A stretch of DNA of 64,000 nucleotides. Source: Phormidesmis priestleyi Ana (GTDB lineage: Bacteria > Cyanobacteriota > Cyanobacteriia > Phormidesmidales > Phormidesmidaceae). The stretch spans positions 1 to 64,000 of the forward strand of contig LJZR01000012.1 in NCBI GenBank assembly GCA_001314865.1, written 5' to 3'. Below the pieces are notes generated by a model. It did no database searches, was not told where the DNA came from, and saw only the letters and a program-made list of their open reading frames with translations. Shown here piece after piece: positions 1 through 64,000 of the stretch (position 1 is its first letter; every line of letters begins with the position of its first letter). A program made the translations under genes and the position numbers.

Positions 1-2064
1 AAAGCCAAACATCAAATCGTTGTCTGCGGTGCCAATTAGAACATCATCATCGTTTGTGCCAATGACCTCATTAGGGGCCGGTAGACTAGAGGCCAATAGG
101 GCAGCTTCCATTGCTTGAGCAATATGCACTTGGTCAACATGGCCCTCAATACCAGGCACATCAAAGCCATACTGCTCAAAGCCAGAACCAATAGACTGGG
201 TCAAAACATCAGCACCCGCCCCCTGGTAATAAACCGGCACTGGAATCGAGGTGTGATGTGCCCAACCGTTCATCACCTCTGGGTCAGATCCCCAATAGTG
301 AGCGGCAAAAGCAGTATCCACTTCGTCGATTCTATTCCCCTCTTCATCCAGCAGAGGTTGACCATTTTCATCCAGTTGAATGGTGAGCGCTTCTGCCCCA
401 AATTCCTGTAGCTGGGTAGGAAAATCATTGTTGAGCGTGAAGTAATGATCGTGATCAGCAGTGACTAGCAGCAAGTTCTCTTCATAGCCACCATTGGCAG
501 CAATCCAGTCCTGCACAGCACCGACAGCCATATCAAAGCTCAGCATGGCTCCAATGGAGTTGTCTAAGTTGTTATCATGCATGGCCCAGTCAATGTCGCC
601 ACCTTCGATCGATAGCCAAAACCCGTCACTGTCATCGCCCAAAACATCAAGGGCAGCCAGGGTCATTTGAGTCAGCGTGGGGTTAGCATCCAGTTCGGAG
701 GCAATAAACGCCTCTACAGTCTCGCCCTCGGCCAAGGGGCGGTCATTACTCAGACGAGTGGGTAGACCCAGGTTGCTGTAGTCGCCATCAGCAGTGAGCC
801 AGGGCAAGTTGCCCCCCTGGCCCCGAGCACCATAGACACCAAACAGTTTTTCCCCGCTATTGACATCAATGCTGGCAGCGGTGCCGGCTAAAATCTCGGC
901 TGCATTGGCACCGCGCTCAACAAAGGTATAAGCAGTCTCGCCATTGCGCAGGCTTTCGGCAGCCTCAACCGTTAGGTAGCGCTCAAAGGGGTCAGCTTCC
1001 GTACCACCAGCAGCAAGGTAGTGGCCCCCACCCAAAACCACTTCAGGCTGAGAATGGTTGAGAATATCGTAAAGGATGTTGTCATCTAGAACAGGGATAG
1101 GATTGCCATCCTCGTCTAGTGCAAAAACAGGCTCACCCTCGTGAGCACCGCCGCTATGGTCTTCGTGCAGGGGCACGCCAAATTCATCGAGCACAACTTC
1201 GTTGTTGACGATACGCTCTTCTTCGTTTAATTTGTCGCGGTGGCTAACGTGACCGATAGCCGCCGCTGGGGTAGCGTGACTAAAAGGCACTGAGGTGACC
1301 ACACCAAAGGACTTACCCAGATCCCGAGCGGTGTCCCCTAGGGTCACCAAGTCATCTTCATAGATATCAACACCGACCGCTGCGTTGTAAGATTTCACAG
1401 CGGTATAAAGCGTTGTTGCGGTGTTGGCAGAGTCTGGATAAAGGTTTTTGACATAATCCAAATCGGAGTGAGGCAACCAAGGTCGGGTAGGGCCTTTGGT
1501 AGGGTCATAGGCATTGATAAATCCTCCGACCTGTACCATGTCACCCTCTTCATTGAGGGCAAACACAGCCCGCTCATCAAAACCAGGGTCAAAGATGCCC
1601 AAAATAGGAGCATTGCTACCGACCACTTCAAAGCGGTTACCCTCGGCATCAACTAGGGGATTACCGTCTGCATCGGTACCGACAAAAACAGTTTCACCGG
1701 TCTCAGTTCTCTCAACAGTGAAGCCGACGACCTGAGCGCCCTGAAAATTGCCATTTTCGTCTAGGCCAGGTAGGTCAGAGAGATCGTAACCCTCACGGAT
1801 GACGGCAACCCCGGTCTCTCGCCGAAAAGGATTACCTTCTAGGGCAGAGTTATTCTTTGAACCATCAATGTAGGTGCCGCCGGTGGTGGCCAAAGTAAAT
1901 CCGTCGAGCTTTTGCAGGTTAAGGCCAGTGCCTTTTTCCTCAGTGTAGAAATCGGTTAGGGAGTCGCCTGTTGCCCCTTCGTTGATTGCCTTTTGAATAG
2001 CGGCAGCACGGGTGATCTCCCAACCCATACCGTCACCAATCATGATGATTACGTTCTTAGCCAT
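1..2064 (-). CDS. Alkaline phosphatase with C-terminal RTX repeats (3' end outside window)
   Basis: The minus strand is open from an ATG at 2064 to the window edge, so at least 688 residues are encoded and the C-terminus is missing. The start reads MAKNVIIMIGDGMGW, the metal-binding opening of the PhoA-type alkaline phosphatase superfamily. Further on come the phospho-acceptor region (YPDSANTATT, with the nucleophilic Ser in DSA), HVSHRD, SIEGGDIDWAMHDNN, VTADHDHY and a late AHHTSIPVPVY. These are the zinc/magnesium ligand blocks in the family order, and such enzymes release phosphate from phosphomonoesters. The last visible residues (GTNDDDVLIGTADNDLMFG) are the beginning of RTX-type calcium-binding nonapeptides. 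There is no N-terminal signal peptide. I infer type I secretion of an extracellular enzyme, as for other RTX proteins. The domain between the DNGM start and the Ser is longer than in E. coli PhoA. Confidence 0.9.
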   Translation of the reverse strand, partial: MAKNVIIMIGDGMGWEITRAAAIQKAINEGATGDSLTDFYTEEKGTGLNLQKLDGFTLATTGGTYIDGSKNNSALEGNPFRRETGVAVIREGYDLSDLPGLDENGNFQGAQVVGFTVERTETGETVFVGTDADGNPLVDAEGNRFEVVGSNAPILGIFDPGFDERAVFALNEEGDMVQVGGFINAYDPTKGPTRPWLPHSDLDYVKNLYPDSANTATTLYTAVKSYNAAVGVDIYEDDLVTLGDTARDLGKSFGVVTSVPFSHATPAAAIGHVSHRDKLNEEERIVNNEVVLDEFGVPLHEDHSGGAHEGEPVFALDEDGNPIPVLDDNILYDILNHSQPEVVLGGGHYLAAGGTEADPFERYLTVEAAESLRNGETAYTFVERGANAAEILAGTAASIDVNSGEKLFGVYGARGQGGNLPWLTADGDYSNLGLPTRLSNDRPLAEGETVEAFIASELDANPTLTQMTLAALDVLGDDSDGFWLSIEGGDIDWAMHDNNLDNSIGAMLSFDMAVGAVQDWIAANGGYEENLLLVTADHDHYFTLNNDFPTQLQEFGAEALTIQLDENGQPLLDEEGNRIDEVDTAFAAHYWGSDPEVMNGWAHHTSIPVPVYYQGAGADVLTQSIGSGFEQYGFDVPGIEGHVDQVHIAQAMEAALLASSLPAPNEVIGTNDDDVLIGTADNDLMFGF

Positions 2065-2126
2065 GTTTAAAGAAGAGCTCCCAATATGAATTTTCTGTAC
2101 TAAAAATGCATTTACTCTGGAAACCG

Positions 2127-2146
2127 GTCGGGATGATCATCCCGAC
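2127..2146. repeat. 20-bp perfect palindrome
   Basis: GTCGGGATGATCATCCCGAC is its own reverse complement. It lies 63 bp upstream of the phosphatase ATG, so it could be an operator or a 5'-leader hairpin of that gene. The function is unknown. Confidence 0.6.
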
Positions 2147-2278
2147 GTCAGTTTTAGCAACCAGCTGACTAACGCCACCTGGCAACATTGCGACAGTTCG
2201 ACTTGCTTACGCTCGAAAACTAATCAAAAACTGAAGCAGTGCTGAAAAAATGCTTAACGTTAGCAATTTCCGCCCTTT

Positions 2279-2297
2279 CAGTTAATAGAGAATTAAG
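2279..2297 (-). promoter_or_regulatory. Possible degenerate Pho box
   Basis: On the minus strand CTTAATTC-TCT-ATTAACTG contains two TTAA cores 11 bp apart, the spacing of cyanobacterial Pho boxes (CTTAACCT repeats with 3-bp gaps). Each half has only about five of eight matches. The position, about 215 bp upstream of a phosphatase start, is suggestive only. Confidence 0.25.
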
Positions 2298-2549
2298 CCT
2301 GCAACAAATTTGCAATAAGCTACTGTTAATCTTGACTAGACAGTCCGAGGTTTTTGTTGAAGCACATGCGACTAAAGACGGCGGTTGCTGAAGGTTGAGG
2401 GTCTTAATTTTGGCTTGAGATTGACAAATCTCTCAAGGGCTTGCAAGAAAAAGCGGCTCAAGGAAAAACAGGTTTTGGGCCAGTTTCCCTGAGATGGGTG
2501 CCATGAGATGGATGCTATAAGATGGATGATTGAGATTAACAGCTAGCCT

Positions 2550-4406
2550 TTAAGGCTCAAGCTGCCAAACCTCCCAGTCGCCTTCACTGGCGACCACAGT
2601 CCCGGCTAAATCTGGATGCCAGCCGCGCTGAGTCAAAATATAGCCTGCCTCGTAAGACTGTGCGATCGCCATCAGTTCTGCACTACTGCGCTGACGGTAC
2701 TGCTCATGCGTAAACTGATCGGAATTTAGCCGTGGGCTCAGCGGGCCGTTGATATCAATCAGCCGAGCCTGCCAGGTCAAAATGCCAGCATCCGTAAACG
2801 GAAAGCTCTTAAAACTAGCCACTATCGAGCGCTGCGAGTAAAACCGAAACATTTCATCCGAAGTCGGCACCAATACCAAAGCATCGACCGGGCTCACCTC
2901 GCCAAACTCAGTCGCCACCTGAGCCAGAGAATCTTGCGGCGGCGCGTACAGCCTAATCGGGCGATGCAGCGGGGTAAGGGCCATATCACCCAAGGTGCCC
3001 GAAAGATGCAAACCTAGGTAAATAGCGAGCCCTACCGTCGCCGCCTTAAAGTAAGGGCCTGTGCGGTGAAACCATTTTGGAAAAGGCTTTTGCAATAGCG
3101 GGTAGGCAAGGCTGGCAAACAAAGCAGGCAAAAATGACCAGCAGGCCAACAGCACAATGAAAAAGAGAACATAGATTGTGACAATGCGGCGCTGCGCGGT
3201 GATTTTAATAGCGTTGAGCCGAACCAAAGGACTCGCTGATGAAGCGGCCTGTTGTTTGCCGACCAGCAGCATGAGGGTAAAGAGCAACAGGGCGATCGCA
3301 CCCACCTTATCTACCAAGGGCAGTGCCACCAGCAACAAACTCACCGGGTAGTTTTGGCGCTGATGATATTCGCTCGCAACCACGCTCACCGCCGTCCATA
3401 CCGTAATCATGGCAAAGGGCGTGACCCTGGCAAACTGTAGCTTGGCCACCAACGCCACCGGCATCACTTCAACAAATACATAGCCAACCACGAGCAAGCC
3501 ACAGGCCACCAGCAGCGTAAAAGCCAAATCTCGCTTATGCTCAGCGCTCAACTGATCCGAGAGCTTTAAGCTCACCAGGCCAGCCGCCGTGAGGCAGCCA
3601 AAATCCCACCAATCCTTAGCCGGAAACGACGACAAAATAATATGGTGCGGATGTCGAATGTAGCCGTACAAATTCACAAAAGTCTCATCAGTGAGCACAT
3701 CGCTACTGGTATTACCCGTGAGCGCCATCGGCACATACACCAAAGCCACTAAGCTGCTAAATACAACAAAAGCGCCTATAAACTTCCCCGGCCTACCCCG
3801 AAAAACAGTGGCAAACAGCAAGCCCATGCCCCATAGGCAAGCAGGCACAAATCCAATCAAAAACTGTAGCAGCGTCGCCAGCCCAAACATCAAATAGCCC
3901 AGCAGCCACCGTCGCCGACAGCAAAAGTAAATCCCCCAAACCGTAATGCCCATGGCATAAATCGCAGAAATGGGTTCTACTCTAAAAATGTCAGTCACCC
4001 CCAGCGTGCCATCCACCGCAGCTAGCCCCAAAAAAGCCAGCACGACACCCGCAAAGGGCGATCGCCCCAAGTACTGACCAATCGCCCACAGCCCCGCCAC
4101 CATAGAGCCAAAAGCCGCTACAAACAGCACAAACTTAGCCACCGGCAGGCTCATGCCCAGCTGATGAAACAAAATCACCAGATGATAGTAATAAAACCGA
4201 GGTGTAAACCCCGTCATCTCTTGAATATAAAAGTCGCGGCGAAACAAATCGCCATCAATCATGGCCTGAATCACCGGCACCTGATTATAGATATTGGAGC
4301 GGGCAAACGAATAGCCATAAGCGACCAAGCTACTCAGCAGCACAAAGCTACTCGGCCACAGCCACTTGACAGGCCATTTCCGCAAGGAATTCACCAACAT
4401 AGGCAA
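2550..4406 (-). CDS. Large polytopic membrane protein of unknown function
   Basis: A 618-residue protein with roughly ten or more hydrophobic segments spread over the first 470 residues and a soluble C-terminal part of about 150 residues. The first segment (around residues 15-33) is followed by a conserved-looking acidic loop (VIQAMIDGDLFRRDFY) and by aromatic YYYH. A membrane-embedded enzyme with a loop after TM1 and a soluble C-terminal domain resembles GT-C-type glycosyltransferases, but I see no diagnostic motif. I therefore leave it as an uncharacterised inner-membrane protein. The start used is the first ATG (MPMLVNS); the ATG two codons later is also possible. It stands alone, more than 480 bp from the next minus-strand gene. 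Confidence 0.7.
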   Translation of the reverse strand: MPMLVNSLRKWPVKWLWPSSFVLLSSLVAYGYSFARSNIYNQVPVIQAMIDGDLFRRDFYIQEMTGFTPRFYYYHLVILFHQLGMSLPVAKFVLFVAAFGSMVAGLWAIGQYLGRSPFAGVVLAFLGLAAVDGTLGVTDIFRVEPISAIYAMGITVWGIYFCCRRRWLLGYLMFGLATLLQFLIGFVPACLWGMGLLFATVFRGRPGKFIGAFVVFSSLVALVYVPMALTGNTSSDVLTDETFVNLYGYIRHPHHIILSSFPAKDWWDFGCLTAAGLVSLKLSDQLSAEHKRDLAFTLLVACGLLVVGYVFVEVMPVALVAKLQFARVTPFAMITVWTAVSVVASEYHQRQNYPVSLLLVALPLVDKVGAIALLLFTLMLLVGKQQAASSASPLVRLNAIKITAQRRIVTIYVLFFIVLLACWSFLPALFASLAYPLLQKPFPKWFHRTGPYFKAATVGLAIYLGLHLSGTLGDMALTPLHRPIRLYAPPQDSLAQVATEFGEVSPVDALVLVPTSDEMFRFYSQRSIVASFKSFPFTDAGILTWQARLIDINGPLSPRLNSDQFTHEQYRQRSSAELMAIAQSYEAGYILTQRGWHPDLAGTVVASEGDWEVWQLEP

Positions 4407-4600
4407 AACACAGAACCCCAGTTAAGATCTCACTTAACAGATCTCACCATAGTTTCACCGAGAAAGCTAGGCAATCACCGTGAGCCCCTTCTGCTAAAAA
4501 AAGGCCAGTCTAGCAGGCCAGTCTAACACCCTATAAAATGATCTCCTGCTCCAAAGCAACTTCACCCTCTCGCTGCTAGGTGAACTCAAAAACAACAGGT

Positions 4601-4672
4601 TTATCTCGTCTCGGCAATGAAACCGGCGATGAAACTTTTAATTTCTTCAGCTGCATTCCGGATATCTCTTAT
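4601..4672 (-). pseudogene. Remnant of a HepT (DUF86) toxin gene
   Basis: Immediately downstream of the MNT gene, an in-frame stretch reads IRDIRNAAEEIKSFIAGF and then hits a TAA at 4601-4603. It resembles the N-terminal helix of HepT/DUF86 RNase toxins (pattern xDIxxAxxxIxxFxxG). There is no ATG before it, since a TAG lies three codons upstream, and nothing recognisable follows. HepT is the usual partner of MNT antitoxins and normally lies in this position. I infer a decayed partner; the match is short and judged by eye. Confidence 0.4.
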
Positions 4673-4690
4673 AGATTGCTAGATTGCTGA

Positions 4691-5005
4691 TCAGCTTGCA
4701 TAAAGCACTTTTGCAGATTCTAAAATGTTGTGACATCGCGCTAGATTTCGTCCGTTCTCTAGGGATTTTTTAGTCAAAACATCGACCTCTCGCCCTAATA
4801 ATGCCTCTAATTCCAGCTTAATTTGAGCAAGCGTGAGGAGACCTTTCCGAGCATGGGGAGCAAAGGTAATTAAAACATCAACATCGCTACTCGCTTTAAA
4901 GTCATCTCGAAGAACAGAGCCAAACAAAGCAAACTCTATGATCTGCTTGCGCTGGCACAAGTCTTTAATCTGCGCCATTGGTAGCGAAATACTTTGAAGG
5001 GCCAT
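4691..5005 (-). CDS. MNT-type minimal nucleotidyltransferase (MntA-like antitoxin)
   Basis: A 104-residue protein with the nucleotidyltransferase signature FGSVLRDDFKASSDVDVLI. Gly29-Ser30 and the metal-binding pair Asp41/Asp43 are intact. This size and motif fit the MNT family, whose characterised members AMPylate and neutralise a neighbouring HepT RNase toxin. Here only a short HepT-like remnant follows at 4601-4672, so the antitoxin may be an orphan. It lies about 165 bp downstream of a FitAB/VapBC-type pair on the same strand, so the two modules form a small toxin-antitoxin cluster. Confidence 0.8.
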   Translation of the reverse strand: MALQSISLPMAQIKDLCQRKQIIEFALFGSVLRDDFKASSDVDVLITFAPHARKGLLTLAQIKLELEALLGREVDVLTKKSLENGRNLARCHNILESAKVLYAS

Positions 5006-5170
5006 GTCAATTGATCGTTCTTTATAAAACCGAATTCATTTTGACTGATCATATTCAACCTAACTTTACTATGGCCACTACCGTTTGGGCTATCCACGCA
5101 CTGCCAATCCAAGCTGCTGTATGAAGATAGAAGGCTCAAGCAAACGCTTAACAAATACTGGATCGCAGCA

Positions 5171-5617
5171 TCAAAGGCTTGTTTTGGATATTGTGGTTTC
5201 AGGTGCCCAAGGGTTTATGAGATTTATATGGCAGTCTATAAAGTCTTTAACGTTGCGAGTTGCGATAGTTGCTTGATGTGTGTGGCAAATAGCAGCGATT
5301 TGAGCATCGAACTGGGAGATAGGGTTACCTTGGCGGCGACGATGGGACGCAACTATGGCAAACTGCTCAGCGGATTTTTGGCAAAAGGGCATGATTTTAT
5401 CAGCAAAGTCTTCCTTAAACATCGCTTGAGCGGCAGCAAAAAGGCGTTGCCTTCTATTTCCTTCTGGTAGAAGGGCAATGCCGTACAGAACCTCAGCTTG
5501 GGTAATGGTAGTGACAAATAAGCTATCTCTTGATTGCGATTTTATCCAGGCTTTGACAGTTACAGAGCCTTGTAAGTTCATGAGTTCGGACAGTACGTTG
5601 GTATCGAGAATGATCAT
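5171..5617 (-). CDS. PIN-domain toxin, VapC/FitB type
   Basis: The 148-residue protein begins MIILDTNVLSELM, the first acidic strand of a PIN domain. Asp5, Glu42 (TQAEVLYGI), Asp104 (QFDAQIAA) and Asp125 (TRNVKDF) fit the four-acid metal site of PIN ribonucleases. The order and length match FitB/VapC toxins, which cleave RNA when freed from their antitoxin. The start lies 2 bp after the stop of the antitoxin gene 5620-5871, the typical tight antitoxin-toxin arrangement. No active-site loss is visible, so it is probably functional. Confidence 0.88.
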   Translation of the reverse strand: MIILDTNVLSELMNLQGSVTVKAWIKSQSRDSLFVTTITQAEVLYGIALLPEGNRRQRLFAAAQAMFKEDFADKIMPFCQKSAEQFAIVASHRRRQGNPISQFDAQIAAICHTHQATIATRNVKDFIDCHINLINPWAPETTISKTSL

Positions 5618-5619
5618 GA

Positions 5620-5871
5620 TTAGCTAAACGTAGGCGCTGTTCTGATAGGTTCACGAGGTATCTCGGGAAGCTCAAATTCTTCGAGTGGGGCGAATCGTTG
5701 TTCTATAGCAGTGGCAAGATCTATGCGGTCATCGTGTAAAGAGGCTGGAGTCAGAGCGCTGGAAAGAATAATGGTAATTTCCTCTTCGAGGGTGCGTCCA
5801 TTTTGGCTAGCACGCTGTTGAAGGCGTTCAGCTAGCTGAGGCTCAAGAGATTTCAAAATGATAGGTGTCAT
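5620..5871 (-). CDS. FitA/StbC-like antitoxin of the PIN toxin
   Basis: An 83-residue protein opening MTPIILKSLEPQLAERLQQRASQ, continuing NGRTLEEEITIIL. This is the ribbon-helix-helix pattern of FitA/StbC-type antitoxins: a short strand carrying DNA contacts, then two helices with the GRTxEEE turn. The C-terminal half is acidic and proline-containing (EEFELPEIPREPIR), as in tails that wrap around the PIN toxin. It is the first gene of the pair and probably autoregulates its own promoter with the toxin. The sequence to identify an operator by eye is not conspicuous. Confidence 0.85.
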   Translation of the reverse strand: MTPIILKSLEPQLAERLQQRASQNGRTLEEEITIILSSALTPASLHDDRIDLATAIEQRFAPLEEFELPEIPREPIRTAPTFS

Positions 5872-5983
5872 TTCATTAGGTGAGAGAGTATCAGTCTAAA
5901 CGGCTGTAAGTAGGTAGGTCGAATCATTTGTACATACTGAACGCCCCTCCAAAAATATAATATTTATCCCTTGAGCCAATAAT

Positions 5984-6008
5984 GGCTTTCCCAAGTTTTG
6001 GGAAAGCC
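5984..6008. repeat. Hairpin, 11-bp perfect stem
   Basis: GGCTTTCCCAA and TTGGGAAAGCC pair around a 3-nt loop. There is no T-tract on either side, so a terminator role is not supported. It lies upstream of the minus-strand antitoxin gene at 5871. Confidence 0.55.
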
Positions 6009-6359
6009 GGATTCAGAATCCCCCAGAATTGGAGACAAAGGGGGCAATGCAGTCATTCTGTTGCCCGCATAGGTTTAATTATGCTGAGCTACTTACATGC
6101 ATAAATTATCGCTTAATATACGGCTTACGTAAAAAGTCTGACCTTCTCTGGAGCTGAATGAGTAATGAATTGTAGAAGCATGGATAACCAGGTCAAGGCT
6201 CATACATCATAGATTCAGATCTTTAAGCAAGGTCTTTGAGCCAAATCTTTAGCTCATAAGCTTGTGAGTCAGGCAATTATCTTTGCAGGCTAAGCCATCC
6301 GTTTCTTGGCCGGGTCGGTTGAGTTCATGATGAAGTGACTTGGGTTTATCACTGACTCA

Positions 6360-6605
6360 GTTGACTGGATAGGTGAGCGGGTTCAGTGAAAGGGAAAGTC
6401 GGTCGGGTGGATTATTAAGCGACTTGACTTGATAGGCGAGCGGGTTTGGTTAAAGGGCGAGTCGGTCGAGTAGATTACTGAGTGAGTGGACTTGATAGGT
6501 AAGCGGGTTTGGTTAAAGGGTGAATCGGTTGGATTCTGAGTTGAGCGGGTTGAGTGATTATTCGAGTGGGTAAAGTTGATAGGTAAGTGGGTCGGGCCAA
6601 AAGGT
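6360..6605. repeat. Degenerate tandem repeat, about 62-bp unit, about four copies
   Basis: Units share a core of the form TTGATAGGTAAGCGGGTTTGG followed by TTAAAGGG and AGTCGGT. Copies begin near 6362, 6425, 6490 and 6575 and have diverged by substitutions and length changes. None encodes a sustained reading frame. Confidence 0.6.
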
Positions 6606-6831
6606 TTGCGGTGTAAGCTTGTTGCGGTATAGAAAATGTTTCAACTGACCGTGACTTTACGAGGACGCGATCGCACTTTAATTGAGCCCCCTCAAAAAGT
6701 TCTGTGGTTTTACAGAGTTGTGCATGTAACTTTTATCATTTTAGGCGGGCACTTTGGATATGCCTGAATGACCTAAGCCTTTTTAGGCAAGGGTTTTCGT
6801 CACTATTCATTGATATTAGGAGAAAGCGCTC

Positions 6832-7194
6832 ATGGTGCGTCGCAAAAAGAAATCTGAAGTTATTGACACTGCAAAAAGTCGGCTAGCTGGTATGAAGTCT
6901 ATTAGCGAAAAGCTAGACTTAGGCAATGGCTGTACAACCGCCGCCGTAGAAGCAAGACTTAAAGAAGCGCATGAAAAGCTAGAAAACTACAACAGTTTGC
7001 TAGCGCAGGTAGCCGCAGCCGGAAATGAGTTTGAGCGAGCAGAAAGAGCGCTCTCAAACATCTCTAAAAACATCCTTATGGGTGCGGCTATGAAGTTTGA
7101 CTTAGACAGCGATGAATACGAGATGGTGGGCGGTGTGAAATTGAGCGATCGCAAACGCGCCCGCCGCAAAACCGAAGAACTCGTCGCCGTCTAG
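6832..7194 (+). CDS. Conserved small cyanobacterial protein of unknown function
   Basis: A 120-residue basic protein beginning MVRRKKKSEVIDTAKSRLAG, with a predicted two-helix middle (residues 40-85, possible coiled coil) and a C-terminal block DSDEYEMVGGVKLSDRKRARR. From memory, proteins with the same layout (basic start, LDLGNG, YEMxGG, Arg-rich end) are widespread in cyanobacteria without an assigned role. A strong ribosome-binding site (TTAGGAGAAAG, 8-10 nt upstream) supports the ATG. The gene stands alone and is followed by a clear intrinsic terminator. Confidence 0.8.
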   Translation: MVRRKKKSEVIDTAKSRLAGMKSISEKLDLGNGCTTAAVEARLKEAHEKLENYNSLLAQVAAAGNEFERAERALSNISKNILMGAAMKFDLDSDEYEMVGGVKLSDRKRARRKTEELVAV

Positions 7195-7255
7195 GTAATC
7201 GAAACCCGTTCACAACTCATTTACAACCTATCCACCATCTATCCATAGTAGGTAC

Positions 7256-7297
7256 AAGAGATTCTCGGCCATCGCTGCCCAGAATCTCTTTTTTTTT
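7256..7297 (+). terminator. Rho-independent terminator of gene 6832-7194
   Basis: A perfect 10-bp stem (AAGAGATTCT at 7256-7265 with AGAATCTCTT at 7281-7290) is followed directly by a run of eight to nine T. It lies about 60 bp after the stop codon. Confidence 0.88.
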
Positions 7298-7303
7298 ACC
7301 TAT

Positions 7304-8488
7304 CTAGGCTGACACAGCAAACCGATCAACCAGCATTTGATCGAGCATTTTATCCGCTAGTGACTCCGGCTTACCTGCAAGATGCCGTGCATAGCGCTGC
7401 GCAACTGGCGGAACAAGGGCAAAAGGGCCAGTGAAGCCGCTAAATAGGTGAAGGCCACTCACGCCAGGAATCGGGCCAAGCAGTGGGAGGCCGTCTTGCG
7501 TAAAGGTGACCAGACAGTGCCGCCAGCTACCCGCAACATCTTTAAGCGCGGGGACTTGATGAGCGATCGCATCCTGTAAAGCCTGCCCACTCGTGCTCGC
7601 ATCCGCAGTCGGCATATAGGCCGTATGAAAACGGCTGATTTGCCCAATCCGAGCAGTTTTATCCGCAAACTGAATCACCCCAGCCTCTAGCACAGCAGGC
7701 ATAATCTCAGTATCTGCCGTTTGCCATAAGGAAGATTGTTCAGCAGCTTCAGCTTCTTTCTCAAAGCGGCTGTTAGCCGCAGGCATAATGAGCGATCGCA
7801 CCTCCACAGCCAACGGCGGCGTCTCTATAATCTCCGCATGAGTAAAAAACAGCGGCACCGTTAAACCAGCCGCTTGCACCAACTGCCGACTATAGGCCCC
7901 TGCGGCCACAATCACAGTCTTAGCTGGGTAAGCCTGCGCCTCGGTGAGTACACCCGTCACCTTATCGCCCACTCTCACTAACCCCTGCACAGGCGTCATA
8001 TTGTGCAGCCCGCCCAACCGCCGAAACGCCTGGTTGTAAGCAGTCACCAACCCCATCGGATTCACATGCCCATGGCGAATCGTAAATGCCCCTTCAATCA
8101 CATCCGCATTCAGCTGCGGCTCTATATCGCAAGCTTCTGCTGCCGAAACAAATCGAGGCGGAGTGCGAAAAACCTGGTAGCTCTCAATTAGCTGCTCAAC
8201 ATTCGCCCCTTTATTCACTGTGAGCAGCAGGTCTAATTCACGCAGCTGAGTATCTGCGCCCAGCTCATCAGGCAGTTCCCGGTGGCGCGTCATCCCTTCG
8301 TTGAACAGCGTTTCGGTTAAATCTGTAGTGCCTGCCCACCAGCCAATACCGCCATAGCTATAGCGCGTCCCACTGTCATAATTGCCGTCATCCATCAGCA
8401 AAACTGAGCAGCCTGACTTAGCCAGTTCATAGCTCAGCGCCGCGCCCGCAAGCCCATTGCCTACCACAATGACATCATGAGATTTCAT
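7304..8488 (-). CDS. FAD-dependent oxidoreductase, DAO (glycine/D-amino acid oxidase) family
   Basis: The 394-residue protein starts with the FAD-binding Rossmann motif VIVVGNGLAGAALSYELAKSG. A second conserved block VIVAAGAYSRQLV comes near residue 195. The C-terminal GLPLLGPIPGVSGLHLFSGFTG is the FAD/substrate loop typical of the DAO family, whose members oxidise amine or amino-acid C-N bonds. The substrate cannot be read from the sequence. It ends about 7 bp from the terminator of the convergent gene. It is 35 bp downstream of the HAS-barrel gene and may be cotranscribed with it. Confidence 0.85.
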   Translation of the reverse strand: MKSHDVIVVGNGLAGAALSYELAKSGCSVLLMDDGNYDSGTRYSYGGIGWWAGTTDLTETLFNEGMTRHRELPDELGADTQLRELDLLLTVNKGANVEQLIESYQVFRTPPRFVSAAEACDIEPQLNADVIEGAFTIRHGHVNPMGLVTAYNQAFRRLGGLHNMTPVQGLVRVGDKVTGVLTEAQAYPAKTVIVAAGAYSRQLVQAAGLTVPLFFTHAEIIETPPLAVEVRSLIMPAANSRFEKEAEAAEQSSLWQTADTEIMPAVLEAGVIQFADKTARIGQISRFHTAYMPTADASTSGQALQDAIAHQVPALKDVAGSWRHCLVTFTQDGLPLLGPIPGVSGLHLFSGFTGPFALVPPVAQRYARHLAGKPESLADKMLDQMLVDRFAVSA

Positions 8489-8523
8489 AAAACTGCCTAT
8501 TTTGTCTGTCTGTCTATATTTAT

Positions 8524-9300
8524 TTAGGGATGAATCTGCGACAGAATCATACGCAGCCGATCGTAGTCGTCCTTGAGCAGTACGCTAACCATTCGCCCCG
8601 CTCTGATCAGCCAGTCGCGATCCAAATCGCGCAAATTATACACATCGCGAATGGCCGCTGCTGCCAAGCTCTCGGTCGGCACGCCGCTCACCTGCAACAG
8701 GGTTCGCAGCCAGTCCAGTTCTTCGGTAAAGCGGATGACCTCAGCCTGTTCGCAGCGATACACAGCCTGATGCACCTGCGGCGGGCGAGGCGGCAAATGC
8801 TGATAGGTGCGATCGCCCAGTTCCATTTCACTGGTAACTTCCTTGGCCCCTTCATTGACAGCACTTTCATTGACAGCACTTTGACCATTAGCACCAAATT
8901 TAGTAGCGCCCAGTTTAGTAGCGCCCAGTTTAGCTGCCTTATGCCGACGCTTCACCATCGGCACAAAACCCACAATCGCGACGCTAAACTCAGTTTTGAG
9001 CATGGCAAATATCTGCGGCTGCTGTTCGCGCAACTCATCTAACGACATGCCCAGCGCCCGCGCCCGATGCACCGAATCTAAGGGGCTAGTGGTCGCATGG
9101 TACACCACGCCATAAATTTGGTTAGCAGACTCTTCGTCATAGGCTTTTACCCAGCTGCCAAAGGGCGGCATCACCGGAAAGCTCAAGTCTTCGGGCTCTA
9201 GGCATTGGGCCAAAAACTCAGTCGTAGAGGTTTCAATTACCTCAGCAATATGGCCAGCGGCCCGCTGACGAACGGCAAACTGCGGAAGCGGAAGACGCAT
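8524..9300 (-). CDS. HAS-barrel domain protein
   Basis: A 258-residue soluble protein. The first ~110 residues (MRLPLPQFAVRQRAAGHIAEVIE; FGSWVKAYDEES; IYGVVYHATTSPLDS) look like the HAS-barrel fold found in HerA/ATP-synthase-related proteins and in many cyanobacterial stand-alone proteins. Residues about 118-150 hold a low-complexity stretch (KLGATKLGATKFGA and NESAVNEGA), which is an in-frame tandem duplication. The C-terminal third is helical (TEELDWLRTLLQVSGV; RAGRMVSVLLKDDYDRLRMIL). Function is unknown. It lies 16 bp downstream of ndhS on the same strand. Confidence 0.7.
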   Translation of the reverse strand: MRLPLPQFAVRQRAAGHIAEVIETSTTEFLAQCLEPEDLSFPVMPPFGSWVKAYDEESANQIYGVVYHATTSPLDSVHRARALGMSLDELREQQPQIFAMLKTEFSVAIVGFVPMVKRRHKAAKLGATKLGATKFGANGQSAVNESAVNEGAKEVTSEMELGDRTYQHLPPRPPQVHQAVYRCEQAEVIRFTEELDWLRTLLQVSGVPTESLAAAAIRDVYNLRDLDRDWLIRAGRMVSVLLKDDYDRLRMILSQIHP

Positions 9301-9316
9301 CGCTTACTTTTTCCTC

Positions 9317-9505
9317 TTATTTTTTACCGCGCTTAGGCTGCACGACTTCTAAATCGGTCGCTTTAAAGGTCACTAGCTTATCCCAGTTCCCCCCTTCAAA
9401 CAGTACCGCTACCTTGCCATCACTCAGGCGCTGTACCTGGCCTTCAAACCCGTAGTAAGTATCATTGACATTAGTAATGCGAACCGGAGAACCTGGCAAA
9501 ATCAT
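9317..9505 (-). CDS. ndhS: NAD(P)H dehydrogenase-1 subunit NdhS
   Basis: Starting at the ATG at 9505, the product (62 residues) is [20 protein letters not shown] followed by [11 protein letters not shown] and [12 protein letters not shown]. This is the SH3-like NdhS fold, the ferredoxin-docking subunit of cyanobacterial NDH-1 in cyclic electron flow. The frame is open further upstream to 9583, but the extra 26 residues have no counterpart in NdhS, which normally opens with MI(F/L)PG. I therefore take the internal start (9505, or 9508 with a second Met). The C-terminus ends in basic PKRGKK. The next gene on the strand is the HAS-barrel gene. Confidence 0.88.
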
Positions 9506-9639
9506 CATGGCGAGAAGGCGTTTGCTTAAATGGAACAAAAATCTATCTTGTACATAGCTTACAGGGCTCGTTTTAGAGTGCAAGCAAATTTGGCTATAAA
9601 TTTGGCTATATTTTCAAAACTATATTTTCAAAAATAAAC

Positions 9640-9735
9640 CAGTTCTGCGGCCAGTTCTGCGGCCAGTTTTGTAGTCAGTTCTTTGGCTAGTTCTTTGGCC
9701 CAAAAAATTGGTCAGTTCTACAGCCAATTTTTCAA
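9640..9735. repeat. Short tandem repeats upstream of ndhS
   Basis: Degenerate 12-14-bp units of the type CCAGTTCTGCGG are repeated about six times, next to a doubled AATTTGGCTATA (9590-9612). The array lies in the divergent spacer between ndhS and the ABA4-like gene. Confidence 0.6.
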
Positions 9736-9795
9736 CACAGCTGATAGAGTGCTAAATGTTCAGGCAAAAGAAACCCGGCAAAAGGGCCATAACAG

Positions 9796-10251
9796 ATGCT
9801 AATTGACTACTTGTATAACGGTGCAAATCTCTTTGTGCTGCCCTTTTGGACGCTGATGGTCGTTTTGCCGAACTGGTCGATTACGCGGCGGATTATGACT
9901 TCTACGCTGCCGTTTGTGCCGCTGGCACTGGCCTACATTGTTTGCTTTGCGAGCAGTCTCGATCCAGAGTCTTTAGCATCCTTTGCCAACCCAACGCTCA
10001 GCACACTAGCAGGGCTATTTGCAAATGAAAAGGTGATGGCAACCGGCTGGATTCACTTTGTAGTGATGGATTTGTTTGTGGGGCGCTGGATTTACTGGCA
10101 GGGGCAAGAAAAAGGTATTTTCACTCGGCATTCTTTGGCCTTGTGTTTGTTTGCTGGGCCTATAGGTCTGCTATGTCATTTGGCGACCGCGCAGCTGCAA
10201 GAAAGATGGCTGGGGCTGAGTGAAAAAAATCGGTCAGAAGCCGTCAGCTGA
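9796..10251 (+). CDS. ABA4-like membrane protein (DUF4281)
   Basis: A 151-residue integral membrane protein with about four hydrophobic segments. It shows the family blocks NLFVLPFWTLMVVLPNW near the start, and GWIHFVVMDLFVGRWIYWQG followed by GPIGLLCHL in the second half. Plant ABA4 is needed for neoxanthin formation and related cyanobacterial proteins are linked to carotenoid isomerisation. The exact role here is inferred from the family only. It is a single gene, divergent from ndhS. Confidence 0.85.
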   Translation: MLIDYLYNGANLFVLPFWTLMVVLPNWSITRRIMTSTLPFVPLALAYIVCFASSLDPESLASFANPTLSTLAGLFANEKVMATGWIHFVVMDLFVGRWIYWQGQEKGIFTRHSLALCLFAGPIGLLCHLATAQLQERWLGLSEKNRSEAVS

Positions 10252-10354
10252 GTCATGACTAACCATCAGATGAGTAAATTGTCACCTCACTTTCGGTTAA
10301 TTCGCGCATGATCCTTCATAATATTGCGTTATTAGATTTCTATTTAGGCAGCTC

Positions 10355-12145
10355 ATGATTGCGTCTTTTCTGCTTCGGTTGCGACAAATGCCGCCCCTAC
10401 GTCAGCTCATCAATAGCTGGTTTGGTAATAGTTGGTTTGGTCGTTCCCCCAGTCAGCATCTCCTGCAAAGACCTCAGCAAAAAACCCAGCAAAAAACCCA
10501 GTCAAGATATTGGCTCAAGGGCAGCCGATATATCGGGCTGTTTAGCCTTTGCTTGTTGTTGACGGTGAGCTGCCGTTCAGGCGATGCAGATGTAGCAGGA
10601 AGCGGCACGGCTGCGAGCAGTGGCGATCGCATCACCATGGGTACTACCCTCAGCGCAGGCTCGCTAGATCCTGCCGACGCCTACGAAACCTTCCCCGGCA
10701 TTTTGCTCTACAACCTGGGCGATCGCCTCTACACCTACGCACCAGGCACCACCGATATTGTCCCTCAGCTAGCCACCGAACTCCCCACCATCAGCGACGA
10801 CGGCCTCACCTACACCATTCCGCTCCGCGATGATGTCACCCTCCACGACGGCACACCATTTGACGCGGAAGTCATGGCCTTCTCCATGCAGCGATTTATG
10901 GACAACCAGGGCCGCCCCTCCGATTTGCTCGCCAGCAAAGTCGAATCGGTCAGCGCCGCTGACAGTGGCGAACTGGTCATTACGCTCAAAGAACCCGTCT
11001 CCGCCTTTACTGCCCTACTCACCTTTTCAGGCGTTACCCCCGTCTCCCCCGAGCAGTACGAAATTGGCCTTAGCAAATTCAAACCCGACACCTTTATTGG
11101 ATCTGGCCCCTACAAGCTCAACTCCTTTAGCAGCAACATTATCCGGCTAGATGCCAACCCCGACTATTGGGGCGAACAGCCCGCCAACGAAGGCATCGAC
11201 ATTCAAATATTTACCAGCGCTGTTAACCTATACAACGCCTTTACCTCCGGCGAACTAGATGTTGCCTACCAAACGCTAGACCCCGACCAAATCACCAAAA
11301 TTCAAGCCGATGCTGACGCCAACAACTGGAACGTCATTGAAGCAGGCTCTACCGTTATTAACTACCTGTCGCTGAACCAAAAGATTGCGCCTTTTGACGA
11401 TCTCAATGTGCGCAAAGCCGTTGCCGCCATGGTTGACCGCCCGCAAATTAGCGATCGCGCCTTCCAAGGTCAAGCCGAACCGCTCTACAGCCTCATTCCT
11501 AAAGCTTTCGACGTTTACAAGCCCGTCTTTGAAGAAGCCTACGGTGACGGCAACTACGAAAAGGCCAAAGAGTACCTCACCGCAGCAGGCATCACCGAAG
11601 CCAATCCCCTCACGTTTGAGGTTTGGTATCCTTCAGCCTCTACCCCCAGGCAAGTCGCTGCCAACACCATGAAGCAAGCCATTGAACAAAACTTGCCAGG
11701 GCTGGTCACCGTTGAAGTCAGCACCGCCGAATCAGCAACACTGTGGCAAAACGTCGAAAAAGGCGTCTATAACAGCGTGCTCTCCAACTGGTACGCCGAC
11801 TATTTTGACCCCGAAAACTTTGTTCAGCCCTTCCTCACCTGCGACGCTGGCTCCGAAGCAGAACTCTGTACATCTGGTGAAAGCCAAAGCAACGGCTCCT
11901 TTTACTACAGCACTCGGGCCAATGAGCTAGTCACCGCGCAAAACGCCGAAAGCGATCCCGCCAAACGCAATGCCATCTTTGATCAGCTACAGGATCTTAT
12001 GGTCGAAGACGTTCCCTACATTCCGCTGTGGCAAACCAAAGACTATGTCTTCACCACAGATAATGTCAGCGACGTGGCCATACAACCCAACCAGCAGCTG
12101 CTGCTATGGCAAATTGACAAGCAAAATGCGGAGGTGGCTAGTTAA
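10355..12145 (+). CDS. ABC transporter substrate-binding lipoprotein, family 5 (peptide type)
   Basis: A 596-residue extracytoplasmic binding protein (SBP_bac_5). A hydrophobic segment near residues 54-72 ends in the lipobox-like LLLTVSC, so lipid anchoring at that Cys is likely and the first 50 residues are unusual. That N-terminal tail contains duplicated SWFGN/SWFGR and QQKTQQKTQ. Mature blocks include GSLDPADAYETF, LRDDVTLHDGTPFDAEVMAFSMQRFM and GSGPYKLNSF, diagnostic of the DppA/OppA fold. Twenty-eight bases separate it from the permease gene. The ligand could be a peptide or another small solute. Confidence 0.88.
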   Translation: MIASFLLRLRQMPPLRQLINSWFGNSWFGRSPSQHLLQRPQQKTQQKTQSRYWLKGSRYIGLFSLCLLLTVSCRSGDADVAGSGTAASSGDRITMGTTLSAGSLDPADAYETFPGILLYNLGDRLYTYAPGTTDIVPQLATELPTISDDGLTYTIPLRDDVTLHDGTPFDAEVMAFSMQRFMDNQGRPSDLLASKVESVSAADSGELVITLKEPVSAFTALLTFSGVTPVSPEQYEIGLSKFKPDTFIGSGPYKLNSFSSNIIRLDANPDYWGEQPANEGIDIQIFTSAVNLYNAFTSGELDVAYQTLDPDQITKIQADADANNWNVIEAGSTVINYLSLNQKIAPFDDLNVRKAVAAMVDRPQISDRAFQGQAEPLYSLIPKAFDVYKPVFEEAYGDGNYEKAKEYLTAAGITEANPLTFEVWYPSASTPRQVAANTMKQAIEQNLPGLVTVEVSTAESATLWQNVEKGVYNSVLSNWYADYFDPENFVQPFLTCDAGSEAELCTSGESQSNGSFYYSTRANELVTAQNAESDPAKRNAIFDQLQDLMVEDVPYIPLWQTKDYVFTTDNVSDVAIQPNQQLLLWQIDKQNAEVAS

Positions 12146-12172
12146 CTAGGCAGTTAGCTAGGTCAATTGACC

Positions 12173-13201
12173 ATGTCTTCTCGCACCAGCGCCCTTAGGG
12201 TCTACATTACCTCTCGCCTTCTGCTTGCCCCGCTGATGATTTGGTTGGCCACAACGGTGGTGTTTCTGCTCATCCATGCGGCTCCCGGCGATGTGGTTGA
12301 TGTCAAACTCGGCCCCAAAGCCCCAGAAGCCCTAAAAGCCGCCATGCGAGCAGAAATGGGGCTAGATCAGCCACTTTATGTTCAGTACTTCCGCTATCTC
12401 AACCAGCTGCTGCATTTTGACTTAGGCTCTTCAACCTTCACTCAGGGACAGTCCATTGCTCAAGTCATTGGCGACTACTTCCCCGCAACGGCAGAACTGA
12501 CCATCTGTGGCATGATTGTCGCGGCCATTGTGGGCCTTACCATCGGATCTATCGCCGCTTCTCGGCCTAACAGCGCCATTGACGCAGGCGGCAGGCTGTT
12601 TGGCATTGTCACCTATGCGCTGCCAATGTATTGGTTCGGCATGATTTTGCAGCTGATCTTTGCCGTTCAGCTAGGCTGGTTTCCCATTGGATCTCGCTTT
12701 CCGCTTAGCGAAATTGCCTACAGCGGCCCCACTGGCCTCTATCTGTTAGACAGTCTGATCCATGCCGATTTGGGCCAGTTCTTCACGGCGCTCCACTATC
12801 TCACCCTGCCGAGTCTTACCCTTGGCATCTTAATCAGCGGTGTTTTTGAGCGCATTGTCAGAGTAAATTTGCGCCGAACCCTCAAGTCTGACTATGTTGA
12901 AGCGGCCAGAGCTAGGGGCATTTCAGAGTTTCGGATTATCACCGCCCACGCGCTTAAAAACGCCATGATTCCGGTGATCACTATCTTAGGACTGACGTTT
13001 GCAGCCATGTTAGGCGGCGCAGTCCTCACTGAAGTTACCTTTGATTGGCCTGGGCTTGGCAATCGACTATACCAGGCCATTTCGCAGCGCGATGCCGACA
13101 TGGTGCAAGGGCTCATGGTATTTTTCTCAGCGATTGTTGTGGTGATTAGTATCGCGATTGATGTGCTCAACGCCTATGTTGATCCCAGAATTCGATATTA
13201 A
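12173..13201 (+). CDS. ABC transporter permease, DppB/OppB type
   Basis: The 342-residue permease has an N-terminal TM followed by TTVVFLLIHAAPGDVVDVKLG (the DppB start pattern) and the EAA loop EAARARGISEFRIITAHALKNAMIPV near residues 240-265, which docks the ATPase. About six TM helices are present. The open frame begins with TTG at 12167, but ATG at 12173 (MSSRTS) is the more likely start. It forms an operon with the binding protein. No DppC-like second permease and no ATPase follow; the next 360 bases hold only repeats, so the rest of the transporter must be elsewhere. Confidence 0.9.
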   Translation: MSSRTSALRVYITSRLLLAPLMIWLATTVVFLLIHAAPGDVVDVKLGPKAPEALKAAMRAEMGLDQPLYVQYFRYLNQLLHFDLGSSTFTQGQSIAQVIGDYFPATAELTICGMIVAAIVGLTIGSIAASRPNSAIDAGGRLFGIVTYALPMYWFGMILQLIFAVQLGWFPIGSRFPLSEIAYSGPTGLYLLDSLIHADLGQFFTALHYLTLPSLTLGILISGVFERIVRVNLRRTLKSDYVEAARARGISEFRIITAHALKNAMIPVITILGLTFAAMLGGAVLTEVTFDWPGLGNRLYQAISQRDADMVQGLMVFFSAIVVVISIAIDVLNAYVDPRIRY

Positions 13202-13561
13202 CGACCGGTATTCACGACGATATTTATAATCAAATCAATCAGATCAATCAAACCAATCAGATCAATCAAACCAATCAGATTCATCTCATCAGATCAATAT
13301 TCACGACAAAATTGTCCAGATTAGGCAAATTCCAGCTCGGACTAACTCCCGCTTGGACTAACTCCCGCTCGGGCTAAGAATCAGCCTAAAAAACCAATCT
13401 TAAAATCGGTGTTAACCTGTTTTATAGCATCAGTTTTTCTGATAACGTAATAAAACGTTAGTTATCTTTTACGGACAGCAATACAGCTAGAACCCTCGGC
13501 TAACCAAATCGGATAAGCAAATCTGATAAGCAAAATCGAAGAATTTCCCTAGCACCCCATC
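13202..13561. other. Intergenic region with tandem repeats after the permease gene
   Basis: From about 13227 to 13295 a 20-bp unit (AATCAGATCAATCAAACC-like) repeats about three times. A short doubled ACTAACTCCCGCT lies near 13340-13370. No gene is supported, and in particular no second permease. Confidence 0.6.
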
Positions 13562-14014
13562 ATGCTTTCTCTCAAGACAGACCTTCTTTTATCGGAAGCT
13601 TGCGCACACCGCGTATCTCCTGCCCTATTAGCCCTCAAGCGATTTGCAAGAGGCATTTTTAAACAAGCCAGCATTGGAGTCGTCGCGCTGCTGGTTATCT
13701 TAAATCTAGGCGTTCATCCTCACGAAATAGGGCCACACACAAGCGCTTATACAGCGACAGAACTGACGGCCTCTGATTTAATAACGACTCCAGCGCCTCG
13801 CCCAACGCCTCGCCCAACGTCTCCCACTGTTGAAGCGGCTGCGACTGCACGCCAACATACGCGCCAACATACGCGCCAACATGCCGGTGAGATCCCAACC
13901 GATCACATTCTGTCCGCTAGCTTGACCGACCATCACCTCACCAGTGCTCGACTCTCTATCCCGACAGCACCCTATCCGGTTATGGTGAGCACTGCCGAAA
14001 AAAATAGCCGTTAG
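13562..14014 (+). CDS. Hypothetical single-pass protein with tandem repeats
   Basis: The 150-residue product is not recognised. It has one hydrophobic segment (about residues 38-52, IGVVALLVILNLGV) preceded by basic residues, which could be a signal anchor. A low-complexity part follows: PAPRPTPRPT, then RQHT repeated in 12-bp units. It lies 11 bp before the next gene on the same strand, which also begins with a basic stretch and a hydrophobic helix. The frame is supported mainly by this spacing and by the long open frame. No family match is claimed. Confidence 0.5.
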   Translation: MLSLKTDLLLSEACAHRVSPALLALKRFARGIFKQASIGVVALLVILNLGVHPHEIGPHTSAYTATELTASDLITTPAPRPTPRPTSPTVEAAATARQHTRQHTRQHAGEIPTDHILSASLTDHHLTSARLSIPTAPYPVMVSTAEKNSR

Positions 14015-14025
14015 GTAAAAGATCA

Positions 14026-14469
14026 TTGACGAACCTGCGTAAAGTCCAGGCTAATTCTTGGATTAAAAAACTTAAAAGGATAGGGATAGGTGCAGTCATC
14101 GGGACTATTGGGTTGAGTGCGATCGCTCCTCATTCAATGAGTGCTGATTCAATGAGTACTGATTCAATAAGTACTGAGCCAATCAGCTGCGAGTTTTTCT
14201 CCGAACCCCAGCGCTACAACACCCAAACCAGCAACGAGGCCATTGTCATTGGGCCACAGCCCAACCAGCACTATCGCGTGATTGTAAACACCACAGATAG
14301 CGCAACGCTCACCGCGATTCGAGCATGCGTACTAGATGCCTTTGCCACCCGCTCCCATCTAGGGGAGTACATTCAGGTGGGCAGCTTCAGCCAGCGCAGC
14401 GATGCCGAAACCATTGCCCGCCTCTTAAAACGAGCAGGCTATCCGGCAAGAACTCTCTACATTCGCTAA
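14026..14469 (+). CDS. SPOR-like domain protein with signal sequence
   Basis: 147 residues from a TTG start (MTNLRKVQANSW) that directly follows the previous gene. A hydrophobic segment (residues 20-34, IGAVIGTIGLSAIAP) suggests export. Residues 80-147 (HYRVIVNTTD; IQVGSFSQRSDAETIARLLKRAGYPA) have the pattern of a SPOR-type module: an opening strand, then VGSF and a helix followed by G(Y/F)PA. SPOR domains bind peptidoglycan glycan strands, so a cell-envelope role is likely. A short repeat MSADSMSTDSISTE lies after the signal. No catalytic domain is present. Confidence 0.65.
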   Translation: MTNLRKVQANSWIKKLKRIGIGAVIGTIGLSAIAPHSMSADSMSTDSISTEPISCEFFSEPQRYNTQTSNEAIVIGPQPNQHYRVIVNTTDSATLTAIRACVLDAFATRSHLGEYIQVGSFSQRSDAETIARLLKRAGYPARTLYIR

Positions 14470-14632
14470 ATGTCGCTAAATATCGTTAAATATCGCCGTA
14501 AACCAAGAATCCTTACATAATCAAGCATCATTGAGAGGTAATTTCATTAAAACCACTCATTTCGTATGCTCCTATGTTCAGGAAGCATGGGATATTGAAA
14601 GGGTTCTTGATATGCGTTCTCCTCAAAATTAG

Positions 14633-15544
14633 TTGGTTAGTCACACAAAGTTTTATAGGGCATTCAATAAATTCGGCTTAGCCACGCTCATCCTGGGTTT
14701 GGTGCTAACCCTTTTACTCGACATGGGATCTGGAATTACCCAGACAAAGCCGGTCACACTACAGGGCAATCGCTGGCTCACAATTGAGCAAGTCACTGGT
14801 CAGGTCAACTTTACGCCCTATCAAGGAACCCGTCGTCCCGCTCGCAGGGGCGATCGCCTATCTGTTGTCGGCGATGTGCTTGAAACCAACGCCGATGCAG
14901 CCGCGCGGCTCACTATCGACCAGCAAACTGGCTTTGTCGCGATCGCTGAAAACAGCCGAGTACAGGTACAAGCCCTCAGCATCACCCCCAACGGTGGTCG
15001 CATTACCGCGCTCAATGTCAGCAGAGGCCAAGTACGCCTCAGAATCCGCCCGCTGACTAACCCCGAAACCGAAATAGAAATCCATACCCCTGCTGGCGTT
15101 AGCGGCGTACGCGGCACCGATTTTGGCGTCACCGTTCAACCCGATGGCCAAACTGGCGTCGCAACGCTAGAAGGCAGCGTCGCCGTCAGCGCCGAAATGC
15201 AAACCGTCGCCGTCAATGCCGAGATGCAAACCTCCGTCTACCCAGGCGAAGCGCCCGAGCCACCCGAACCGCTGCGAAACGATCCCACCCTATTCGTCGA
15301 ACGGCTGGTCAAGCTACCTAACAGCACCACCGAAACATCACTAGTCAGGCTCACGGGCTACACTGACAAAGTCAATTTACTCAAAGTAAATGATGATTTA
15401 AAAAGGCTGAGTCGGACGGGCCGATTTGACCTGGTTGTACCTATTTTCAATTCACCAGGTTCTGAGCCTGGGCAACTACGCATCTTAGCCACGGTGATTA
15501 CGCCGCTGGGAACCGAACAGCGCTATGACCTAGTCGTACCGTAA
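14633..15544 (+). CDS. FecR domain protein
   Basis: 303 residues with a TTG start, a signal or membrane segment at residues 14-31 (LATLILGLVLTLLLDMG) and a FecR domain at about 60-165. The latter shows GDRLSVVGDVLETNADAAARLTI, then ITALNVSRGQVRLR, then TPAGVSGVRGTDFGVTV, the typical beta-rich FecR pattern ending in GVRGT. A duplicated EMQTVAVNAEMQT follows. Periplasmic FecR-type proteins without FecI neighbours are common in cyanobacteria, often next to CHASE2 proteins. The CHASE2 kinase gene starts 37 bp downstream, so the pair is likely one signalling unit. Confidence 0.85.
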   Translation: MVSHTKFYRAFNKFGLATLILGLVLTLLLDMGSGITQTKPVTLQGNRWLTIEQVTGQVNFTPYQGTRRPARRGDRLSVVGDVLETNADAAARLTIDQQTGFVAIAENSRVQVQALSITPNGGRITALNVSRGQVRLRIRPLTNPETEIEIHTPAGVSGVRGTDFGVTVQPDGQTGVATLEGSVAVSAEMQTVAVNAEMQTSVYPGEAPEPPEPLRNDPTLFVERLVKLPNSTTETSLVRLTGYTDKVNLLKVNDDLKRLSRTGRFDLVVPIFNSPGSEPGQLRILATVITPLGTEQRYDLVVP

Positions 15545-15581
15545 CATGTGTATTCGGTGATATCTGTCAACGATTCAACCC

Positions 15582-18500
15582 ATGCTCTCTAAAATCCGAC
15601 GGTTCTCAGGTCTGAATCGCCTGCTGCGCAAAAGACTTGGCTGCATCATCCCGAGCCTAGTCGCCAGCTTAATTGTCGCCGCGCTCATTCAGCTGAATGT
15701 TTGGGTGCCACTAGAGCGTGCGGTCAATAATCAAATGATGGTCTGGCGAGGCACTCGCGACTGGGACAGCCGCATCGTCATGATCAGCATTGATAATAAA
15801 ACCCTTGATGCTTATGGACAGTTTCCAATTTCGCGAGAGTATTACGCAGACTTACTCCTCAAACTGATTCAAGAAGAGTCCAGCGTTGTTGCTTTTAATA
15901 TTTTGTTTGCCGATGGTTCAACCTCCAGCCGAGCTCCAGATAGCAGCGCCATTAATGCCAAACTCGCAAACGCAATAGCCACCTCAGGCAATGTCATCAT
16001 CGGACAAGCCTGGGATGAAGAGGGGTTAGCGCTGCTGCCGGTGCCCGTGCTGGCAGATACGGTCATCGCTGTTGGCCATCTACAGTTCGAGAGCGATCCT
16101 GACGGCATTGTTCGCCGTGTCCCCATCACCTGGGACAATGTTCCGACGCTAGGGGCCGCGACCGTTCAAGCGTACAGCCTACAAAAAGAGCTCATCAGCA
16201 TTCCGAGCAACCTTCAAACGCTACATATCAACTGGCCCAACTCTGCTACCCAGCTCACAACACTCAGCCTAGTCGATGTGCTAGGCGGCAACATCCCAGC
16301 TAAATATCTTAAAGACAAAATTATCATCGTCAGCTACGGTGCAACCGCTGGTCAGGTTCAGCTACGTACCCCTTTTGATCGTCTGCGGCCAGTGCCAGCG
16401 GGCTATCTGCACGCCGCCGTAATTGATACGCTACTCAAGCAAAACTGGCTGCGCCCAATTTCGAGCAACGTTATTATCCTGATCGTACTGATAGGCAGCC
16501 CCCTCTTTGGGGCGCTGCTGTATCGGCGAACGACCTTTGTGCAGCTGCTTATTGGCATTGGCGCATTCGTAGCATGGCTAGTCATTTGTATGGTGGCACT
16601 GTACTTTGACTATTTACTACCAGTAGTACCACCCCTGGCAACTTTGGGGCTGACAGGCGCCACGGTTATTACCCTTAGCCACCTACAGTCCAATGCCCTC
16701 CTACAGGTGCGATCGGCCTTTCTTAACACCATCAGCCACGAGATCCGCACCCCGCTAAACGCCATTGTCAACCTCTCAGAAATGCTGCAAGAGACCCAGC
16801 TAGACAACCGTCAAAGGGAATTTGCCGAAACACTCAATACTAGCTCTCAAACGCTACTAGCCCTTATTAACGATGTTCTTGACTTTTCTAAAATTGAGTC
16901 GGGACGGCTGACCATTGAGGCCTATCCGGTTAGGCTCAACGATACGCTTGAGCGCTGCCTTGAAATGCTCTCTCCCAAAGCCGCTGAGAAAGACTTAGAG
17001 CTGGTGTATTCTATTGCACCAGGAACGCCCACAGTGGTTATGAGCGACCCGGTACGGCTTCAGCAAATTTTGCTCAACCTGCTCAGCAACGCGATTAAAT
17101 TCACAGCAACAGGAGAGATTTCAGTTCAAGTCCAGGCGATTGTACTGGCGAGCAATCCGTCTCTATTTTCGCTTAAGCAGCGGCAAGTCATCCAGTGGAT
17201 GCGCAGTTTACAGTCTAACGCTCGGGCCAACACTCGGGCCAACGCTCGGGCCAACGCTCGGGCCGCTTCCGCGACTAAGCTTCAGCCACCACCTTCCGCC
17301 GACTATCGCATCGGCAACCTCTACGAAATTCGATTCGCCGTTCATGACACAGGCATTGGCATTCCGCCCGAGCGTATGGGCCAGCTCTTTAAGCCCTTTA
17401 GCCAGGTGAGTACAGCAACAACCCGCAAGTATGGCGGCACGGGCCTGGGGCTTTCTATTAGTAAACGACTCAGCGATCGCATGGGCGGTGATTTGTGGGT
17501 CAGAAGCTATCCTGGCCAGGGGAGTACGTTTTACTTTACAGTCCAAGCATACGAAGCCTTGCCTCACTTATCCCTTGGGGCAACCAGCAAAACAGGTCAC
17601 CAACCCACTTACCTCACAGGGCTCAACGGCGCCCGAATACTGCTGATTGACCGCAACATAACCCGCCGCTCTCAGCTGAATTGGGAGCTTCAGCTATTGG
17701 GCATTCGGCTAGCACAGGCCACCTCACTTTCTGAGGCGCTAGCGTTTGTGCAAAACGGCCCCACCTTCGACGGCCTTATTTTAGACGAAGCCATTCTCTA
17801 TAGCCCTGAAGAATGCGCTACCACCATCCAAACACTTCGCCAAACAGCTCGCAACGATTATCTGCCCGTCATATTGCTGAGTAAGCTACGGGCTCAAGCC
17901 CATCATCCCCCTATTGGTTCTCTACTCAGCCAAACAACCATCATCTGGAAACCGGTCAAGCAAGCAGCACTCTATCAGGCCCTGCGCTCCATTGAGGCCA
18001 TCTCGCTCTCACTTTCAGGCAGCAATAACAACAGCAACAGAGCCCCAGCGATTGAACCTGCCCTAAAGCGCACGCTAGACGGCCCTTTGGAACCCGATTC
18101 AAAGCAATCCCCAGAACCCTCTTCAGAGCGCTCTCCAGAACACTCTCCAGAGTGCTCTCCCGAATGCTCTCCCGAATGCTTTCCAGAAAGTGGTCATCTC
18201 GCTTTAGAACCTTCCCTAGAACCCAGTCATCCAGTTAGCCTCGACATTTTGATTGCCGAAGACAACCCGGTCAATCAGCGCGTGGCTCTGCGATTGCTAG
18301 AACTACTGGGCTACCAAGCCGATATCGCGGCATCCGGGCTAGAGGTTCTGACCGCGCTTAACCGTCAGCGCTATGACGTGATTCTAATGGATATGCGAAT
18401 GCCTGACCTCGACGGGATTGAGACCACTCGTCAAATTCGCCAAATGCCTCAGTACAAAGATATTTGGATTATCGCCATGACAGCCAATGCAATGGAGCGC

Positions 18501-18608
18501 GATCGCCAGCGATGCTTCGCTGTAGGCATGGACGACTATTTAAGCAAACCCATCAACCGCAACGCGCTCAATCAGGCCCTCAAACGCTGCCCAGCCGACC
18601 GCCCCTGA
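15582..18608 (+). CDS. CHASE2 hybrid sensor histidine kinase with two receiver-like domains
   Basis: 1008 residues. After an N-terminal TM (20-40) comes a periplasmic CHASE2 domain (about 45-285), then three TM segments (about 290-365). HisKA follows, with phospho-acceptor His386 in SHEIRTPLNA, then HATPase with the N box (LQQILLNLLSNAIKF), G1 (DTGIGIPPERMGQLF) and G2 (GGTGLGLSISKRL). A first receiver-like domain (ILLIDRNITRRSQ) lacks the usual acidic pocket and has Asp in LILDEA, so its competence is doubtful. The C-terminal receiver (LIAEDNPVNQR; Asp937 in LMDMRMPD) is complete. Two low-complexity inserts (ARANARANAR; ECSPECSPECF) arise from 12-bp repeats. It lies next to the FecR gene, probably in one operon. 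Confidence 0.92.
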   Translation: MLSKIRRFSGLNRLLRKRLGCIIPSLVASLIVAALIQLNVWVPLERAVNNQMMVWRGTRDWDSRIVMISIDNKTLDAYGQFPISREYYADLLLKLIQEESSVVAFNILFADGSTSSRAPDSSAINAKLANAIATSGNVIIGQAWDEEGLALLPVPVLADTVIAVGHLQFESDPDGIVRRVPITWDNVPTLGAATVQAYSLQKELISIPSNLQTLHINWPNSATQLTTLSLVDVLGGNIPAKYLKDKIIIVSYGATAGQVQLRTPFDRLRPVPAGYLHAAVIDTLLKQNWLRPISSNVIILIVLIGSPLFGALLYRRTTFVQLLIGIGAFVAWLVICMVALYFDYLLPVVPPLATLGLTGATVITLSHLQSNALLQVRSAFLNTISHEIRTPLNAIVNLSEMLQETQLDNRQREFAETLNTSSQTLLALINDVLDFSKIESGRLTIEAYPVRLNDTLERCLEMLSPKAAEKDLELVYSIAPGTPTVVMSDPVRLQQILLNLLSNAIKFTATGEISVQVQAIVLASNPSLFSLKQRQVIQWMRSLQSNARANTRANARANARAASATKLQPPPSADYRIGNLYEIRFAVHDTGIGIPPERMGQLFKPFSQVSTATTRKYGGTGLGLSISKRLSDRMGGDLWVRSYPGQGSTFYFTVQAYEALPHLSLGATSKTGHQPTYLTGLNGARILLIDRNITRRSQLNWELQLLGIRLAQATSLSEALAFVQNGPTFDGLILDEAILYSPEECATTIQTLRQTARNDYLPVILLSKLRAQAHHPPIGSLLSQTTIIWKPVKQAALYQALRSIEAISLSLSGSNNNSNRAPAIEPALKRTLDGPLEPDSKQSPEPSSERSPEHSPECSPECSPECFPESGHLALEPSLEPSHPVSLDILIAEDNPVNQRVALRLLELLGYQADIAASGLEVLTALNRQRYDVILMDMRMPDLDGIETTRQIRQMPQYKDIWIIAMTANAMERDRQRCFAVGMDDYLSKPINRNALNQALKRCPADRP

Positions 18609-18812
18609 CGGCCAAAAACGTTCGTCAGGTCGTACAAAATAAGGCTTTGTTCTGTAATGTGGCTCATTTCTGTCCGGCTCAGTTTATTCTGAGGCTGAAG
18701 GAGGTTTTATCAGGTTCTAACGGCCCTACTTTCTTTATCAATTTTTTTGTCAATTTCTCTATTAATCTAGTTTCTCTATCAATTTAGTTTCTCTTCTGTT
18801 TGGTCTATCGCG

Positions 18813-21800
18813 ATGACTCGCAATCTATACGCGCTTTTAGTTGGCATTAATAAGTACGACGAGCAGTCGCACATTCCGGAACTAAAAGGCTGTCTGAACG
18901 ATATTCAGGGTATGCAAACCTATTTAGACAGCCGAATCGACAAAAACGAATTTGGCCTCCGGCTACAGATACTCACCAATGACCAGGCCACCCGGCGAGG
19001 CATTATCGATGGCTTTCGACAGCACTTAGCTCAAGCCACCGCTGAGGACATCGTGCTGTTTTACTATGCAGGCTATGGGAGCAAAGCAACTGCCCCCAAA
19101 GACTTTTGGCCAGTAACCCAGCTCACTCCCCACAGCCGTCAGCTAGAAACGCTGGTGTGCTATGACAGCCGCATGGATGATGCTCATTGGGATCTAGCGC
19201 GAATAGAGTTGGACCAGCTAATCGCTGAAGTCACACAGAACGGGACGCATATCACCGCCATCCTAGACAGTAGCTGTGCTAGCCCCACGGCGAGCCGTTC
19301 AACAGGAAACCCTACCGCAGCCCGTAGCCTAGCTCCAGACCAACGGCTACGATCAATCGATAGCTTTATTGTGTCACCTGAGGTCGCCCGAAATCGAGCC
19401 CTTCAGAACCAAGCCCTCCAGAACCAAGCCCTCCAGAACCAGGCCCTCCAGAACCAGGCCCTCCAAAGCAGAAACCGTAAGCATGCCCTAGCACCTACAC
19501 GGGCAAATATTCCGCGCCAAAACACCCTGCCCAAAACCGTTACCTTATCTGCCGCTTCAGGGCTAAGTTCAGCGCATGAGTACTTTGGGGCAGCCCAGCC
19601 CAAGGGCGCATTCTCACATTTTTTACAGCAGTCACTGGCTCAAACCAATGGCCCATTGAGCTGTTTGGATCTCCTCAGGCGTACGCAGGCACTTTTGCTC
19701 AGCAGCTTGCCGAGCCAGCAACCCGACATACAGGCATCACCAGGCGCCGGTTCCGCCAGTTTGGATCAGCCCTTAGATCAGCCCTTTTTAATGGGTGCGA
19801 TCGCCCCCTATCCGCCCTACTTCACCGTTAGCCATCATCCTGAAGATGGCTGGATTATTGACGGCGGCATCGCTCATGGCCTATCTGCACCCTTGAGCCA
19901 GGCCAGCCGTGAGACCACTCAGCTAGCCTTATTTCCTTACTACACCCAACCCGATCAAATGGAGCATGTGGCCGAGGCTATTGCCCAAGCCAACATCACC
20001 GGGGTATACGCCCGATTTAGCAAAATTGAAAGCGCTGGTCTAAAGGCCGCTAAAGCAACCGATATTTTCAAAGCGGTGGTCACTAAAACATCATTGCCCT
20101 TATGCAAAGTGCGGGTTGAAGGCGACACAGCTGGCGTTAAGCTGCTGACAGAGGCGATCGCGACCGCTAGCCTAAAACAGCAACCGGCCCAAGATGTGCA
20201 ACCCTTGGTTCACTATGTGCACTATGTGCAGCTCGTGAGCGCCAGCGAAGGCGCCGCGATTAAGGTCAGGGCTAGCGAAGGCGCCTATCAGATTATGCCG
20301 CCAGAATGCGATCGCCCCTGGATGCCCCCCATTTGCGGCTACAGCAACCAAAACGCAGACACCATTGTCAAAGCACTAGAGCATATCGCCCGATGGAAAA
20401 CCATTGTCGAGCTGGCCAACCCGGCCAACAGCCAGATTCAGGGCACCGTCAAGCTCAAAATTTATACCGGCGCAGAACCCGATAAAGAAGCCGCCACCGA
20501 AATCACCGACGCGCAGATCCGACTGACCTACCAACCCGCAGAGTCAGCGCTCACTGATTCAAAAAGCGCAGGCCAGCCCGCACCCTCATGGACGCCCGAA
20601 CGGTTCCGCATTAAGTTGCACAACACCAGCAACCAGCCGCTTTACTGTGCTCTCTTTTACATCAATGACCGATTCAGAGCCGCCTCTATCAAACCCGACA
20701 GCGAACATAGCATTGTGCAGCTACAGCCCAATCAAGAAATGTGGTTTGCCGACGGCGCAGCGCTCAACAGCAGCGTGCCCGACAGTCTGTGGCAGCAAGG
20801 CATCACCGAATGCCAGGAGAGCCTAAAACTGATTGCTTGCACTCACCCGTTTGACCCCCTGCTGCTGAACCTAAGCGAACTAGAGATTAACCAATCCACA
20901 AATCAGCCTACCGGCGATGCTAAACCGCCTGGCTCGCAAGCGGCAACGCAGCCTCCTCAAGGCGGCAGCTTGAACCGACTGATGTATCAAGTTCACAGTC
21001 GCAACCCCATCACAACCGAACCTGCTGCCGCCTACGACGACTGGATTACAAATCAAATTACCTTTACCTTTGTTCGTCCGCTGCTGCCCGTAGCGCTCAG
21101 CAACCAAACTCAAAACCGCAACAGCACTGTTATTGGCACCAATCGCAGCGCCGTCAGCCAAAACGAAGCGAGCTGGATAGTCAAGGCACATCCCCATCCC
21201 CAGTTACAGGCCAATGCTCAGCTAGTAACGGTTGCCCAGGCGATGCTGGGCTTAAGCCATTCAAATACGCGGAATGCTGACGAGCTGCCACTACCCCCAG
21301 GGCAAATGGCCCCTTTTCAGTTCACATCGGGTCGCACCAGTGACGCTGGACTTAGCGTCCTTGCGCTGAGTGAGATAAAGGCTGTAGACACAGTGACCGC
21401 AGAGCAACCACTACGGATTGAAACCAATGTCTCTTTAGGCGAGGGCCAGCAGCTACTGCCGGTTGCTTTTAACGGTGAATCTTACGTGCCCTTAGGATAT
21501 GGCACCACCCAAAACGGCACCACCCAAAACGGCACCACCCAAAACGGCACCACCCAAAACGGCACCACCCAAAACGGCACCACCCAAATAGTGATTAGCC
21601 GCCTGCTCAGAGCTGATCGGGCCCCATCAGCGGAACTTGTTACGCAACGTAGCGGCCATGTTGCCCTAGCGCCTATCTACATTTTCTTTCGACAGCTTGA
21701 TCAATCCACGCAGAGCGCCAATACTGTAGAGTCTCTTTCCCTTACTAGAAATCTTAAGAATAGAAATCCTAAAAATCAACAAAATAAACCAGAGGCAAGT

Positions 21801-22394
21801 ATAACAATGCCACCGCCGCCACCGCCTAAGCAGCCAAGCAGGCAAGTTCCAGAACCGATCCCGCCGAACTTAAGTCTGGCCGATCCCATGCAGCCCGAGC
21901 CTGCGCCGATTAAGCCCGAGCCGGAGCGTCTACCTGTGCAACCAGATTCTGTGCAACTAGAGTCCGTACAACCAGAGCCTGTACAGCTAGAACTTGTGCA
22001 ACCAGAGGCGATACAGCCAGAGTCTGTGCTGCAATCAGAGCCTATACAGCCAGAGTCTGTGCTGCAACCAGAGCCTATACAGCCACCTGTACAACCACTG
22101 CCTGTACAATCACTGCCTGTACAACCACTGCCTGTACAGCCAAACAACCAGCCGATAGATCCGAGTGAAGTTTATGCCCCGGCAAGGGAGCGATCGCCTC
22201 AATCAACCGTTTCCCCGATCATGGCAGCTTGGGTACTCGTGACTGGCACACTCACACTCATCGTGGCACTCGCTTGGATTCAATACTTTCAATCCGGTTT
22301 ACAACCCGCTCCTGACCCAGAAACCACTACTGACCCAAAAACCACTATTGAAGAGCCCATCTCACCCCCTAGCGCTCCCGACACAGACACATAA
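18813..22394 (+). CDS. Caspase-fold protein with substituted catalytic dyad (pseudo-orthocaspase)
   Basis: 1193 residues. The N-terminus (LYALLVGINKYDEQSHIPELKG CLND-type opening) is a peptidase C14/orthocaspase p20-like domain. The catalytic His is replaced: the usual GHGS reads AGYGS with Tyr88. The catalytic Cys is replaced: DxCHSG reads DSSCAS, with Ser154 in the Cys position. This matches the Y-S class of cyanobacterial pseudo-orthocaspases, so no protease activity is expected. The middle has NQALQ (15-bp units, near 195) and NGTTQ repeats (near 900). A Pro/Gln/Val-rich stretch (about 1010-1110) leads to a single TM (about 1135-1155) near the C-terminus. A role as membrane-anchored scaffold or sensor is inferred. 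It follows the CHASE2 kinase by about 205 bp. Confidence 0.85.
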   Translation: MTRNLYALLVGINKYDEQSHIPELKGCLNDIQGMQTYLDSRIDKNEFGLRLQILTNDQATRRGIIDGFRQHLAQATAEDIVLFYYAGYGSKATAPKDFWPVTQLTPHSRQLETLVCYDSRMDDAHWDLARIELDQLIAEVTQNGTHITAILDSSCASPTASRSTGNPTAARSLAPDQRLRSIDSFIVSPEVARNRALQNQALQNQALQNQALQNQALQSRNRKHALAPTRANIPRQNTLPKTVTLSAASGLSSAHEYFGAAQPKGAFSHFLQQSLAQTNGPLSCLDLLRRTQALLLSSLPSQQPDIQASPGAGSASLDQPLDQPFLMGAIAPYPPYFTVSHHPEDGWIIDGGIAHGLSAPLSQASRETTQLALFPYYTQPDQMEHVAEAIAQANITGVYARFSKIESAGLKAAKATDIFKAVVTKTSLPLCKVRVEGDTAGVKLLTEAIATASLKQQPAQDVQPLVHYVHYVQLVSASEGAAIKVRASEGAYQIMPPECDRPWMPPICGYSNQNADTIVKALEHIARWKTIVELANPANSQIQGTVKLKIYTGAEPDKEAATEITDAQIRLTYQPAESALTDSKSAGQPAPSWTPERFRIKLHNTSNQPLYCALFYINDRFRAASIKPDSEHSIVQLQPNQEMWFADGAALNSSVPDSLWQQGITECQESLKLIACTHPFDPLLLNLSELEINQSTNQPTGDAKPPGSQAATQPPQGGSLNRLMYQVHSRNPITTEPAAAYDDWITNQITFTFVRPLLPVALSNQTQNRNSTVIGTNRSAVSQNEASWIVKAHPHPQLQANAQLVTVAQAMLGLSHSNTRNADELPLPPGQMAPFQFTSGRTSDAGLSVLALSEIKAVDTVTAEQPLRIETNVSLGEGQQLLPVAFNGESYVPLGYGTTQNGTTQNGTTQNGTTQNGTTQNGTTQIVISRLLRADRAPSAELVTQRSGHVALAPIYIFFRQLDQSTQSANTVESLSLTRNLKNRNPKNQQNKPEASITMPPPPPPKQPSRQVPEPIPPNLSLADPMQPEPAPIKPEPERLPVQPDSVQLESVQPEPVQLELVQPEAIQPESVLQSEPIQPESVLQPEPIQPPVQPLPVQSLPVQPLPVQPNNQPIDPSEVYAPARERSPQSTVSPIMAAWVLVTGTLTLIVALAWIQYFQSGLQPAPDPETTTDPKTTIEEPISPPSAPDTDT

Positions 22395-22491
22395 GCACAC
22401 AGACACCAAATGCATACACATTAGCCTTCTCGGCAAGTATGCATCCGCACTGTGCGACAAATGTGCGACAAAATGTGCGATCGCCTAATGG

Positions 22492-23262
22492 CTACTCAGC
22501 CTTAGTTTCTGACTTCTCACCATCCACTGAAGTATCAGCGGTATCAGTGGGCTCAGCCGCCGCTTTGGCTTTAGCCTCATCGCGAGCTTGCTTCTCAGCT
22601 TCGCGTTTGGCCTTTTTCTTTTTCTCAGCCTCTACCATGTCCTGCATGACCGCTTGAGCCTGCGCCATTGTCTCCAAGTTACCGCGATATAGATCCACGT
22701 CCTTCTTCAGCAGATCGTTATTAAAGCCCAGGGTTTCTGCCAGTTCATCTAGCAGCGCTTCCCGCTTATCCTTGTCTTGAATCGACGCTGAATCAATCGC
22801 TTCTAGCACATTGTATAGGCCAGTTGCAAACAGGCGGCTGTACTTAAACTTAGGATTTGTAATCACCTTGTGCAGGTTGCCCTTGAGCGCATCGCTACCG
22901 TTGCTCTTAGCCTCTTCCAGCAGCGACTTAAACGCATCAATAGAAGGCACAGCACTGCCCGCAGCTATTACCTCTTGGGCATCGCGGCGATACTGCTCTG
23001 GATCGCCTTCTACCGCCTTGATAATGGCCGTGTAAATTTCAGGTCTATCCGCTTCGGGCTGGTAACCAGCCATAAATCGGTCGAACACGCTAATCACGCC
23101 TAGTGCAAAAATAGAATCGTAGGCAAAATCAACATTGACCAATAGCAGATGCATTTCTACCATCAGCTCTTCAACCACACGGCGGTAGATCGCGCTAATG
23201 GGGCGAGTGTGCGCGCCATAGAAGGCTCTTTTTGTATCTGAAACCGTGCGGACGTTATTCAC
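22492..23262 (-). CDS. Photosystem II biogenesis protein Psb29/Thf1
   Basis: The product has the highly conserved Thf1 start VRTVSDTKRAFYGAHTRPI followed by YRRVVEELMVEMHLLLVNVDF, then a helical body and a charged coiled-coil end (AEKKKKAKREAEKQARDE). Psb29/Thf1 acts in thylakoid biogenesis and stabilises FtsH protease and PSII assembly. The conserved region starts right at a GTG (23262, VNNVRTVSD), which I take as the start. The frame is open upstream to an ATG at 23301, giving 13 extra residues (269 in all). The C-terminal tail beyond the coiled coil is acidic and rich in Ala, Thr and Glu. Confidence 0.93.
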   Translation of the reverse strand: MNNVRTVSDTKRAFYGAHTRPISAIYRRVVEELMVEMHLLLVNVDFAYDSIFALGVISVFDRFMAGYQPEADRPEIYTAIIKAVEGDPEQYRRDAQEVIAAGSAVPSIDAFKSLLEEAKSNGSDALKGNLHKVITNPKFKYSRLFATGLYNVLEAIDSASIQDKDKREALLDELAETLGFNNDLLKKDVDLYRGNLETMAQAQAVMQDMVEAEKKKKAKREAEKQARDEAKAKAAAEPTDTADTSVDGEKSETKAE

Positions 23263-23387
23263 AAGTAAACGCTCTTTTAGTTGAATACTATTTGTAAACA
23301 TATTGTTACGCTTCTCAGTCGCTTTGCCAAGCTGTTTATTACGCTTTTGTGTTTCTAATGAGACTCTTTTGAACCTATTTTCATGAT

Positions 23388-24026
23388 ATGACTAACGCTC
23401 CTTTCGACATCCTTGTTAGCTACCTAGCGGGCGAGTTTGAAAATCAGGCCCAGGCCGCAGCCGAGCCAACTTGGTTCGTGCATCTCAAGCTGTGGCAAAG
23501 ACCCATCCCGCAGCTGTCTTCAAAGGATGTCTGCACATTGTTTTTAGAGCAGGCCAGCGTCAAACTCAATCAGTCGCCCTACCGGCAGCGAATATTTCAG
23601 CTGAGCCGTACCCCCGAAAAGCTCAGAGGACAGTATTTTGCCCTGGCAAATCCCGCTCAGTTTATCGGTGCAGGGAAACAGCCTGAACTGCTCAAAACGA
23701 TGACAGCCAACGATTTGGTGAGATTGCCTCACAGCTCAGCAAATGTTGAGTATCAGGCGCTCGGTCAGTCGGGCTATCAATTTCAGGTCGCTTTGCCAGA
23801 CGACCAGTTATGTAGTTTTGAGTACAACGGGCAAAAGCGCTACGTTTATTTGGGGTTTGATATTGGGCCTACAAAATCTTCTACAGCGATGGCGGCAAAT
23901 AATGCAAATAATGCAAATAATGCAAACAATATAGTGCTATTGACCCATGACAAAGGGATAGACCCCGACACAGGCCGGGGTCTATGGGGGGCTTTGATGG
24001 GGCCGTTTCAAATGATTAAATGCTAG
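23388..24026 (+). CDS. CpcT/CpeT-family phycobiliprotein lyase
   Basis: 212 residues with the family pattern: FDILVSYLAGEFENQAQA at the start, then PTWFVHLKLWQRPIP, LFLEQASVKLNQSPYRQRIFQL and a tryptophan-rich end (GRGLWGALMGPFQM). CpcT and CpeT attach or chaperone phycocyanobilin/phycoerythrobilin at beta-subunit cysteines of phycobiliproteins. Which bilin and subunit is served cannot be told. Residues 170-180 contain NANNANNANN, an in-frame 9-bp tandem repeat. The 3' end overlaps the end of the convergent STAS gene by 4 bp. Confidence 0.88.
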   Translation: MTNAPFDILVSYLAGEFENQAQAAAEPTWFVHLKLWQRPIPQLSSKDVCTLFLEQASVKLNQSPYRQRIFQLSRTPEKLRGQYFALANPAQFIGAGKQPELLKTMTANDLVRLPHSSANVEYQALGQSGYQFQVALPDDQLCSFEYNGQKRYVYLGFDIGPTKSSTAMAANNANNANNANNIVLLTHDKGIDPDTGRGLWGALMGPFQMIKC

Positions 24027-24400
24027 GCAACGGCAGCCCCATAGGGAGCTTTTAGCGCTTCTTCTTCCGTTTCATAAATATCGAAAACGGAGTCCATCAT
24101 AGTGACTTCAAACACTAGCTTGGCTTCGGGATGTACGTTACAAATGCGAAAGCTGCCGTCAATTTTGTCGGCATCGCGCATTCCGGCAACTAAAGAGGTC
24201 AGCCCTGAACTATCAATAAAATTGACTTCACTGAGGTTAACCAAAACATGGGGGTTTTCTTCAGAAATCATCTCTTGTAGCTTGAGACGAAACTGCCAAG
24301 CTGTGGTGATATCTAGCCGCCCGGTGGGGGCCAAAATCACAACCTGCTCTCCGCTTGGGGCGGTAAAATCTCGCTGCTCCATACCGTTGTTGCCACTCAT
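24023..24400 (-). CDS. STAS-domain anti-sigma-factor antagonist
   Basis: A 125-residue single-domain protein. It has the STAS pattern: VVILAPTGRLDITTAWQFRLKL, then VLVNLSEVNFIDSSGLTSLVAGM, whose Ser in DSSGL is the phosphorylation site of SpoIIAA-type proteins, and KLVFEVTMMDSVFDIYETEEEA. Such proteins switch partner anti-sigma kinases by (de)phosphorylation. No kinase or phosphatase partner is adjacent, so its partner is elsewhere. It overlaps convergently with the CpcT/CpeT-family gene by 4 bp. Confidence 0.9.
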   Translation of the reverse strand: MSGNNGMEQRDFTAPSGEQVVILAPTGRLDITTAWQFRLKLQEMISEENPHVLVNLSEVNFIDSSGLTSLVAGMRDADKIDGSFRICNVHPEAKLVFEVTMMDSVFDIYETEEEALKAPYGAAVA

Positions 24401-24471
24401 TTTTTAAAGATCAAAGGGTGCTAGTGACGCACCGTTTGATCTTTAGAGTGCCCAAGGCAAAGAACTGATGC

Positions 24472-25620
24472 TCACACCTCCATGGAGGCCCAGTCTTGAG
24501 CCTTTAAGAAGACGTCGTACAGCTTGGCTTCTGGGGTGTTTGGCTCGGGGTGGTAGTTGTACTCCCAGCGCACCATCGGCGGCATCGACATTAGGATAGA
24601 CTCAGTGCGGCCATTCGTTTGCAAGCCAAATAGAGTGCCTCGGTCAAAAACGAGGTTGAACTCTACATACCGACCACGACGATAGAGCTGGAAGTCCCGT
24701 TCTCTGTCGCCATATTCGGTGTTGGCCTGCTTTTCAACGATGGGGATATAGGCGGGCAAAAAGGCGTCGCCGCAGTCTACTGCGAAATCAAAAATTTCTT
24801 CCCAGGTGCGTTTGGGGGCGCTGCCGATTTGCTTGCTGTAGAGCGCGGCAGGCCCGTCCTGATTGTGACCGCGATATAGCTCACCGCGCTGACCGTTTTG
24901 ATAGTCAAAAAAGATGCCGCCAACGCCTCTGGGTTCGGCGCGATGCTTGAGGAAAAAGTATTCATCGCACCAGCGCTTGAAGTTGGGATAGTACTGGGGA
25001 TTATGGCGATCGCACACTGCCTTCAGCGTTTTGTGAAAATGAATCACATCGGCTTCGGTAGTGTAATAAGGCGTTAGATCAATTCCGCCGCCAAACCACC
25101 AAACCGGGCCAGCCTCAAAATAGCGGTAATTGAGATGCACAGTAGGCACATAGGGATTGCGCGGGTGCAGCACCATTGAAGTGCCCGTGGCATAAAACTT
25201 GTGACCCTCGGCCTCAGGGCGCTTACTTAAGATAGAAGGCGGCAGCTTATCACCCCACACTTCAGAAAAGCCCACGCCGCCCTGCTCAAAAATATTGCCT
25301 TGCTTCATCACGCGCGATCGCCCACCACCGCCCTCAGGACGCTGCCAAGCATCTTCTTGAAACTTACCCTCGCCATCAACGGCTTCTAGCTTCTTACAAA
25401 TGCGATCCTGCAACCCCTTAAAGGCTTCACTCACCCTATGTCTAGAGTCTTCAGGCGGCAAAGTCAGACCGGGGGGCTTTTTAGCACCCTCTGCAGGGGC
25501 TTCTTTGGAGGTTTCTCTGGAGGCTTCTTTGGAAATTTCTCCAGGAATCTCTCCAGGAATCTCTCCGGGAGTCTCTAAAGAAGCTTCTGGGCGGATGGCC
25601 TTTGTAGGGGAGATCGTCAT
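24472..25620 (-). CDS. hemF: Oxygen-dependent coproporphyrinogen III oxidase HemF
   Basis: 382 residues. From about residue 50 on it matches Hem[96 protein letters not shown]. HemF oxidatively decarboxylates coproporphyrinogen III to protoporphyrinogen IX for heme and chlorophyll synthesis. The first ~50 residues are an extra low-complexity stretch built from degenerate repeats ([12 protein letters not shown], then [11 protein letters not shown]) and seem dispensable. It is a single gene. Confidence 0.94.
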
Positions 25621-26028
25621 AGTTTCTAAGTAACGGCACGTCTTAGTAACGGCATGTCTTAAGTAACAGCCTAAAGCGAATGGAAAGGTTGAAACAATCC
25701 TCTTATGTTAGTCAAACACGATTTGGAATGACTGATTACTTTTTTGAAACAGAGCGTGACAATCTGTGACAAAAAGGGGGCAACACCGCTAGATGACGCG
25801 CTCATCAGAAGCTTCACAATCGACTAAACTAAATAGAGATACTCAGGAATATTACGGAGCTACTGAACGACACTAAGCAAGCGACATTGAGTAAAAAATT
25901 AAGTAAAAAAGACCCCCAAGAGTGACCAGAGTGATGGCAGAGCGATGCTAAAAAGAGCGATGGCAAAAGAGCCATGGAAAAGCCTTTTTCTTCACGCAGC
26001 ATCTCTGCCGGAGATTAGGAGAAACACC

Positions 26029-26661
26029 ATGCAGTGGCTTCGCTTCAAAAGAAAGAGCCTAATCAAGCCAGGAACCTCAACCTCAAGTTCACAGGACTCA
26101 CAGCGATCGCAGGGCCTATGGAACGGAGCCTGGATTAGCGGCACTTGTGAGAGCAACTATTGGACCGCTAGCACCGCCCCTGCCGAAACCCTCTGGCAAA
26201 TGGTCACCAATCTGGCTGACCTTAGCAGCTGGCATCCGCTCATTACCTCTACCAACGCCCCCCAAGGACAAAGCGCCAAGCCAGGACTAATTTACCGTGC
26301 GGTCATGCCCTACTTACCCATCTCCACTCAAATATTCGTGGAGCGTGTACTGCCTGGCGAGCTGCTCAGTATTCGGCTGTTTCCGCTACCCGGACTGCAA
26401 GAACGAGTGACTTACCGAATCGTCTCAACGCTTTGCGGCACCTGTGTTCTGTACTCCATCAATCTAAGCGGATGGCTCTCCCCCCTCGCTTGGCCCGTCG
26501 TTAAACCCCATGCGACCAAAGTTGCCGCCGCCCTTGTGGAAGCCGCCGAACAGCATATGTCTGGTGCCACCACCTCGCCTAAACTAGAAAAACGACTAGA
26601 AAAAAAATTAGGAAAAAGCTCAAAAGCTCGCAGAAAAGATATTTTCGGCAATCCGCTTTAG
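26029..26661 (+). CDS. SRPBCC (START-like) family protein
   Basis: The frame is open from 25945, but a good ribosome-binding site (AGGAGA at 26017-26022) sits 6-7 nt before the ATG at 26029 (MQWLRFKRK), so I use this start and 210 residues. The body (CESNYWTASTAPAETLWQMVTNLADLSSWHPLI, then GLIYRAVMP and ERVLPGELLSIRLFP) has the beta-strand/helix plan of SRPBCC polyketide-cyclase-like lipid-binding proteins. The C-terminal 30 residues are strongly basic (KLEKRLEKKLGKSSKARRK). No ligand is known. It lies 130 bp upstream of mrp. Confidence 0.75.
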   Translation: MQWLRFKRKSLIKPGTSTSSSQDSQRSQGLWNGAWISGTCESNYWTASTAPAETLWQMVTNLADLSSWHPLITSTNAPQGQSAKPGLIYRAVMPYLPISTQIFVERVLPGELLSIRLFPLPGLQERVTYRIVSTLCGTCVLYSINLSGWLSPLAWPVVKPHATKVAAALVEAAEQHMSGATTSPKLEKRLEKKLGKSSKARRKDIFGNPL

Positions 26662-26790
26662 CTAGCCCGATTTAGCCCCTTCACATCGAGGAATGATGCT
26701 CAAGCCGCAGCGTTGAGCGTTAGTATTTTCTAGTAAGTCTGCCGGTCAACCGCTTACTCACCAGAACTCACCTAAAAGCCCACCCGCAAA

Positions 26791-27861
26791 ATGACTCAAA
26801 CGCTCGACGCAGCATCCGTCTTAGAAGTCCTTAAACCCGTACAGGATCCAGAGCTGCAAAAAAGCCTCGTAGCCCTCAACATGATCCGCAACGTCAGGGT
26901 AGAAGGCGGCAGTGTAGATTTCACCCTGGTGCTCACAACACCTGCCTGCCCACTCCGAGAATTTATCAAGGAAGACTGCGAGAAAGCCGTCCGTACCTTG
27001 CCAGGAGTTGAAAGGGTAGGCATAGAAATCACTGCCGAAACACCTCAGCAAAAGGCACTGCCTGATCGCACGGGCATTGACGGCGTCAAAAACATCTTTG
27101 CTGTCACTAGCGGCAAAGGCGGCGTTGGCAAAAGCACCGTGGCGATTAATATTGCCGTCGCGTTGGCCAAAACAGGCGCAGCTGTGGGCCTCATTGACGC
27201 CGACATCTATGGCCCAAATGCACCGACGATGATGGGGCTCGCTGAAGCCAACGTCACGGTTCGCAACGACAACGGCCAGGATGTGCTAGAGCCTGCCTTT
27301 AACCACGGCGTAAAAATGGTTTCTATGGGATTTTTGATTGACAAAGATCAGCCGGTGGTGTGGCGCGGCCCTATGCTCAACGGTGTGATTCGTCAGTTTT
27401 TGTATCAGGTGCAGTGGGGCGAATTAGACTATTTGGTGGTAGATATGCCGCCGGGGACAGGCGATGCACAGCTCACCCTTGCTCAAGCCGTACCGATGGC
27501 AGGTGCGGTCATTGTCACGACCCCTCAGGCAGTCGCGCTTTCAGACGCGCGGCGCGGGCTTAAGATGTTTGAGCAACTCAACGTGCCCATTCTCGGGCTA
27601 GTGGAAAATATGAGCTACTTTATTCCGCCCGATATGCCGGATAAAAAATACGCTATTTTTGGTGCGGATGGTGGTGAAAAAGCAGCGGAAGAGTTAGGGG
27701 TCGAGCTATTAGGTAAAGTGCCTTTAGAGATGCCTGTACGAGAAGGGGGGGATAGCGGCTTACCGATTGTGCTCGCTCAGCCCGAATCGGCCTCGGCTAT
27801 GGCGCTGATGAGTATCGCTAAGCGGACCGCTGCTAAAATTTCCGTTGCGGCTTTGACTTAG
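26791..27861 (+). CDS. Mrp/NBP35-type Fe-S cluster carrier P-loop ATPase
   Basis: A 356-residue protein. An N-terminal MIP18/DUF59 domain (residues 1-90, VLEVLKPVQDPELQKSLV, with Cys in TTPACPLREF) is followed by a deviant Walker A (TSGKGGVGKST, near residue 105-115). Further come LIDADIYGPNAPTMMG, VDMPPGTGDAQLTLAQ and VENMSYF. This is the order in ApbC/Mrp proteins, which carry iron-sulfur clusters to apo-proteins such as those of photosystem I. It lies upstream of rodA on the same strand, with a 166-bp gap. Confidence 0.93.
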   Translation: MTQTLDAASVLEVLKPVQDPELQKSLVALNMIRNVRVEGGSVDFTLVLTTPACPLREFIKEDCEKAVRTLPGVERVGIEITAETPQQKALPDRTGIDGVKNIFAVTSGKGGVGKSTVAINIAVALAKTGAAVGLIDADIYGPNAPTMMGLAEANVTVRNDNGQDVLEPAFNHGVKMVSMGFLIDKDQPVVWRGPMLNGVIRQFLYQVQWGELDYLVVDMPPGTGDAQLTLAQAVPMAGAVIVTTPQAVALSDARRGLKMFEQLNVPILGLVENMSYFIPPDMPDKKYAIFGADGGEKAAEELGVELLGKVPLEMPVREGGDSGLPIVLAQPESASAMALMSIAKRTAAKISVAALT

Positions 27862-28027
27862 AATTTTAGAAATTCAAATCATTGCCGGTCTGGGGCCTTT
27901 TTGGTTGGCCTTTTCATGGCCTTTCATCAGAAGTGGCTTAGGCTAGCTTGGTTGACAGCGACATGCAGTGTAACCATTACGGTGTGGCGCACTTTCCTAA
28001 TTTTGAATTTTGCTAATTTAAATTGCT

Positions 28028-29296
28028 ATGACGACCTATTCATCTGGTTCTGTATTCAAAAAACGCTGGAAAAGGCTATCTCACGGCTGGCAAGGCGTAG
28101 ATTGGCTGTTATTTGTGCTGCCAATGGGTATCACTATTTTCTCGAGTGTTTTAATTAGCAGTACGCAGAAGTACACGGGCGAAAGTGGATATGCCATCAA
28201 CCATGCCATTTTAGGCATGATAGGATGTGGGCTAGCACTATGGATTGCCCGCACTCGCTATGAAATGCTGCTGCAATGGCGGTGGATTATCTATGTCGCA
28301 ACTATCGCTTCGCTGGTGGCGGTCATGGCGATAGGAACCGAAGGGTTAGGCGCACAGCGTTGGATTAATGTTTTTGGCTTTTACGTACAGCCTTCAGAAT
28401 TTGCCAAGCTAGGGGCTATTATCACCTTGGCGGCAATGCTGAAGGATCGGGATGCGCCGACCCTATATGGTATGGGGAAGGCATTGGCGATTACCTCAGT
28501 GCCTTGGGCGCTGGTTTTTTTGCAGCCTGACTTAGGAACATCGCTAGTATTTGGCGCGATTGTGATTGGCATGCTGTACTGGAGCGGCATCCATCCTGGC
28601 TGGCTGGTTTTAATGGTCTCGCCGCTGGTTTCGGCGATTTTGTTTGAGATTTCAATCCCAGCATGGATCTTTTGGGTGGTGGCGATGGGCGTGGTGGCTT
28701 TTCGGTCACTACCTTGGTGGTCGTGGTATAGCGGCATTGTGGCTATTGTGGTCAATTTGGCATCGGGTAAGCTTGGCGAAGTGATGTGGGGCGTGCTAAA
28801 GGACTACCAAAAGGATCGTTTGATCCTCTTTTTAGACCCGGATAAAGATCCGCTGGGCGGTGGCTATCACCTGATTCAGTCACGAATTGCCATTGGGGCT
28901 GGAGAGCTATGGGGCCGAGGGCTGTTTCACGGGACGCAAACGCAGCTGAGCTTTATTCCGGAGCAGCATACGGATTTTATTTTTTCGGCGGTGGGTGAGG
29001 AATTAGGGTTTGTAGGTGGTGTAGCGCTGCTGCTGGCTTTTTGGCTAATTTGCCTGCGGCTGGTGATGATCGCGCAAAACGCAAAGGACAACTTTGGCTC
29101 TTTGCTGGCGGTAGGCGTGCTCTCCATGATTGTATTTCAAGCAGTTTTAAACATCTGCATGACCATTGGGCTAGCACCCATTACCGGAATTCCCCTGCCT
29201 TGGATGAGCTATGGACGCTCGGCCCTGTTAACTAATTTTATTGCGATTGGCATTGTGGAGTCGGTGGCGAACTACCGATTTAAGCTCAAGTTTTGA
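28028..29296 (+). CDS. rodA: Rod-shape SEDS protein RodA
   Basis: 422 residues with about ten TM helices. RodA/FtsW signatures include AINHAILGMIGCGLALWIARTRYE, the GAQRWINVFGFYVQPSEFAKLG block, LQPDLGTSLVFGAIVIGM, a long periplasmic loop ending DPLGGGYHLIQSRIAIGAG, EQHTDFIFSAVGEELGF and the C-terminal GLAPITGIPLPWMSYGRSAL. SEDS proteins polymerise lipid II in the elongasome. The opening SVFKKRWKRLSHGWQGVDWLLF fits RodA rather than FtsW. The start is the ATG at 28028. Confidence 0.93.
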   Translation: MTTYSSGSVFKKRWKRLSHGWQGVDWLLFVLPMGITIFSSVLISSTQKYTGESGYAINHAILGMIGCGLALWIARTRYEMLLQWRWIIYVATIASLVAVMAIGTEGLGAQRWINVFGFYVQPSEFAKLGAIITLAAMLKDRDAPTLYGMGKALAITSVPWALVFLQPDLGTSLVFGAIVIGMLYWSGIHPGWLVLMVSPLVSAILFEISIPAWIFWVVAMGVVAFRSLPWWSWYSGIVAIVVNLASGKLGEVMWGVLKDYQKDRLILFLDPDKDPLGGGYHLIQSRIAIGAGELWGRGLFHGTQTQLSFIPEQHTDFIFSAVGEELGFVGGVALLLAFWLICLRLVMIAQNAKDNFGSLLAVGVLSMIVFQAVLNICMTIGLAPITGIPLPWMSYGRSALLTNFIAIGIVESVANYRFKLKF

Positions 29297-29402
29297 ACCT
29301 GGGCTATGCATCCAATGATGGCTATAAGTGGCTATAAGTTTGCAAGATATATAAGCTTGCAAGATATATCTTTGCAAGAAAACTCAGCCGGAAAGCAACT
29401 GA

Positions 29403-29443
29403 CGCTAGAGGGCGGTGATATGACATTCCGCCGCGCTCTAGCG
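29403..29443 (+). terminator. Imperfect hairpin after rodA
   Basis: CGCTAGAGGGCGG pairs with CCGCC-GCG-CTCTAGCG across a 12-nt loop with one bulge. It lies about 105 bp after rodA, but no T-tract follows, so a terminator role is uncertain. Short duplicated units (GGCTATAAGT; GCAAGATATAT) precede it. Confidence 0.4.
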
Positions 29444-29480
29444 CTATTCATATTGTTATTGAATTGGTGTAGCTGAGTAG

Positions 29481-29744
29481 CTAGTAGCTGTCGTCGCCAG
29501 TGACGGTTTTAATGCCGAGAGTATGGTTGGCCTCGTGGAGTCGTTCAGCGATCGCATCTCTCCAATTGAGGCTGATTTTGGGGTTCGCGAGTACCTGCTG
29601 TGCGCTCTCACGGCACTGGGCACTCTCGGTAGTTTCCATAGAGTCGATATTAGCCAAATCTTCGTAGAGCTTTTGTAACGGAATCTTTTGCTCGGGTTTC
29701 TGTTTGACGGTATCTGATACTACACCAGAGGTCATTTCAGGCAT
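29481..29744 (-). CDS. Small hypothetical protein
   Basis: 87 residues, acidic and without hydrophobic segments (MPEMTSGVVSDTVKQKPEQK; then LQKLYEDLANIDSMETTESA; NPKISLNWRDAIAERLHEAN). A good ribosome-binding site (CAGGAGAATTAG before the ATG) supports the frame. I recognise no family. It stands alone between rodA and the first urease cluster, on the opposite strand to both. Confidence 0.55.
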   Translation of the reverse strand: MPEMTSGVVSDTVKQKPEQKIPLQKLYEDLANIDSMETTESAQCRESAQQVLANPKISLNWRDAIAERLHEANHTLGIKTVTGDDSY

Positions 29745-29935
29745 GGTCTAATTCTCCTGTTGGAATAGGGGTTGCCAAATACGTTTAATTATATGGAGCT
29801 AGCGTAATTAAGCGTAATTTGACGCTGTAGGATATTGTGGCCGCTGTTTGAGCCTAAGCCGCTCGTTGGTCAAGAAGATTCACAGAGAAACACACAGCGC
29901 GTAGTTTTAGTTAGTACTTCTTAAAAGAAACATTC

Positions 29936-30241
29936 ATGCTGCTATCGCCTCAAGAAAAAGACAAGCTGCTGATTTTTACGGCAGCATTAGTGGCCGAAAG
30001 ACGCAAAGAACGCGGCCTAAAGCTGAACTACCCGGAGGCAGTGGCCTATATTTCGGCGGCGATTATGGAAGGGGCTCGCGATGGCAAAACCGTCAGCGAG
30101 CTGATGAGCGAAGGCACCACTCTGCTAAAACGCGAAGACGTGATGGAAGGCATTCCTGAAATGGTGCATGAAGTGCAGGTAGAGGCGACATTTCCCGATG
30201 GGACAAAGCTAGTGACCGTGCATGATCCGATTATGGATTAA
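29936..30241 (+). CDS. ureA: Urease gamma subunit UreA
   Basis: 101 residues with the gamma-subunit signatures [40 protein letters not shown] and the C-terminal [18 protein letters not shown]. Urease gamma, beta and alpha form the (abg)3 apo-enzyme that hydrolyses urea to ammonia and carbamate. It is the first gene of urease cluster 1, 40 bp before ureB. The order of the cluster, A-B-G-D-E-F-C, is unusual in that ureC comes last. Confidence 0.96.
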
Positions 30242-30281
30242 GCCCATTCTGGATTAAATCTGGATTAAAGGAGTTAAGTAG

Positions 30282-30632
30282 ATGTATCGAGAAAGTTCTG
30301 TAGAGCCGATGCCGCTAGTGCCAGGGCAGATTATTCCGGGCGGGACGGACATGATTGAGCTCAATGCAGGGCGCGAAGTAGTCACGATGGTGGTGAGTAA
30401 TGTGGGCGATCGCCCCATCCAAGTGGGCTCACATTTTCACTTTTATGAGGTGAATGAAGGATTGCGCTTTGATCGCGAGCTGGCCAGAAAAATGCGTCTA
30501 AACATCACCGCTGGCACTGCTGTACGCTTTGAACCTGGCGACGAAAAAGAGGTCGAGCTGGTGCCTTACGGGGGCAGTCAAGAGATTTATGGATTTAACG
30601 GAAAGTACGACGGCGCTGAGCCAAAGGACTAA
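30282..30632 (+). CDS. ureB: Urease beta subunit UreB
   Basis: 116 residues with the beta-subunit signatures [60 protein letters not shown] and [11 protein letters not shown]. The length is close to the usual 100-120 residues. It sits 3 bp before ureG; a ribosome-binding site (AAAGGAG) precedes the ATG. Confidence 0.96.
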
Positions 30633-30635
30633 CTC

Positions 30636-31382
30636 ATGACACACTCAGCCGCACGATTGGGTATTGGGGGACCGGTGGGCAGTGGTAAAACGGCGCTGAT
30701 AGAGGGCATTGTGCCGATGCTGATGGCGCAGGGCATAGAAGTTGCAGTGGTCACCAACGACCTACTGACGACCGAAGATGCTGACCGGCTAAAGCGTAAG
30801 GGTTTTTTGCCCGCTGAGCGAGTGATAGGAGTTGAAACAGGCAGCTGCCCGCACACGGCGATTCGGGAAGATCCGACGATGAATCAGCTGGCCGTGCAGG
30901 ACTTGGAGCTATTGTTTCCGCAGCTTGACCTGATTTTAATAGAGAGTGGGGGCGATAACCTGGCCTCTACTTTTAGCTATGAGTTGGTTGATGCCTACAT
31001 GTTTGTGATTGATGTGGGCGCAGGTGATGATATTCCGAGAAAAAACGGGCCAGGATTTGTTCAATCTGACCTGGCGGTGGTGAATAAAATTGATATTGCG
31101 CCCTATGTGGGTGCCGATTTGGGCCTGATGCGGCAGCAGGCGACGCAGTACCGACAGGGCAAACCGGTGGTGTATACCAACTGTAAAACCGCAGAAGGGC
31201 TTGATGAAGTTGTGGCGTTTATTCAAGAGACGCTGCTATTTGGCCGGCAGATGGGCCAGCCGTCCACTCAGCCATCCGCTCAACCGCCCTCAACTCAGCA
31301 GACCTCAACTCAGCAGACCTCAACTCAGCAGCCCGCAGGTCAGCAGCCCGCAACCGAAAACCTGATTGGAAGCTATTCGTGA
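30636..31382 (+). CDS. ureG: Urease accessory GTPase UreG
   Basis: 248 residues. The Walker [15 protein letters not shown], switch regions [11 protein letters not shown] and [19 protein letters not shown], and [16 protein letters not shown] are standard for UreG, the GTPase that drives nickel insertion into urease. The last 45 residues are low complexity ([16 protein letters not shown], made of 15-bp repeats) and are absent from usual UreG (about 205 residues). The stop overlaps the GTG of ureD by 4 bp. Confidence 0.95.
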
Positions 31383-32323
31383 AAGCAGCGGCAGAACTCG
31401 CCACACCCACACAGCTATCGCTAAAGCTGTGCTGTAATTCAATCGAAAAAACTATCGTAAGCCATCGTTATATGGCTTACCCGCTGAGCGTTTCGCCTAT
31501 TTTTCGACTGGAGCAAAACGGCCTGGAATCATCACTAGAATCATCGGGTGATCGGGCCTATTTGTACCGGATGAATACATCGCCTGGCCTGCTGGCGGGA
31601 GATGATATCAATATGTCTATTCAGCTTGGGCAGGGGACTCGGCTATATTTGGCCGATCAGGCGGCGACCAAAGTCCACACCATGCCTCAACCGGCGGCAC
31701 ACGCGACGATACATAATTGGATTGAGGTGGGCGATCGCGCAACGCTTGAATTTTTACCCGAGCCTCTTATTTTATTTGCCGACTCAGCGCTGAGCCAAAC
31801 CACAGACATTACGCTACATGCTGAAGCAGGTTTAAGCTTAGGAGAAATTATTTTACCGGGACGCCTCGCGAGAGGTGAAGCCTATCAGTTCCGACAGTAT
31901 TTTAGTCGCCTACGAGTGCGATCATTGCAGACGGCAGAAAACACACCCGCAAAAAACGCGCCCGCAAAAAACGCACCCGCAGAAAACCTATGGTTTACGG
32001 AAAGAATAAATCTGTTGGGTCAGAACAACCCATTTGCACAGCATAATTTGTTTGCCAGCGGCCAGGTGCTGGGAAGTTTGTTGCTCATTTTGCCAGCAAC
32101 AGTAGCGACCCCAGAGCGTTTAAACAAACTGAGCGGCATGATTGATGAACTGACAGAGGCGGATGGATCTGTTGATCTTGCTAGCTCTGTACTACCTACT
32201 GGACGAGGATTGTTCGTTAAGGCCATTTCAAAGACGACTCGGGACATGCAGCGTTGCTTTAAGAAGGCCATAAACTGTGTGAGGCAGCTACAAGGCCAGA
32301 CAATGCTGCCTTATTCGGTGTAA
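31379..32323 (+). CDS. ureD: Urease accessory protein UreD
   Basis: 314 residues, GTG start overlapping ureG (TCGTGA). UreD signatures include [66 protein letters not shown] and a C-terminal [14 protein letters not shown]. UreD is the scaffold on which UreF and UreG load nickel. A repeat ([13 protein letters not shown], 15-bp units) sits near residue 190. Cluster 2 has a second, more canonical-length homologue (51179-52030). Confidence 0.93.
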
Positions 32324-32380
32324 GTCGCATGCAGTTTGTAAATAAACTAATCATTTGAAGCGAGATAGGGAGAAAAAAAG

Positions 32381-32974
32381 ATGCCTGAAACAGAATTAGC
32401 CTCGACTAAACCCACACCTGATTTGCTCACTGAGCTGGCTGAAGACTACTTGGGCAATGTTAGCGAAAGTGCCGATGTGGCACGGCGAGTCGTGGCAGCG
32501 CAGCGAGAAAATCGCTGTTTAGAAGTGTTGATTAGCAAGGGCGATCGCGCGAAAGGCCGCATCCTCACTCGGGCCAAATCCGGGCAGCTAGTGGGCATTG
32601 TAAAATCGCGTAGCTGGCTACTTAAAGACGGTGACGTGCTTTCTACAGCGCAGAACAATTTAGTATTGGTGAGCCTTCAGGAGCAGCAGGTGATGGCGCT
32701 ACGATTTGCAACAGAAGAGAGTACCGCAGCGATGGCAGGCCGTAAAGATTATGCGATCGCACTAATGCACTTAGGTCATACCCTCGGCAATCAGCACTGG
32801 CCCGTGAGCGTGAAGGGTGAGACAATGTATGTAGAGATAGTCACCGATTTCGCGCAGATGCAATCTACCTTGAGCAAGATGGTCGAGACGCTAGGAATCA
32901 AAGGTTTGCACATTAGCATTGAAACAAAATCAGCAGATAGCTCTGTTGAATTTACGACGGATCATGCTCATTAG
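32381..32974 (+). CDS. ureE: Urease accessory nickel carrier UreE
   Basis: 197 residues. Residues about 30-85 are the N-terminal strand domain (RCLEVLISKGDRAKGRIL; GQLVGIVKSRSWLLKDGDVL), and the C-terminal half shows HLGHTLGNQHWPVSVKGETMYVEIVTD, typical of UreE. UreE delivers nickel to UreG/UreD/UreF. A metal-binding His tail is short here: the end is TTDHAH. The N-terminal 25 residues are an extra extension. A ribosome-binding site (AGGGAG) precedes the ATG. Confidence 0.9.
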   Translation: MPETELASTKPTPDLLTELAEDYLGNVSESADVARRVVAAQRENRCLEVLISKGDRAKGRILTRAKSGQLVGIVKSRSWLLKDGDVLSTAQNNLVLVSLQEQQVMALRFATEESTAAMAGRKDYAIALMHLGHTLGNQHWPVSVKGETMYVEIVTDFAQMQSTLSKMVETLGIKGLHISIETKSADSSVEFTTDHAH

Positions 32975-33107
32975 ACAACAGGATTATATTTGTTACAGGG
33001 AAATAGCAATAGATTAGGAAGAAAAATAGATTGAGTGAGTATAATCTTGTAAATTCCTGGCCCGGCTCTGTTGCTGAGGATTAAGTGTTGTTTAGAGTTT
33101 TATTTTT

Positions 33108-33803
33108 ATGTCTGATACGCTTGATCAACAGTTTGTCCTGATGCAGCTGGCGGATTCGTTTTTTCCATCGGGCACCTATACGCTCTCTCACGGGTTAGAG
33201 AGTTTGGTGCAGTCTCAATGCATTACCAACGCTGACGAGGTTGAAACCTTTGTGCGGTTGCTACTATGCAACAAAATCGGAGGCACCGATTTAGTGGCCC
33301 TAGCCCATGCCTATCAGGCAAGCGCTGACAACAATCTTGATGCGATCGCCGATGTCGATGCGAGGCTCTATGCCCAAACCCCAATTGAAAAAACGCGCAT
33401 TGCCCAGCGTCAGAGCGGTCGTGCCCTGCTGATGGTTGCGAGCAAAACATGGCCGCATCCACAGCTCACCGAGCTAAGTGGACAAACGGCTCAAGGGCAA
33501 GTTCACTGCTTGCATCCGGTCATTTTCGCCGTCGTCGCCCAAATTGCAGAACTAGAGCAGCAGGCTGCGCTGGCGGCTTTTGTGCATGGATTTGTGACGG
33601 GGATTTTGGGCGCTGCGATTCGGCTGGGGGTAATTGGACATTTGCAGGCACAGCAGATTAGACGAGCGATCGCGCCCGATATGACAGCGATTTGCCAGGA
33701 GGCCAGCACCCAGCCACTCGATGATATGTGGTCTTGCACGCCGCTGATTGACCTTGCCCAAATGCGTCAGGCCAAGCTTTCTAGACGGCTCTTTGCCAGT
33801 TAA
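33108..33803 (+). CDS. ureF: Urease accessory protein UreF
   Basis: 231 residues, mainly helical, with the UreF blocks LMQLADSFFPSGTYTLSHGLESLV, LALAHAYQA-type helix (GGTDLVALAHA), RQSGRALLMVAS, and the C-terminal GAAIRLGVIGHLQAQQI with MWSCTPLIDLAQMRQ. UreF activates the UreG GTPase on the UreD scaffold. The length is normal. It lies 133 bp after ureE and 124 bp before ureC. Confidence 0.94.
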   Translation: MSDTLDQQFVLMQLADSFFPSGTYTLSHGLESLVQSQCITNADEVETFVRLLLCNKIGGTDLVALAHAYQASADNNLDAIADVDARLYAQTPIEKTRIAQRQSGRALLMVASKTWPHPQLTELSGQTAQGQVHCLHPVIFAVVAQIAELEQQAALAAFVHGFVTGILGAAIRLGVIGHLQAQQIRRAIAPDMTAICQEASTQPLDDMWSCTPLIDLAQMRQAKLSRRLFAS

Positions 33804-33927
33804 GAAGGTAAGCGCTGAAAAAATCCGTGATATTTATTAAGCACCTTCAGCGGTATCCTTAGCCTTAATCCAAGCTTCTAACGATAACAACCTGTAACAA
33901 CTGTCCGACTACTGCTAACTTAAGCCA

Positions 33928-35664
33928 ATGAGTAACTATATTAGCCGCCGCGATTATGCTGATACCTTTGGGCCAACGGTGGGCGATCGCCTCCGACTGG
34001 CCGACACCGAACTCTTTATAGAAGTTGAACAAGACCTAACAACCTACGGCGGCACTTATTACGGCGACGAAGTCAAGTTTGGCGGCGGCAAGGTGATTCG
34101 CGATGGCATGGGACAATCGCCGATATCCAGGGCAGACGGGGCAGTGGATATGGTGATTACCAACGCCCTGATTTTAGACTGGTGGGGCATTGTAAAAGCC
34201 GATGTCGGCATTAAGGACGGCAACATTGTAAAAATAGGGAAAGCCGGGAATCCCTACACCCAAAATAATATTGACATTATTATCGGGCCGGGAACAGAGA
34301 TTATTGCTGGTGAGGGCAAAATTCTGACAGCAGGCGCGATTGATTCGCATATTCACTTTATTTGCCCGCAGCAAATAGAAGTTGCGATCGCATCAGGCAT
34401 TACCACCATGCTCGGCGGCGGCACTGGCCCTGCCACTGGAACCCTTGCAACCACCTGCACACCGGGCGCTTGGAACATCCACCGCATGCTAGAAGCCTCA
34501 GAAGCCTTCCCCATGAACCTAGGCTACATGGGCAAAGGCAACGCCAGCAGGCCAGATGAACTCATTGCCCAAATACAGGCGGGCGCAATGAGCCTAAAAC
34601 TCCATGAAGACTGGGGCACCACTGCTGCGGCTATTGACACCTGCCTTTCAGTAGCCGACGACTACGACGTACAGGTCGCCATTCATACCGATTCCCTCAA
34701 CGAAGCGGGCTTTGTTGAAACAACCATCGCGGCCTTTAAAGATCGCGTCATTCACACCTTTCATACCGAAGGCGCGGGCGGCGGGCACTCTCCCGACATC
34801 CTAACCGTTTGTAAGTACAACAATGTACTGCCCGCCTCAACCAACCCGACCCGTCCTTACACCATCAACACCTTTGACGAACACAAAGACATGCTGATGG
34901 TGTGCCATCATCTGGACAAAAACATTCCCGAAGATGTAAAGTTCGCAGAATCGCGAATTCGGCGCGAGACCATTGCCGCTGAAGACCTCCTGCACGATAT
35001 GGGCGCACTGAGCATCATCGCTTCCGACTCTCAGGCGATGGGACGAGTCGGGGAAGTAATTACGCGCACCTGGCAAACGGCACACAAAATGAAGGTGCAA
35101 AAGGGACTGCTGCCCAATCCTGAAAACACAAGTGAAACACACGACAACTTTCGCGCTAAGCGATATGTGGCCAAGTACACGATCAACCCGGCGCTAGCTC
35201 ACGGCATTGCACACTGTGTAGGATCTGTTGAAGAAGGTAAATTAGCTGATCTATGCCTATGGAATCCGGCGTTCTTCGGCGTGAAGCCAGACATCGTCGT
35301 GAAAGGAGGCTTTATTGCTTGGGCACAAATGGGCGATGCCAATGCGAGCATTTCAACGCCGGGGCCAGTGCATATGCGCCCCATGTTTGGCAGCTACGGT
35401 GGGGCGATCAGCAGCACCGCCTATACCTTTGTCTCGCAGGCCGCGATGGAACGAGACATTGCCAGTCAACTGGGGCTAAATTCTAAGCGTCTACGGCCCG
35501 TGTTTAACACGCGCCAAGTGAAAAAGTCAGATCTCAAGCTCAATAGCCTAACGCCCAATATTGAGGTAAAACCAGAAACCTTTGAAGTGAGAGTAGATGG
35601 CAAGCTGCTGACCTGCGAACCGGCTAGCGTGTTGCCCATGGCTCAGCGATATTTTCTCTTTTAG
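33928..35664 (+). CDS. ureC: Urease alpha (catalytic) subunit UreC, canonical
   Basis: 578 residues. All catalytic residues are present: His141 and His143 in HIHF, the carbamylated Lys224 and His226 in KLHEDWG, His253, His279 in HTEGAGGGH, Cys326/His327 in MVCHHLD, Asp367 in [12 protein letters not shown] and TTCTPG of the active-site pocket are intact. The C-terminus PMAQRYFLF is the usual urease end. It completes cluster 1 even though it is the last gene. Compare UreC2 at 49390-51096. Confidence 0.97.
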
Positions 35665-35669
35665 CCGCA

Positions 35670-35755
35670 TGTTATCGCAAGTCTTCTGACATATTTGTCT
35701 GCCGCATGTCGTCATAAGTCGTAGACTGCCGCATGTCGTCACCAGTTATTCCCGT
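35670..35755. repeat. Degenerate tandem repeat downstream of ureC
   Basis: The unit GCCGCATGTCGTCA is repeated about three times with changes. The following 175 bases up to the binding-protein gene also contain a doubled CACCAGGCAAAT near 35860-35905. Confidence 0.55.
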
Positions 35756-35933
35756 GATCTATTCCAATTATCTAAAAGGGCTAATTAGCGACGTTGGGCT
35801 AATCAGTCTATAATCTGGGGTGCCTTGACTAGTCGGTAGAATTGACTCACGAAGCGATGAAACTGGCCAGGCAAATCACCAGGTAACTCACCAGGCAAAT
35901 AACTGGGTTGGATCGCTAAAGAGGACGCTAGAT

Positions 35934-37679
35934 TTGGCTAAGGAATCACTATCTCAAGAATCTCCAAAGGATAAACCACTTCCTTCCCCTTCAACTGAAA
36001 AAAATAGTGGCGAGCTTGAAGGGAATGAACTTGAAGGAAATGAGCTTGAGGGAAATGAACTTGAGGAAAAACCGACAACCTATGTCACTCGTCGTAAAAT
36101 CATCAGTGCAGCGCTGCTCGCGGGTAGTGGAGCTGTCCTCTTTGGGGTGCTTGGTCGATTATTGAATCCGCCAGTACCTGCCTCATTCTCTGATGAGAAT
36201 GCAGGTGCGAATGGGGATGAAAATGCAATGCCTAATGGCAGCACTACCGATGAACCGATCAGCGTTGGGATTTTGCACGCCCTTTCTGGTGATATGGCGA
36301 TCAGCGAAGCCGTTTTGGTCGATGCCGAGCTATTGGCCATTGCAGAAATTAACGCGAACGGCGGGGTGTTAGGGCGACAGCTTGTTGCAGTGACAGAAGA
36401 CAGCGCTTCCGACAGTCCAACATATGCCGAGAAAGCCGAAAAGCTCATTAACCAAGCGCAGGTATCTGTCATTTTTGGCGGTGGAACCTCGTCTAGCCGT
36501 AAAGCGGTAGTCCCTGTGATTGAAAGCAACGATCATATGCTTTGGTATCCTTGGCCGCATGAAGGCCAAGAATGTTCTCAAAACATTTTTTACACTGGCA
36601 CCACGCCAAACCAAAACATTGAGTTTGCTGTCAATTGGCTTTTAGAAACCAAAGGTCAAGAGAGTCAGCGCCAGGCTGAGGAGCAATCGGCCAATCAGAC
36701 TGATGACCAGATTGACGACCTATCCGAAAATCAGACCGAAAATCAGGCCGAAAATCAGGCCGAAAATCAGGCCGAAGTCCAAACCGAAGAACAATCCGAA
36801 AGCCAGGCTGACGACCCATCCGAAAATCAGACTGACGACCCATCCGAAAATCAGACTGAAGACCCGGCAGAAAACCAATCCGAAAGCCAGCCATTTTTCC
36901 TCATCGGCTCTGATGACATTTTTTTACAAACGGTGAGCAGCCTCCTTCAAACGCAGCTCGGCAGCCCAGAAAAAGCATCAGAAAACAACCCTTCAGAGAA
37001 CGCACCAGCAGGCGTCCTGACAGGGGAAGAAAAGGTATCGTCAACCACCGATATGGCGGCGCTAATCACCACAATTCAGCAAGCGATGCCTGAAGGTGGC
37101 ATTATTTTTAGCGGCTTAAATGGGGATAGCAACATAGCCTTTTTTAGGCAGCTAGCCAGCGATGGGCTAGGGCCAGATAATTATCCCGTAATGTCGGTCA
37201 GCCTAGCCGAAGAGGAGGTTCGTCAGATCGGCCCTGAGAATTTAGCAGGGCATTATGCCGTATGGCCGTATTTTCAAACGGTTGAGACCCAGAGCAATCA
37301 AAAGTGGATCGCAGCCTTCAAGGCTAAATATGGGGAAGAGCGGGTGCTGAGCGCGCCTATGGCATCGGCATACACCATGGTTCATTTATGGGCACAGGCA
37401 GTAGAAAAAGCGGATACAACCGATATTAGGGCAGTCCGTGAAGCGGCGTATGGACTGACTTTTGAGGCACCTGAGGGCCGCGTAACGATGCAGCCTAGCC
37501 ATCATATGGCGCACACGATGCGCATTGGTAAAGTGCGTGAAGATGGCCTGTTTGATATTGTCTTAGAAACCGATGCGCCCGTGGAGCCGTCGCCTTGGAA
37601 TCAGGCGTTGCCGCAGGGCGCAGGATATTTGTGTGATTGGTCTGACCCGGCTAAAGGCGGTCAGTACAAAGCGACCTAG
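35934..37679 (+). CDS. Urea/amide-type substrate-binding protein with acidic repeat insertion
   Basis: 581 residues from a TTG start preceded by GAGGAC. A 50-residue acidic leader (ELEGNELEGNELE repeats) precedes a TAT-like TRRKIISAALLAG segment (around 52-75). The mature part resembles the UrtA/FmdD/AmiC family: ISVGILHALSGDMAISEAV, FGGGTSSSRKAVVPV, CSQNIFYTGTTPNQN, GHYAVWPYFQTVETQSNQKW, EAPEGRVTMQPSHHMAHTMRIG. An acidic repeat region (about residues 238-320, units such as ENQA and DDPSENQT) is inserted between a helix and the strand FFLIGSDD. It may be a periplasmic amide or urea binder or a sensor. It follows the first urease cluster, well away from urtA. Confidence 0.85.
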   Translation: MAKESLSQESPKDKPLPSPSTEKNSGELEGNELEGNELEGNELEEKPTTYVTRRKIISAALLAGSGAVLFGVLGRLLNPPVPASFSDENAGANGDENAMPNGSTTDEPISVGILHALSGDMAISEAVLVDAELLAIAEINANGGVLGRQLVAVTEDSASDSPTYAEKAEKLINQAQVSVIFGGGTSSSRKAVVPVIESNDHMLWYPWPHEGQECSQNIFYTGTTPNQNIEFAVNWLLETKGQESQRQAEEQSANQTDDQIDDLSENQTENQAENQAENQAEVQTEEQSESQADDPSENQTDDPSENQTEDPAENQSESQPFFLIGSDDIFLQTVSSLLQTQLGSPEKASENNPSENAPAGVLTGEEKVSSTTDMAALITTIQQAMPEGGIIFSGLNGDSNIAFFRQLASDGLGPDNYPVMSVSLAEEEVRQIGPENLAGHYAVWPYFQTVETQSNQKWIAAFKAKYGEERVLSAPMASAYTMVHLWAQAVEKADTTDIRAVREAAYGLTFEAPEGRVTMQPSHHMAHTMRIGKVREDGLFDIVLETDAPVEPSPWNQALPQGAGYLCDWSDPAKGGQYKAT

Positions 37680-37710
37680 TCGTTATTGCTAGGCCACTTT
37701 GCGATCGCCT

Positions 37711-38082
37711 CTAGCGGCCCCAGTAGCTTTTGGTAATCCACTGGCGCATTTCACTTTCAGACTCAGTGAAAATTGTCTGCCCAGCTTGAGGGTTGTAGGC
37801 ATACCAGGAGGGCTTACCTTTAGCATCCACGGTTCGTTCAATATGAACTTTGTTCCATTCACTGAGTGTTTCTGCAAAGCTCATCCATAGCTGCTGCAAT
37901 CGATTGCGCATCGCGATCGGTTGAGCGGGAGCTGTCAGCTGGGCATATTCACTTTCTAGCGCCACTATCAATGACTGGTTTTGGTGCGCTCTGGCAACTT
38001 CCAATCGGTGAGAGAGCTTCGCTAATAGGTTAGCGGTATGGACAGAGCTTAGAGGGCTCAGGGTCGTCGTTGAGTAAGTCAT
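37711..38082 (-). CDS. Conserved-looking small hypothetical protein
   Basis: 123 residues with a helical middle (LAKLSHRLEVARAHQNQSLI) and an aromatic C-terminal motif WYAYNPQAGQTIFTESESEMRQWITKSYWG. From memory, a C-terminal YNPQTGQT..ES-type motif recurs in small cyanobacterial proteins of unknown role. It is convergent with the binding-protein gene (31-bp gap) and is transcribed in the same direction as fmdAB, from which it is separated by a terminator. Confidence 0.6.
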   Translation of the reverse strand: MTYSTTTLSPLSSVHTANLLAKLSHRLEVARAHQNQSLIVALESEYAQLTAPAQPIAMRNRLQQLWMSFAETLSEWNKVHIERTVDAKGKPSWYAYNPQAGQTIFTESESEMRQWITKSYWGR

Positions 38083-38227
38083 TAATGATACGCCTCCAAA
38101 TATAGAATCACAATTTTGTAGTTCTATCTTAGGCGGATTGAAGCCCTAAAACGATGTTTTCTGTATATTTCGATACAAAAATTACATTTCTTTTAAAGTA
38201 TGTCGAAAAAATTGTTAAAAATGCCTC

Positions 38228-38266
38228 AAAAAACGCCCATATGAGCATCTCTACTCATATGGGCGT
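38228..38266 (-). terminator. Intrinsic terminator of the fmdAB operon
   Basis: A perfect 13-bp stem (ACGCCCATATGAG at 38233-38245 with its complement at 38254-38266) and an 8-nt loop. Read on the minus strand, a run of five T follows at 38228-38232. It lies 35 bp past the fmdB stop. Confidence 0.85.
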
Positions 38267-38300
38267 GGATTAACGACTTAATTTAGGTTCCAAGCGATCG

Positions 38301-38585
38301 CTATAGCCTTTCGGCAGCATGACCTAGCATCCACGGGCGACTTCCCTGCTTGGCACTCTGGTTTTGAGGCTTAGCGGGTTCGCCTTGGCGCTTCACAATA
38401 CGCGGATCTTTGAGTCCGACTTTTTTCATGAGGCTGCCTGAACCGAGGCTGATATTAGGCGCTGTAAAGACCCGAGAGGCCGTAGCGTCACATTCAGGGC
38501 AAGTCTTAGGCAGGCTTGTCTCTGACATGGTGTGCCACATCTCAAAAGGGCCACAGCCATCGCACTTATAGTCATATAGGGGCAT
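38301..38585 (-). CDS. fmdB: FmdB-type zinc ribbon protein
   Basis: 94 residues: MPLYDYKCDGCGPFEMWHTMSE with CDGC, then CPECD, giving a two-CxxC zinc ribbon in the first 40 residues. The rest is a basic tail. FmdB of Methylophilus is linked to regulation of formamidase and amide uptake. It lies 70 bp downstream of fmdA on the same strand and shares its terminator. FmdB-type ribbons are also widespread in other contexts, so the regulatory role here is an inference from position. Confidence 0.9.
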   Translation of the reverse strand: MPLYDYKCDGCGPFEMWHTMSETSLPKTCPECDATASRVFTAPNISLGSGSLMKKVGLKDPRIVKRQGEPAKPQNQSAKQGSRPWMLGHAAERL

Positions 38586-38655
38586 TCAATCAGTACCTCC
38601 TTTCAGTGGGTCTAAGGTTAAGTGGACTAAGGTTAAGCGGGCTAAGCGGGCCTAT

Positions 38656-39861
38656 TTAGGTCGGCAGAATGGGTTTATCAAATATCGCGGTTGGAATCGC
38701 CAGCGTACAGCAGGCATTCGGAATATCTACAATGCCGCTAATGCGTCCTTCTACGGGTGCGCAGCTGAGCAACAGATACGCCTGCTCGCCCGTATAGCCA
38801 AACTTTTTGAGATACTCAATCGCATTCAAACAAGCCTGCCGATAGGCAATGTGCGTATCCATGTAATACTGCTTGCCAGTAAACTCATCTACTGAGATGC
38901 CTTCAAACACCAAATATTCGGAATAGTGAGGCTCTACAGGACCGGGCTTAAAGATAGGATTTACCATGGCGTACTTGTCCATGCCGCCTTTGATAATGTC
39001 TACATGGATATCGATATAGCCAGACATTTCAATCGCACCGCAGAACGAGATTTCACCATCTCCTTGCGAGAAGTGAATATCGCCCATAGAGAGTTTTGCA
39101 CCCTCTACATAAACCGGGAAGTAAATGCGCGTGCCTCTAGATAGGTTTTTGATATCGCAGTTACCGCCATGCTCTCTAGGAGGTACGGTGCGAGCGGCCT
39201 CAGCAGCAACTCGGTCAAATTCTGACTCGGCCAGCTGACCCAAAACAGCATTGGTAGGATTGGGCAATGCAGCCAGCACCGGATCTTCTCCAGAGAGGCC
39301 AGCGCCATATGTGCGCAAGTCGGGTGCGGTATTGACTAGCTCTGTCTCGCGCTTATTCCATTTGTTCAACAGTTCTTGTGAGGGCGCACAGCCGATAAGT
39401 CCGGGGTGGGTAATCCCAGCGAATTTAACACCCGGAATATGCCGAGAGGAGGTATAAATCCCTTGAAAATCCCAAATAGCCTTGGCTGCTTTAGGGTAAT
39501 GGTCGGTTAAAAATCCGCCGCCATTTTCTTTAGCAAAAATGCCGGTAAACCCCCATTCGTCGCCCTGTAGCGCACCAATATCAACCAAATCGACCACCAA
39601 AATGTCGCCAGGCTGAGCCCCATTGACATAGATAGGGCCACTGAGCATATGCACTTTTGTCAGATCAACATCGCGGACATCGTCTGGACTGTCATCATTT
39701 TTGATTTGGCCATCTGTCCAGTCTTTACACTCGATTCGAAACACATCCCCTGGATTGACAGATACTACGGCTGGAATGTCAGGGTGCCACCGATTGTGAC
39801 CGGGAATCTCTTGCTCTGACATGGGCTTTGTAAGGTCAATCTTGAAGAGAGTCTTCGGCAT
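38656..39861 (-). CDS. fmdA: Formamidase FmdA
   Basis: 401 residues of the acetamidase/formamidase family: HNRWHPDIPAVVSVNPGDVFRIECKDWTDGQI, HMLSGPIYVNGAQPGDILVVDLVDI, GVKFAGITHPGLIGCAPS, FSQGDGEISFCGAIEMSG, LKKFGYTGEQAYLLLSCAPVEG. It hydrolyses formamide, and to lesser degree acetamide and urea in known members, to ammonia and acid. The start (ATG 39861) has AAGGAT eight nt upstream. A long leader with a hairpin and an NtcA-type promoter lies upstream. It is first in an fmdA-fmdB operon. Confidence 0.95.
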   Translation of the reverse strand: MPKTLFKIDLTKPMSEQEIPGHNRWHPDIPAVVSVNPGDVFRIECKDWTDGQIKNDDSPDDVRDVDLTKVHMLSGPIYVNGAQPGDILVVDLVDIGALQGDEWGFTGIFAKENGGGFLTDHYPKAAKAIWDFQGIYTSSRHIPGVKFAGITHPGLIGCAPSQELLNKWNKRETELVNTAPDLRTYGAGLSGEDPVLAALPNPTNAVLGQLAESEFDRVAAEAARTVPPREHGGNCDIKNLSRGTRIYFPVYVEGAKLSMGDIHFSQGDGEISFCGAIEMSGYIDIHVDIIKGGMDKYAMVNPIFKPGPVEPHYSEYLVFEGISVDEFTGKQYYMDTHIAYRQACLNAIEYLKKFGYTGEQAYLLLSCAPVEGRISGIVDIPNACCTLAIPTAIFDKPILPT

Positions 39862-39904
39862 AGCTTTTATCCTTAAGTTAAATGGCTTAAACCTGTTTAC
39901 AGGT

Positions 39905-39966
39905 TAAAAAATGGCACACAAGATTCGGGGGGTTACAACAGGAGTTGTAACAACAAAATCTTGTGT
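39905..39966 (-). promoter_or_regulatory. Leader hairpin upstream of fmdA, attenuator-like
   Basis: Two nested inverted repeats share one centre: the inner pair GTTACAAC/GTTGTAAC (39932-39951) and the outer pair ACACAAGATT/AATCTTGTGT (39916-39966). On the minus (fmdA) strand the hairpin is followed after 4 nt by six T (39906-39911), as in an intrinsic terminator. It lies inside the predicted fmdA 5' leader, so attenuation is possible. A second small palindrome, AACCTGTTTACAGGTT, is at 39890-39905. Confidence 0.55.
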
Positions 39967-40130
39967 CAAAGTTTTCAAAGGCGAACAGGCGGAAGGTGAA
40001 AGGTAATATCTCTAAAAGCAACAAATCCTGATCTTTCTCTGATCTTTTGATGATGAGAACCTTTTTGGCCTAGAAGATAGGCGATCGCAGCTTAAGTGCC
40101 AAACTTGAGATTGAGTTGAACTGAATGGCA

Positions 40131-40180
40131 CAGCTTATCTATAACGTTTAACATGTCGCTCAAAATGTAAAACTGACTAC
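40131..40180 (-). promoter_or_regulatory. NtcA-type promoter of fmdAB
   Basis: GTA-AAACTGAC-TAC (40167-40180) is a perfect GTA-N8-TAC site. On the minus strand a TATAGA(T) -10 box begins at 40143 after 23 nt. NtcA-activated class II promoters have this arrangement with about 22 nt. Transcription would start near 40131, giving a leader of about 270 nt. Confidence 0.55.
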
Positions 40181-40276
40181 AGAAGGAGGCATTATCAGAT
40201 TTATCTATCTGATAAAAGCTGCGCTGTAAATCTCCCCAGTTTAGGAGCCTATTTAAGGCCTTACTTCAAACCATAA

Positions 40277-40314
40277 TTTAGGCCGCTCATCTAGCATTAG
40301 ATGAGCGGCCTAAA
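40277..40314 (-). terminator. Hairpin after urtE
   Basis: TTTAGGCCGCTCATCTA pairs perfectly over 17 bp with its complement across a 4-nt loop (GCAT). It lies about 75 bp past urtE. A poor T-tract follows on the minus strand, so termination is likely but not certain. Confidence 0.6.
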
Positions 40315-40387
40315 CGACAAACTATGAAATAGAAGGGGAAATAGAGAAACAGAAGGAAAAATAGAGGTGAACTTGGAAAAACAGCCT

Positions 40388-41152
40388 TTAAACAGCCAAA
40401 TATTTTTTCAGCAACTCGTCAGAAAGCTGCTCTGTTGTCCCTTTTTCAACAATTGAACCTTTCTTCATGATAAAGAACTTTTGAGCTAGCTTGCGGGCAA
40501 ACTCAATCTTTTGTTCAACAACCACGATGGTAATACCTTTTTCCTGGTTAATTCGGCGCAGCGTATCTTCAATTTCTTGAACAATAGAGGGCTGAATACC
40601 TTCGGTGGGTTCGTCTAGCAGCATAATTTTAGGATTGCACATGAGGCCGCGTGCGATCGCAAGCTGCTGCTGCTGCCCACCACTGAGCAATCCCCCCTGC
40701 CGACTCAAATGCTCATTGAGCATCGGAAAAAAGTCAAAAATCTCACTGGGAATCCCATTCCCCTTGCTTCTTTCTTTTTTACCACTAGCGCTCATGCCCA
40801 TCTTTAAGTTATCCAGCACAGAGAGATAAGGAATAATCTCTCGACCCTGAGGAATGTAGGCAATGCCTTGACGGGCACGCTGATAAGTTGGCGCTTTGCT
40901 GATATCCGTGCCTGTAAAGGAAATACTGCCACTATCCAACGGATTCAAACCAATAATGCTTCGTAGCAACGTTGTCTTACCGACGCCATTGCGCCCTAGC
41001 AGGCAAGCAATATCGCCTTCATTTACCGTCATATTGACGTCAAACAATACTGGCGTAGGGCCATAGCCTGCCACTACATTGTTCATTTCTAGCAACGGCT
41101 GACCAGTTGTTTGGACTCCGTTTTTCTCAAGCAGCGGCGTTGATTGTTTCAC
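40388..41152 (-). CDS. urtE: Urea-type ABC transporter ATP-binding protein UrtE
   Basis: 254 residues, LivF-like. Walker A GRNGVGKTT, Q-loop PQGREIIPYLSVLDNL, signature LSGGQQQQL, Walker B IMLLDEPTEGIQ. It opens with an extra KQSTPLLEKNGVQTTG. The gene overlaps urtD by 26 bp. Together with UrtD it energises the UrtBC permease for high-affinity urea uptake. Confidence 0.94.
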   Translation of the reverse strand: MKQSTPLLEKNGVQTTGQPLLEMNNVVAGYGPTPVLFDVNMTVNEGDIACLLGRNGVGKTTLLRSIIGLNPLDSGSISFTGTDISKAPTYQRARQGIAYIPQGREIIPYLSVLDNLKMGMSASGKKERSKGNGIPSEIFDFFPMLNEHLSRQGGLLSGGQQQQLAIARGLMCNPKIMLLDEPTEGIQPSIVQEIEDTLRRINQEKGITIVVVEQKIEFARKLAQKFFIMKKGSIVEKGTTEQLSDELLKKYLAV

Positions 41153-41897
41153 GACCCAAATATACCTCTATCACTTTAGGATTGCTTTGAACTTCTTGCA
41201 CAGACCCTTCTGCGAGCACCGCACCCTGATGCAGCACTACAATTCGCTCGGCAATCTGCTTCACAAACTCCATATCATGCTCAATCACCACAATAGAATG
41301 CGACTTAGCGATACTTTTAATAATTTCGCCTGTCGCATGGGTTTCTTCTGTTGTCATTCCTGCTGTAGGCTCATCTAGCAGCACAATTGAAGGATCTTGG
41401 GCCAAAACCATGGCAATCTCCACCCACTGCTTTTGACCGTGTGAGAGCGATGAAACTTCGTCAAAAGCCTGATCCAAAAGACCCGTTCGCTCTAAGACGT
41501 CGTAAATCTTTCCTTTTTTGGCCTTAGTCAGCTTGGCCATAATTGAAGAGAAAATGCCATGAGTGCCCTTTAGCGCCAGCAAAATATTATCAAAAACCGT
41601 CAGTTCGTTATAAACATTTGGATTTTGAAATTTGCGGCCAATGCCCATACGCGCGATCTCGTAAGGGAGCTTATTGGTAATGTCTTTGCCATGATAGTAA
41701 ACATGACCAGAAGCTACCGGAGACTTACTCACAATCGCGTCTAGCAGTGTACTCTTGCCAGCGCCATTCGGGCCAATGATGGTCACAATCTCGCCATCAT
41801 AGACCTCCAAGTTCACGCCTTTTAAGGCTTTAAATCCGGAAAATTCAACATTTAAGTCTTTTATAGACAAAACTGATTCTGCTGTTGCCACTGTCAT
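41127..41897 (-). CDS. urtD: Urea-type ABC transporter ATP-binding protein UrtD
   Basis: 256 residues, LivG-like. Walker A GPNGAGKST, signature SLSHGQKQWVEI, Walker B IVLLDEPTAGMT, then the H-loop VVIEHDMEF. The signature SHGQKQW rather than SGGQ is typical of UrtD. It overlaps urtE and lies 88 bp after urtC. Confidence 0.94.
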   Translation of the reverse strand: MTVATAESVLSIKDLNVEFSGFKALKGVNLEVYDGEIVTIIGPNGAGKSTLLDAIVSKSPVASGHVYYHGKDITNKLPYEIARMGIGRKFQNPNVYNELTVFDNILLALKGTHGIFSSIMAKLTKAKKGKIYDVLERTGLLDQAFDEVSSLSHGQKQWVEIAMVLAQDPSIVLLDEPTAGMTTEETHATGEIIKSIAKSHSIVVIEHDMEFVKQIAERIVVLHQGAVLAEGSVQEVQSNPKVIEVYLGRETINAAA

Positions 41898-41985
41898 TGC
41901 ACAAAGCCTCTTAAGGCAAACTTAGATAAACAAAAGGGGACGCAAATCAAATAACCGAGAGTCATCCGAAGGTTCATTTAATAAC

Positions 41986-43140
41986 CTAAGAACCTCGCTG
42001 TACAGGCTCTGGCTGTGGCTCAGAAACGCTGGGTGCAACAGGCTTAACAACCGTTTCAGGCATGGGTTTGGGTTTAGACAAGTTTGATAGGCTAAACTTC
42101 TTGGGCACCAAACTCATCAAACCATTAGGGATAAACAGCACAACAACCAGTAGCAATATCCCGACGATGAGATTCCAGTCTTGTGTAACTCTTTCAGCGG
42201 AGTTTTGCACCTGACCAAGGATCATCGCTGCCGCTAGAGGCCCCACAATAGTTCCTCTCCCCCCAATTGCGACCCAAATCACAACCTGCGTACCAAACGC
42301 TACCGCCAAATAAACCGGTGAAATAAACCGGTTTAGCGGAACAAACAACCCCCCAGCCACACCAGCCAATGCAGCCGAAAGCGTCCAGACGAAAATCTTA
42401 TATTGAGCAACGTCATAGCCCAGGAAAGAAATTCGATTCTCATTCTCATTAATAGAACGAAGAATGAGGCCAAAATTTGACTGAGTCAGCCACCAGGCCA
42501 ACGCCACCACAAATGCGGTGTAAGCCAAAATCAGGAAATAGAGACCGACCGGTGGAATAACCATGCCAAATACACTGAGCTTGCTGACATCAGTAATGCC
42601 GTTAGTGCCCCCGGTATAAGCCTGCTGACTGATAAAAAAGGTCGTTAATGCTGAAGATAACGCCAGGGTAATAATGGTGATGTAAACCCCGCTCACCTTT
42701 GAACGAAAAATGAAAGAACCTGTGATGTATGCAAATAGCGCCGGAACACCAATCATAGCCAAGAAGGCGACTGGGAAATACTTTAGCGGTGCGATAAACC
42801 AGGGCAAGACTTCTAGCCCGTTCCAGACCATAAAATCAGGGATATCCCCACCGTAGTTGTTGTTCTCAGCAGAGAGGTTGAGCTTGAGATAGTAGGCAAC
42901 CGCATAGCCTCCGAGCGTAAAGAAAACGCCGTGGGCGAAACTCAAAATGCCCGTAAAGCCCCAAACCAAGTCTAGCGAAACAGCCAGTGCGCCAAACAGC
43001 AGCAGCTTTGACATCAGCGAAAGCTGAAAGCTCCCAACCATAAAAGGCAAAATGACGAACGCTAGCAGAATAATTCCGCTGACGATAGCCAATTTTTTGG
43101 GAAACGTTGACTGCTTATAACCCATTACGACATTCGACAT
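41986..43140 (-). CDS. urtC: Urea-type ABC transporter permease UrtC
   Basis: 384 residues, LivM-like with about ten TM helices. Conserved blocks are LVWGFTGILSFAHGVFFTLGGYAVAYYLK and SVFGMVIPPVGLYFLILAYTAFV, and SINENENRISFLGYDVAQYKIFVWTLSAALAGVAGGLF, the ATPase-coupling loop. The C-terminal 40 residues are a proline-rich tail (PMPETVVKPVAPSVSEPQPEP). It follows urtB by about 110 bp. Confidence 0.95.
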   Translation of the reverse strand: MSNVVMGYKQSTFPKKLAIVSGIILLAFVILPFMVGSFQLSLMSKLLLFGALAVSLDLVWGFTGILSFAHGVFFTLGGYAVAYYLKLNLSAENNNYGGDIPDFMVWNGLEVLPWFIAPLKYFPVAFLAMIGVPALFAYITGSFIFRSKVSGVYITIITLALSSALTTFFISQQAYTGGTNGITDVSKLSVFGMVIPPVGLYFLILAYTAFVVALAWWLTQSNFGLILRSINENENRISFLGYDVAQYKIFVWTLSAALAGVAGGLFVPLNRFISPVYLAVAFGTQVVIWVAIGGRGTIVGPLAAAMILGQVQNSAERVTQDWNLIVGILLLVVVLFIPNGLMSLVPKKFSLSNLSKPKPMPETVVKPVAPSVSEPQPEPVQRGS

Positions 43141-43250
43141 AGCCTAAGCTCCTAAAGATAATTTAGCCAAGATAATTTAGCCAAGATAATTCAGCTAAGA
43201 CAGTTCAGCTCAAAACGCTTTTTAAATCAAAAACGCTTTAGGAACCCAAT

Positions 43251-44234
43251 CTATGTTCGCTTTTGAACCGTAAACAGGCCCTCTGGGCGGTAGCGAATCA
43301 GCACAATCACCGCACCTAAAACCAATACTCTTGCAGTGGGATCATTCAAAAAGAATGCCAGAACTGCGTTCGATTCTCCAATTAAAAACGCGCCTGCCAA
43401 AATGCCAATCAGCTTATCAACGCCACCGGTCACAACCACCATCCAAGAATCGACGAGGTAGTCTTGACCCATGGGGGGAGCAACTGTTTTTAGGGCCGAG
43501 ATAACTGCCCCTGCAATACCTGCCAAACCACAACCATAGGCAAAGGTGCCCATGTCTACTAGCTTGGTATTAACACCCAAGCACTGGGCCATACTTCGGT
43601 TTTGAGTAACCGCCCGAATTTGGCGCCCCCAAGACGTGCCGTAAAACAAAAACATGGTAATTGCCAGCAGGGCCAGAGCAACCACAATAATGAAAGTCCG
43701 ATAGTAAGAGATGGAGACTAAGGGAGATCCCGCTTCATCTTTTAACAAATCGATGCCACCGGAAAGATAAGAGGGCGCTTTAACGTATTTCAGTTGGGCC
43801 GTAAAGATCAGCTTAATAACGCCCTGCAAGACAATACTCAAGCCCCAAGTAGCCAGTAAGGTTTCTAACGGCCTACCGTACAGCCTTCGAATAATGGTGA
43901 GTTCAACAATAGCGCCGACAATAGCCGTACCGACGAAGGCAAAGGGAATCGTCATCAACAGATCCATATTGAAGGTGTCCTGCATCCAAAAGGTGATGTA
44001 GGCCCCCAGCATAATGAACTCGCCGTGGGCGAGGTTAATAATACGCATGACGCCAAAGGTGATGGCTAAGCCCAGCGCTGTGAGCAGCAGAATACCAACA
44101 ATCCCAAACCCATTCAACACTTGGTTAGCGAGGCTTGAAAACTTGAACGCCTCTTTAACAACTTCTTCAGCGGCGGGTTCTTGGGCGAGCAAATAAACAG
44201 GCGATAACATTGACGATAGGGCAAGGTCCAACAT
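43251..44234 (-). CDS. urtB: Urea-type ABC transporter permease UrtB
   Basis: 327 residues, LivH-like, about eight TM helices. Signatures include GLAITFGVMRIINLAHGEFIMLGAYITF, the coupling loop QIRAVTQNRSMAQCLGVNTKLVDMGTFAYG and GVDKLIGILAGAFLIG. The N-terminal 30 residues resemble a signal region (SPVYLLAQEPAAEEVV). It lies about 270 bp after urtA. Confidence 0.95.
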   Translation of the reverse strand: MLDLALSSMLSPVYLLAQEPAAEEVVKEAFKFSSLANQVLNGFGIVGILLLTALGLAITFGVMRIINLAHGEFIMLGAYITFWMQDTFNMDLLMTIPFAFVGTAIVGAIVELTIIRRLYGRPLETLLATWGLSIVLQGVIKLIFTAQLKYVKAPSYLSGGIDLLKDEAGSPLVSISYYRTFIIVVALALLAITMFLFYGTSWGRQIRAVTQNRSMAQCLGVNTKLVDMGTFAYGCGLAGIAGAVISALKTVAPPMGQDYLVDSWMVVVTGGVDKLIGILAGAFLIGESNAVLAFFLNDPTARVLVLGAVIVLIRYRPEGLFTVQKRT

Positions 44235-44502
44235 AGGGAGTAAGGGGGCTTACAGCGTTTAATAAAGGCTAAACAAATAGGCTTGAAAAGAATAGGCTTG
44301 AAAAGAATGCTTGCAAAAGACCGAGCGTTTGAAGATGTGCTTTGTTCGGTAAAACATTTCTCCAAAACATTTTGGAGAAGAGACCTGCGAGCCTAAAATC
44401 AACGGGCAATCAATGGATTTAACCATCGTTTTAATGGCTCGCAGGCAATTAACCGGTTTAAATCAGGCCTGTTTAAGACAGACCTAATCTCAGCAGACCT
44501 AA

Positions 44503-45861
44503 CTACAGGAACTCAGGCACTAGCTCCTTTCCGGTCTCTTTGGTTGGGTCACTACGATCATCGGGAACCGGATGTACGCACATGCGACCTTTATAAAGTG
44601 CCTGACTCCAAGGAATCGGCTTCACCGCCGCATCGGTAGCAAAAACGATTTCAGCCTGACCGTCTTCTTTCCACTTACCAATTCGGGAGTAGAGATAAGC
44701 ATGGTAATTGTCTGGATCCACCTTCACACGGCCTTGAGGCGCATTGAATTCTTGGCCGCGTGTAGCTTCGCGAAGTGTTTCGGTGGTAATTTCATCGCCT
44801 GCTTCCAAAATGTCTTTCATGGCTTGGGCCATGAAGAACGTTTGAATGTAGGCAGCTTCCATGACGCCGTTGGTCACTCGATCATCCCCAAACATTTCCT
44901 TGAACTGGCTAACAAAAGCCTCGTTTTCAGGAGTCTCAACGCTTTGGAAGTAGTTAAAGCTGGTGTAGTGACCGGCTGAATACTCAGGGCCCATTGCCTG
45001 AATTTCTTCTTCAGTAGTGGGATACGCCATGATGGGAAGATCTTCAGCGTTTAGTCCTGCATCTTTGAACTGCCGGTAGAAGGCTGGAATAGAGTCACCA
45101 ACTAAGTTACTCAAAACAAAGTCAGGGCTAGCTGCTTTGATTTTGTTGATGATAGTAATAAATTCTGTAGTTCCGAGCGCTGCGTACTCGTCGCCGACAG
45201 CCTGACCGCCCGCTTTTTCAAGCTCTGCGATCGCAATTCGGTTACTTTCCTTAGGATAGATGTAGTCAGAACCAATAAAGAAGCCTTTGGGGCCAAAGTT
45301 TTCAAAGGAGTAAGGAATAGAGTCTGTAATTTGTTGGTTCGGCGCAGCACCCGTGTAGAAGACATTAGAGCTACACTCGTTGCCTTCGTAGTAAACCGGG
45401 TAGTAGAGAATGGAGTCTTTCTCTTCAAAAACGGGCAATACTGACTTACGACTTGCTGAGGTGTAGCAACCCAGCACACAAACCACCTGATCTTCATCAA
45501 TCAGGCGCTTGGCCATTTGGTTATAGAGATCCCAATCGGAGTTCGGGTTAACAACTACACTCTGAATTTTGCGACCGCTGATACCTGCGCCATTCGCTTC
45601 CCAAGGGCCCGTACCATTGTTGATTTGATCAATGGCTAAGAATGTTGCGTCTTGCAGAGACTTTTCAACGATGGCGATTGTGCCGGTTGTCGAGTATAGG
45701 ACGCCAACTTTAATTGGGTTTTCACCTAAGTCGGCTGAATCGCCACCACCCGAACCACCACCTGTACAGGCTGCTAGGATACTGGTTCCTGCCGCCAAAG
45801 AGCTATATTGAAGAAATTTTCGGCGACTAAAACCGCTTGAAATAATTGGGGACTTTGACAT
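44503..45861 (-). CDS. urtA: Urea/short-amide-binding lipoprotein UrtA
   Basis: 452 residues from the ATG at 45861 (MSKSPIISSGFSRRKFLQYS), with AAGGAAAA 12 nt upstream; the frame is open to 45915. A TAT-type twin-arginine leader SRRKFLQYSSLAAGTSILAAC ends in a lipobox Cys. The binding protein follows: PIKVGVLYSTTGTIAIVEKS, CYTSASRKSVLPVFEE, CSSNVFYTGAAPNQQITDS, SAGHYTSFNYFQSVETPEN, PQGRVKVDPDNYHAYLYSRIG. These are UrtA/FmdD family blocks. The ligand may be urea or a short amide; the neighbours amiE and fmdA keep both open. The first gene of urtABCDE. Confidence 0.95.
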   Translation of the reverse strand: MSKSPIISSGFSRRKFLQYSSLAAGTSILAACTGGGSGGGDSADLGENPIKVGVLYSTTGTIAIVEKSLQDATFLAIDQINNGTGPWEANGAGISGRKIQSVVVNPNSDWDLYNQMAKRLIDEDQVVCVLGCYTSASRKSVLPVFEEKDSILYYPVYYEGNECSSNVFYTGAAPNQQITDSIPYSFENFGPKGFFIGSDYIYPKESNRIAIAELEKAGGQAVGDEYAALGTTEFITIINKIKAASPDFVLSNLVGDSIPAFYRQFKDAGLNAEDLPIMAYPTTEEEIQAMGPEYSAGHYTSFNYFQSVETPENEAFVSQFKEMFGDDRVTNGVMEAAYIQTFFMAQAMKDILEAGDEITTETLREATRGQEFNAPQGRVKVDPDNYHAYLYSRIGKWKEDGQAEIVFATDAAVKPIPWSQALYKGRMCVHPVPDDRSDPTKETGKELVPEFL

Positions 45862-46038
45862 TTTGATTTTGTTTTCCTTAACCACACAAACAATTAATCC
45901 CTTCAACCGCATCACGAAAACGTACTCTTATGGCGGGAAACAATGCGTTAAGCCCTCCTAACAAGAAGAATGATCTGCAAGCGGATCCGTTTGCGTATCG
46001 CGAATCGATTCATTAACTACTGATCACTAGCCAGATAT

Positions 46039-46070
46039 AAAAATGAACGTAAAATAGAACGTTCATTTTT
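46039..46070 (-). promoter_or_regulatory. Inverted repeat in the urtA leader
   Basis: A perfect 12-bp stem (AAAAATGAACGT with ACGTTCATTTTT) around an 8-nt loop, about 180 bp upstream of urtA. Read on the minus strand it is hairpin plus T-run, resembling a weak intrinsic terminator. It lies between the predicted transcription start and the gene. Confidence 0.5.
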
Positions 46071-46102
46071 GTTCACCTGTGCTAAGGGAGTAGGTAGCCC
46101 TC

Positions 46103-46144
46103 ATACTAAAGAGTGAAATGACAGCAAATTGTATCAAATAATAC
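46103..46144 (-). promoter_or_regulatory. NtcA-activated promoter of urtABCDE
   Basis: GTA-TCAAATAA-TAC (46131-46144) is a perfect NtcA consensus, flanked by AAATT and AATTT so that the two arms are 9-bp palindromic. On the minus strand a TAGTAT -10 box (46103-46108, TAN3T) begins exactly 22 nt downstream, the canonical class II NtcA spacing. The start site is expected near 46096. Confidence 0.75.
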
Positions 46145-46337
46145 AATTTTCCGGGTCTCTGAGCGAGCGCACTAATTAGGTCATTGCTCGCGTTATTGTG
46201 CAGGCTTTACATGATTTATAAAGATTCATTTTTGTAAATCATTCCTGAAGTCATTTTTTAGTAATCTCTTGATTCTAGGGAGCATAAAGCGGAGTCTTGG
46301 AGAGCATGAAACAAGAGTCAAGAAATCAGACGCACCT

Positions 46338-46510
46338 GCCACTATCACATTTTCCACTATCACATTTTCGGCACCCATCACATTTTCAACATCACACCTG
46401 TGCAATCACACCTGTGCAATCACATCTGTGCAATCACATCTGTGTAATTGTGTAATTCAATGTCATGTGGAATCCAATGCCATGTGGAATCCAATGTCAT
46501 GTGAAATCCA
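46338..46510. repeat. Three adjacent short tandem-repeat arrays
   Basis: First array: about three copies of a 13-16-bp CACTATCACATTTTC-like unit. Second: four copies of a 14-bp unit CACCTGTGCAATCA-like. Third: three copies of a 17-bp unit CAATGTCATGTGGAATC-like. The three units differ, so they arose independently. Confidence 0.8.
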
Positions 46511-46721
46511 ATCGTGATAGCCAAATCTAAATTTTGCCAACAAAACTGTTGCCACCATTTGTTAACAGCATAAAAGGTCTTATCAGCTCGGATTTTATTT
46601 TGGTCTTATCAACGCAATGGAAAGGATGGTTAGGCAGCAAAGTTTCCGCTTTCTCGCCGCTTTATAATATATTTTTAAGCTTTGCTCGAAATCATGATAG
46701 TGGCCGACGCTTTTTGAGTTT

Positions 46722-46763
46722 GTATCTTCAATAACACTTTATCGCAGTGGGCGATGTTATAAA
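46722..46763 (+). promoter_or_regulatory. Degenerate NtcA-type promoter of amiE
   Basis: GTA-TCTTCAAT-AAC (46722-46735) differs from the NtcA consensus in one base of the right half. A TATAAA -10 box follows after 22 nt (46758-46763). It would give a leader of about 230 nt to amiE. Confidence 0.35.
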
Positions 46764-47003
46764 TCAGACAGTTAAACTAACCGAAAGCTCTCAACTCAAT
46801 GGCTTGACTACTCAATGGTTTGACTAAAGCTTAGCTACAGCTTGGCTAAAAGTGCCATAGACTGAAGGCTCGATGGTTGCAGGCTTGATGGTTGACTGTC
46901 TCAGGTAAAGGCGATAAAAAAGTAAGCCAAAGGTAACTTACAAAACAAGCTTTTAGCCTTTTAGCATAGTTTGAATTTTGAAAGAATTAGGAAGACTGTA
47001 GAT

Positions 47004-48098
47004 ATGTCAATGCATGGCGATATTTCTTCGAGTAATGATTCCGTAGGGGTAGCTGTTGTTAATTACAAAATGCCGCGCTTGCATACTCGCGATGAGGTCA
47101 TGGCCAACTGCAAAAACATTGCAGAAATGATCGATGGGATGAAGGTGGGTTTGCCGGGTATGGATCTGGTGATTTTTCCTGAGTACTCCACTCACGGCAT
47201 TATGTACGATTCCACAGAAATGATGGAAACGGCTTCTACCATTCCTGGGCCTGAGACAGATGTTTTTGCCGAAGCTTGCATTCGCAATAAGGTTTGGGGT
47301 GTTTTCTCTTTGACCGGAGAACGTCATGAAAAGCATCCTGAGAAAGTGCCTTACAACACATTGATATTAATGAACGACAAAGGAGAGATCGTTCAAAAGT
47401 ATCGCAAAATCATGCCTTGGACGCCGATTGAAGGCTGGTATCCTGGCAACTGCACCTATGTGAGTGAAGGGCCTAAGGGACTGAAAATTTCGTTGATTAT
47501 TTGTGATGATGGCAACTACCCTGAAGTTTGGCGTGACTGCGTCATGAAAGGCGCTGAGCTAGTGGTTCGCTGTCAGGGCTACATGTATCCAGCCAAAGAG
47601 CAGCAGATTATGGTATCTAAGGCAATGGCCTGGATGAACAACACCTATGTAGCTGTTGCTAACGCCGCTGGCTTTGACGGCGTGTATAGCTACTTTGGCC
47701 ACTCAGCGGTGGTGGGCTTTGATGGGCGCACGTTGGGTGAATGCGGCGAAGAAGAAAATGGTATTCAGTATGCAGCGCTCTCTAAGTTTGCCATTCGTGA
47801 CTTCCGCAAACATGCGCAGTCTCAGAATCATCTGTTCAAATTGCTGCATCGTGGCTATACCGGGATGATCAATTCTGGTGAGGGCGATGAGGGTATGATG
47901 GAGTGTCCTTACGAGTTCTACCGTGAATGGATACTCGATCCGCAGAAGGCAAAGGAGAAAGTAGAAGCGTTGACTCGCGGCACTGTAGGCACTGAAGAAT
48001 GCCCCATTGAGGGAATTCCGAATCCGCAGACCAATGCACCTGTCATGCCGGTTGTGAAAAAAGCGGAACCCGTCAGGGTGAGTCAGTCTATTTCTTAG
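47004..48098 (+). CDS. amiE: Aliphatic amidase AmiE
   Basis: 364 residues from ATG 47004 (a second ATG at 47010), with AGGAAG upstream; the open frame itself begins at a TTG at 46971. It is close to Pseudomonas AmiE along the entire length: [70 protein letters not shown]. The nitrilase-type triad is Glu60, Lys135 and Cys167. It hydrolyses short aliphatic amides such as acetamide or propionamide to ammonia and acid. The gene stands alone between urtA (divergent) and urease cluster 2. Confidence 0.97.
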
Positions 48099-48151
48099 GG
48101 CAGTTTTATAACGACAAGCCAGAACGACAAACTAGCGCCATCTATTTTCGG

Positions 48152-48190
48152 AGGGGTTTTCGGTGTGTTGCTTACGCATCGAAAACCCCT
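48152..48190 (+). terminator. Hairpin after amiE
   Basis: AGGGGTTTTCG pairs perfectly over 11 bp with CGAAAACCCCT across a 17-nt loop, about 55 bp past the amiE stop. The following sequence is only moderately T-rich. Confidence 0.5.
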
Positions 48191-48197
48191 TCTCTGT

Positions 48198-48325
48198 AGA
48201 ACATGCCGAAAGGACATGCCGAAAGAACATGCCGAAAGAACATGCCGAAAGAACATGCCGAAAGAACATGCCGAAAGAACATGCCGAAAGAACATGCCGA
48301 AAGAACATGCCGAAAGAACATATCA
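48198..48325. repeat. 13-bp tandem repeat array
   Basis: The unit AAAGAACATGCCG is repeated about nine to ten times almost without change; the first copy has one substitution and the last is partial. The period (13) is not a multiple of three, so the open frames across it cycle through three phases and are not coding. There are no spacers between units, so this is not a CRISPR. Confidence 0.95.
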
Positions 48326-48507
48326 ATAACGGGGTGCTCCTCAATCATTGAATTTGTGGTGCTGATTTTGTGGGAGATTTGGGAGCCAGGGGGCCATGCC
48401 GTGCCTTTGTTTCATTTGGAATTCAATTGTTCATAATTCATCTTGATTTTTACAACAGTTGCATGGAATGATGGGTTAGGTTGATTTTTTTGAAGTAGCG
48501 ATCGCCG

Positions 48508-48822
48508 ATGTATTTAACGCCTAGAGAATCTGAACGATTAACCTTATTTACTGCGGCTGAAATCTCTCGCAGACGAAAAGAGAGAGGACTTAAGTTAAAT
48601 GTGCCAGAGGCGATCGCACTCATTAGCGACTACATTGTCGAAGGCGCTCGTGAAGACAAAACTGTTGCCCAGCTAATGGCCGAGGGGGCCACCCTCCTAA
48701 CCACCGCAGATGTGTTGCCCAACGTCGCTGAACTCATTCCCCTGATTCAGGTAGAAGCCCACTTTAATGACGGCACTAAGCTGGTGAGCGTTCACAATCC
48801 TATTCGCCCCCAGGAAGCTTGA
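48508..48822 (+). CDS. ureA: Urease gamma subunit, second copy (UreA2)
   Basis: 104 residues, [68 protein letters not shown]: a complete urease gamma chain, diverged from cluster 1. It begins the second cluster, 3 bp before ureB2. Confidence 0.95.
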
Positions 48823-48825
48823 TCA

Positions 48826-49275
48826 ATGGCCGGATCGATAGCAGGACTCTCTTCTAATGATTCTCCCGACAGTTTACCGAACAGTTTACCGAACAGTTTG
48901 CCGACGCCGGGGGCTGTGATTTGTGAACCCGGCATTTTGGTAATCAACGCTGGACGTGAGACTAAAACCATTATGGTGGTCAATCGGGGCGATCGCCCCA
49001 TTCAAGTCGGCTCCCATTTTCACTTTTTTGAAGTCAACCGCAGGCTACAGTTCGACCGAGCCGAGACCTTGGGCTTTCGATTAGATATTCCAGCGGGAAC
49101 AGCCGTGCGATTTGAGCCGGGAGACAGTAAAACAGTGACCCTAGTGGCATTGGGAGGCGATCGCATCGTTCAAGGTCTCAACAACTTAGTCAATGGCTCG
49201 CTTGATGACCCGCAAATCAGAACCGCCGCGTTAGAACGTATGCGGGTTGAGGGATACAGTGACGGGATACAGTGA
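48826..49275 (+). CDS. ureB: Urease beta subunit, second copy (UreB2), with extensions
   Basis: 149 residues against about 105-120 normally. The core ([56 protein letters not shown]) is the beta subunit. The N-terminal 28 residues hold a repeated [12 protein letters not shown] (12-bp units). The C-terminal part after GLNNLVNG is about 25 residues longer ([18 protein letters not shown]). It lies 3 bp after ureA2 and 114 bp before ureC2. Confidence 0.93.
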
Positions 49276-49365
49276 CGAAATACAGCCTTGAAATGCAGCC
49301 TTGAAACACAACCCTGAAATACAGCCTTGGGGAATACAGCCTCAAACAAAACGGCGCTGAACACA
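49255..49365. repeat. Degenerate tandem repeats between ureB2 and ureC2
   Basis: GATACAGTGACG is doubled at the ureB2 end, then AATACAGCCTTGA-like 15-bp units are repeated four or five times with substitutions. Confidence 0.65.
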
Positions 49366-49389
49366 ATGCAGAAAGTAATGAGAAGATGA

Positions 49390-51096
49390 ATGGAAATTAG
49401 TCGTGAGCGGTATGCTGAACTTTTTGGGCCAACAACGGGCGATCGCGTCCGCCTAGCCGACACTTCTTTGATTGTAGAAGTTGAACGCGACGACACGGTG
49501 TATGGCGACGAATGCGTTTTTGGCGGTGGCAAAACCCTGCGCGACGGCCTTGGTATGGCCGCAGGCGTAACCGCTGCGGACGGCGCACTCGATTTTGTCA
49601 TTACCAATGTACTGCTCATCGATCCGGTGCAAGGAATTGTCAAAACAGATATTGGCATTAAAGACGGCAAAATTGTCGGCATCGGCAAAGCAGGCAATCC
49701 AGGCATCATGGAAGGCGTCACGCCCAATTTAGTCATTAGCGCCAACACCGATGTGCGAGCCGGAGAAGGCCTAATCGCCACGCCCGGCGGCTTAGACAGT
49801 CACGTTCACTTTGACAGCGCGGGCCTGTGCGCAGAAGCACTCTCTAGCGGACTTACAACAATGTTAGGCGGCGGCCTGGGGCCGGTCACCGTCGGCATTT
49901 GCTCTAGCGGCGCGCGCAACTTAGAAATGATGCTCAGAGCCTCAGAAGCCTTCCCAATTAACTTTGGCTTTTTAGGGAAAGGCAGCTCTAGCCTACCCGA
50001 GAGCTTGGTAGAACAAGTTGCAAACGGCGCAATGGGCCTCAAAATTCATGAAGATTGGGGAGCTATGCCCGCCGCCATTGACACCTGCTTAAAAGTGGCC
50101 GACCAGTACGATTTTCAGGTCAAAATCCACACTGACACCCTCAATGAATCAGGCTATGTAGAAGATACGCTAGCGGCGATAGATGGGCGAACCATTCATA
50201 CCTATCACACCGAAGGAGCAGGCGGCGGACATGCGCCCGACATTATTAAAGTGGCGTCTTTTCCACATTGTCTGACCTCTTCTACCAATCCCACCAACCC
50301 CTACACCATCAACACCTTTGACGAGCATTTAGACATGGTGATGGTGTGCCACCACCTAAACCCTCGCGTACCCGAAGACGTCGCTTTTGCCGAGTCTCGA
50401 ATCCGAGCGGAAACCATTGCCGCCGAAGATATTTTGCATGATATGGGGGCCATTAGTATGCTGGGCTCTGATTCTCAAGGCATGGGCCGCATTGGCGAGG
50501 TGATTTGTCGTACCTGGCAGCTTGCCTCCAAAATGAAAGATCAGCGAGGCACCCTACCCGAAGACAACGCCCGTAACGACAACTATCGCGTGTTGCGCTA
50601 TTTGGCCAAGTACACCATTAACGTCGCTCGCACCTGCGGTATTGCCGACTATGTGGGGTCTATTGAGCCGGGTAAAATGGCCGATATTGTGCTTTGGAAA
50701 CCGGGCTTTTTTGGCATTAAGCCAGAGCTGGTGATTAAACAAGGCTTTATCGCCTGGTCGCCTATGGGGGAGTCCAATGCATCGCTCATGACCTGCGAAC
50801 CGATTGTGTATCGGCCCCAATGGAGCAGTTTTGGCAGCGCTGCTGCGGTGACTTCGGCCTGTTTTGTCACCCAGCTGGCATTGGAAAGAGGATTGGCGGA
50901 TCGGCTGGGATTAAAAAAAGAACTGCTGCCGGTTAAAAACACTCGGCACTTGAGCAAAGCAGACATGCTGCATAACGATGTGTGTCCTGAAATTGAGGTC
51001 GATCCCGATACCTTTGAAGTGAGAGTTAATGGCGAGATAGCCACCTGCGATCCGGTAGATGAAGTGCCGTTAGGGCGGCTTTATATTTTCCGTTAG
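49390..51096 (+). CDS. ureC: Divergent urease alpha subunit (UreC2)
   Basis: 568 residues. The nickel site is complete: His138/His140 (HVHF), carbamyl-Lys218 and His220 (KIHEDWG), His247, His273 (HTEGAGGGH), Asp361, and the flap Cys320/His321 with Arg337. The pocket around it is altered: the CPQQ block reads DSAGLC, the TTCTPG block is replaced by a shorter ICSSGARN-like stretch with about three residues deleted, and the conserved DSQAMGR reads DSQGMGR (Gly364). It is an intact enzyme gene, not decayed, but its substrate preference may differ from urea. It lies 82 bp before ureD2. Confidence 0.93.
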
Positions 51097-51165
51097 TCCA
51101 TGTCGTTAGTCTATGCCGTTAGTCCATGTCGTTAGTCTATGCCGTTAGTCCATATGGCTCAACTC
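51097..51165. repeat. 15-bp tandem repeat between ureC2 and ureD2
   Basis: Alternating units GTTAGTCCATGTC and GTTAGTCTATGCC give about four to five copies of a 15-bp repeat (TTAGTC core). Confidence 0.8.
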
Positions 51166-51178
51166 TGTTATTGGCAAC

Positions 51179-52030
51179 ATGTTATTAGCACCCCCGACCG
51201 AGCACCTATCCATCCGGGTAGCGCGTGCAAAGGATGACACGGCTTCTTTTGTGGCCCATCAGTACGCGACCTATCCTTTTCGCCTGTCGAATAGTCTACG
51301 CCTCGACCCCCACAACCTGGATAGGGTTTATGCCTATATTATGAATGCCTCACCGGGCGTGTTAGCTGGGGATAATTTGCACTTGAAAGTTGAGGTGGGC
51401 GATCGCGCTCAGTTGTACCTCACCGATCAATCAGCGACCAAGGTATATAGCAAACCGGCGGGTGGTAATTCGGCTCAAGTGACCTGGGATTTAAAAGTCG
51501 GCGCTGAGGCTTATTTAGAATTTGTGCCAGAACCCATCATTTTGTTTAAGGCGGCGGCCATGACCCAAACCATGGAGGTGACCATTCACCCAACCGGGCA
51601 ACTGGTGCTGAGCGAGAGAATTATTCCGGGCCGCTTAGCCAGAGAAGGCGCATATAGCTTTGAAGCATTTCACAGTCGCTTGCGCATCCAGAGCCCAACC
51701 GGCAAACTATACTTTGCCGACAATCTGCGCTTACTCGGCCAAGCCAATCGCTTTAAGCTCAGTCCGTTGTTTAGTCGCTTGCCCCTTTTGGCCAATTTTA
51801 TTGTTATTGCCCCTAAAATTAGCCTAGAACGATTGACTCAAGCGCTTCAGCAGTTTGACGCGCCCGCCGATCAGCTACAGGTGTGTGAGTCGCCATTGCC
51901 CGGATGCGATGGGCTTTTGGTACGGGCGATCGCTAGCCAAACCAGTCTTCTCGAAGCCTATCAACACCACTTACTCAACTGCGTTCGTCAGCTGCTCAAC
52001 CACCCACCGCTCCCTCACATCCCCAAATAA
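51179..52030 (+). CDS. ureD: Urease accessory protein UreD, second copy
   Basis: 283 residues. YAYIMNASPGVLAGDNLHLKVEVGDRAQLYLTDQSATKVY, EAYLEFVPEPIILFK, GRLAREGAYSF and HHLLNCVRQLLNHP are UreD signatures. It is the only accessory gene in cluster 2, which lacks ureE, ureF and ureG. It would therefore depend on the single EFG set in cluster 1. Confidence 0.93.
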   Translation: MLLAPPTEHLSIRVARAKDDTASFVAHQYATYPFRLSNSLRLDPHNLDRVYAYIMNASPGVLAGDNLHLKVEVGDRAQLYLTDQSATKVYSKPAGGNSAQVTWDLKVGAEAYLEFVPEPIILFKAAAMTQTMEVTIHPTGQLVLSERIIPGRLAREGAYSFEAFHSRLRIQSPTGKLYFADNLRLLGQANRFKLSPLFSRLPLLANFIVIAPKISLERLTQALQQFDAPADQLQVCESPLPGCDGLLVRAIASQTSLLEAYQHHLLNCVRQLLNHPPLPHIPK

Positions 52031-52494
52031 GCTAAAAACAATCCACAACAATCCAAAACAATCCAAAGCAATCTAAAAAAATGAGGTAAAGTCAAGGGCC
52101 TGTGTATTTGCCCATTTTTCAACCTCACAACGTATCAAACACTACAGCAGAGTTTGAAAAGACTTCACATATTTTGTGAGTCATTGGCGGTGCAACGTAT
52201 GTATAGCTCGCTTATCACAAATATTTTGTAACATTTTCAGTTAATTCGTTACAGCACCTGTTGTTTTTGTTAAGCGCGGTATCAAGATTCTCTTTCTTGA
52301 GAGACAATAAAGTCCTATTTACTACAGGCTGATTTCCGCACTTGTTTCCATATTTGCTTGCTGCACTTGCTCTGAGGCAATGCGCTTGCTGACATAGCCA
52401 CTGCATAACCTGCATAGACTGTGCCGTGGTTTTTCTGTCTTTTTCTGCCTATTTCTGTCTATTTATTGTTCTTACAACCCCTCGGTTTTCTGCG
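52031..52494. other. Regulatory spacer upstream of gltB
   Basis: About 460 bases between ureD2 and gltB. A tandem CAATCCAAAA-like stretch lies at 52038-52080, right after ureD2. An NtcA-type promoter occupies 52132-52175. A GTAACATTTT and GTTACAGC half-site pair sits near 52225-52250. No gene is supported. Confidence 0.6.
52132..52175 (+). promoter_or_regulatory. NtcA-type promoter of gltBD
   Basis: GTA-TCAAACAC-TAC (52132-52145) is a perfect NtcA consensus. A TATTTT -10 box (TAN3T) follows after 24 nt (52170-52175). The start site would be near 52182, giving a leader of about 310 nt to the likely gltB ATG. Confidence 0.55.
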
Positions 52495-55400
52495 ATGGCT
52501 CCTTCCAATCAACCCGCTCTCAGTTCTGCTAGTCGTGTGTCTAGTAGGGGTGCAAGGTCTGCTCCGCTCAAGCAGGGTCTCTATGATCCTCAGAACGAAC
52601 ATGATGCCTGTGGTGTTGGCTTTGTCGTCCAAATGAAGGGCATAACCTCTCACGATATTGTGCAGCAAGGCTTGACCATTTTGCTGAACTTAGATCACAG
52701 AGGCGCGGTCGGCGCTGAGCCCAATACCGGTGACGGCGCGGGTATTTTAATTCAGATACCGCATGCGTTTATGAGTAAGGCCGCTGCTGCCGAAGGGTTT
52801 GCGCTGCCAGCGCCGGGAGAATACGGCGTAGCGATGATTTACACCACGCCAGAGGCCGATCAGCGAGCCCAAGGCCGACAAGCCTTTGAAAAGGTCGTTG
52901 CTCAAGCTGGGTTAGAAATGCTGGGCTGGCGAGACGTGCCGACCGACAATACAGCGTTGGGGCCAACGGCGCGAGCGAGCGAGCCGTTTATGCAGCAGGC
53001 TTTTGTAGGCAAGGGCAGCCTGGGCGATATTGATGAACTCACCTTAGAGCGCAAGCTGTATTTGGTTCGCAAGCTGGCGCACAGGATGATTCGCGGCGAC
53101 GGTGAAATCGCAGGCATTGAAGACTACTGGTACATGGCGAGCTTTTCATGTCGGACCCTGGTGTACAAGGGCATGCTGATGCCTGAGCAGGTGGCTCAGT
53201 ACTATTTGGACTTGAACGATCCGGAGATGGAAAGTGCGCTGGCGCTGGTGCATTCGAGGTTTAGTACCAATACCTTTCCAAGCTGGGAGCGATCGCACCC
53301 CTATCGCTACATCGCCCACAACGGCGAAATCAACACCCTGCGCGGCAACATCAACTGGATGACCGCTCGCCAGTCAATGTTTGCCTCTGAGCTGTTTGGT
53401 CAAGATCTCGAAAAAGCCAAGCCGCTGATTAATATTGACGGCAGTGACTCGACTATTTTTGACAACACTTTGGAGCTACTCGCACTCAGTGGGCGATCGC
53501 TCCCCCATGCTCTAATGATGATGGTGCCTGAGCCCTGGTCAGGACATGAGACCATGGACGCTGCCAAAAAAGCGTTTTATGAATACCACTCCTGCCTGAT
53601 TGAGCCCTGGGATGGCCCAGCTTCAATTGCCTTTACCGACGGCACCCAAATGGGCGCAGTGCTCGACCGCAACGGCCTGCGTCCTGGGCGCTACTATGTC
53701 ACCACAGACGACCGCGTCATTATGGCCTCAGAGGCAGGCGTGCTGCCCGTGCCGCCCGAAAACGTCGTTCGCAAAGGTCGGCTTGAACCGGGCAAAATGT
53801 TCTTGGTCGATACTCAGGCCGGTCGAATTATCTCCGACGCAGAGATCAAACAACAGATTACCTCAGCAGCGCCCTACGGGCAGTGGCTTGCCGACAATCT
53901 CGTGACGCTAGAAGATTTGCCAGCCGCCCAGCCGCCCGCCACCGCCACTGCCACTGCCACCGCCGAGCTAGATGCTCACACCATCACCCAAAAGCAAATC
54001 GCCTTTGGCTACACCTTTGAAGAGCTGCGAATGCTGCTAGCCCCGATGGGGCAAAACGGCGTAGAAGCGATTGGCGCAATGGGCACCGATACGCCGCTGC
54101 CCGTACTCTCCAACCGTCCTAAGCTGCTGTACAACTACTTTCAGCAGCTCTTTGCTCAGGTGACCAATCCGCCGATTGACTCTATTCGCGAAGCGATTAT
54201 TACCTCGGCGATTACAACCATTGGCGCGGAGCGCAACCTGCTAGATCCTACGCCCGAAAGCTGCCATTTGCTTCAGCTCAAAACACCTTTTATCACCGAT
54301 GGCGAGCTGGCCAAAATTAAGCACAACCGCCAGTTTAAAACCACTGTGCTGCCGATTCTGTTTGATCCCGATCTCGGAGAAGCTGGCCTGGCTGGGGCCA
54401 TGGAAGCGCTGTGTATGAAAGCCGATGAGGCGATCGCATCAGGCCACGAAATTCTCATTCTCTCCGATCGCGAGATTGCGCCGAACCGAGCGCCCATTCC
54501 AGCGCTGTTGGCCGTTGCGGGCTTGCATCATCACCTCATTCGCAACGGTTCTCGCACCAGAGTGGGCCTGGTGTTAGAGTCAGGCGAACCGCGTGAGGTG
54601 CATCACTTTGCCGTGCTGTTGGGCTACGGCTGCGGTGCGATTAACCCCTACATGGCCTTTGAGACGTTTCAACAGATGATCCAGGAAAATCTGTTGCGCG
54701 GCGTGGAATATGAAGCAGCCTGCAAAAACTACATTAAAGCAGCGACGAAGGGCGTCGTTAAAATCGCGGCTAAAATTGGGATATCCACCATTCAAAGCTA
54801 TCGAGGCGCACAAATTTTTGAGGCCATTGGCCTTAATGAATCTGTGATTAACCAGTACTTTAGCTGGACGGCTTCGCGCATTCAAGGCGTGGGCCTAGAC
54901 ATACTGGCCGAAGAGGCGATTATCCGCCATCGTCATGCCTTTCCCGATCGCCCCACCACCGAAACCAAAAATGCCGCCACGCTAGAAGCAGGCGGCGAGT
55001 ATCAGTGGCGTAAAGACGGCGAAGCGCATTTACTCAGTCCGCAGAGCATTCACCTGCTGCAAAAGGCCACGCGAGACGGCGACTATGCGCTGTACAAAAA
55101 ATATGCAGCGCTAGTTAACGAGCAGGGCAAAAACTTTTTCCGCCTGCGCGATCTGTTGGACTTTCAGCCGCAGCAGCCCGTCCCCATTGAAGAGGTGGAA
55201 TCTGTTGAGGCCATTATGAGCCGGTTTAAAACCGGGGCGATGAGCTACGGCTCCATTTCGCAAGAAGCGCATGAGACTTTGGCGATCGCCATGAACCGCA
55301 TCGGCGGTAAATCCAACACGGGCGAAGGCGGAGAAGACCCCGACCGCTACACCTGGACCAACGAACGAGGAGACTCTAAAAACAGCGCGATTAAGCAAGT

Positions 55401-57180
55401 TGCTTCAGGTCGCTTTGGGGTTAACAGTTTGTATTTGTCTAAGGCAAAAGAGATTCAGATTAAAATGGCCCAAGGCGCAAAGCCGGGTGAAGGCGGACAG
55501 CTACCGGGCAAAAAGGTGTATCCCTGGATTGCAAAAGTGCGCAATTCCACCCCAGGTGTGGGCCTAATTTCTCCGCCACCGCACCACGACATTTACTCCA
55601 TTGAAGATCTCGCTGAGCTGATTCACGATCTTAAAAACGCGAACCGAGAGGCGAGAGTCAGCGTCAAGCTGGTCTCAGAGGTGGGGGTTGGCACCATCGC
55701 CGCTGGTGTGGCGAAAGCCCATGCCGATGTGGTGCTCATTTCTGGCTTTGATGGGGGCACTGGCGCTTCGCCCCAGACTTCAATTAAGCATGCGGGGTTG
55801 CCCTGGGAATTGGGGCTCGCTGAAACGCATCAAACGCTGGTGTTGAATAATTTGCGATCGCGCATTGTGATTGAAACCGATGGGCAAATGAAAACGGGCC
55901 GAGATGTTGCGATCGCCGCCCTGCTCGGCGCTGAAGAATTCGGCTTCTCTACTGCGCCCTTGGTCACCTTGGGCTGCATCATGATGCGGGTATGCCATCT
56001 CAACACCTGCCCGGTCGGCGTCGCTACCCAAAACCCCGAGCTACGCAAACAGTTCAAAGGCGACCCCGAGCATGCCGCTAACTTCATGCGATTCATCGCC
56101 CAAGAAACTCGCGAAATTATGGCAGAGCTGGGCTTCCGCTCACTCAACGAAATGGTCGGTCGCACCGATGTGCTCGCCGCCAAAACCGCAATCAACCACT
56201 GGAAAGCCAAAGGCATTGATCTTTCTGCCCTGCTCCACCAGCCCGAGGTCGGCCCAGAAGTTGGCCGCTACTGCACCCAAGCGCAAGATCACGGCCTCGA
56301 CAGCTCTCTCGACATCACCCAACTGTTGAAAATATGTCAGCCCGCGATTGAAGCCGGTGAAAAAGTCAGCGCCACCCTGCCCATTCGCAACATTCACCGC
56401 GTCGTCGGCACCATTGTCGGCAACGAAATCACGAAAAAGCATGAGCAGGGCCTACCCGAAGACACCGTTCATCTTCACTTCCAGGGGACAGCGGGTCAAA
56501 GCTTTGGGGCCTTTATCCCTCAAGGAATGACCCTAGAGCTAGAAGGCGATACCAACGACTATCTGGCGAAGGGCCTCAGCGGCGGGAAGATTGTGCTCTA
56601 TCCCGACCGGCGCTCTACGCTGGTCGCAGCCGAAAACATCATCGCGGGCAACGTGTCCCTGTATGGCGCGACCAGTGGCCAAGCCTATATCAACGGCATC
56701 GCGGGCGAGCGCTTTTGCGTGCGGAACTCAGGCGCGATCGCAGTAGTCGAAGGCGTGGGTGATCATGGCTGCGAGTATATGACCGGCGGCAAGGTGATTA
56801 TTTTGGGCCTGACCGGTCGTAACTTTGCGGCGGGCATGAGCGGTGGGGTGGCCTATGTACTCGACGAAGCAGGTGACTTTGCCAGCCGCTGCAACAATGA
56901 AATGGTGGGCCTAGAGCGGATTGAAACCACTGGCGAAAGCCAGGAGCTGCGAGATATTATTCAGCAGCATATTGACTACACTGGCAGCCTTAAGGCCAAG
57001 GCACTCTTAGCCGACTGGGAAGCCAGCGTTGCTCAATTCATCAAGGTCATGCCACGCGACTACAAGCGAGTGCTCCAACACATTCAAAAAGCCCTCGACA
57101 ACGGACTGAGCAACGACGAAGCGATGTCAGCCGCCTTTGAAGAAAACGCCAAAGACCTCGCGCGGGTTGGCGGCAGCTAG
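52495..57180 (+). CDS. gltB: Glutamate synthase large subunit GltB
   Basis: 1561 residues from ATG 52495 (frame open upstream to a GTG at 52426). The mature N-terminal Cys39 in [10 protein letters not shown] is the glutaminase nucleophile after a 38-residue propeptide. The glutaminase, central and FMN domains follow ([59 protein letters not shown]), and the 3Fe-4S cluster Cys in [15 protein letters not shown]. The GXGXG C-terminal repeats close the protein. It converts glutamine and 2-oxoglutarate to two glutamates. Since gltD follows, it is probably the pyridine-nucleotide type. An ATATATAE repeat lies near residue 485. Confidence 0.96.
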
Positions 57181-57247
57181 CATACTCGTTCATTATCACT
57201 GCCGTTCAATCACTGCCACCTAATCACAGCCACCTAATTCAGCACTC

Positions 57248-58732
57248 ATGGGAAAACCAACCGGATTCATTGACTACCTGCGCGAAACCCCTCTTGAAAC
57301 CTCGCCCGAAGACCGCATCCGCGACTGGAAAGAGTTTCATCTGCCCATGCCCGACGAGGCCCTACAAACCCAAGGGGCTCGCTGTATGGACTGCGGCACG
57401 CCCTTTTGCCATACCGGCGACCTCATCAGCGGCATGGCCAGCGGCTGCCCCATCAACAATCTCATTCCCGAATGGAATGACCTCATTTATCGCGGCCTAT
57501 GGCGAGAAGCGCTAGACCGCCTGCATAAAACCAACAATTTCCCCGAATTTACTGGACGGGTATGCCCTGCGCCCTGCGAAGGTTCCTGCGTGTTGGGCAT
57601 TACTAGCCCGCCCGTCACGATCAAAAACATTGAATACTCAATTGTTGAAAAGGGCTGGGAAGAAGGTTGGATTACCCCGCAGCTACCGACCAAGCGCACT
57701 GGCAAAAAAGTCGCCATTGTCGGTTCTGGCCCTGCCGGACTCGCCGCTGCCGACCAGCTCAACAAAGCGGGGCACTGGGTCACCGTGTATGAGCGCGCTA
57801 ACCGACCCGGTGGGCTGCTCACCTACGGCATTCCGAATATGAAGCTCGATAAAACCGATATTGTGCAACGTCGGTTAGATATTCTCGAAGCCGAGGGAAT
57901 TACCTTTGTATGTGGCGTTGAAGTGGGCAACGATCTCCCGGCTGAAAAGCTGTTGAATGACTATGACTCGGTGATTTTATGCACCGGATCGACACGCCCA
58001 AGAGATTTGCCCATTGAGGGCAGAGCGCTCAATGGCATTCACTTTGCAATGGATTTTTTGACTGCAAATACGCAAGCCGTGTTAGACGGCAATCCTGGTG
58101 AAAACTACATTTCAGCGGCCAACAAAGATGTGGTGATTATCGGCGGCGGCGACACCGGCACCGACTGCGTGGCTACCTCTGTGCGCCATGGCTGTCAAAG
58201 TGTCAATCAGCTAGAGATTATGCCCAAGCCGCCTGAAGTGCGAGCCGCGAGCAATCCCTGGCCCGAATGGCCTAAAATCTACCGTTTAGACTACGGCCAA
58301 GAAGAAGCCAAAGCCCTGTTTGGCGAAGACCCTCGGGGCTATGTCACCACAGCGACAAAGTTTGAAGATGACGGCCAGGGCAATGTGGCGGCAGTTCATA
58401 CCGTAGAAGTGCAGTGGGAGCGCGACGCCAACGGTCGTTTTACGCCTATGCATGTGCCGGGCAGTGAAAAGAGAGTACCGGCGCAGCTGGTGCTGTTGGC
58501 CATGGGCTTTTTGGGGCCTGAGTCGCCTTTGTTAGATGCGTTGGGTTTGGAGAAAACTGAGCGCAGCAATGTAAAGGCCGAGCATGAAGACTATACGACC
58601 AATAAAGCCGGTGTATTTGCAGCTGGCGACTGTCGTCGGGGGCAGAGCCTGGTGGTATGGGCGATTAATGAAGGGCGAGGGGTTGCAAGGGAGTGCGATC
58701 GCTACCTGATGGGCACGACCGAACTGCCTTAA
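57248..58732 (+). CDS. gltD: Glutamate synthase small subunit GltD
   Basis: 494 residues. N-terminal Fe-S cysteines [10 protein letters not shown] and [24 protein letters not shown]; then FAD and NADPH Rossmann folds ([41 protein letters not shown]). It feeds electrons from NAD(P)H to GltB. It lies 67 bp after gltB; the spacer has degenerate 12-15-bp repeats (CACTGCCACCTAAT-like). Confidence 0.96.
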
Positions 58733-58778
58733 GGGATGTGCGTTTGATAAACAACCGTTGAAGTAAGACTTATTGCAT

Positions 58779-58801
58779 GGGGCACAGCAGTGCTGAGCCC
58801 C
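58779..58801 (+). terminator. Hairpin after gltD
   Basis: GGGGC-A-CAGCA and TGCTG-A-GCCCC form a near-perfect stem about 45 bp after gltD. The following sequence is a CCCCTACTGAG repeat (58800-58850) without a T-tract, so it is a candidate only. Confidence 0.4.
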
Positions 58802-58850
58802 TACTGAGCCCCTACTGAGCCCGCCCCTACTGAGCCTGCCCCTACATTGG
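58800..58850. repeat. Tandem repeat after gltD
   Basis: Units of CCCCTACTGAGC and related GCCCCTACTGAGCCT are repeated about four times. Confidence 0.7.
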
Positions 58851-58958
58851 TATGTTGTTTAAGGCAGGGATTGAATTGCAGAACCCTAAGTCTCTAACCC
58901 AATAGATTATTTGAGATTGTTTGAGATTATTTGTAAGATTATTTGTACAGAAAAAGGC

Positions 58959-59225
58959 TCAGATGTTGCGCTCGTAGCGCTGTAGAAAGCTCAGCCATTT
59001 GCCGACGCTCAGGGCTGACAGAATGCTGCCTGCGCTCATGAAGCTCAAAATGCTGCCCACACTGCCGACGCTTAAAATACTGCCCGCGCTACAGATGCTC
59101 AAAATGCTGCCCGCGCTGCCAATGCTTAAAAAGCTGCCAACGCTGCCAATGCTTAAGATGCTGCGATCGCTCGCTAAACTCAAAATGCTCACATCAGGAA
59201 GTAGGGTCAGCTTGGCTAACAGCAT
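58959..59225 (-). CDS. Putative small protein built of nonapeptide repeats
   Basis: 88 residues, of which about 63 consist of seven copies of a 9-residue unit (SILSIGSAG with variants). The DNA unit is 27 bp. Since the period is a multiple of three, the opposite strand is open too (58999-59367), so codon evidence is weak. The Ser/Gly/Ile pattern at every copy is better preserved on the minus strand. I keep it as possible CDS. It is unlike any gene I recognise with certainty; repeats of this kind could fold as a solenoid or be a non-coding array. Confidence 0.35.
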   Translation of the reverse strand: MLLAKLTLLPDVSILSLASDRSILSIGSVGSFLSIGSAGSILSICSAGSILSVGSVGSILSFMSAGSILSALSVGKWLSFLQRYERNI

Positions 59226-59323
59226 ATATTTTAAAAAACAGCCTCAAGCCGTCACGGTTTGCTATGGTTTCTCTAACTTTAACAAAGCACCCCTCTTCGG
59301 GCAATTAAGCGAAGGCGAACACT

Positions 59324-60919
59324 ATGGCAACCCCCCTAACGACCCATCTATCTCAACCCCTGCCTAACACCCTCTCTAACACCTGGCAACGGCTGCAAAA
59401 TGGCTCAGATATCAGAGGCGTGGCGCTAGAGGGTATCGCTGGCGAGGCTGTGAACCTAACCCCCGACATCACCTATCGGCTTGGACAGGCTTTTGTCAGC
59501 TGGCTAGCCAACCAGCTCGGCAAAAACAGTGCCGAGCTGGTCGTATCGGTAGGGCGCGATAGTCGGCTCTCTGGCCCGGCGCTAAGAGACGGGCTCGCTG
59601 AAGGAATGATATCGCTAGGGACCAAGGTGTACGACTTTGCGATCGCCTCCACGCCAGCCATGTTTATGAGCACCGTGACCGAAGGCTACCGCTGCGATGG
59701 GGCCATTATGCTCACCGCCAGTCATCTCCCCTTCAATCGCAACGGTCTCAAATTTTTCACCGCCCAAGGGGGCCTCAACAAGCCCGATATTACCGCCATT
59801 TTGCAGCTCGCTGAAGAAAACGCCTTTACAACCACAGCTATAACCACAACAGTGAAAGGAGAAATAGAGTCAAGAGACTTTATTTCGGTGTACGGCGATG
59901 GCCTAGTGCAACAGATTCGCCAAGCGGTGAACCATCCCGACAACTACGAGCAACCGCTGAAGGGTTTGCACATTGTGGTGGATGCGGGCAATGGCGCAGG
60001 CGGCTTTTATGCGGGCAAAGTGCTAGAGCCTTTGGGAGCTGACACCAGCGGCAGTCAGTTCTTAGAGCCCGATGGCACCTTTCCGAACCACATTCCCAAT
60101 CCCGAAAATGAAGAAGCGATGGCGGCCATTCGGCAGGCCGTGTTGTGGCACCGAGCGGATGTAGGCATCATTTTTGACACCGATGTGGATCGATCAGCCG
60201 CCGTTGATTCTAAGGGGAATGAACTGAATCGAAACCGGCTGATTGCGCTCATGTCGGCGATTGTTCTCAAAGATCATCCAGGCTCAACGATTGTCACCGA
60301 TTCTATTACTTCTGATGGCTTAACGAGCTTTATCACCGGGTTAGGCGGCATTCATCATCGGTTTAAGCGCGGCTATAAAAATGTGATTAACGAATCAATG
60401 CGGCTAAATGAGGCCGGATACGAGTCGTGGTTGGCGATTGAAACCTCGGGCCATGGCGCAATGAAAGAGAATTACTTTTTGGATGATGGCGCTTATTTGG
60501 TCAGTAAGCTGCTGGTAGAACTGGCATTGGCCAAACAGTCGGGCAAGGTGATCACTGACCTAATTGCTGAGCTTAAAGAGCCTGCACAAAGTGAGGAGTA
60601 CCGACTAAAGATTTTAGCTGCTGACTTTAAAGCGCATGGCCTAGCGGTGATTGAATCGCTGCGAGAGTTTATCGGGCAACAGGCTGACTGGCAGGCAGTG
60701 CCGAACAACTATGAGGGCATTCGAGTCGCTTGCAAAGGCGAGCGTGAGGACGGATGGTTTTTACTCCGGCTTTCGCTGCATGATCCGGTACTGCCGCTAA
60801 ATGTAGAATCTAACGTGGCAGGTGGGGTAGAAAGTATCAGCCGTCGTTTGGCTAAGTTCTTTAAAACGGTTGAGGAGCTGGATATCTCGGCATTGAACGC
60901 GGCTTCAACTCAAGAGTAA
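59324..60919 (+). CDS. Phosphohexomutase (phosphomannomutase/phosphoglucomutase family)
   Basis: 531 residues with the four-domain alpha-D-phosphohexomutase plan: GVALEGIAGEAVN, VGRDSRLSGPAL, the phosphoserine loop TASHLPFNRNG (Ser133), the metal loop DTDVDRSA (near residue 287), the sugar-binding ETSGHGA (near 370) and a C-terminal SNVAGGVESIS. TASHLP rather than TASHNP is a mild variant. It interconverts hexose 1- and 6-phosphates for polysaccharide and glycoconjugate synthesis. It is convergent with the Nit1C-type genes. Confidence 0.9.
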   Translation: MATPLTTHLSQPLPNTLSNTWQRLQNGSDIRGVALEGIAGEAVNLTPDITYRLGQAFVSWLANQLGKNSAELVVSVGRDSRLSGPALRDGLAEGMISLGTKVYDFAIASTPAMFMSTVTEGYRCDGAIMLTASHLPFNRNGLKFFTAQGGLNKPDITAILQLAEENAFTTTAITTTVKGEIESRDFISVYGDGLVQQIRQAVNHPDNYEQPLKGLHIVVDAGNGAGGFYAGKVLEPLGADTSGSQFLEPDGTFPNHIPNPENEEAMAAIRQAVLWHRADVGIIFDTDVDRSAAVDSKGNELNRNRLIALMSAIVLKDHPGSTIVTDSITSDGLTSFITGLGGIHHRFKRGYKNVINESMRLNEAGYESWLAIETSGHGAMKENYFLDDGAYLVSKLLVELALAKQSGKVITDLIAELKEPAQSEEYRLKILAADFKAHGLAVIESLREFIGQQADWQAVPNNYEGIRVACKGEREDGWFLLRLSLHDPVLPLNVESNVAGGVESISRRLAKFFKTVEELDISALNAASTQE

Positions 60920-60985
60920 GCAGGAAAGGGATATGCGGAAGGGATGCGCGTTTAAATCTCGCATTCAAATTCCGCATTCAAATCC

Positions 60986-61279
60986 CTAAGAAAAAGGCTC
61001 AAAGGCTAAAAAGGTCACGGTGCTATCGGGCGTGGCGTCATACTGCTGAGCGGTGGTTTCAATTTTGCGTAGCTGGCCTAGGGCGAGGCTGCAAGGAAAG
61101 CCGTATTTTTCTTGGACGCGATCGCTCGCAATTGTCAGCGCCTCTTTTGAGCGCGACACAAACTCAGTGACGGTATAGTGCGCGCCTGGCTCAAAGTACT
61201 TTTTCACTACTAGAGAAGGTGAATAGCACAGGTCTTGTTGACCATTGGGCCATTGAATTTTGAAGTTAATTTCAGGCAT
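60986..61279 (-). CDS. MSMEG_0570-family nitrogen starvation response protein
   Basis: 97 residues: MPEINFKIQWPNGQQDLCYSP, then SLVVKKYFEPGAHYTVTEFVSRSKEALTIASDRVQEKYGFPCS, ending in a strand TVTFLAFEPFS. This is the small MSMEG_0570 family that accompanies the sll0783-sll0788-type (Nit1C) clusters. The biochemical role is unknown. It is last in the minus-strand set, 41 bp after the glycosyltransferase gene. Confidence 0.88.
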   Translation of the reverse strand: MPEINFKIQWPNGQQDLCYSPSLVVKKYFEPGAHYTVTEFVSRSKEALTIASDRVQEKYGFPCSLALGQLRKIETTAQQYDATPDSTVTFLAFEPFS

Positions 61280-61320
61280 ATCATTCAGGCGTATAACGCA
61301 AAATATCTATAAAAAAAAGC

Positions 61321-62499
61321 TCAAAGGGTAGGCAACGACCTGGGCGTTGCTTGAGATAGTTCTTGATACAGCTCAAGGTGCATTTGGGCAGACCTTTGCC
61401 AGCTATAGCGTTCGACCACTGGCTGACTGCCAGAAATTAAGCGGCGAGCGACTTCAGGCTTTGTTATTTCTATCATGCCAGAGGCGATCGCCTCCACGAC
61501 AGTGGGATCGACCAATTGGGCAGAATCGGACGACAAAAACTCCGTGAACGGCGCTTGATTGGCGGTGAGAACAGGCAATCCGGATGCGATCGCCTCCAGC
61601 AGTACTAACCCCCAACCCTCCTTAAGAGAAGGAAACACAAACGCATTGGCGAGCCGATACAGCACTGGCATCGCCTCATCGGGCACCACGCCGGGTAAAA
61701 TCACCGCATCTGCCAGCCCATACTGTTCTACCAGCGTCATAAATTCACGCCGATAGTCCTGATAGTCAAACAGCGTGGCCCCACCGGCAATCACGAGCTG
61801 AGCCTGGGGCTGTTGATCTGTCACCAGCCTAAACGCCTTGAGCAAATTAATCGAATTTTTACGCGGTTCAATGCCGCCCACTGTGAGATAAATCGGTGCG
61901 CCAGTAATTCCATAGGCTTTTGCTAAGCCAATTTCGGTACGGTTTGGCTGCATAGAAAATCGAGCGCTCACGCCATTAATGACCCGATGCGCCGTAATGC
62001 CATAGTCTCGCTGTAGCACCTGCTGCCATAACTCACTCACACATAGGCAGCGATCGCTCTGATAAATCGACTTCTCCTGACAGTCTTGTAAATAAGGGCT
62101 CTTAAACGCTTCAATATGATGCACCGTCCGCACAAAGTGCGAGAGCAGGCCCCGACGCTTTAAGATGGCTAACGCATTTGCACTCAAACAGTCTTGCGCA
62201 TGATAAATGTCGTAGCCAGATTCTTCGTTTTTAGCTCGCTGTTCAAAAAACGCTTCAAAAAAGTCAACGAATTCACCAATCCGCTGTTTGATCAAATCAT
62301 CTGTGCCCCCATAACAGGCTCTTGCAGGCACCGCACAAGTGCTAAACCCAACCGCCCGATGAAACCCCTGACCGTCTTTATCTAGCGCGAATACACACAC
62401 CTCATGCCCTGCCTCAGTCAACGCCTGCGCCAGTTCTAGGGTATGCACAACACTCCCTCTGGGCCGCGTTGAATAGGTCAGAAGCGCTATCTTCATCAC
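61321..62499 (-). CDS. MSMEG_0565-family glycosyltransferase
   Basis: 392 residues, GT4-type (GT-B fold). The N-terminus MMKIALLTYSTRPRGSVVHTLELAQALTEAGHEV is characteristic, with HAQDCLSANALAIL and HHIEAFKSP. The C-terminal donor site reads VGGIEPRKNSINLLKAF and FPSLKEGWGLVLLEAIASGLPVLT, which contains the acidic EGWGLVLLE motif. It belongs to the Nit1C-type set. Acceptor and sugar are unknown. Confidence 0.9.
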   Translation of the reverse strand: MMKIALLTYSTRPRGSVVHTLELAQALTEAGHEVCVFALDKDGQGFHRAVGFSTCAVPARACYGGTDDLIKQRIGEFVDFFEAFFEQRAKNEESGYDIYHAQDCLSANALAILKRRGLLSHFVRTVHHIEAFKSPYLQDCQEKSIYQSDRCLCVSELWQQVLQRDYGITAHRVINGVSARFSMQPNRTEIGLAKAYGITGAPIYLTVGGIEPRKNSINLLKAFRLVTDQQPQAQLVIAGGATLFDYQDYRREFMTLVEQYGLADAVILPGVVPDEAMPVLYRLANAFVFPSLKEGWGLVLLEAIASGLPVLTANQAPFTEFLSSDSAQLVDPTVVEAIASGMIEITKPEVARRLISGSQPVVERYSWQRSAQMHLELYQELSQATPRSLPTL

Positions 62500-62550
62500 C
62501 GAATCTTCATCACCGAATCTTCATCACCGAACATTCACCACCGAATCTTT
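62500..62550. repeat. 14-bp tandem repeat before the glycosyltransferase gene
   Basis: CTTCATCACCGAAT is repeated about three and a half times in the 52-bp gap between the AIR-synthase-like and glycosyltransferase genes. Confidence 0.8.
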
Positions 62551-62551
62551 A

Positions 62552-63559
62552 TCACCGATTGCCAAAGCCGGTTAAAGGCTCTGATAAATTCCAGAATCGC
62601 TGTTGCGCTTGGCCCAACTGAAATGAAACATTGGGCCCTGCGACAATCTCACCAATTTTCGCACAAACCAGCGCTTCAGGCGCAAATAACGCTTGTATGG
62701 CCTCCATATTTTCAACCGGTGCGCTCAGCAAAAATCCATAGCTCGGAAAGCTCGTCAGCCATTTTTCCCAGTCCACAGCCTCGGGCTTGGGCACCTGATC
62801 TAACTGTAGATTTGCCCCACAGCCAGAGGCTTCACACAGCATTAGCAAGGTTCCAGCGAGTCCACCCATGCTGATATCTTTAGCCACATGGCATAAGCCC
62901 GACTGAGCCAGCACCGGTAACAGCGACAAATGCGATCGCAGCTCAGCCGGATTCGCGGTGGTTGCCGCATTCCAAAAAGGATACGCTTTGTAATAAGCGC
63001 CCTGCATGTTAATCACCATTATCAGCGCATCTCCAGGCGTCGCGGCAAAGCTCGTTAGCACCTGCTGCGATCGCCCCATCACCGCGACTGCCAGCCCGTC
63101 ATAGTCACTATCACAGTTGATATGACCACCCACAATCGGGACTCCATACGCCTTTGAGGCCGCCTGCATCCCCTCCCACACGGGCCGACTGCCCGCCACC
63201 GATTGGCTCCACAGGGCATTGACTACTGCGATCGCCGTTCCGCCCATCGCCGCAATATCCGATAGGTTCACCATCACCGCACACCACCCGGCAAACCACG
63301 GGTCTTGCGCCAACAGCTGCGGCCAAATGCCCTCTGCCGCGAGCAGCAAATAGCCCGATTCAGGATCATCTCCATTCGGAATCACCGCGCAGTCATCCCC
63401 TAGCCGAATCTGCGAACCATCGACGCCTTGCACCGTCTGCCCCAGCGTTTTTGCTGCCGCTTGAATATCTAACTTACGCAAAATACTCTCGGACAATTGC
63501 AGCGCTGCAATCAAGTCCGCCAAAGTTTGTGAATCACTCGCCACAGCTGACCTATGCAA
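62552..63559 (-). CDS. sll0787-family AIR-synthase-like protein
   Basis: 335 residues related to PurM/SelD/ThiL-type ATP-binding proteins: RLGDDCAVIPNG, LAAEGIWPQLLAQDPWFAGWCAVMVNLSDIAAMGGTAIAVVNALWS (ATP site) and CHVAKDISMGGLAGTLLMLCEASG. It is the sll0787 type found in Nit1C clusters. The reaction is not established. Its start overlaps the end of the GNAT gene by 8 bp. Confidence 0.9.
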   Translation of the reverse strand: MHRSAVASDSQTLADLIAALQLSESILRKLDIQAAAKTLGQTVQGVDGSQIRLGDDCAVIPNGDDPESGYLLLAAEGIWPQLLAQDPWFAGWCAVMVNLSDIAAMGGTAIAVVNALWSQSVAGSRPVWEGMQAASKAYGVPIVGGHINCDSDYDGLAVAVMGRSQQVLTSFAATPGDALIMVINMQGAYYKAYPFWNAATTANPAELRSHLSLLPVLAQSGLCHVAKDISMGGLAGTLLMLCEASGCGANLQLDQVPKPEAVDWEKWLTSFPSYGFLLSAPVENMEAIQALFAPEALVCAKIGEIVAGPNVSFQLGQAQQRFWNLSEPLTGFGNR

Positions 63560-64000
63560 CTTGTAAAAGGGGTAAAGACGGGCGGTGCTGATCGCTCGCC
63601 GGATAGTAGTCCAAATCGGCCTGCATAAGATGGTGAGGGCGGGCCATAATCTCTATTTCCTTCAGGCTATCCCAATGCAACCGGCTAAAAAATCGTACGT
63701 TTTGCAGCTGAACGGTGGCCAAAAAGCGATCACACCCCCAGGTGTTTGCACTCGTCACCGCTTTTTGAATCAGCCCTTTACCAATTCGACCCACCCGCCG
63801 AAAGTCAGGATGGACACCCAATCGACCGCCATACCACAGCCGATTTTCCGACTCATAAATTCTCACCACGCCAACCACTCTATCGGCCTGATTTTCTTCA
63901 TGGGCGATCGCCACAATCGGATAGGCACCGTCATCAATCGCATCTCTGTCGCTTTGTTCAAACAGCCCCTGCTCTTCACAAAAAATCTGTCGTCGCAGCT
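63552..64000 (-). CDS. MSMEG_0567/sll0786-family GNAT protein (5' end outside window)
   Basis: The frame is open from the stop at 63552 to the right edge, giving about 149 residues. The upstream residues LRRQIFCEEQGLFEQSDRD are the conserved N-terminal GNAT block of this family. Later follow GGRLGVHPDFRRVGRIGKGLI (acetyl-CoA pocket) and FFSRLHWDSLKEIEIMARPHHLMQADL. A GTG at 63914 would not be the true start, since conserved sequence continues upstream. In related clusters a radical SAM protein and a nitrilase precede it. Confidence 0.9.
   Translation of the reverse strand, partial: LRRQIFCEEQGLFEQSDRDAIDDGAYPIVAIAHEENQADRVVGVVRIYESENRLWYGGRLGVHPDFRRVGRIGKGLIQKAVTSANTWGCDRFLATVQLQNVRFFSRLHWDSLKEIEIMARPHHLMQADLDYYPASDQHRPSLPLLQVA

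Follow-up and report, generated by a model that had tools for sequence, protein, structure and literature searches.

A putative membrane-tethered pseudo-caspase with separately lost catalytic residues in the cyanobacterium Phormidesmis priestleyi

A long open reading frame in the 5.9-Mb cyanobacterial genome of Phormidesmis priestleyi Ana encodes a caspase-like protein in which Tyr stands where the catalytic His is expected. Does this protein belong to the inactive caspase relatives already known in cyanobacteria, is its gene decaying, or has the protein taken on a role other than cutting? The gene lies in the window, by which we mean the whole 64,000-nt stretch of DNA that we analyzed, part of contig G000:C108. 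We collected its features in Table 1. The caspase-type N-terminal domain reported in a preliminary description of this DNA was borne out: residues 6-308 match Peptidase_C14 (PF00656) at 50.5 bits, compared to a cutoff of 21.4, which places the protein in the C14 superfamily, and the predicted fold is metacaspase-like. The family profile aligns along metacaspase-1 (E 1.8e-22). In an AlphaFold2 model of the domain, built on an alignment of viral-contig caspases at 20-28% identity, the core reached a pLDDT of about 85-95, and Foldseek matched this model to metacaspase 9 (E 1e-13, probability 1.00) with large rmsd values. A single-sequence fold of residues 1-340 was discarded (pLDDT 42).

The remainder of the protein is less conventional. 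Residues 336-905 have no Pfam family. The preliminary description called the middle repeat-rich, and two short 15-bp arrays are indeed present; they flank a long, nonrepetitive, conserved region rather than filling it. The Pro/Gln/Val stalk and the C-terminal transmembrane (TM) helix that it described are both there, the stalk as a repeat region preceding the helix. Judging from the charges on either side of the TM helix and from the absence of a signal peptide, the N-terminus would be cytoplasmic.

Table 1. Position and basis of each feature of the pseudo-caspase gene, numbered along the window
Feature	Coordinates	Strand	Basis
Pseudo-caspase gene, 1193 aa	18813..22394	+	Single open frame; relatives with intact sites
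Caspase/metacaspase-fold domain (p20 + p10-like half), residues 1-335	18813..19817	+	Pfam PF00656, family profile, AlphaFold2/Foldseek
Tyr88 (TAT) at catalytic-His position, motif AGYGS	19074..19076	+	Ungapped alignment; His in 26/26 aligned relatives
DSSCAS, residues 152-157; Ser154 or Cys155 at nucleophile position	19266..19283	+	Choice depends on alignment
QNQAL x4-5, 15-bp tandem array, in p20/p10-like linker	19397..19465	+	TRF
Conserved middle region, residues 336-905	19818..21527	+	~37-50% identity to relatives in local matches
TTQNG x6, 15-bp tandem array, near hydrolase start of relatives	21501..21588	+	TRF, pairwise alignment
Pro/Gln/Val low-complexity stalk, tandem-repeat derived, where relatives have alpha/beta-hydrolase	21933..22142	+	TRF; no hydrolase match
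C-terminal TM helix, residues 1136-1154	22218..22274	+	Hydropathy scan, mean Kyte-Doolittle 2.24

By sequence, the protein is a member of a fusion family consisting of a caspase domain, a middle region of ~570 aa, and an alpha/beta-hydrolase, often followed by a TM helix. Within the genus, our search yielded a single true relative, G006:C220, which is also the nearest (44.5-50% identity over residues 1-905). It carries an intact GHG/DCCHSG site (YYAGHGAQ and LDCCHSG) and a PF24096/PGAP1-like alpha/beta-hydrolase whose nucleophile elbow reads AHSMGG, then a C-terminal TM helix. Counting the window's own genome, relatives were found in 13 of 65 family genomes and 30 of 390 sampled class genomes. 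Others are on plasmids of Nostoc (pNLP1), Anabaena (pANA01 of Anabaena 90), Rhizobium (pRlX4), and Deinococcus, where the fusion proteins are annotated merely as "caspase family protein." These fusions have the caspase domain and middle module in common with the window protein, and many also end in a TM helix; all that are readable keep the His-Cys (H-C) dyad, and most of the complete ones keep the hydrolase, whereas the window protein has neither. Both positions could be read in 35 family members (26 from the alignment, 4 others, and 5 on plasmids), and every one of these has kept His and Cys; the window protein is the only exception seen.

The family varies in other ways. Genomes G043 and G036 have part of the middle module (residues about 513-757) with no caspase domain attached; frames of 441-447 aa at L032 and L033 match the same residues with no caspase domain and no Pfam family above the cutoff. 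In two giant members (L149:3491-12087 and L073, about 3000 aa), the hydrolase is followed by another caspase domain. On plasmids, copies of the fusion (L148, L150, L151, and L152) are close to genes for CHAT-domain proteins, other caspases, or proteases and protease inhibitors. Viral contigs in IMG/VR (L102, L106, L107, L110, L112, L119, L121, L122, and L125) likewise carry genes for proteins of the caspase fold in which the H-C motifs are intact and the C-terminus is hydrophobic and TM-like. A Helicobacter match from a contig scan was spurious, as the QNQAL repeat alone matched.

Judged from an alignment that is ungapped and unambiguous at Tyr88, the loss of the catalytic His is not in doubt. 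The motifs AGYGS and DSSCAS are present as the preliminary description gave them, and its statement that Tyr and Ser replace the dyad is certain for Tyr; the Ser depends on the alignment. The catalytic-Cys region reads LDSSCASPT. Read without gaps, the sequence sets Ser154 opposite the catalytic Cys (Y-S), whereas MAFFT, in two alignments, and the HMM treat Ser153 as an insertion and put Cys155 in that place. The codons at this loop are GAC AGT AGC TGT in the window gene and GAC TGC TGT in G006:C220, and the TGT of Cys155 is the same as the codon of the relative's catalytic Cys. Because the profile alignments and the codon identity favor a one-codon insertion that keeps Cys155 in the nucleophile column, Y-C may be a better name than Y-S. 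The structure prediction proposed in the preliminary description recovered the metacaspase-like fold; the active-site loop, at a pLDDT of about 55, does not discriminate between Ser154 and Cys155. With Tyr88 and a Cys position that varies with the alignment, the protein lacks the His-Cys dyad of active orthocaspases and metacaspases. In addition, the CHSG that relatives have at this loop has become CASP, and the family's conserved Cys248 is lost, while Cys27, Asp30, Asp152, and Glu256 are kept. We take Cys27, Asp30, and Asp152 to correspond to S1-pocket positions of TbMCA2, with a tentative mapping of Asp211 to Asp152.

Among the inactive caspase relatives already known in cyanobacteria, YS and YN proteins form two clades, and the YS group has an N-terminal extension of ~30 aa; S1-pocket positions have been described for TbMCA2 in the same study (PMC6426788). 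The YS, YN, and YG pseudo-orthocaspases, including Synechocystis SyOC, likewise have Tyr for the catalytic His and keep the S1-pocket acids (PMC6426788, PMC7889975). Unlike SyOC-type proteins, the window protein starts MTRNLYALLVGI, directly at the first strand and without the ~30-aa TAT-like extension, and its middle and C-terminus are different. In a tree in which SyOC-like proteins represented the published YS clade, its partner was an H-C relative, with a support of 0.996, and the SyOC-like Y-G proteins branched elsewhere. The preliminary description read the protein as a Y-S pseudo-orthocaspase of the kind known from cyanobacteria. Because its closest relatives are all H-C, one of them groups with it so firmly, and the SyOC-like protein falls elsewhere, we instead conclude from these comparisons that the dyad is lost on this protein's lineage alone, apart from the classic YS pseudo-orthocaspases. 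We are all but sure of this identity and of the separate loss. Two further pseudo-caspases are encoded in the same genome, a SyOC-like Y-G protein whose start is TAT-like (L071:8192-10552, contig C68) and a Y-N pseudo-orthocaspase (L004, contig C99), which makes three unlike ones in all. Two more specific assignments were rejected: the EACC1-associated caspase model (NF047832) scores 30.9 bits compared to a cutoff of 140, and the PADLOC model "caspase" does not point to a specific defense system because it matches the SyOC-like protein just as it does the window protein and the window protein's relative.

The preliminary description overlooked the loss of a second enzyme. In most complete relatives, a hydrolase follows the middle module and precedes the TM helix; the window protein has no PF24096 match, and this place is taken by sequence made of 15-bp and 33-bp tandem repeats (TRF). 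PF24096 is also missing from two short members (L078 and L029), and in L023, L026, L030, and L072 the hydrolase nucleophile Ser is replaced (by Glu in three, by Gly in one) with the caspase dyad intact. A search for the lost hydrolase as a separate gene in the genome returned one weak match below the cutoff, and similar matches occur in every genome of the genus. Tandem arrays are found at 11 per 10 kb in the window, compared to 0-9 at same-genus loci. Given that the window is unusually rich in arrays, a genome-wide tendency may account for the stalk as well as for the QNQAL and TTQNG arrays. Across the 64 kb, TRF reported 72 rows, mostly of 10-18 bp and more than at most same-genus loci (for example, 17217-17264, 18111-18188, 31288-31354, 36724-36865, and 48198-48321); several arrays are in frame, including RANA repeats in the kinase gene and STQQT in a ureG-like gene.

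These losses raise the possibility that the gene is a decaying relic, with both activities dispensable, the sequence drifting, and the loss too recent for the frame to have been broken. The domain loss and the repeat expansions fit this explanation, as does the erosion of conserved sites: 18 of 77 near-invariant sites in the caspase domain (residues 1-335) are changed, compared to 0-5 in each of 22 relatives (pooled, 51 of 1588; Fisher p 3e-10). The changes are enriched around the active site, in a hand-chosen zone (10/23 vs 8/54, p 0.016), which, like the erosion of the domain itself, we count in favor of the pseudoenzyme reading given below. The terminal branch is also long (0.70 overall vs 0.26 for the nearest relative; 0.651 vs 0.149 for the caspase domain and 0.691 vs 0.317 for the middle region). 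Against decay, the gene has 1193 codons without a stop or frameshift; when we simulated neutral drift from the relative's sequence, 15% of runs were free of stops at 10% amino acid change, 5% at 20%, and none at 40%. Conserved sites differ less often than variable ones (22% vs 55%), changes at near-invariant sites of the middle region (11 of 78) are inside the family range of 1-19, and the S1-pocket residues and the TM helix are kept. The gene is known from one genome of the species, and synonymous sites are saturated in the dN/dS comparison with the nearest relative. Because the frame is open and conserved sites are less changed, maintenance is favored, and the gene is likely to be under selection; much of the branch that carries this purifying signal may predate inactivation. 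Overall, we consider decay improbable.

An altered protease is less probable still. Cys155 could be a retained nucleophile shifted by one residue and helped by another residue such as His107, which sits in a four-residue insertion absent from all 26 relatives. The alignments and the codon that tie Cys155 to the catalytic Cys agree with this, and the pseudo-variants listed for cyanobacteria include YC (PMC8283722); however, the His is lost from an ungapped column, CHSG and Cys248 are gone, and the loop carrying His107 has a pLDDT below 50. On the residues present, the protein very probably lacks caspase-type proteolysis, and "non-proteolytic," as the preliminary description put it, is supported with that qualification.

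The preliminary description also linked the protein to neighboring signaling genes. One block of genes conserved in the genus comprises FecR, CHASE2 kinase, SPOR, permease, and solute-binding genes, and another comprises Thf1, CpeT, STAS, hemF, Mrp, and FtsW; in relatives the two occupy separate contigs or have about 900 kb between them, and the window gene is at their junction. Within the few kb examined around the caspase genes of relatives, neither the CHASE2/FecR block nor the Thf1 block was found. It is very unlikely that the protein is coupled, as a scaffold or sensor, to the CHASE2 histidine kinase and the FecR protein, since the gene's position 205 bp downstream of the kinase gene on the same strand is set against a block that is conserved in the genus without it, a junction of otherwise unlinked blocks, no such block near any relative's caspase gene, and a promoter and terminator scan that was below shuffled expectation and gave no informative call.

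We consider it somewhat probable that the window protein is a lineage-specific, membrane-tethered pseudoenzyme, derived from the caspase-middle-alpha/beta-hydrolase (-TM) fusion family, that acts by binding. With both enzyme sites lost and the frame kept, binding is a more probable function than cutting. On this lineage, Tyr has replaced the catalytic His, the Cys loop has been remodeled, with a Ser inserted on the favored alignment and CHSG turned into CASP, and a repeat-rich linker has taken the place of the hydrolase domain. The caspase fold, the S1-pocket positions, the middle module, and the TM anchor have been retained. Held at the cytoplasmic face of the membrane, where the predicted helix supports the anchoring proposed in the preliminary description, the protein might serve as a decoy, a dominant-negative form, or a scaffold by binding peptides or partner proteins that its active relatives engage or cleave. 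This mechanism is tentative. The search for an active family copy elsewhere in the window's genome found none, which we counted against the pseudoenzyme reading as a whole.

The membrane-tethered binding role is proposed by analogy with inactive caspase domains of VMAP conflict systems (PMC7159879). Kaur and colleagues reported that in these systems a caspase domain always has an alpha/beta-hydrolase gene as its neighbor; of the caspase domains at effector positions, they found about 70% to be inactive and suggested a dominant-negative or peptide-binding role for them (PMC7159879). The MoxR-vWA/VMAP systems have the same pairing of caspase and alpha/beta-hydrolase, with inactive versions at effector positions, but as neighboring genes or vWA fusions, whereas the window protein's family joins the two in one polypeptide. 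TbMCA4 and cFLIP(L) are catalytically substituted caspase-fold regulators from eukaryotes (cited in PMC6426788 and PMC7586951), and we name them as an analogy. In its widest form, which we regard as rather doubtful, our proposal is that a mobile fusion of protease and esterase, which may have been an effector in conflict or cell death, became a membrane-held decoy in one lineage, losing both catalytic functions and keeping its substrate-binding pocket and partner-binding module.

The family to which the window protein belongs is a little-described protease-hydrolase fusion that is also found on plasmids, and loss can affect either of its active sites, that of the caspase in the window protein and the hydrolase nucleophile in four others. 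The YS and the YN pseudo-orthocaspases each make up a separate broad clade, so that a closely matched active form is not at hand for them. The intact relative from the same genus makes the role of a caspase-like protein after catalysis testable on a matched pair and, if the decoy reading is true, the two proteins would be a natural before-and-after pair.
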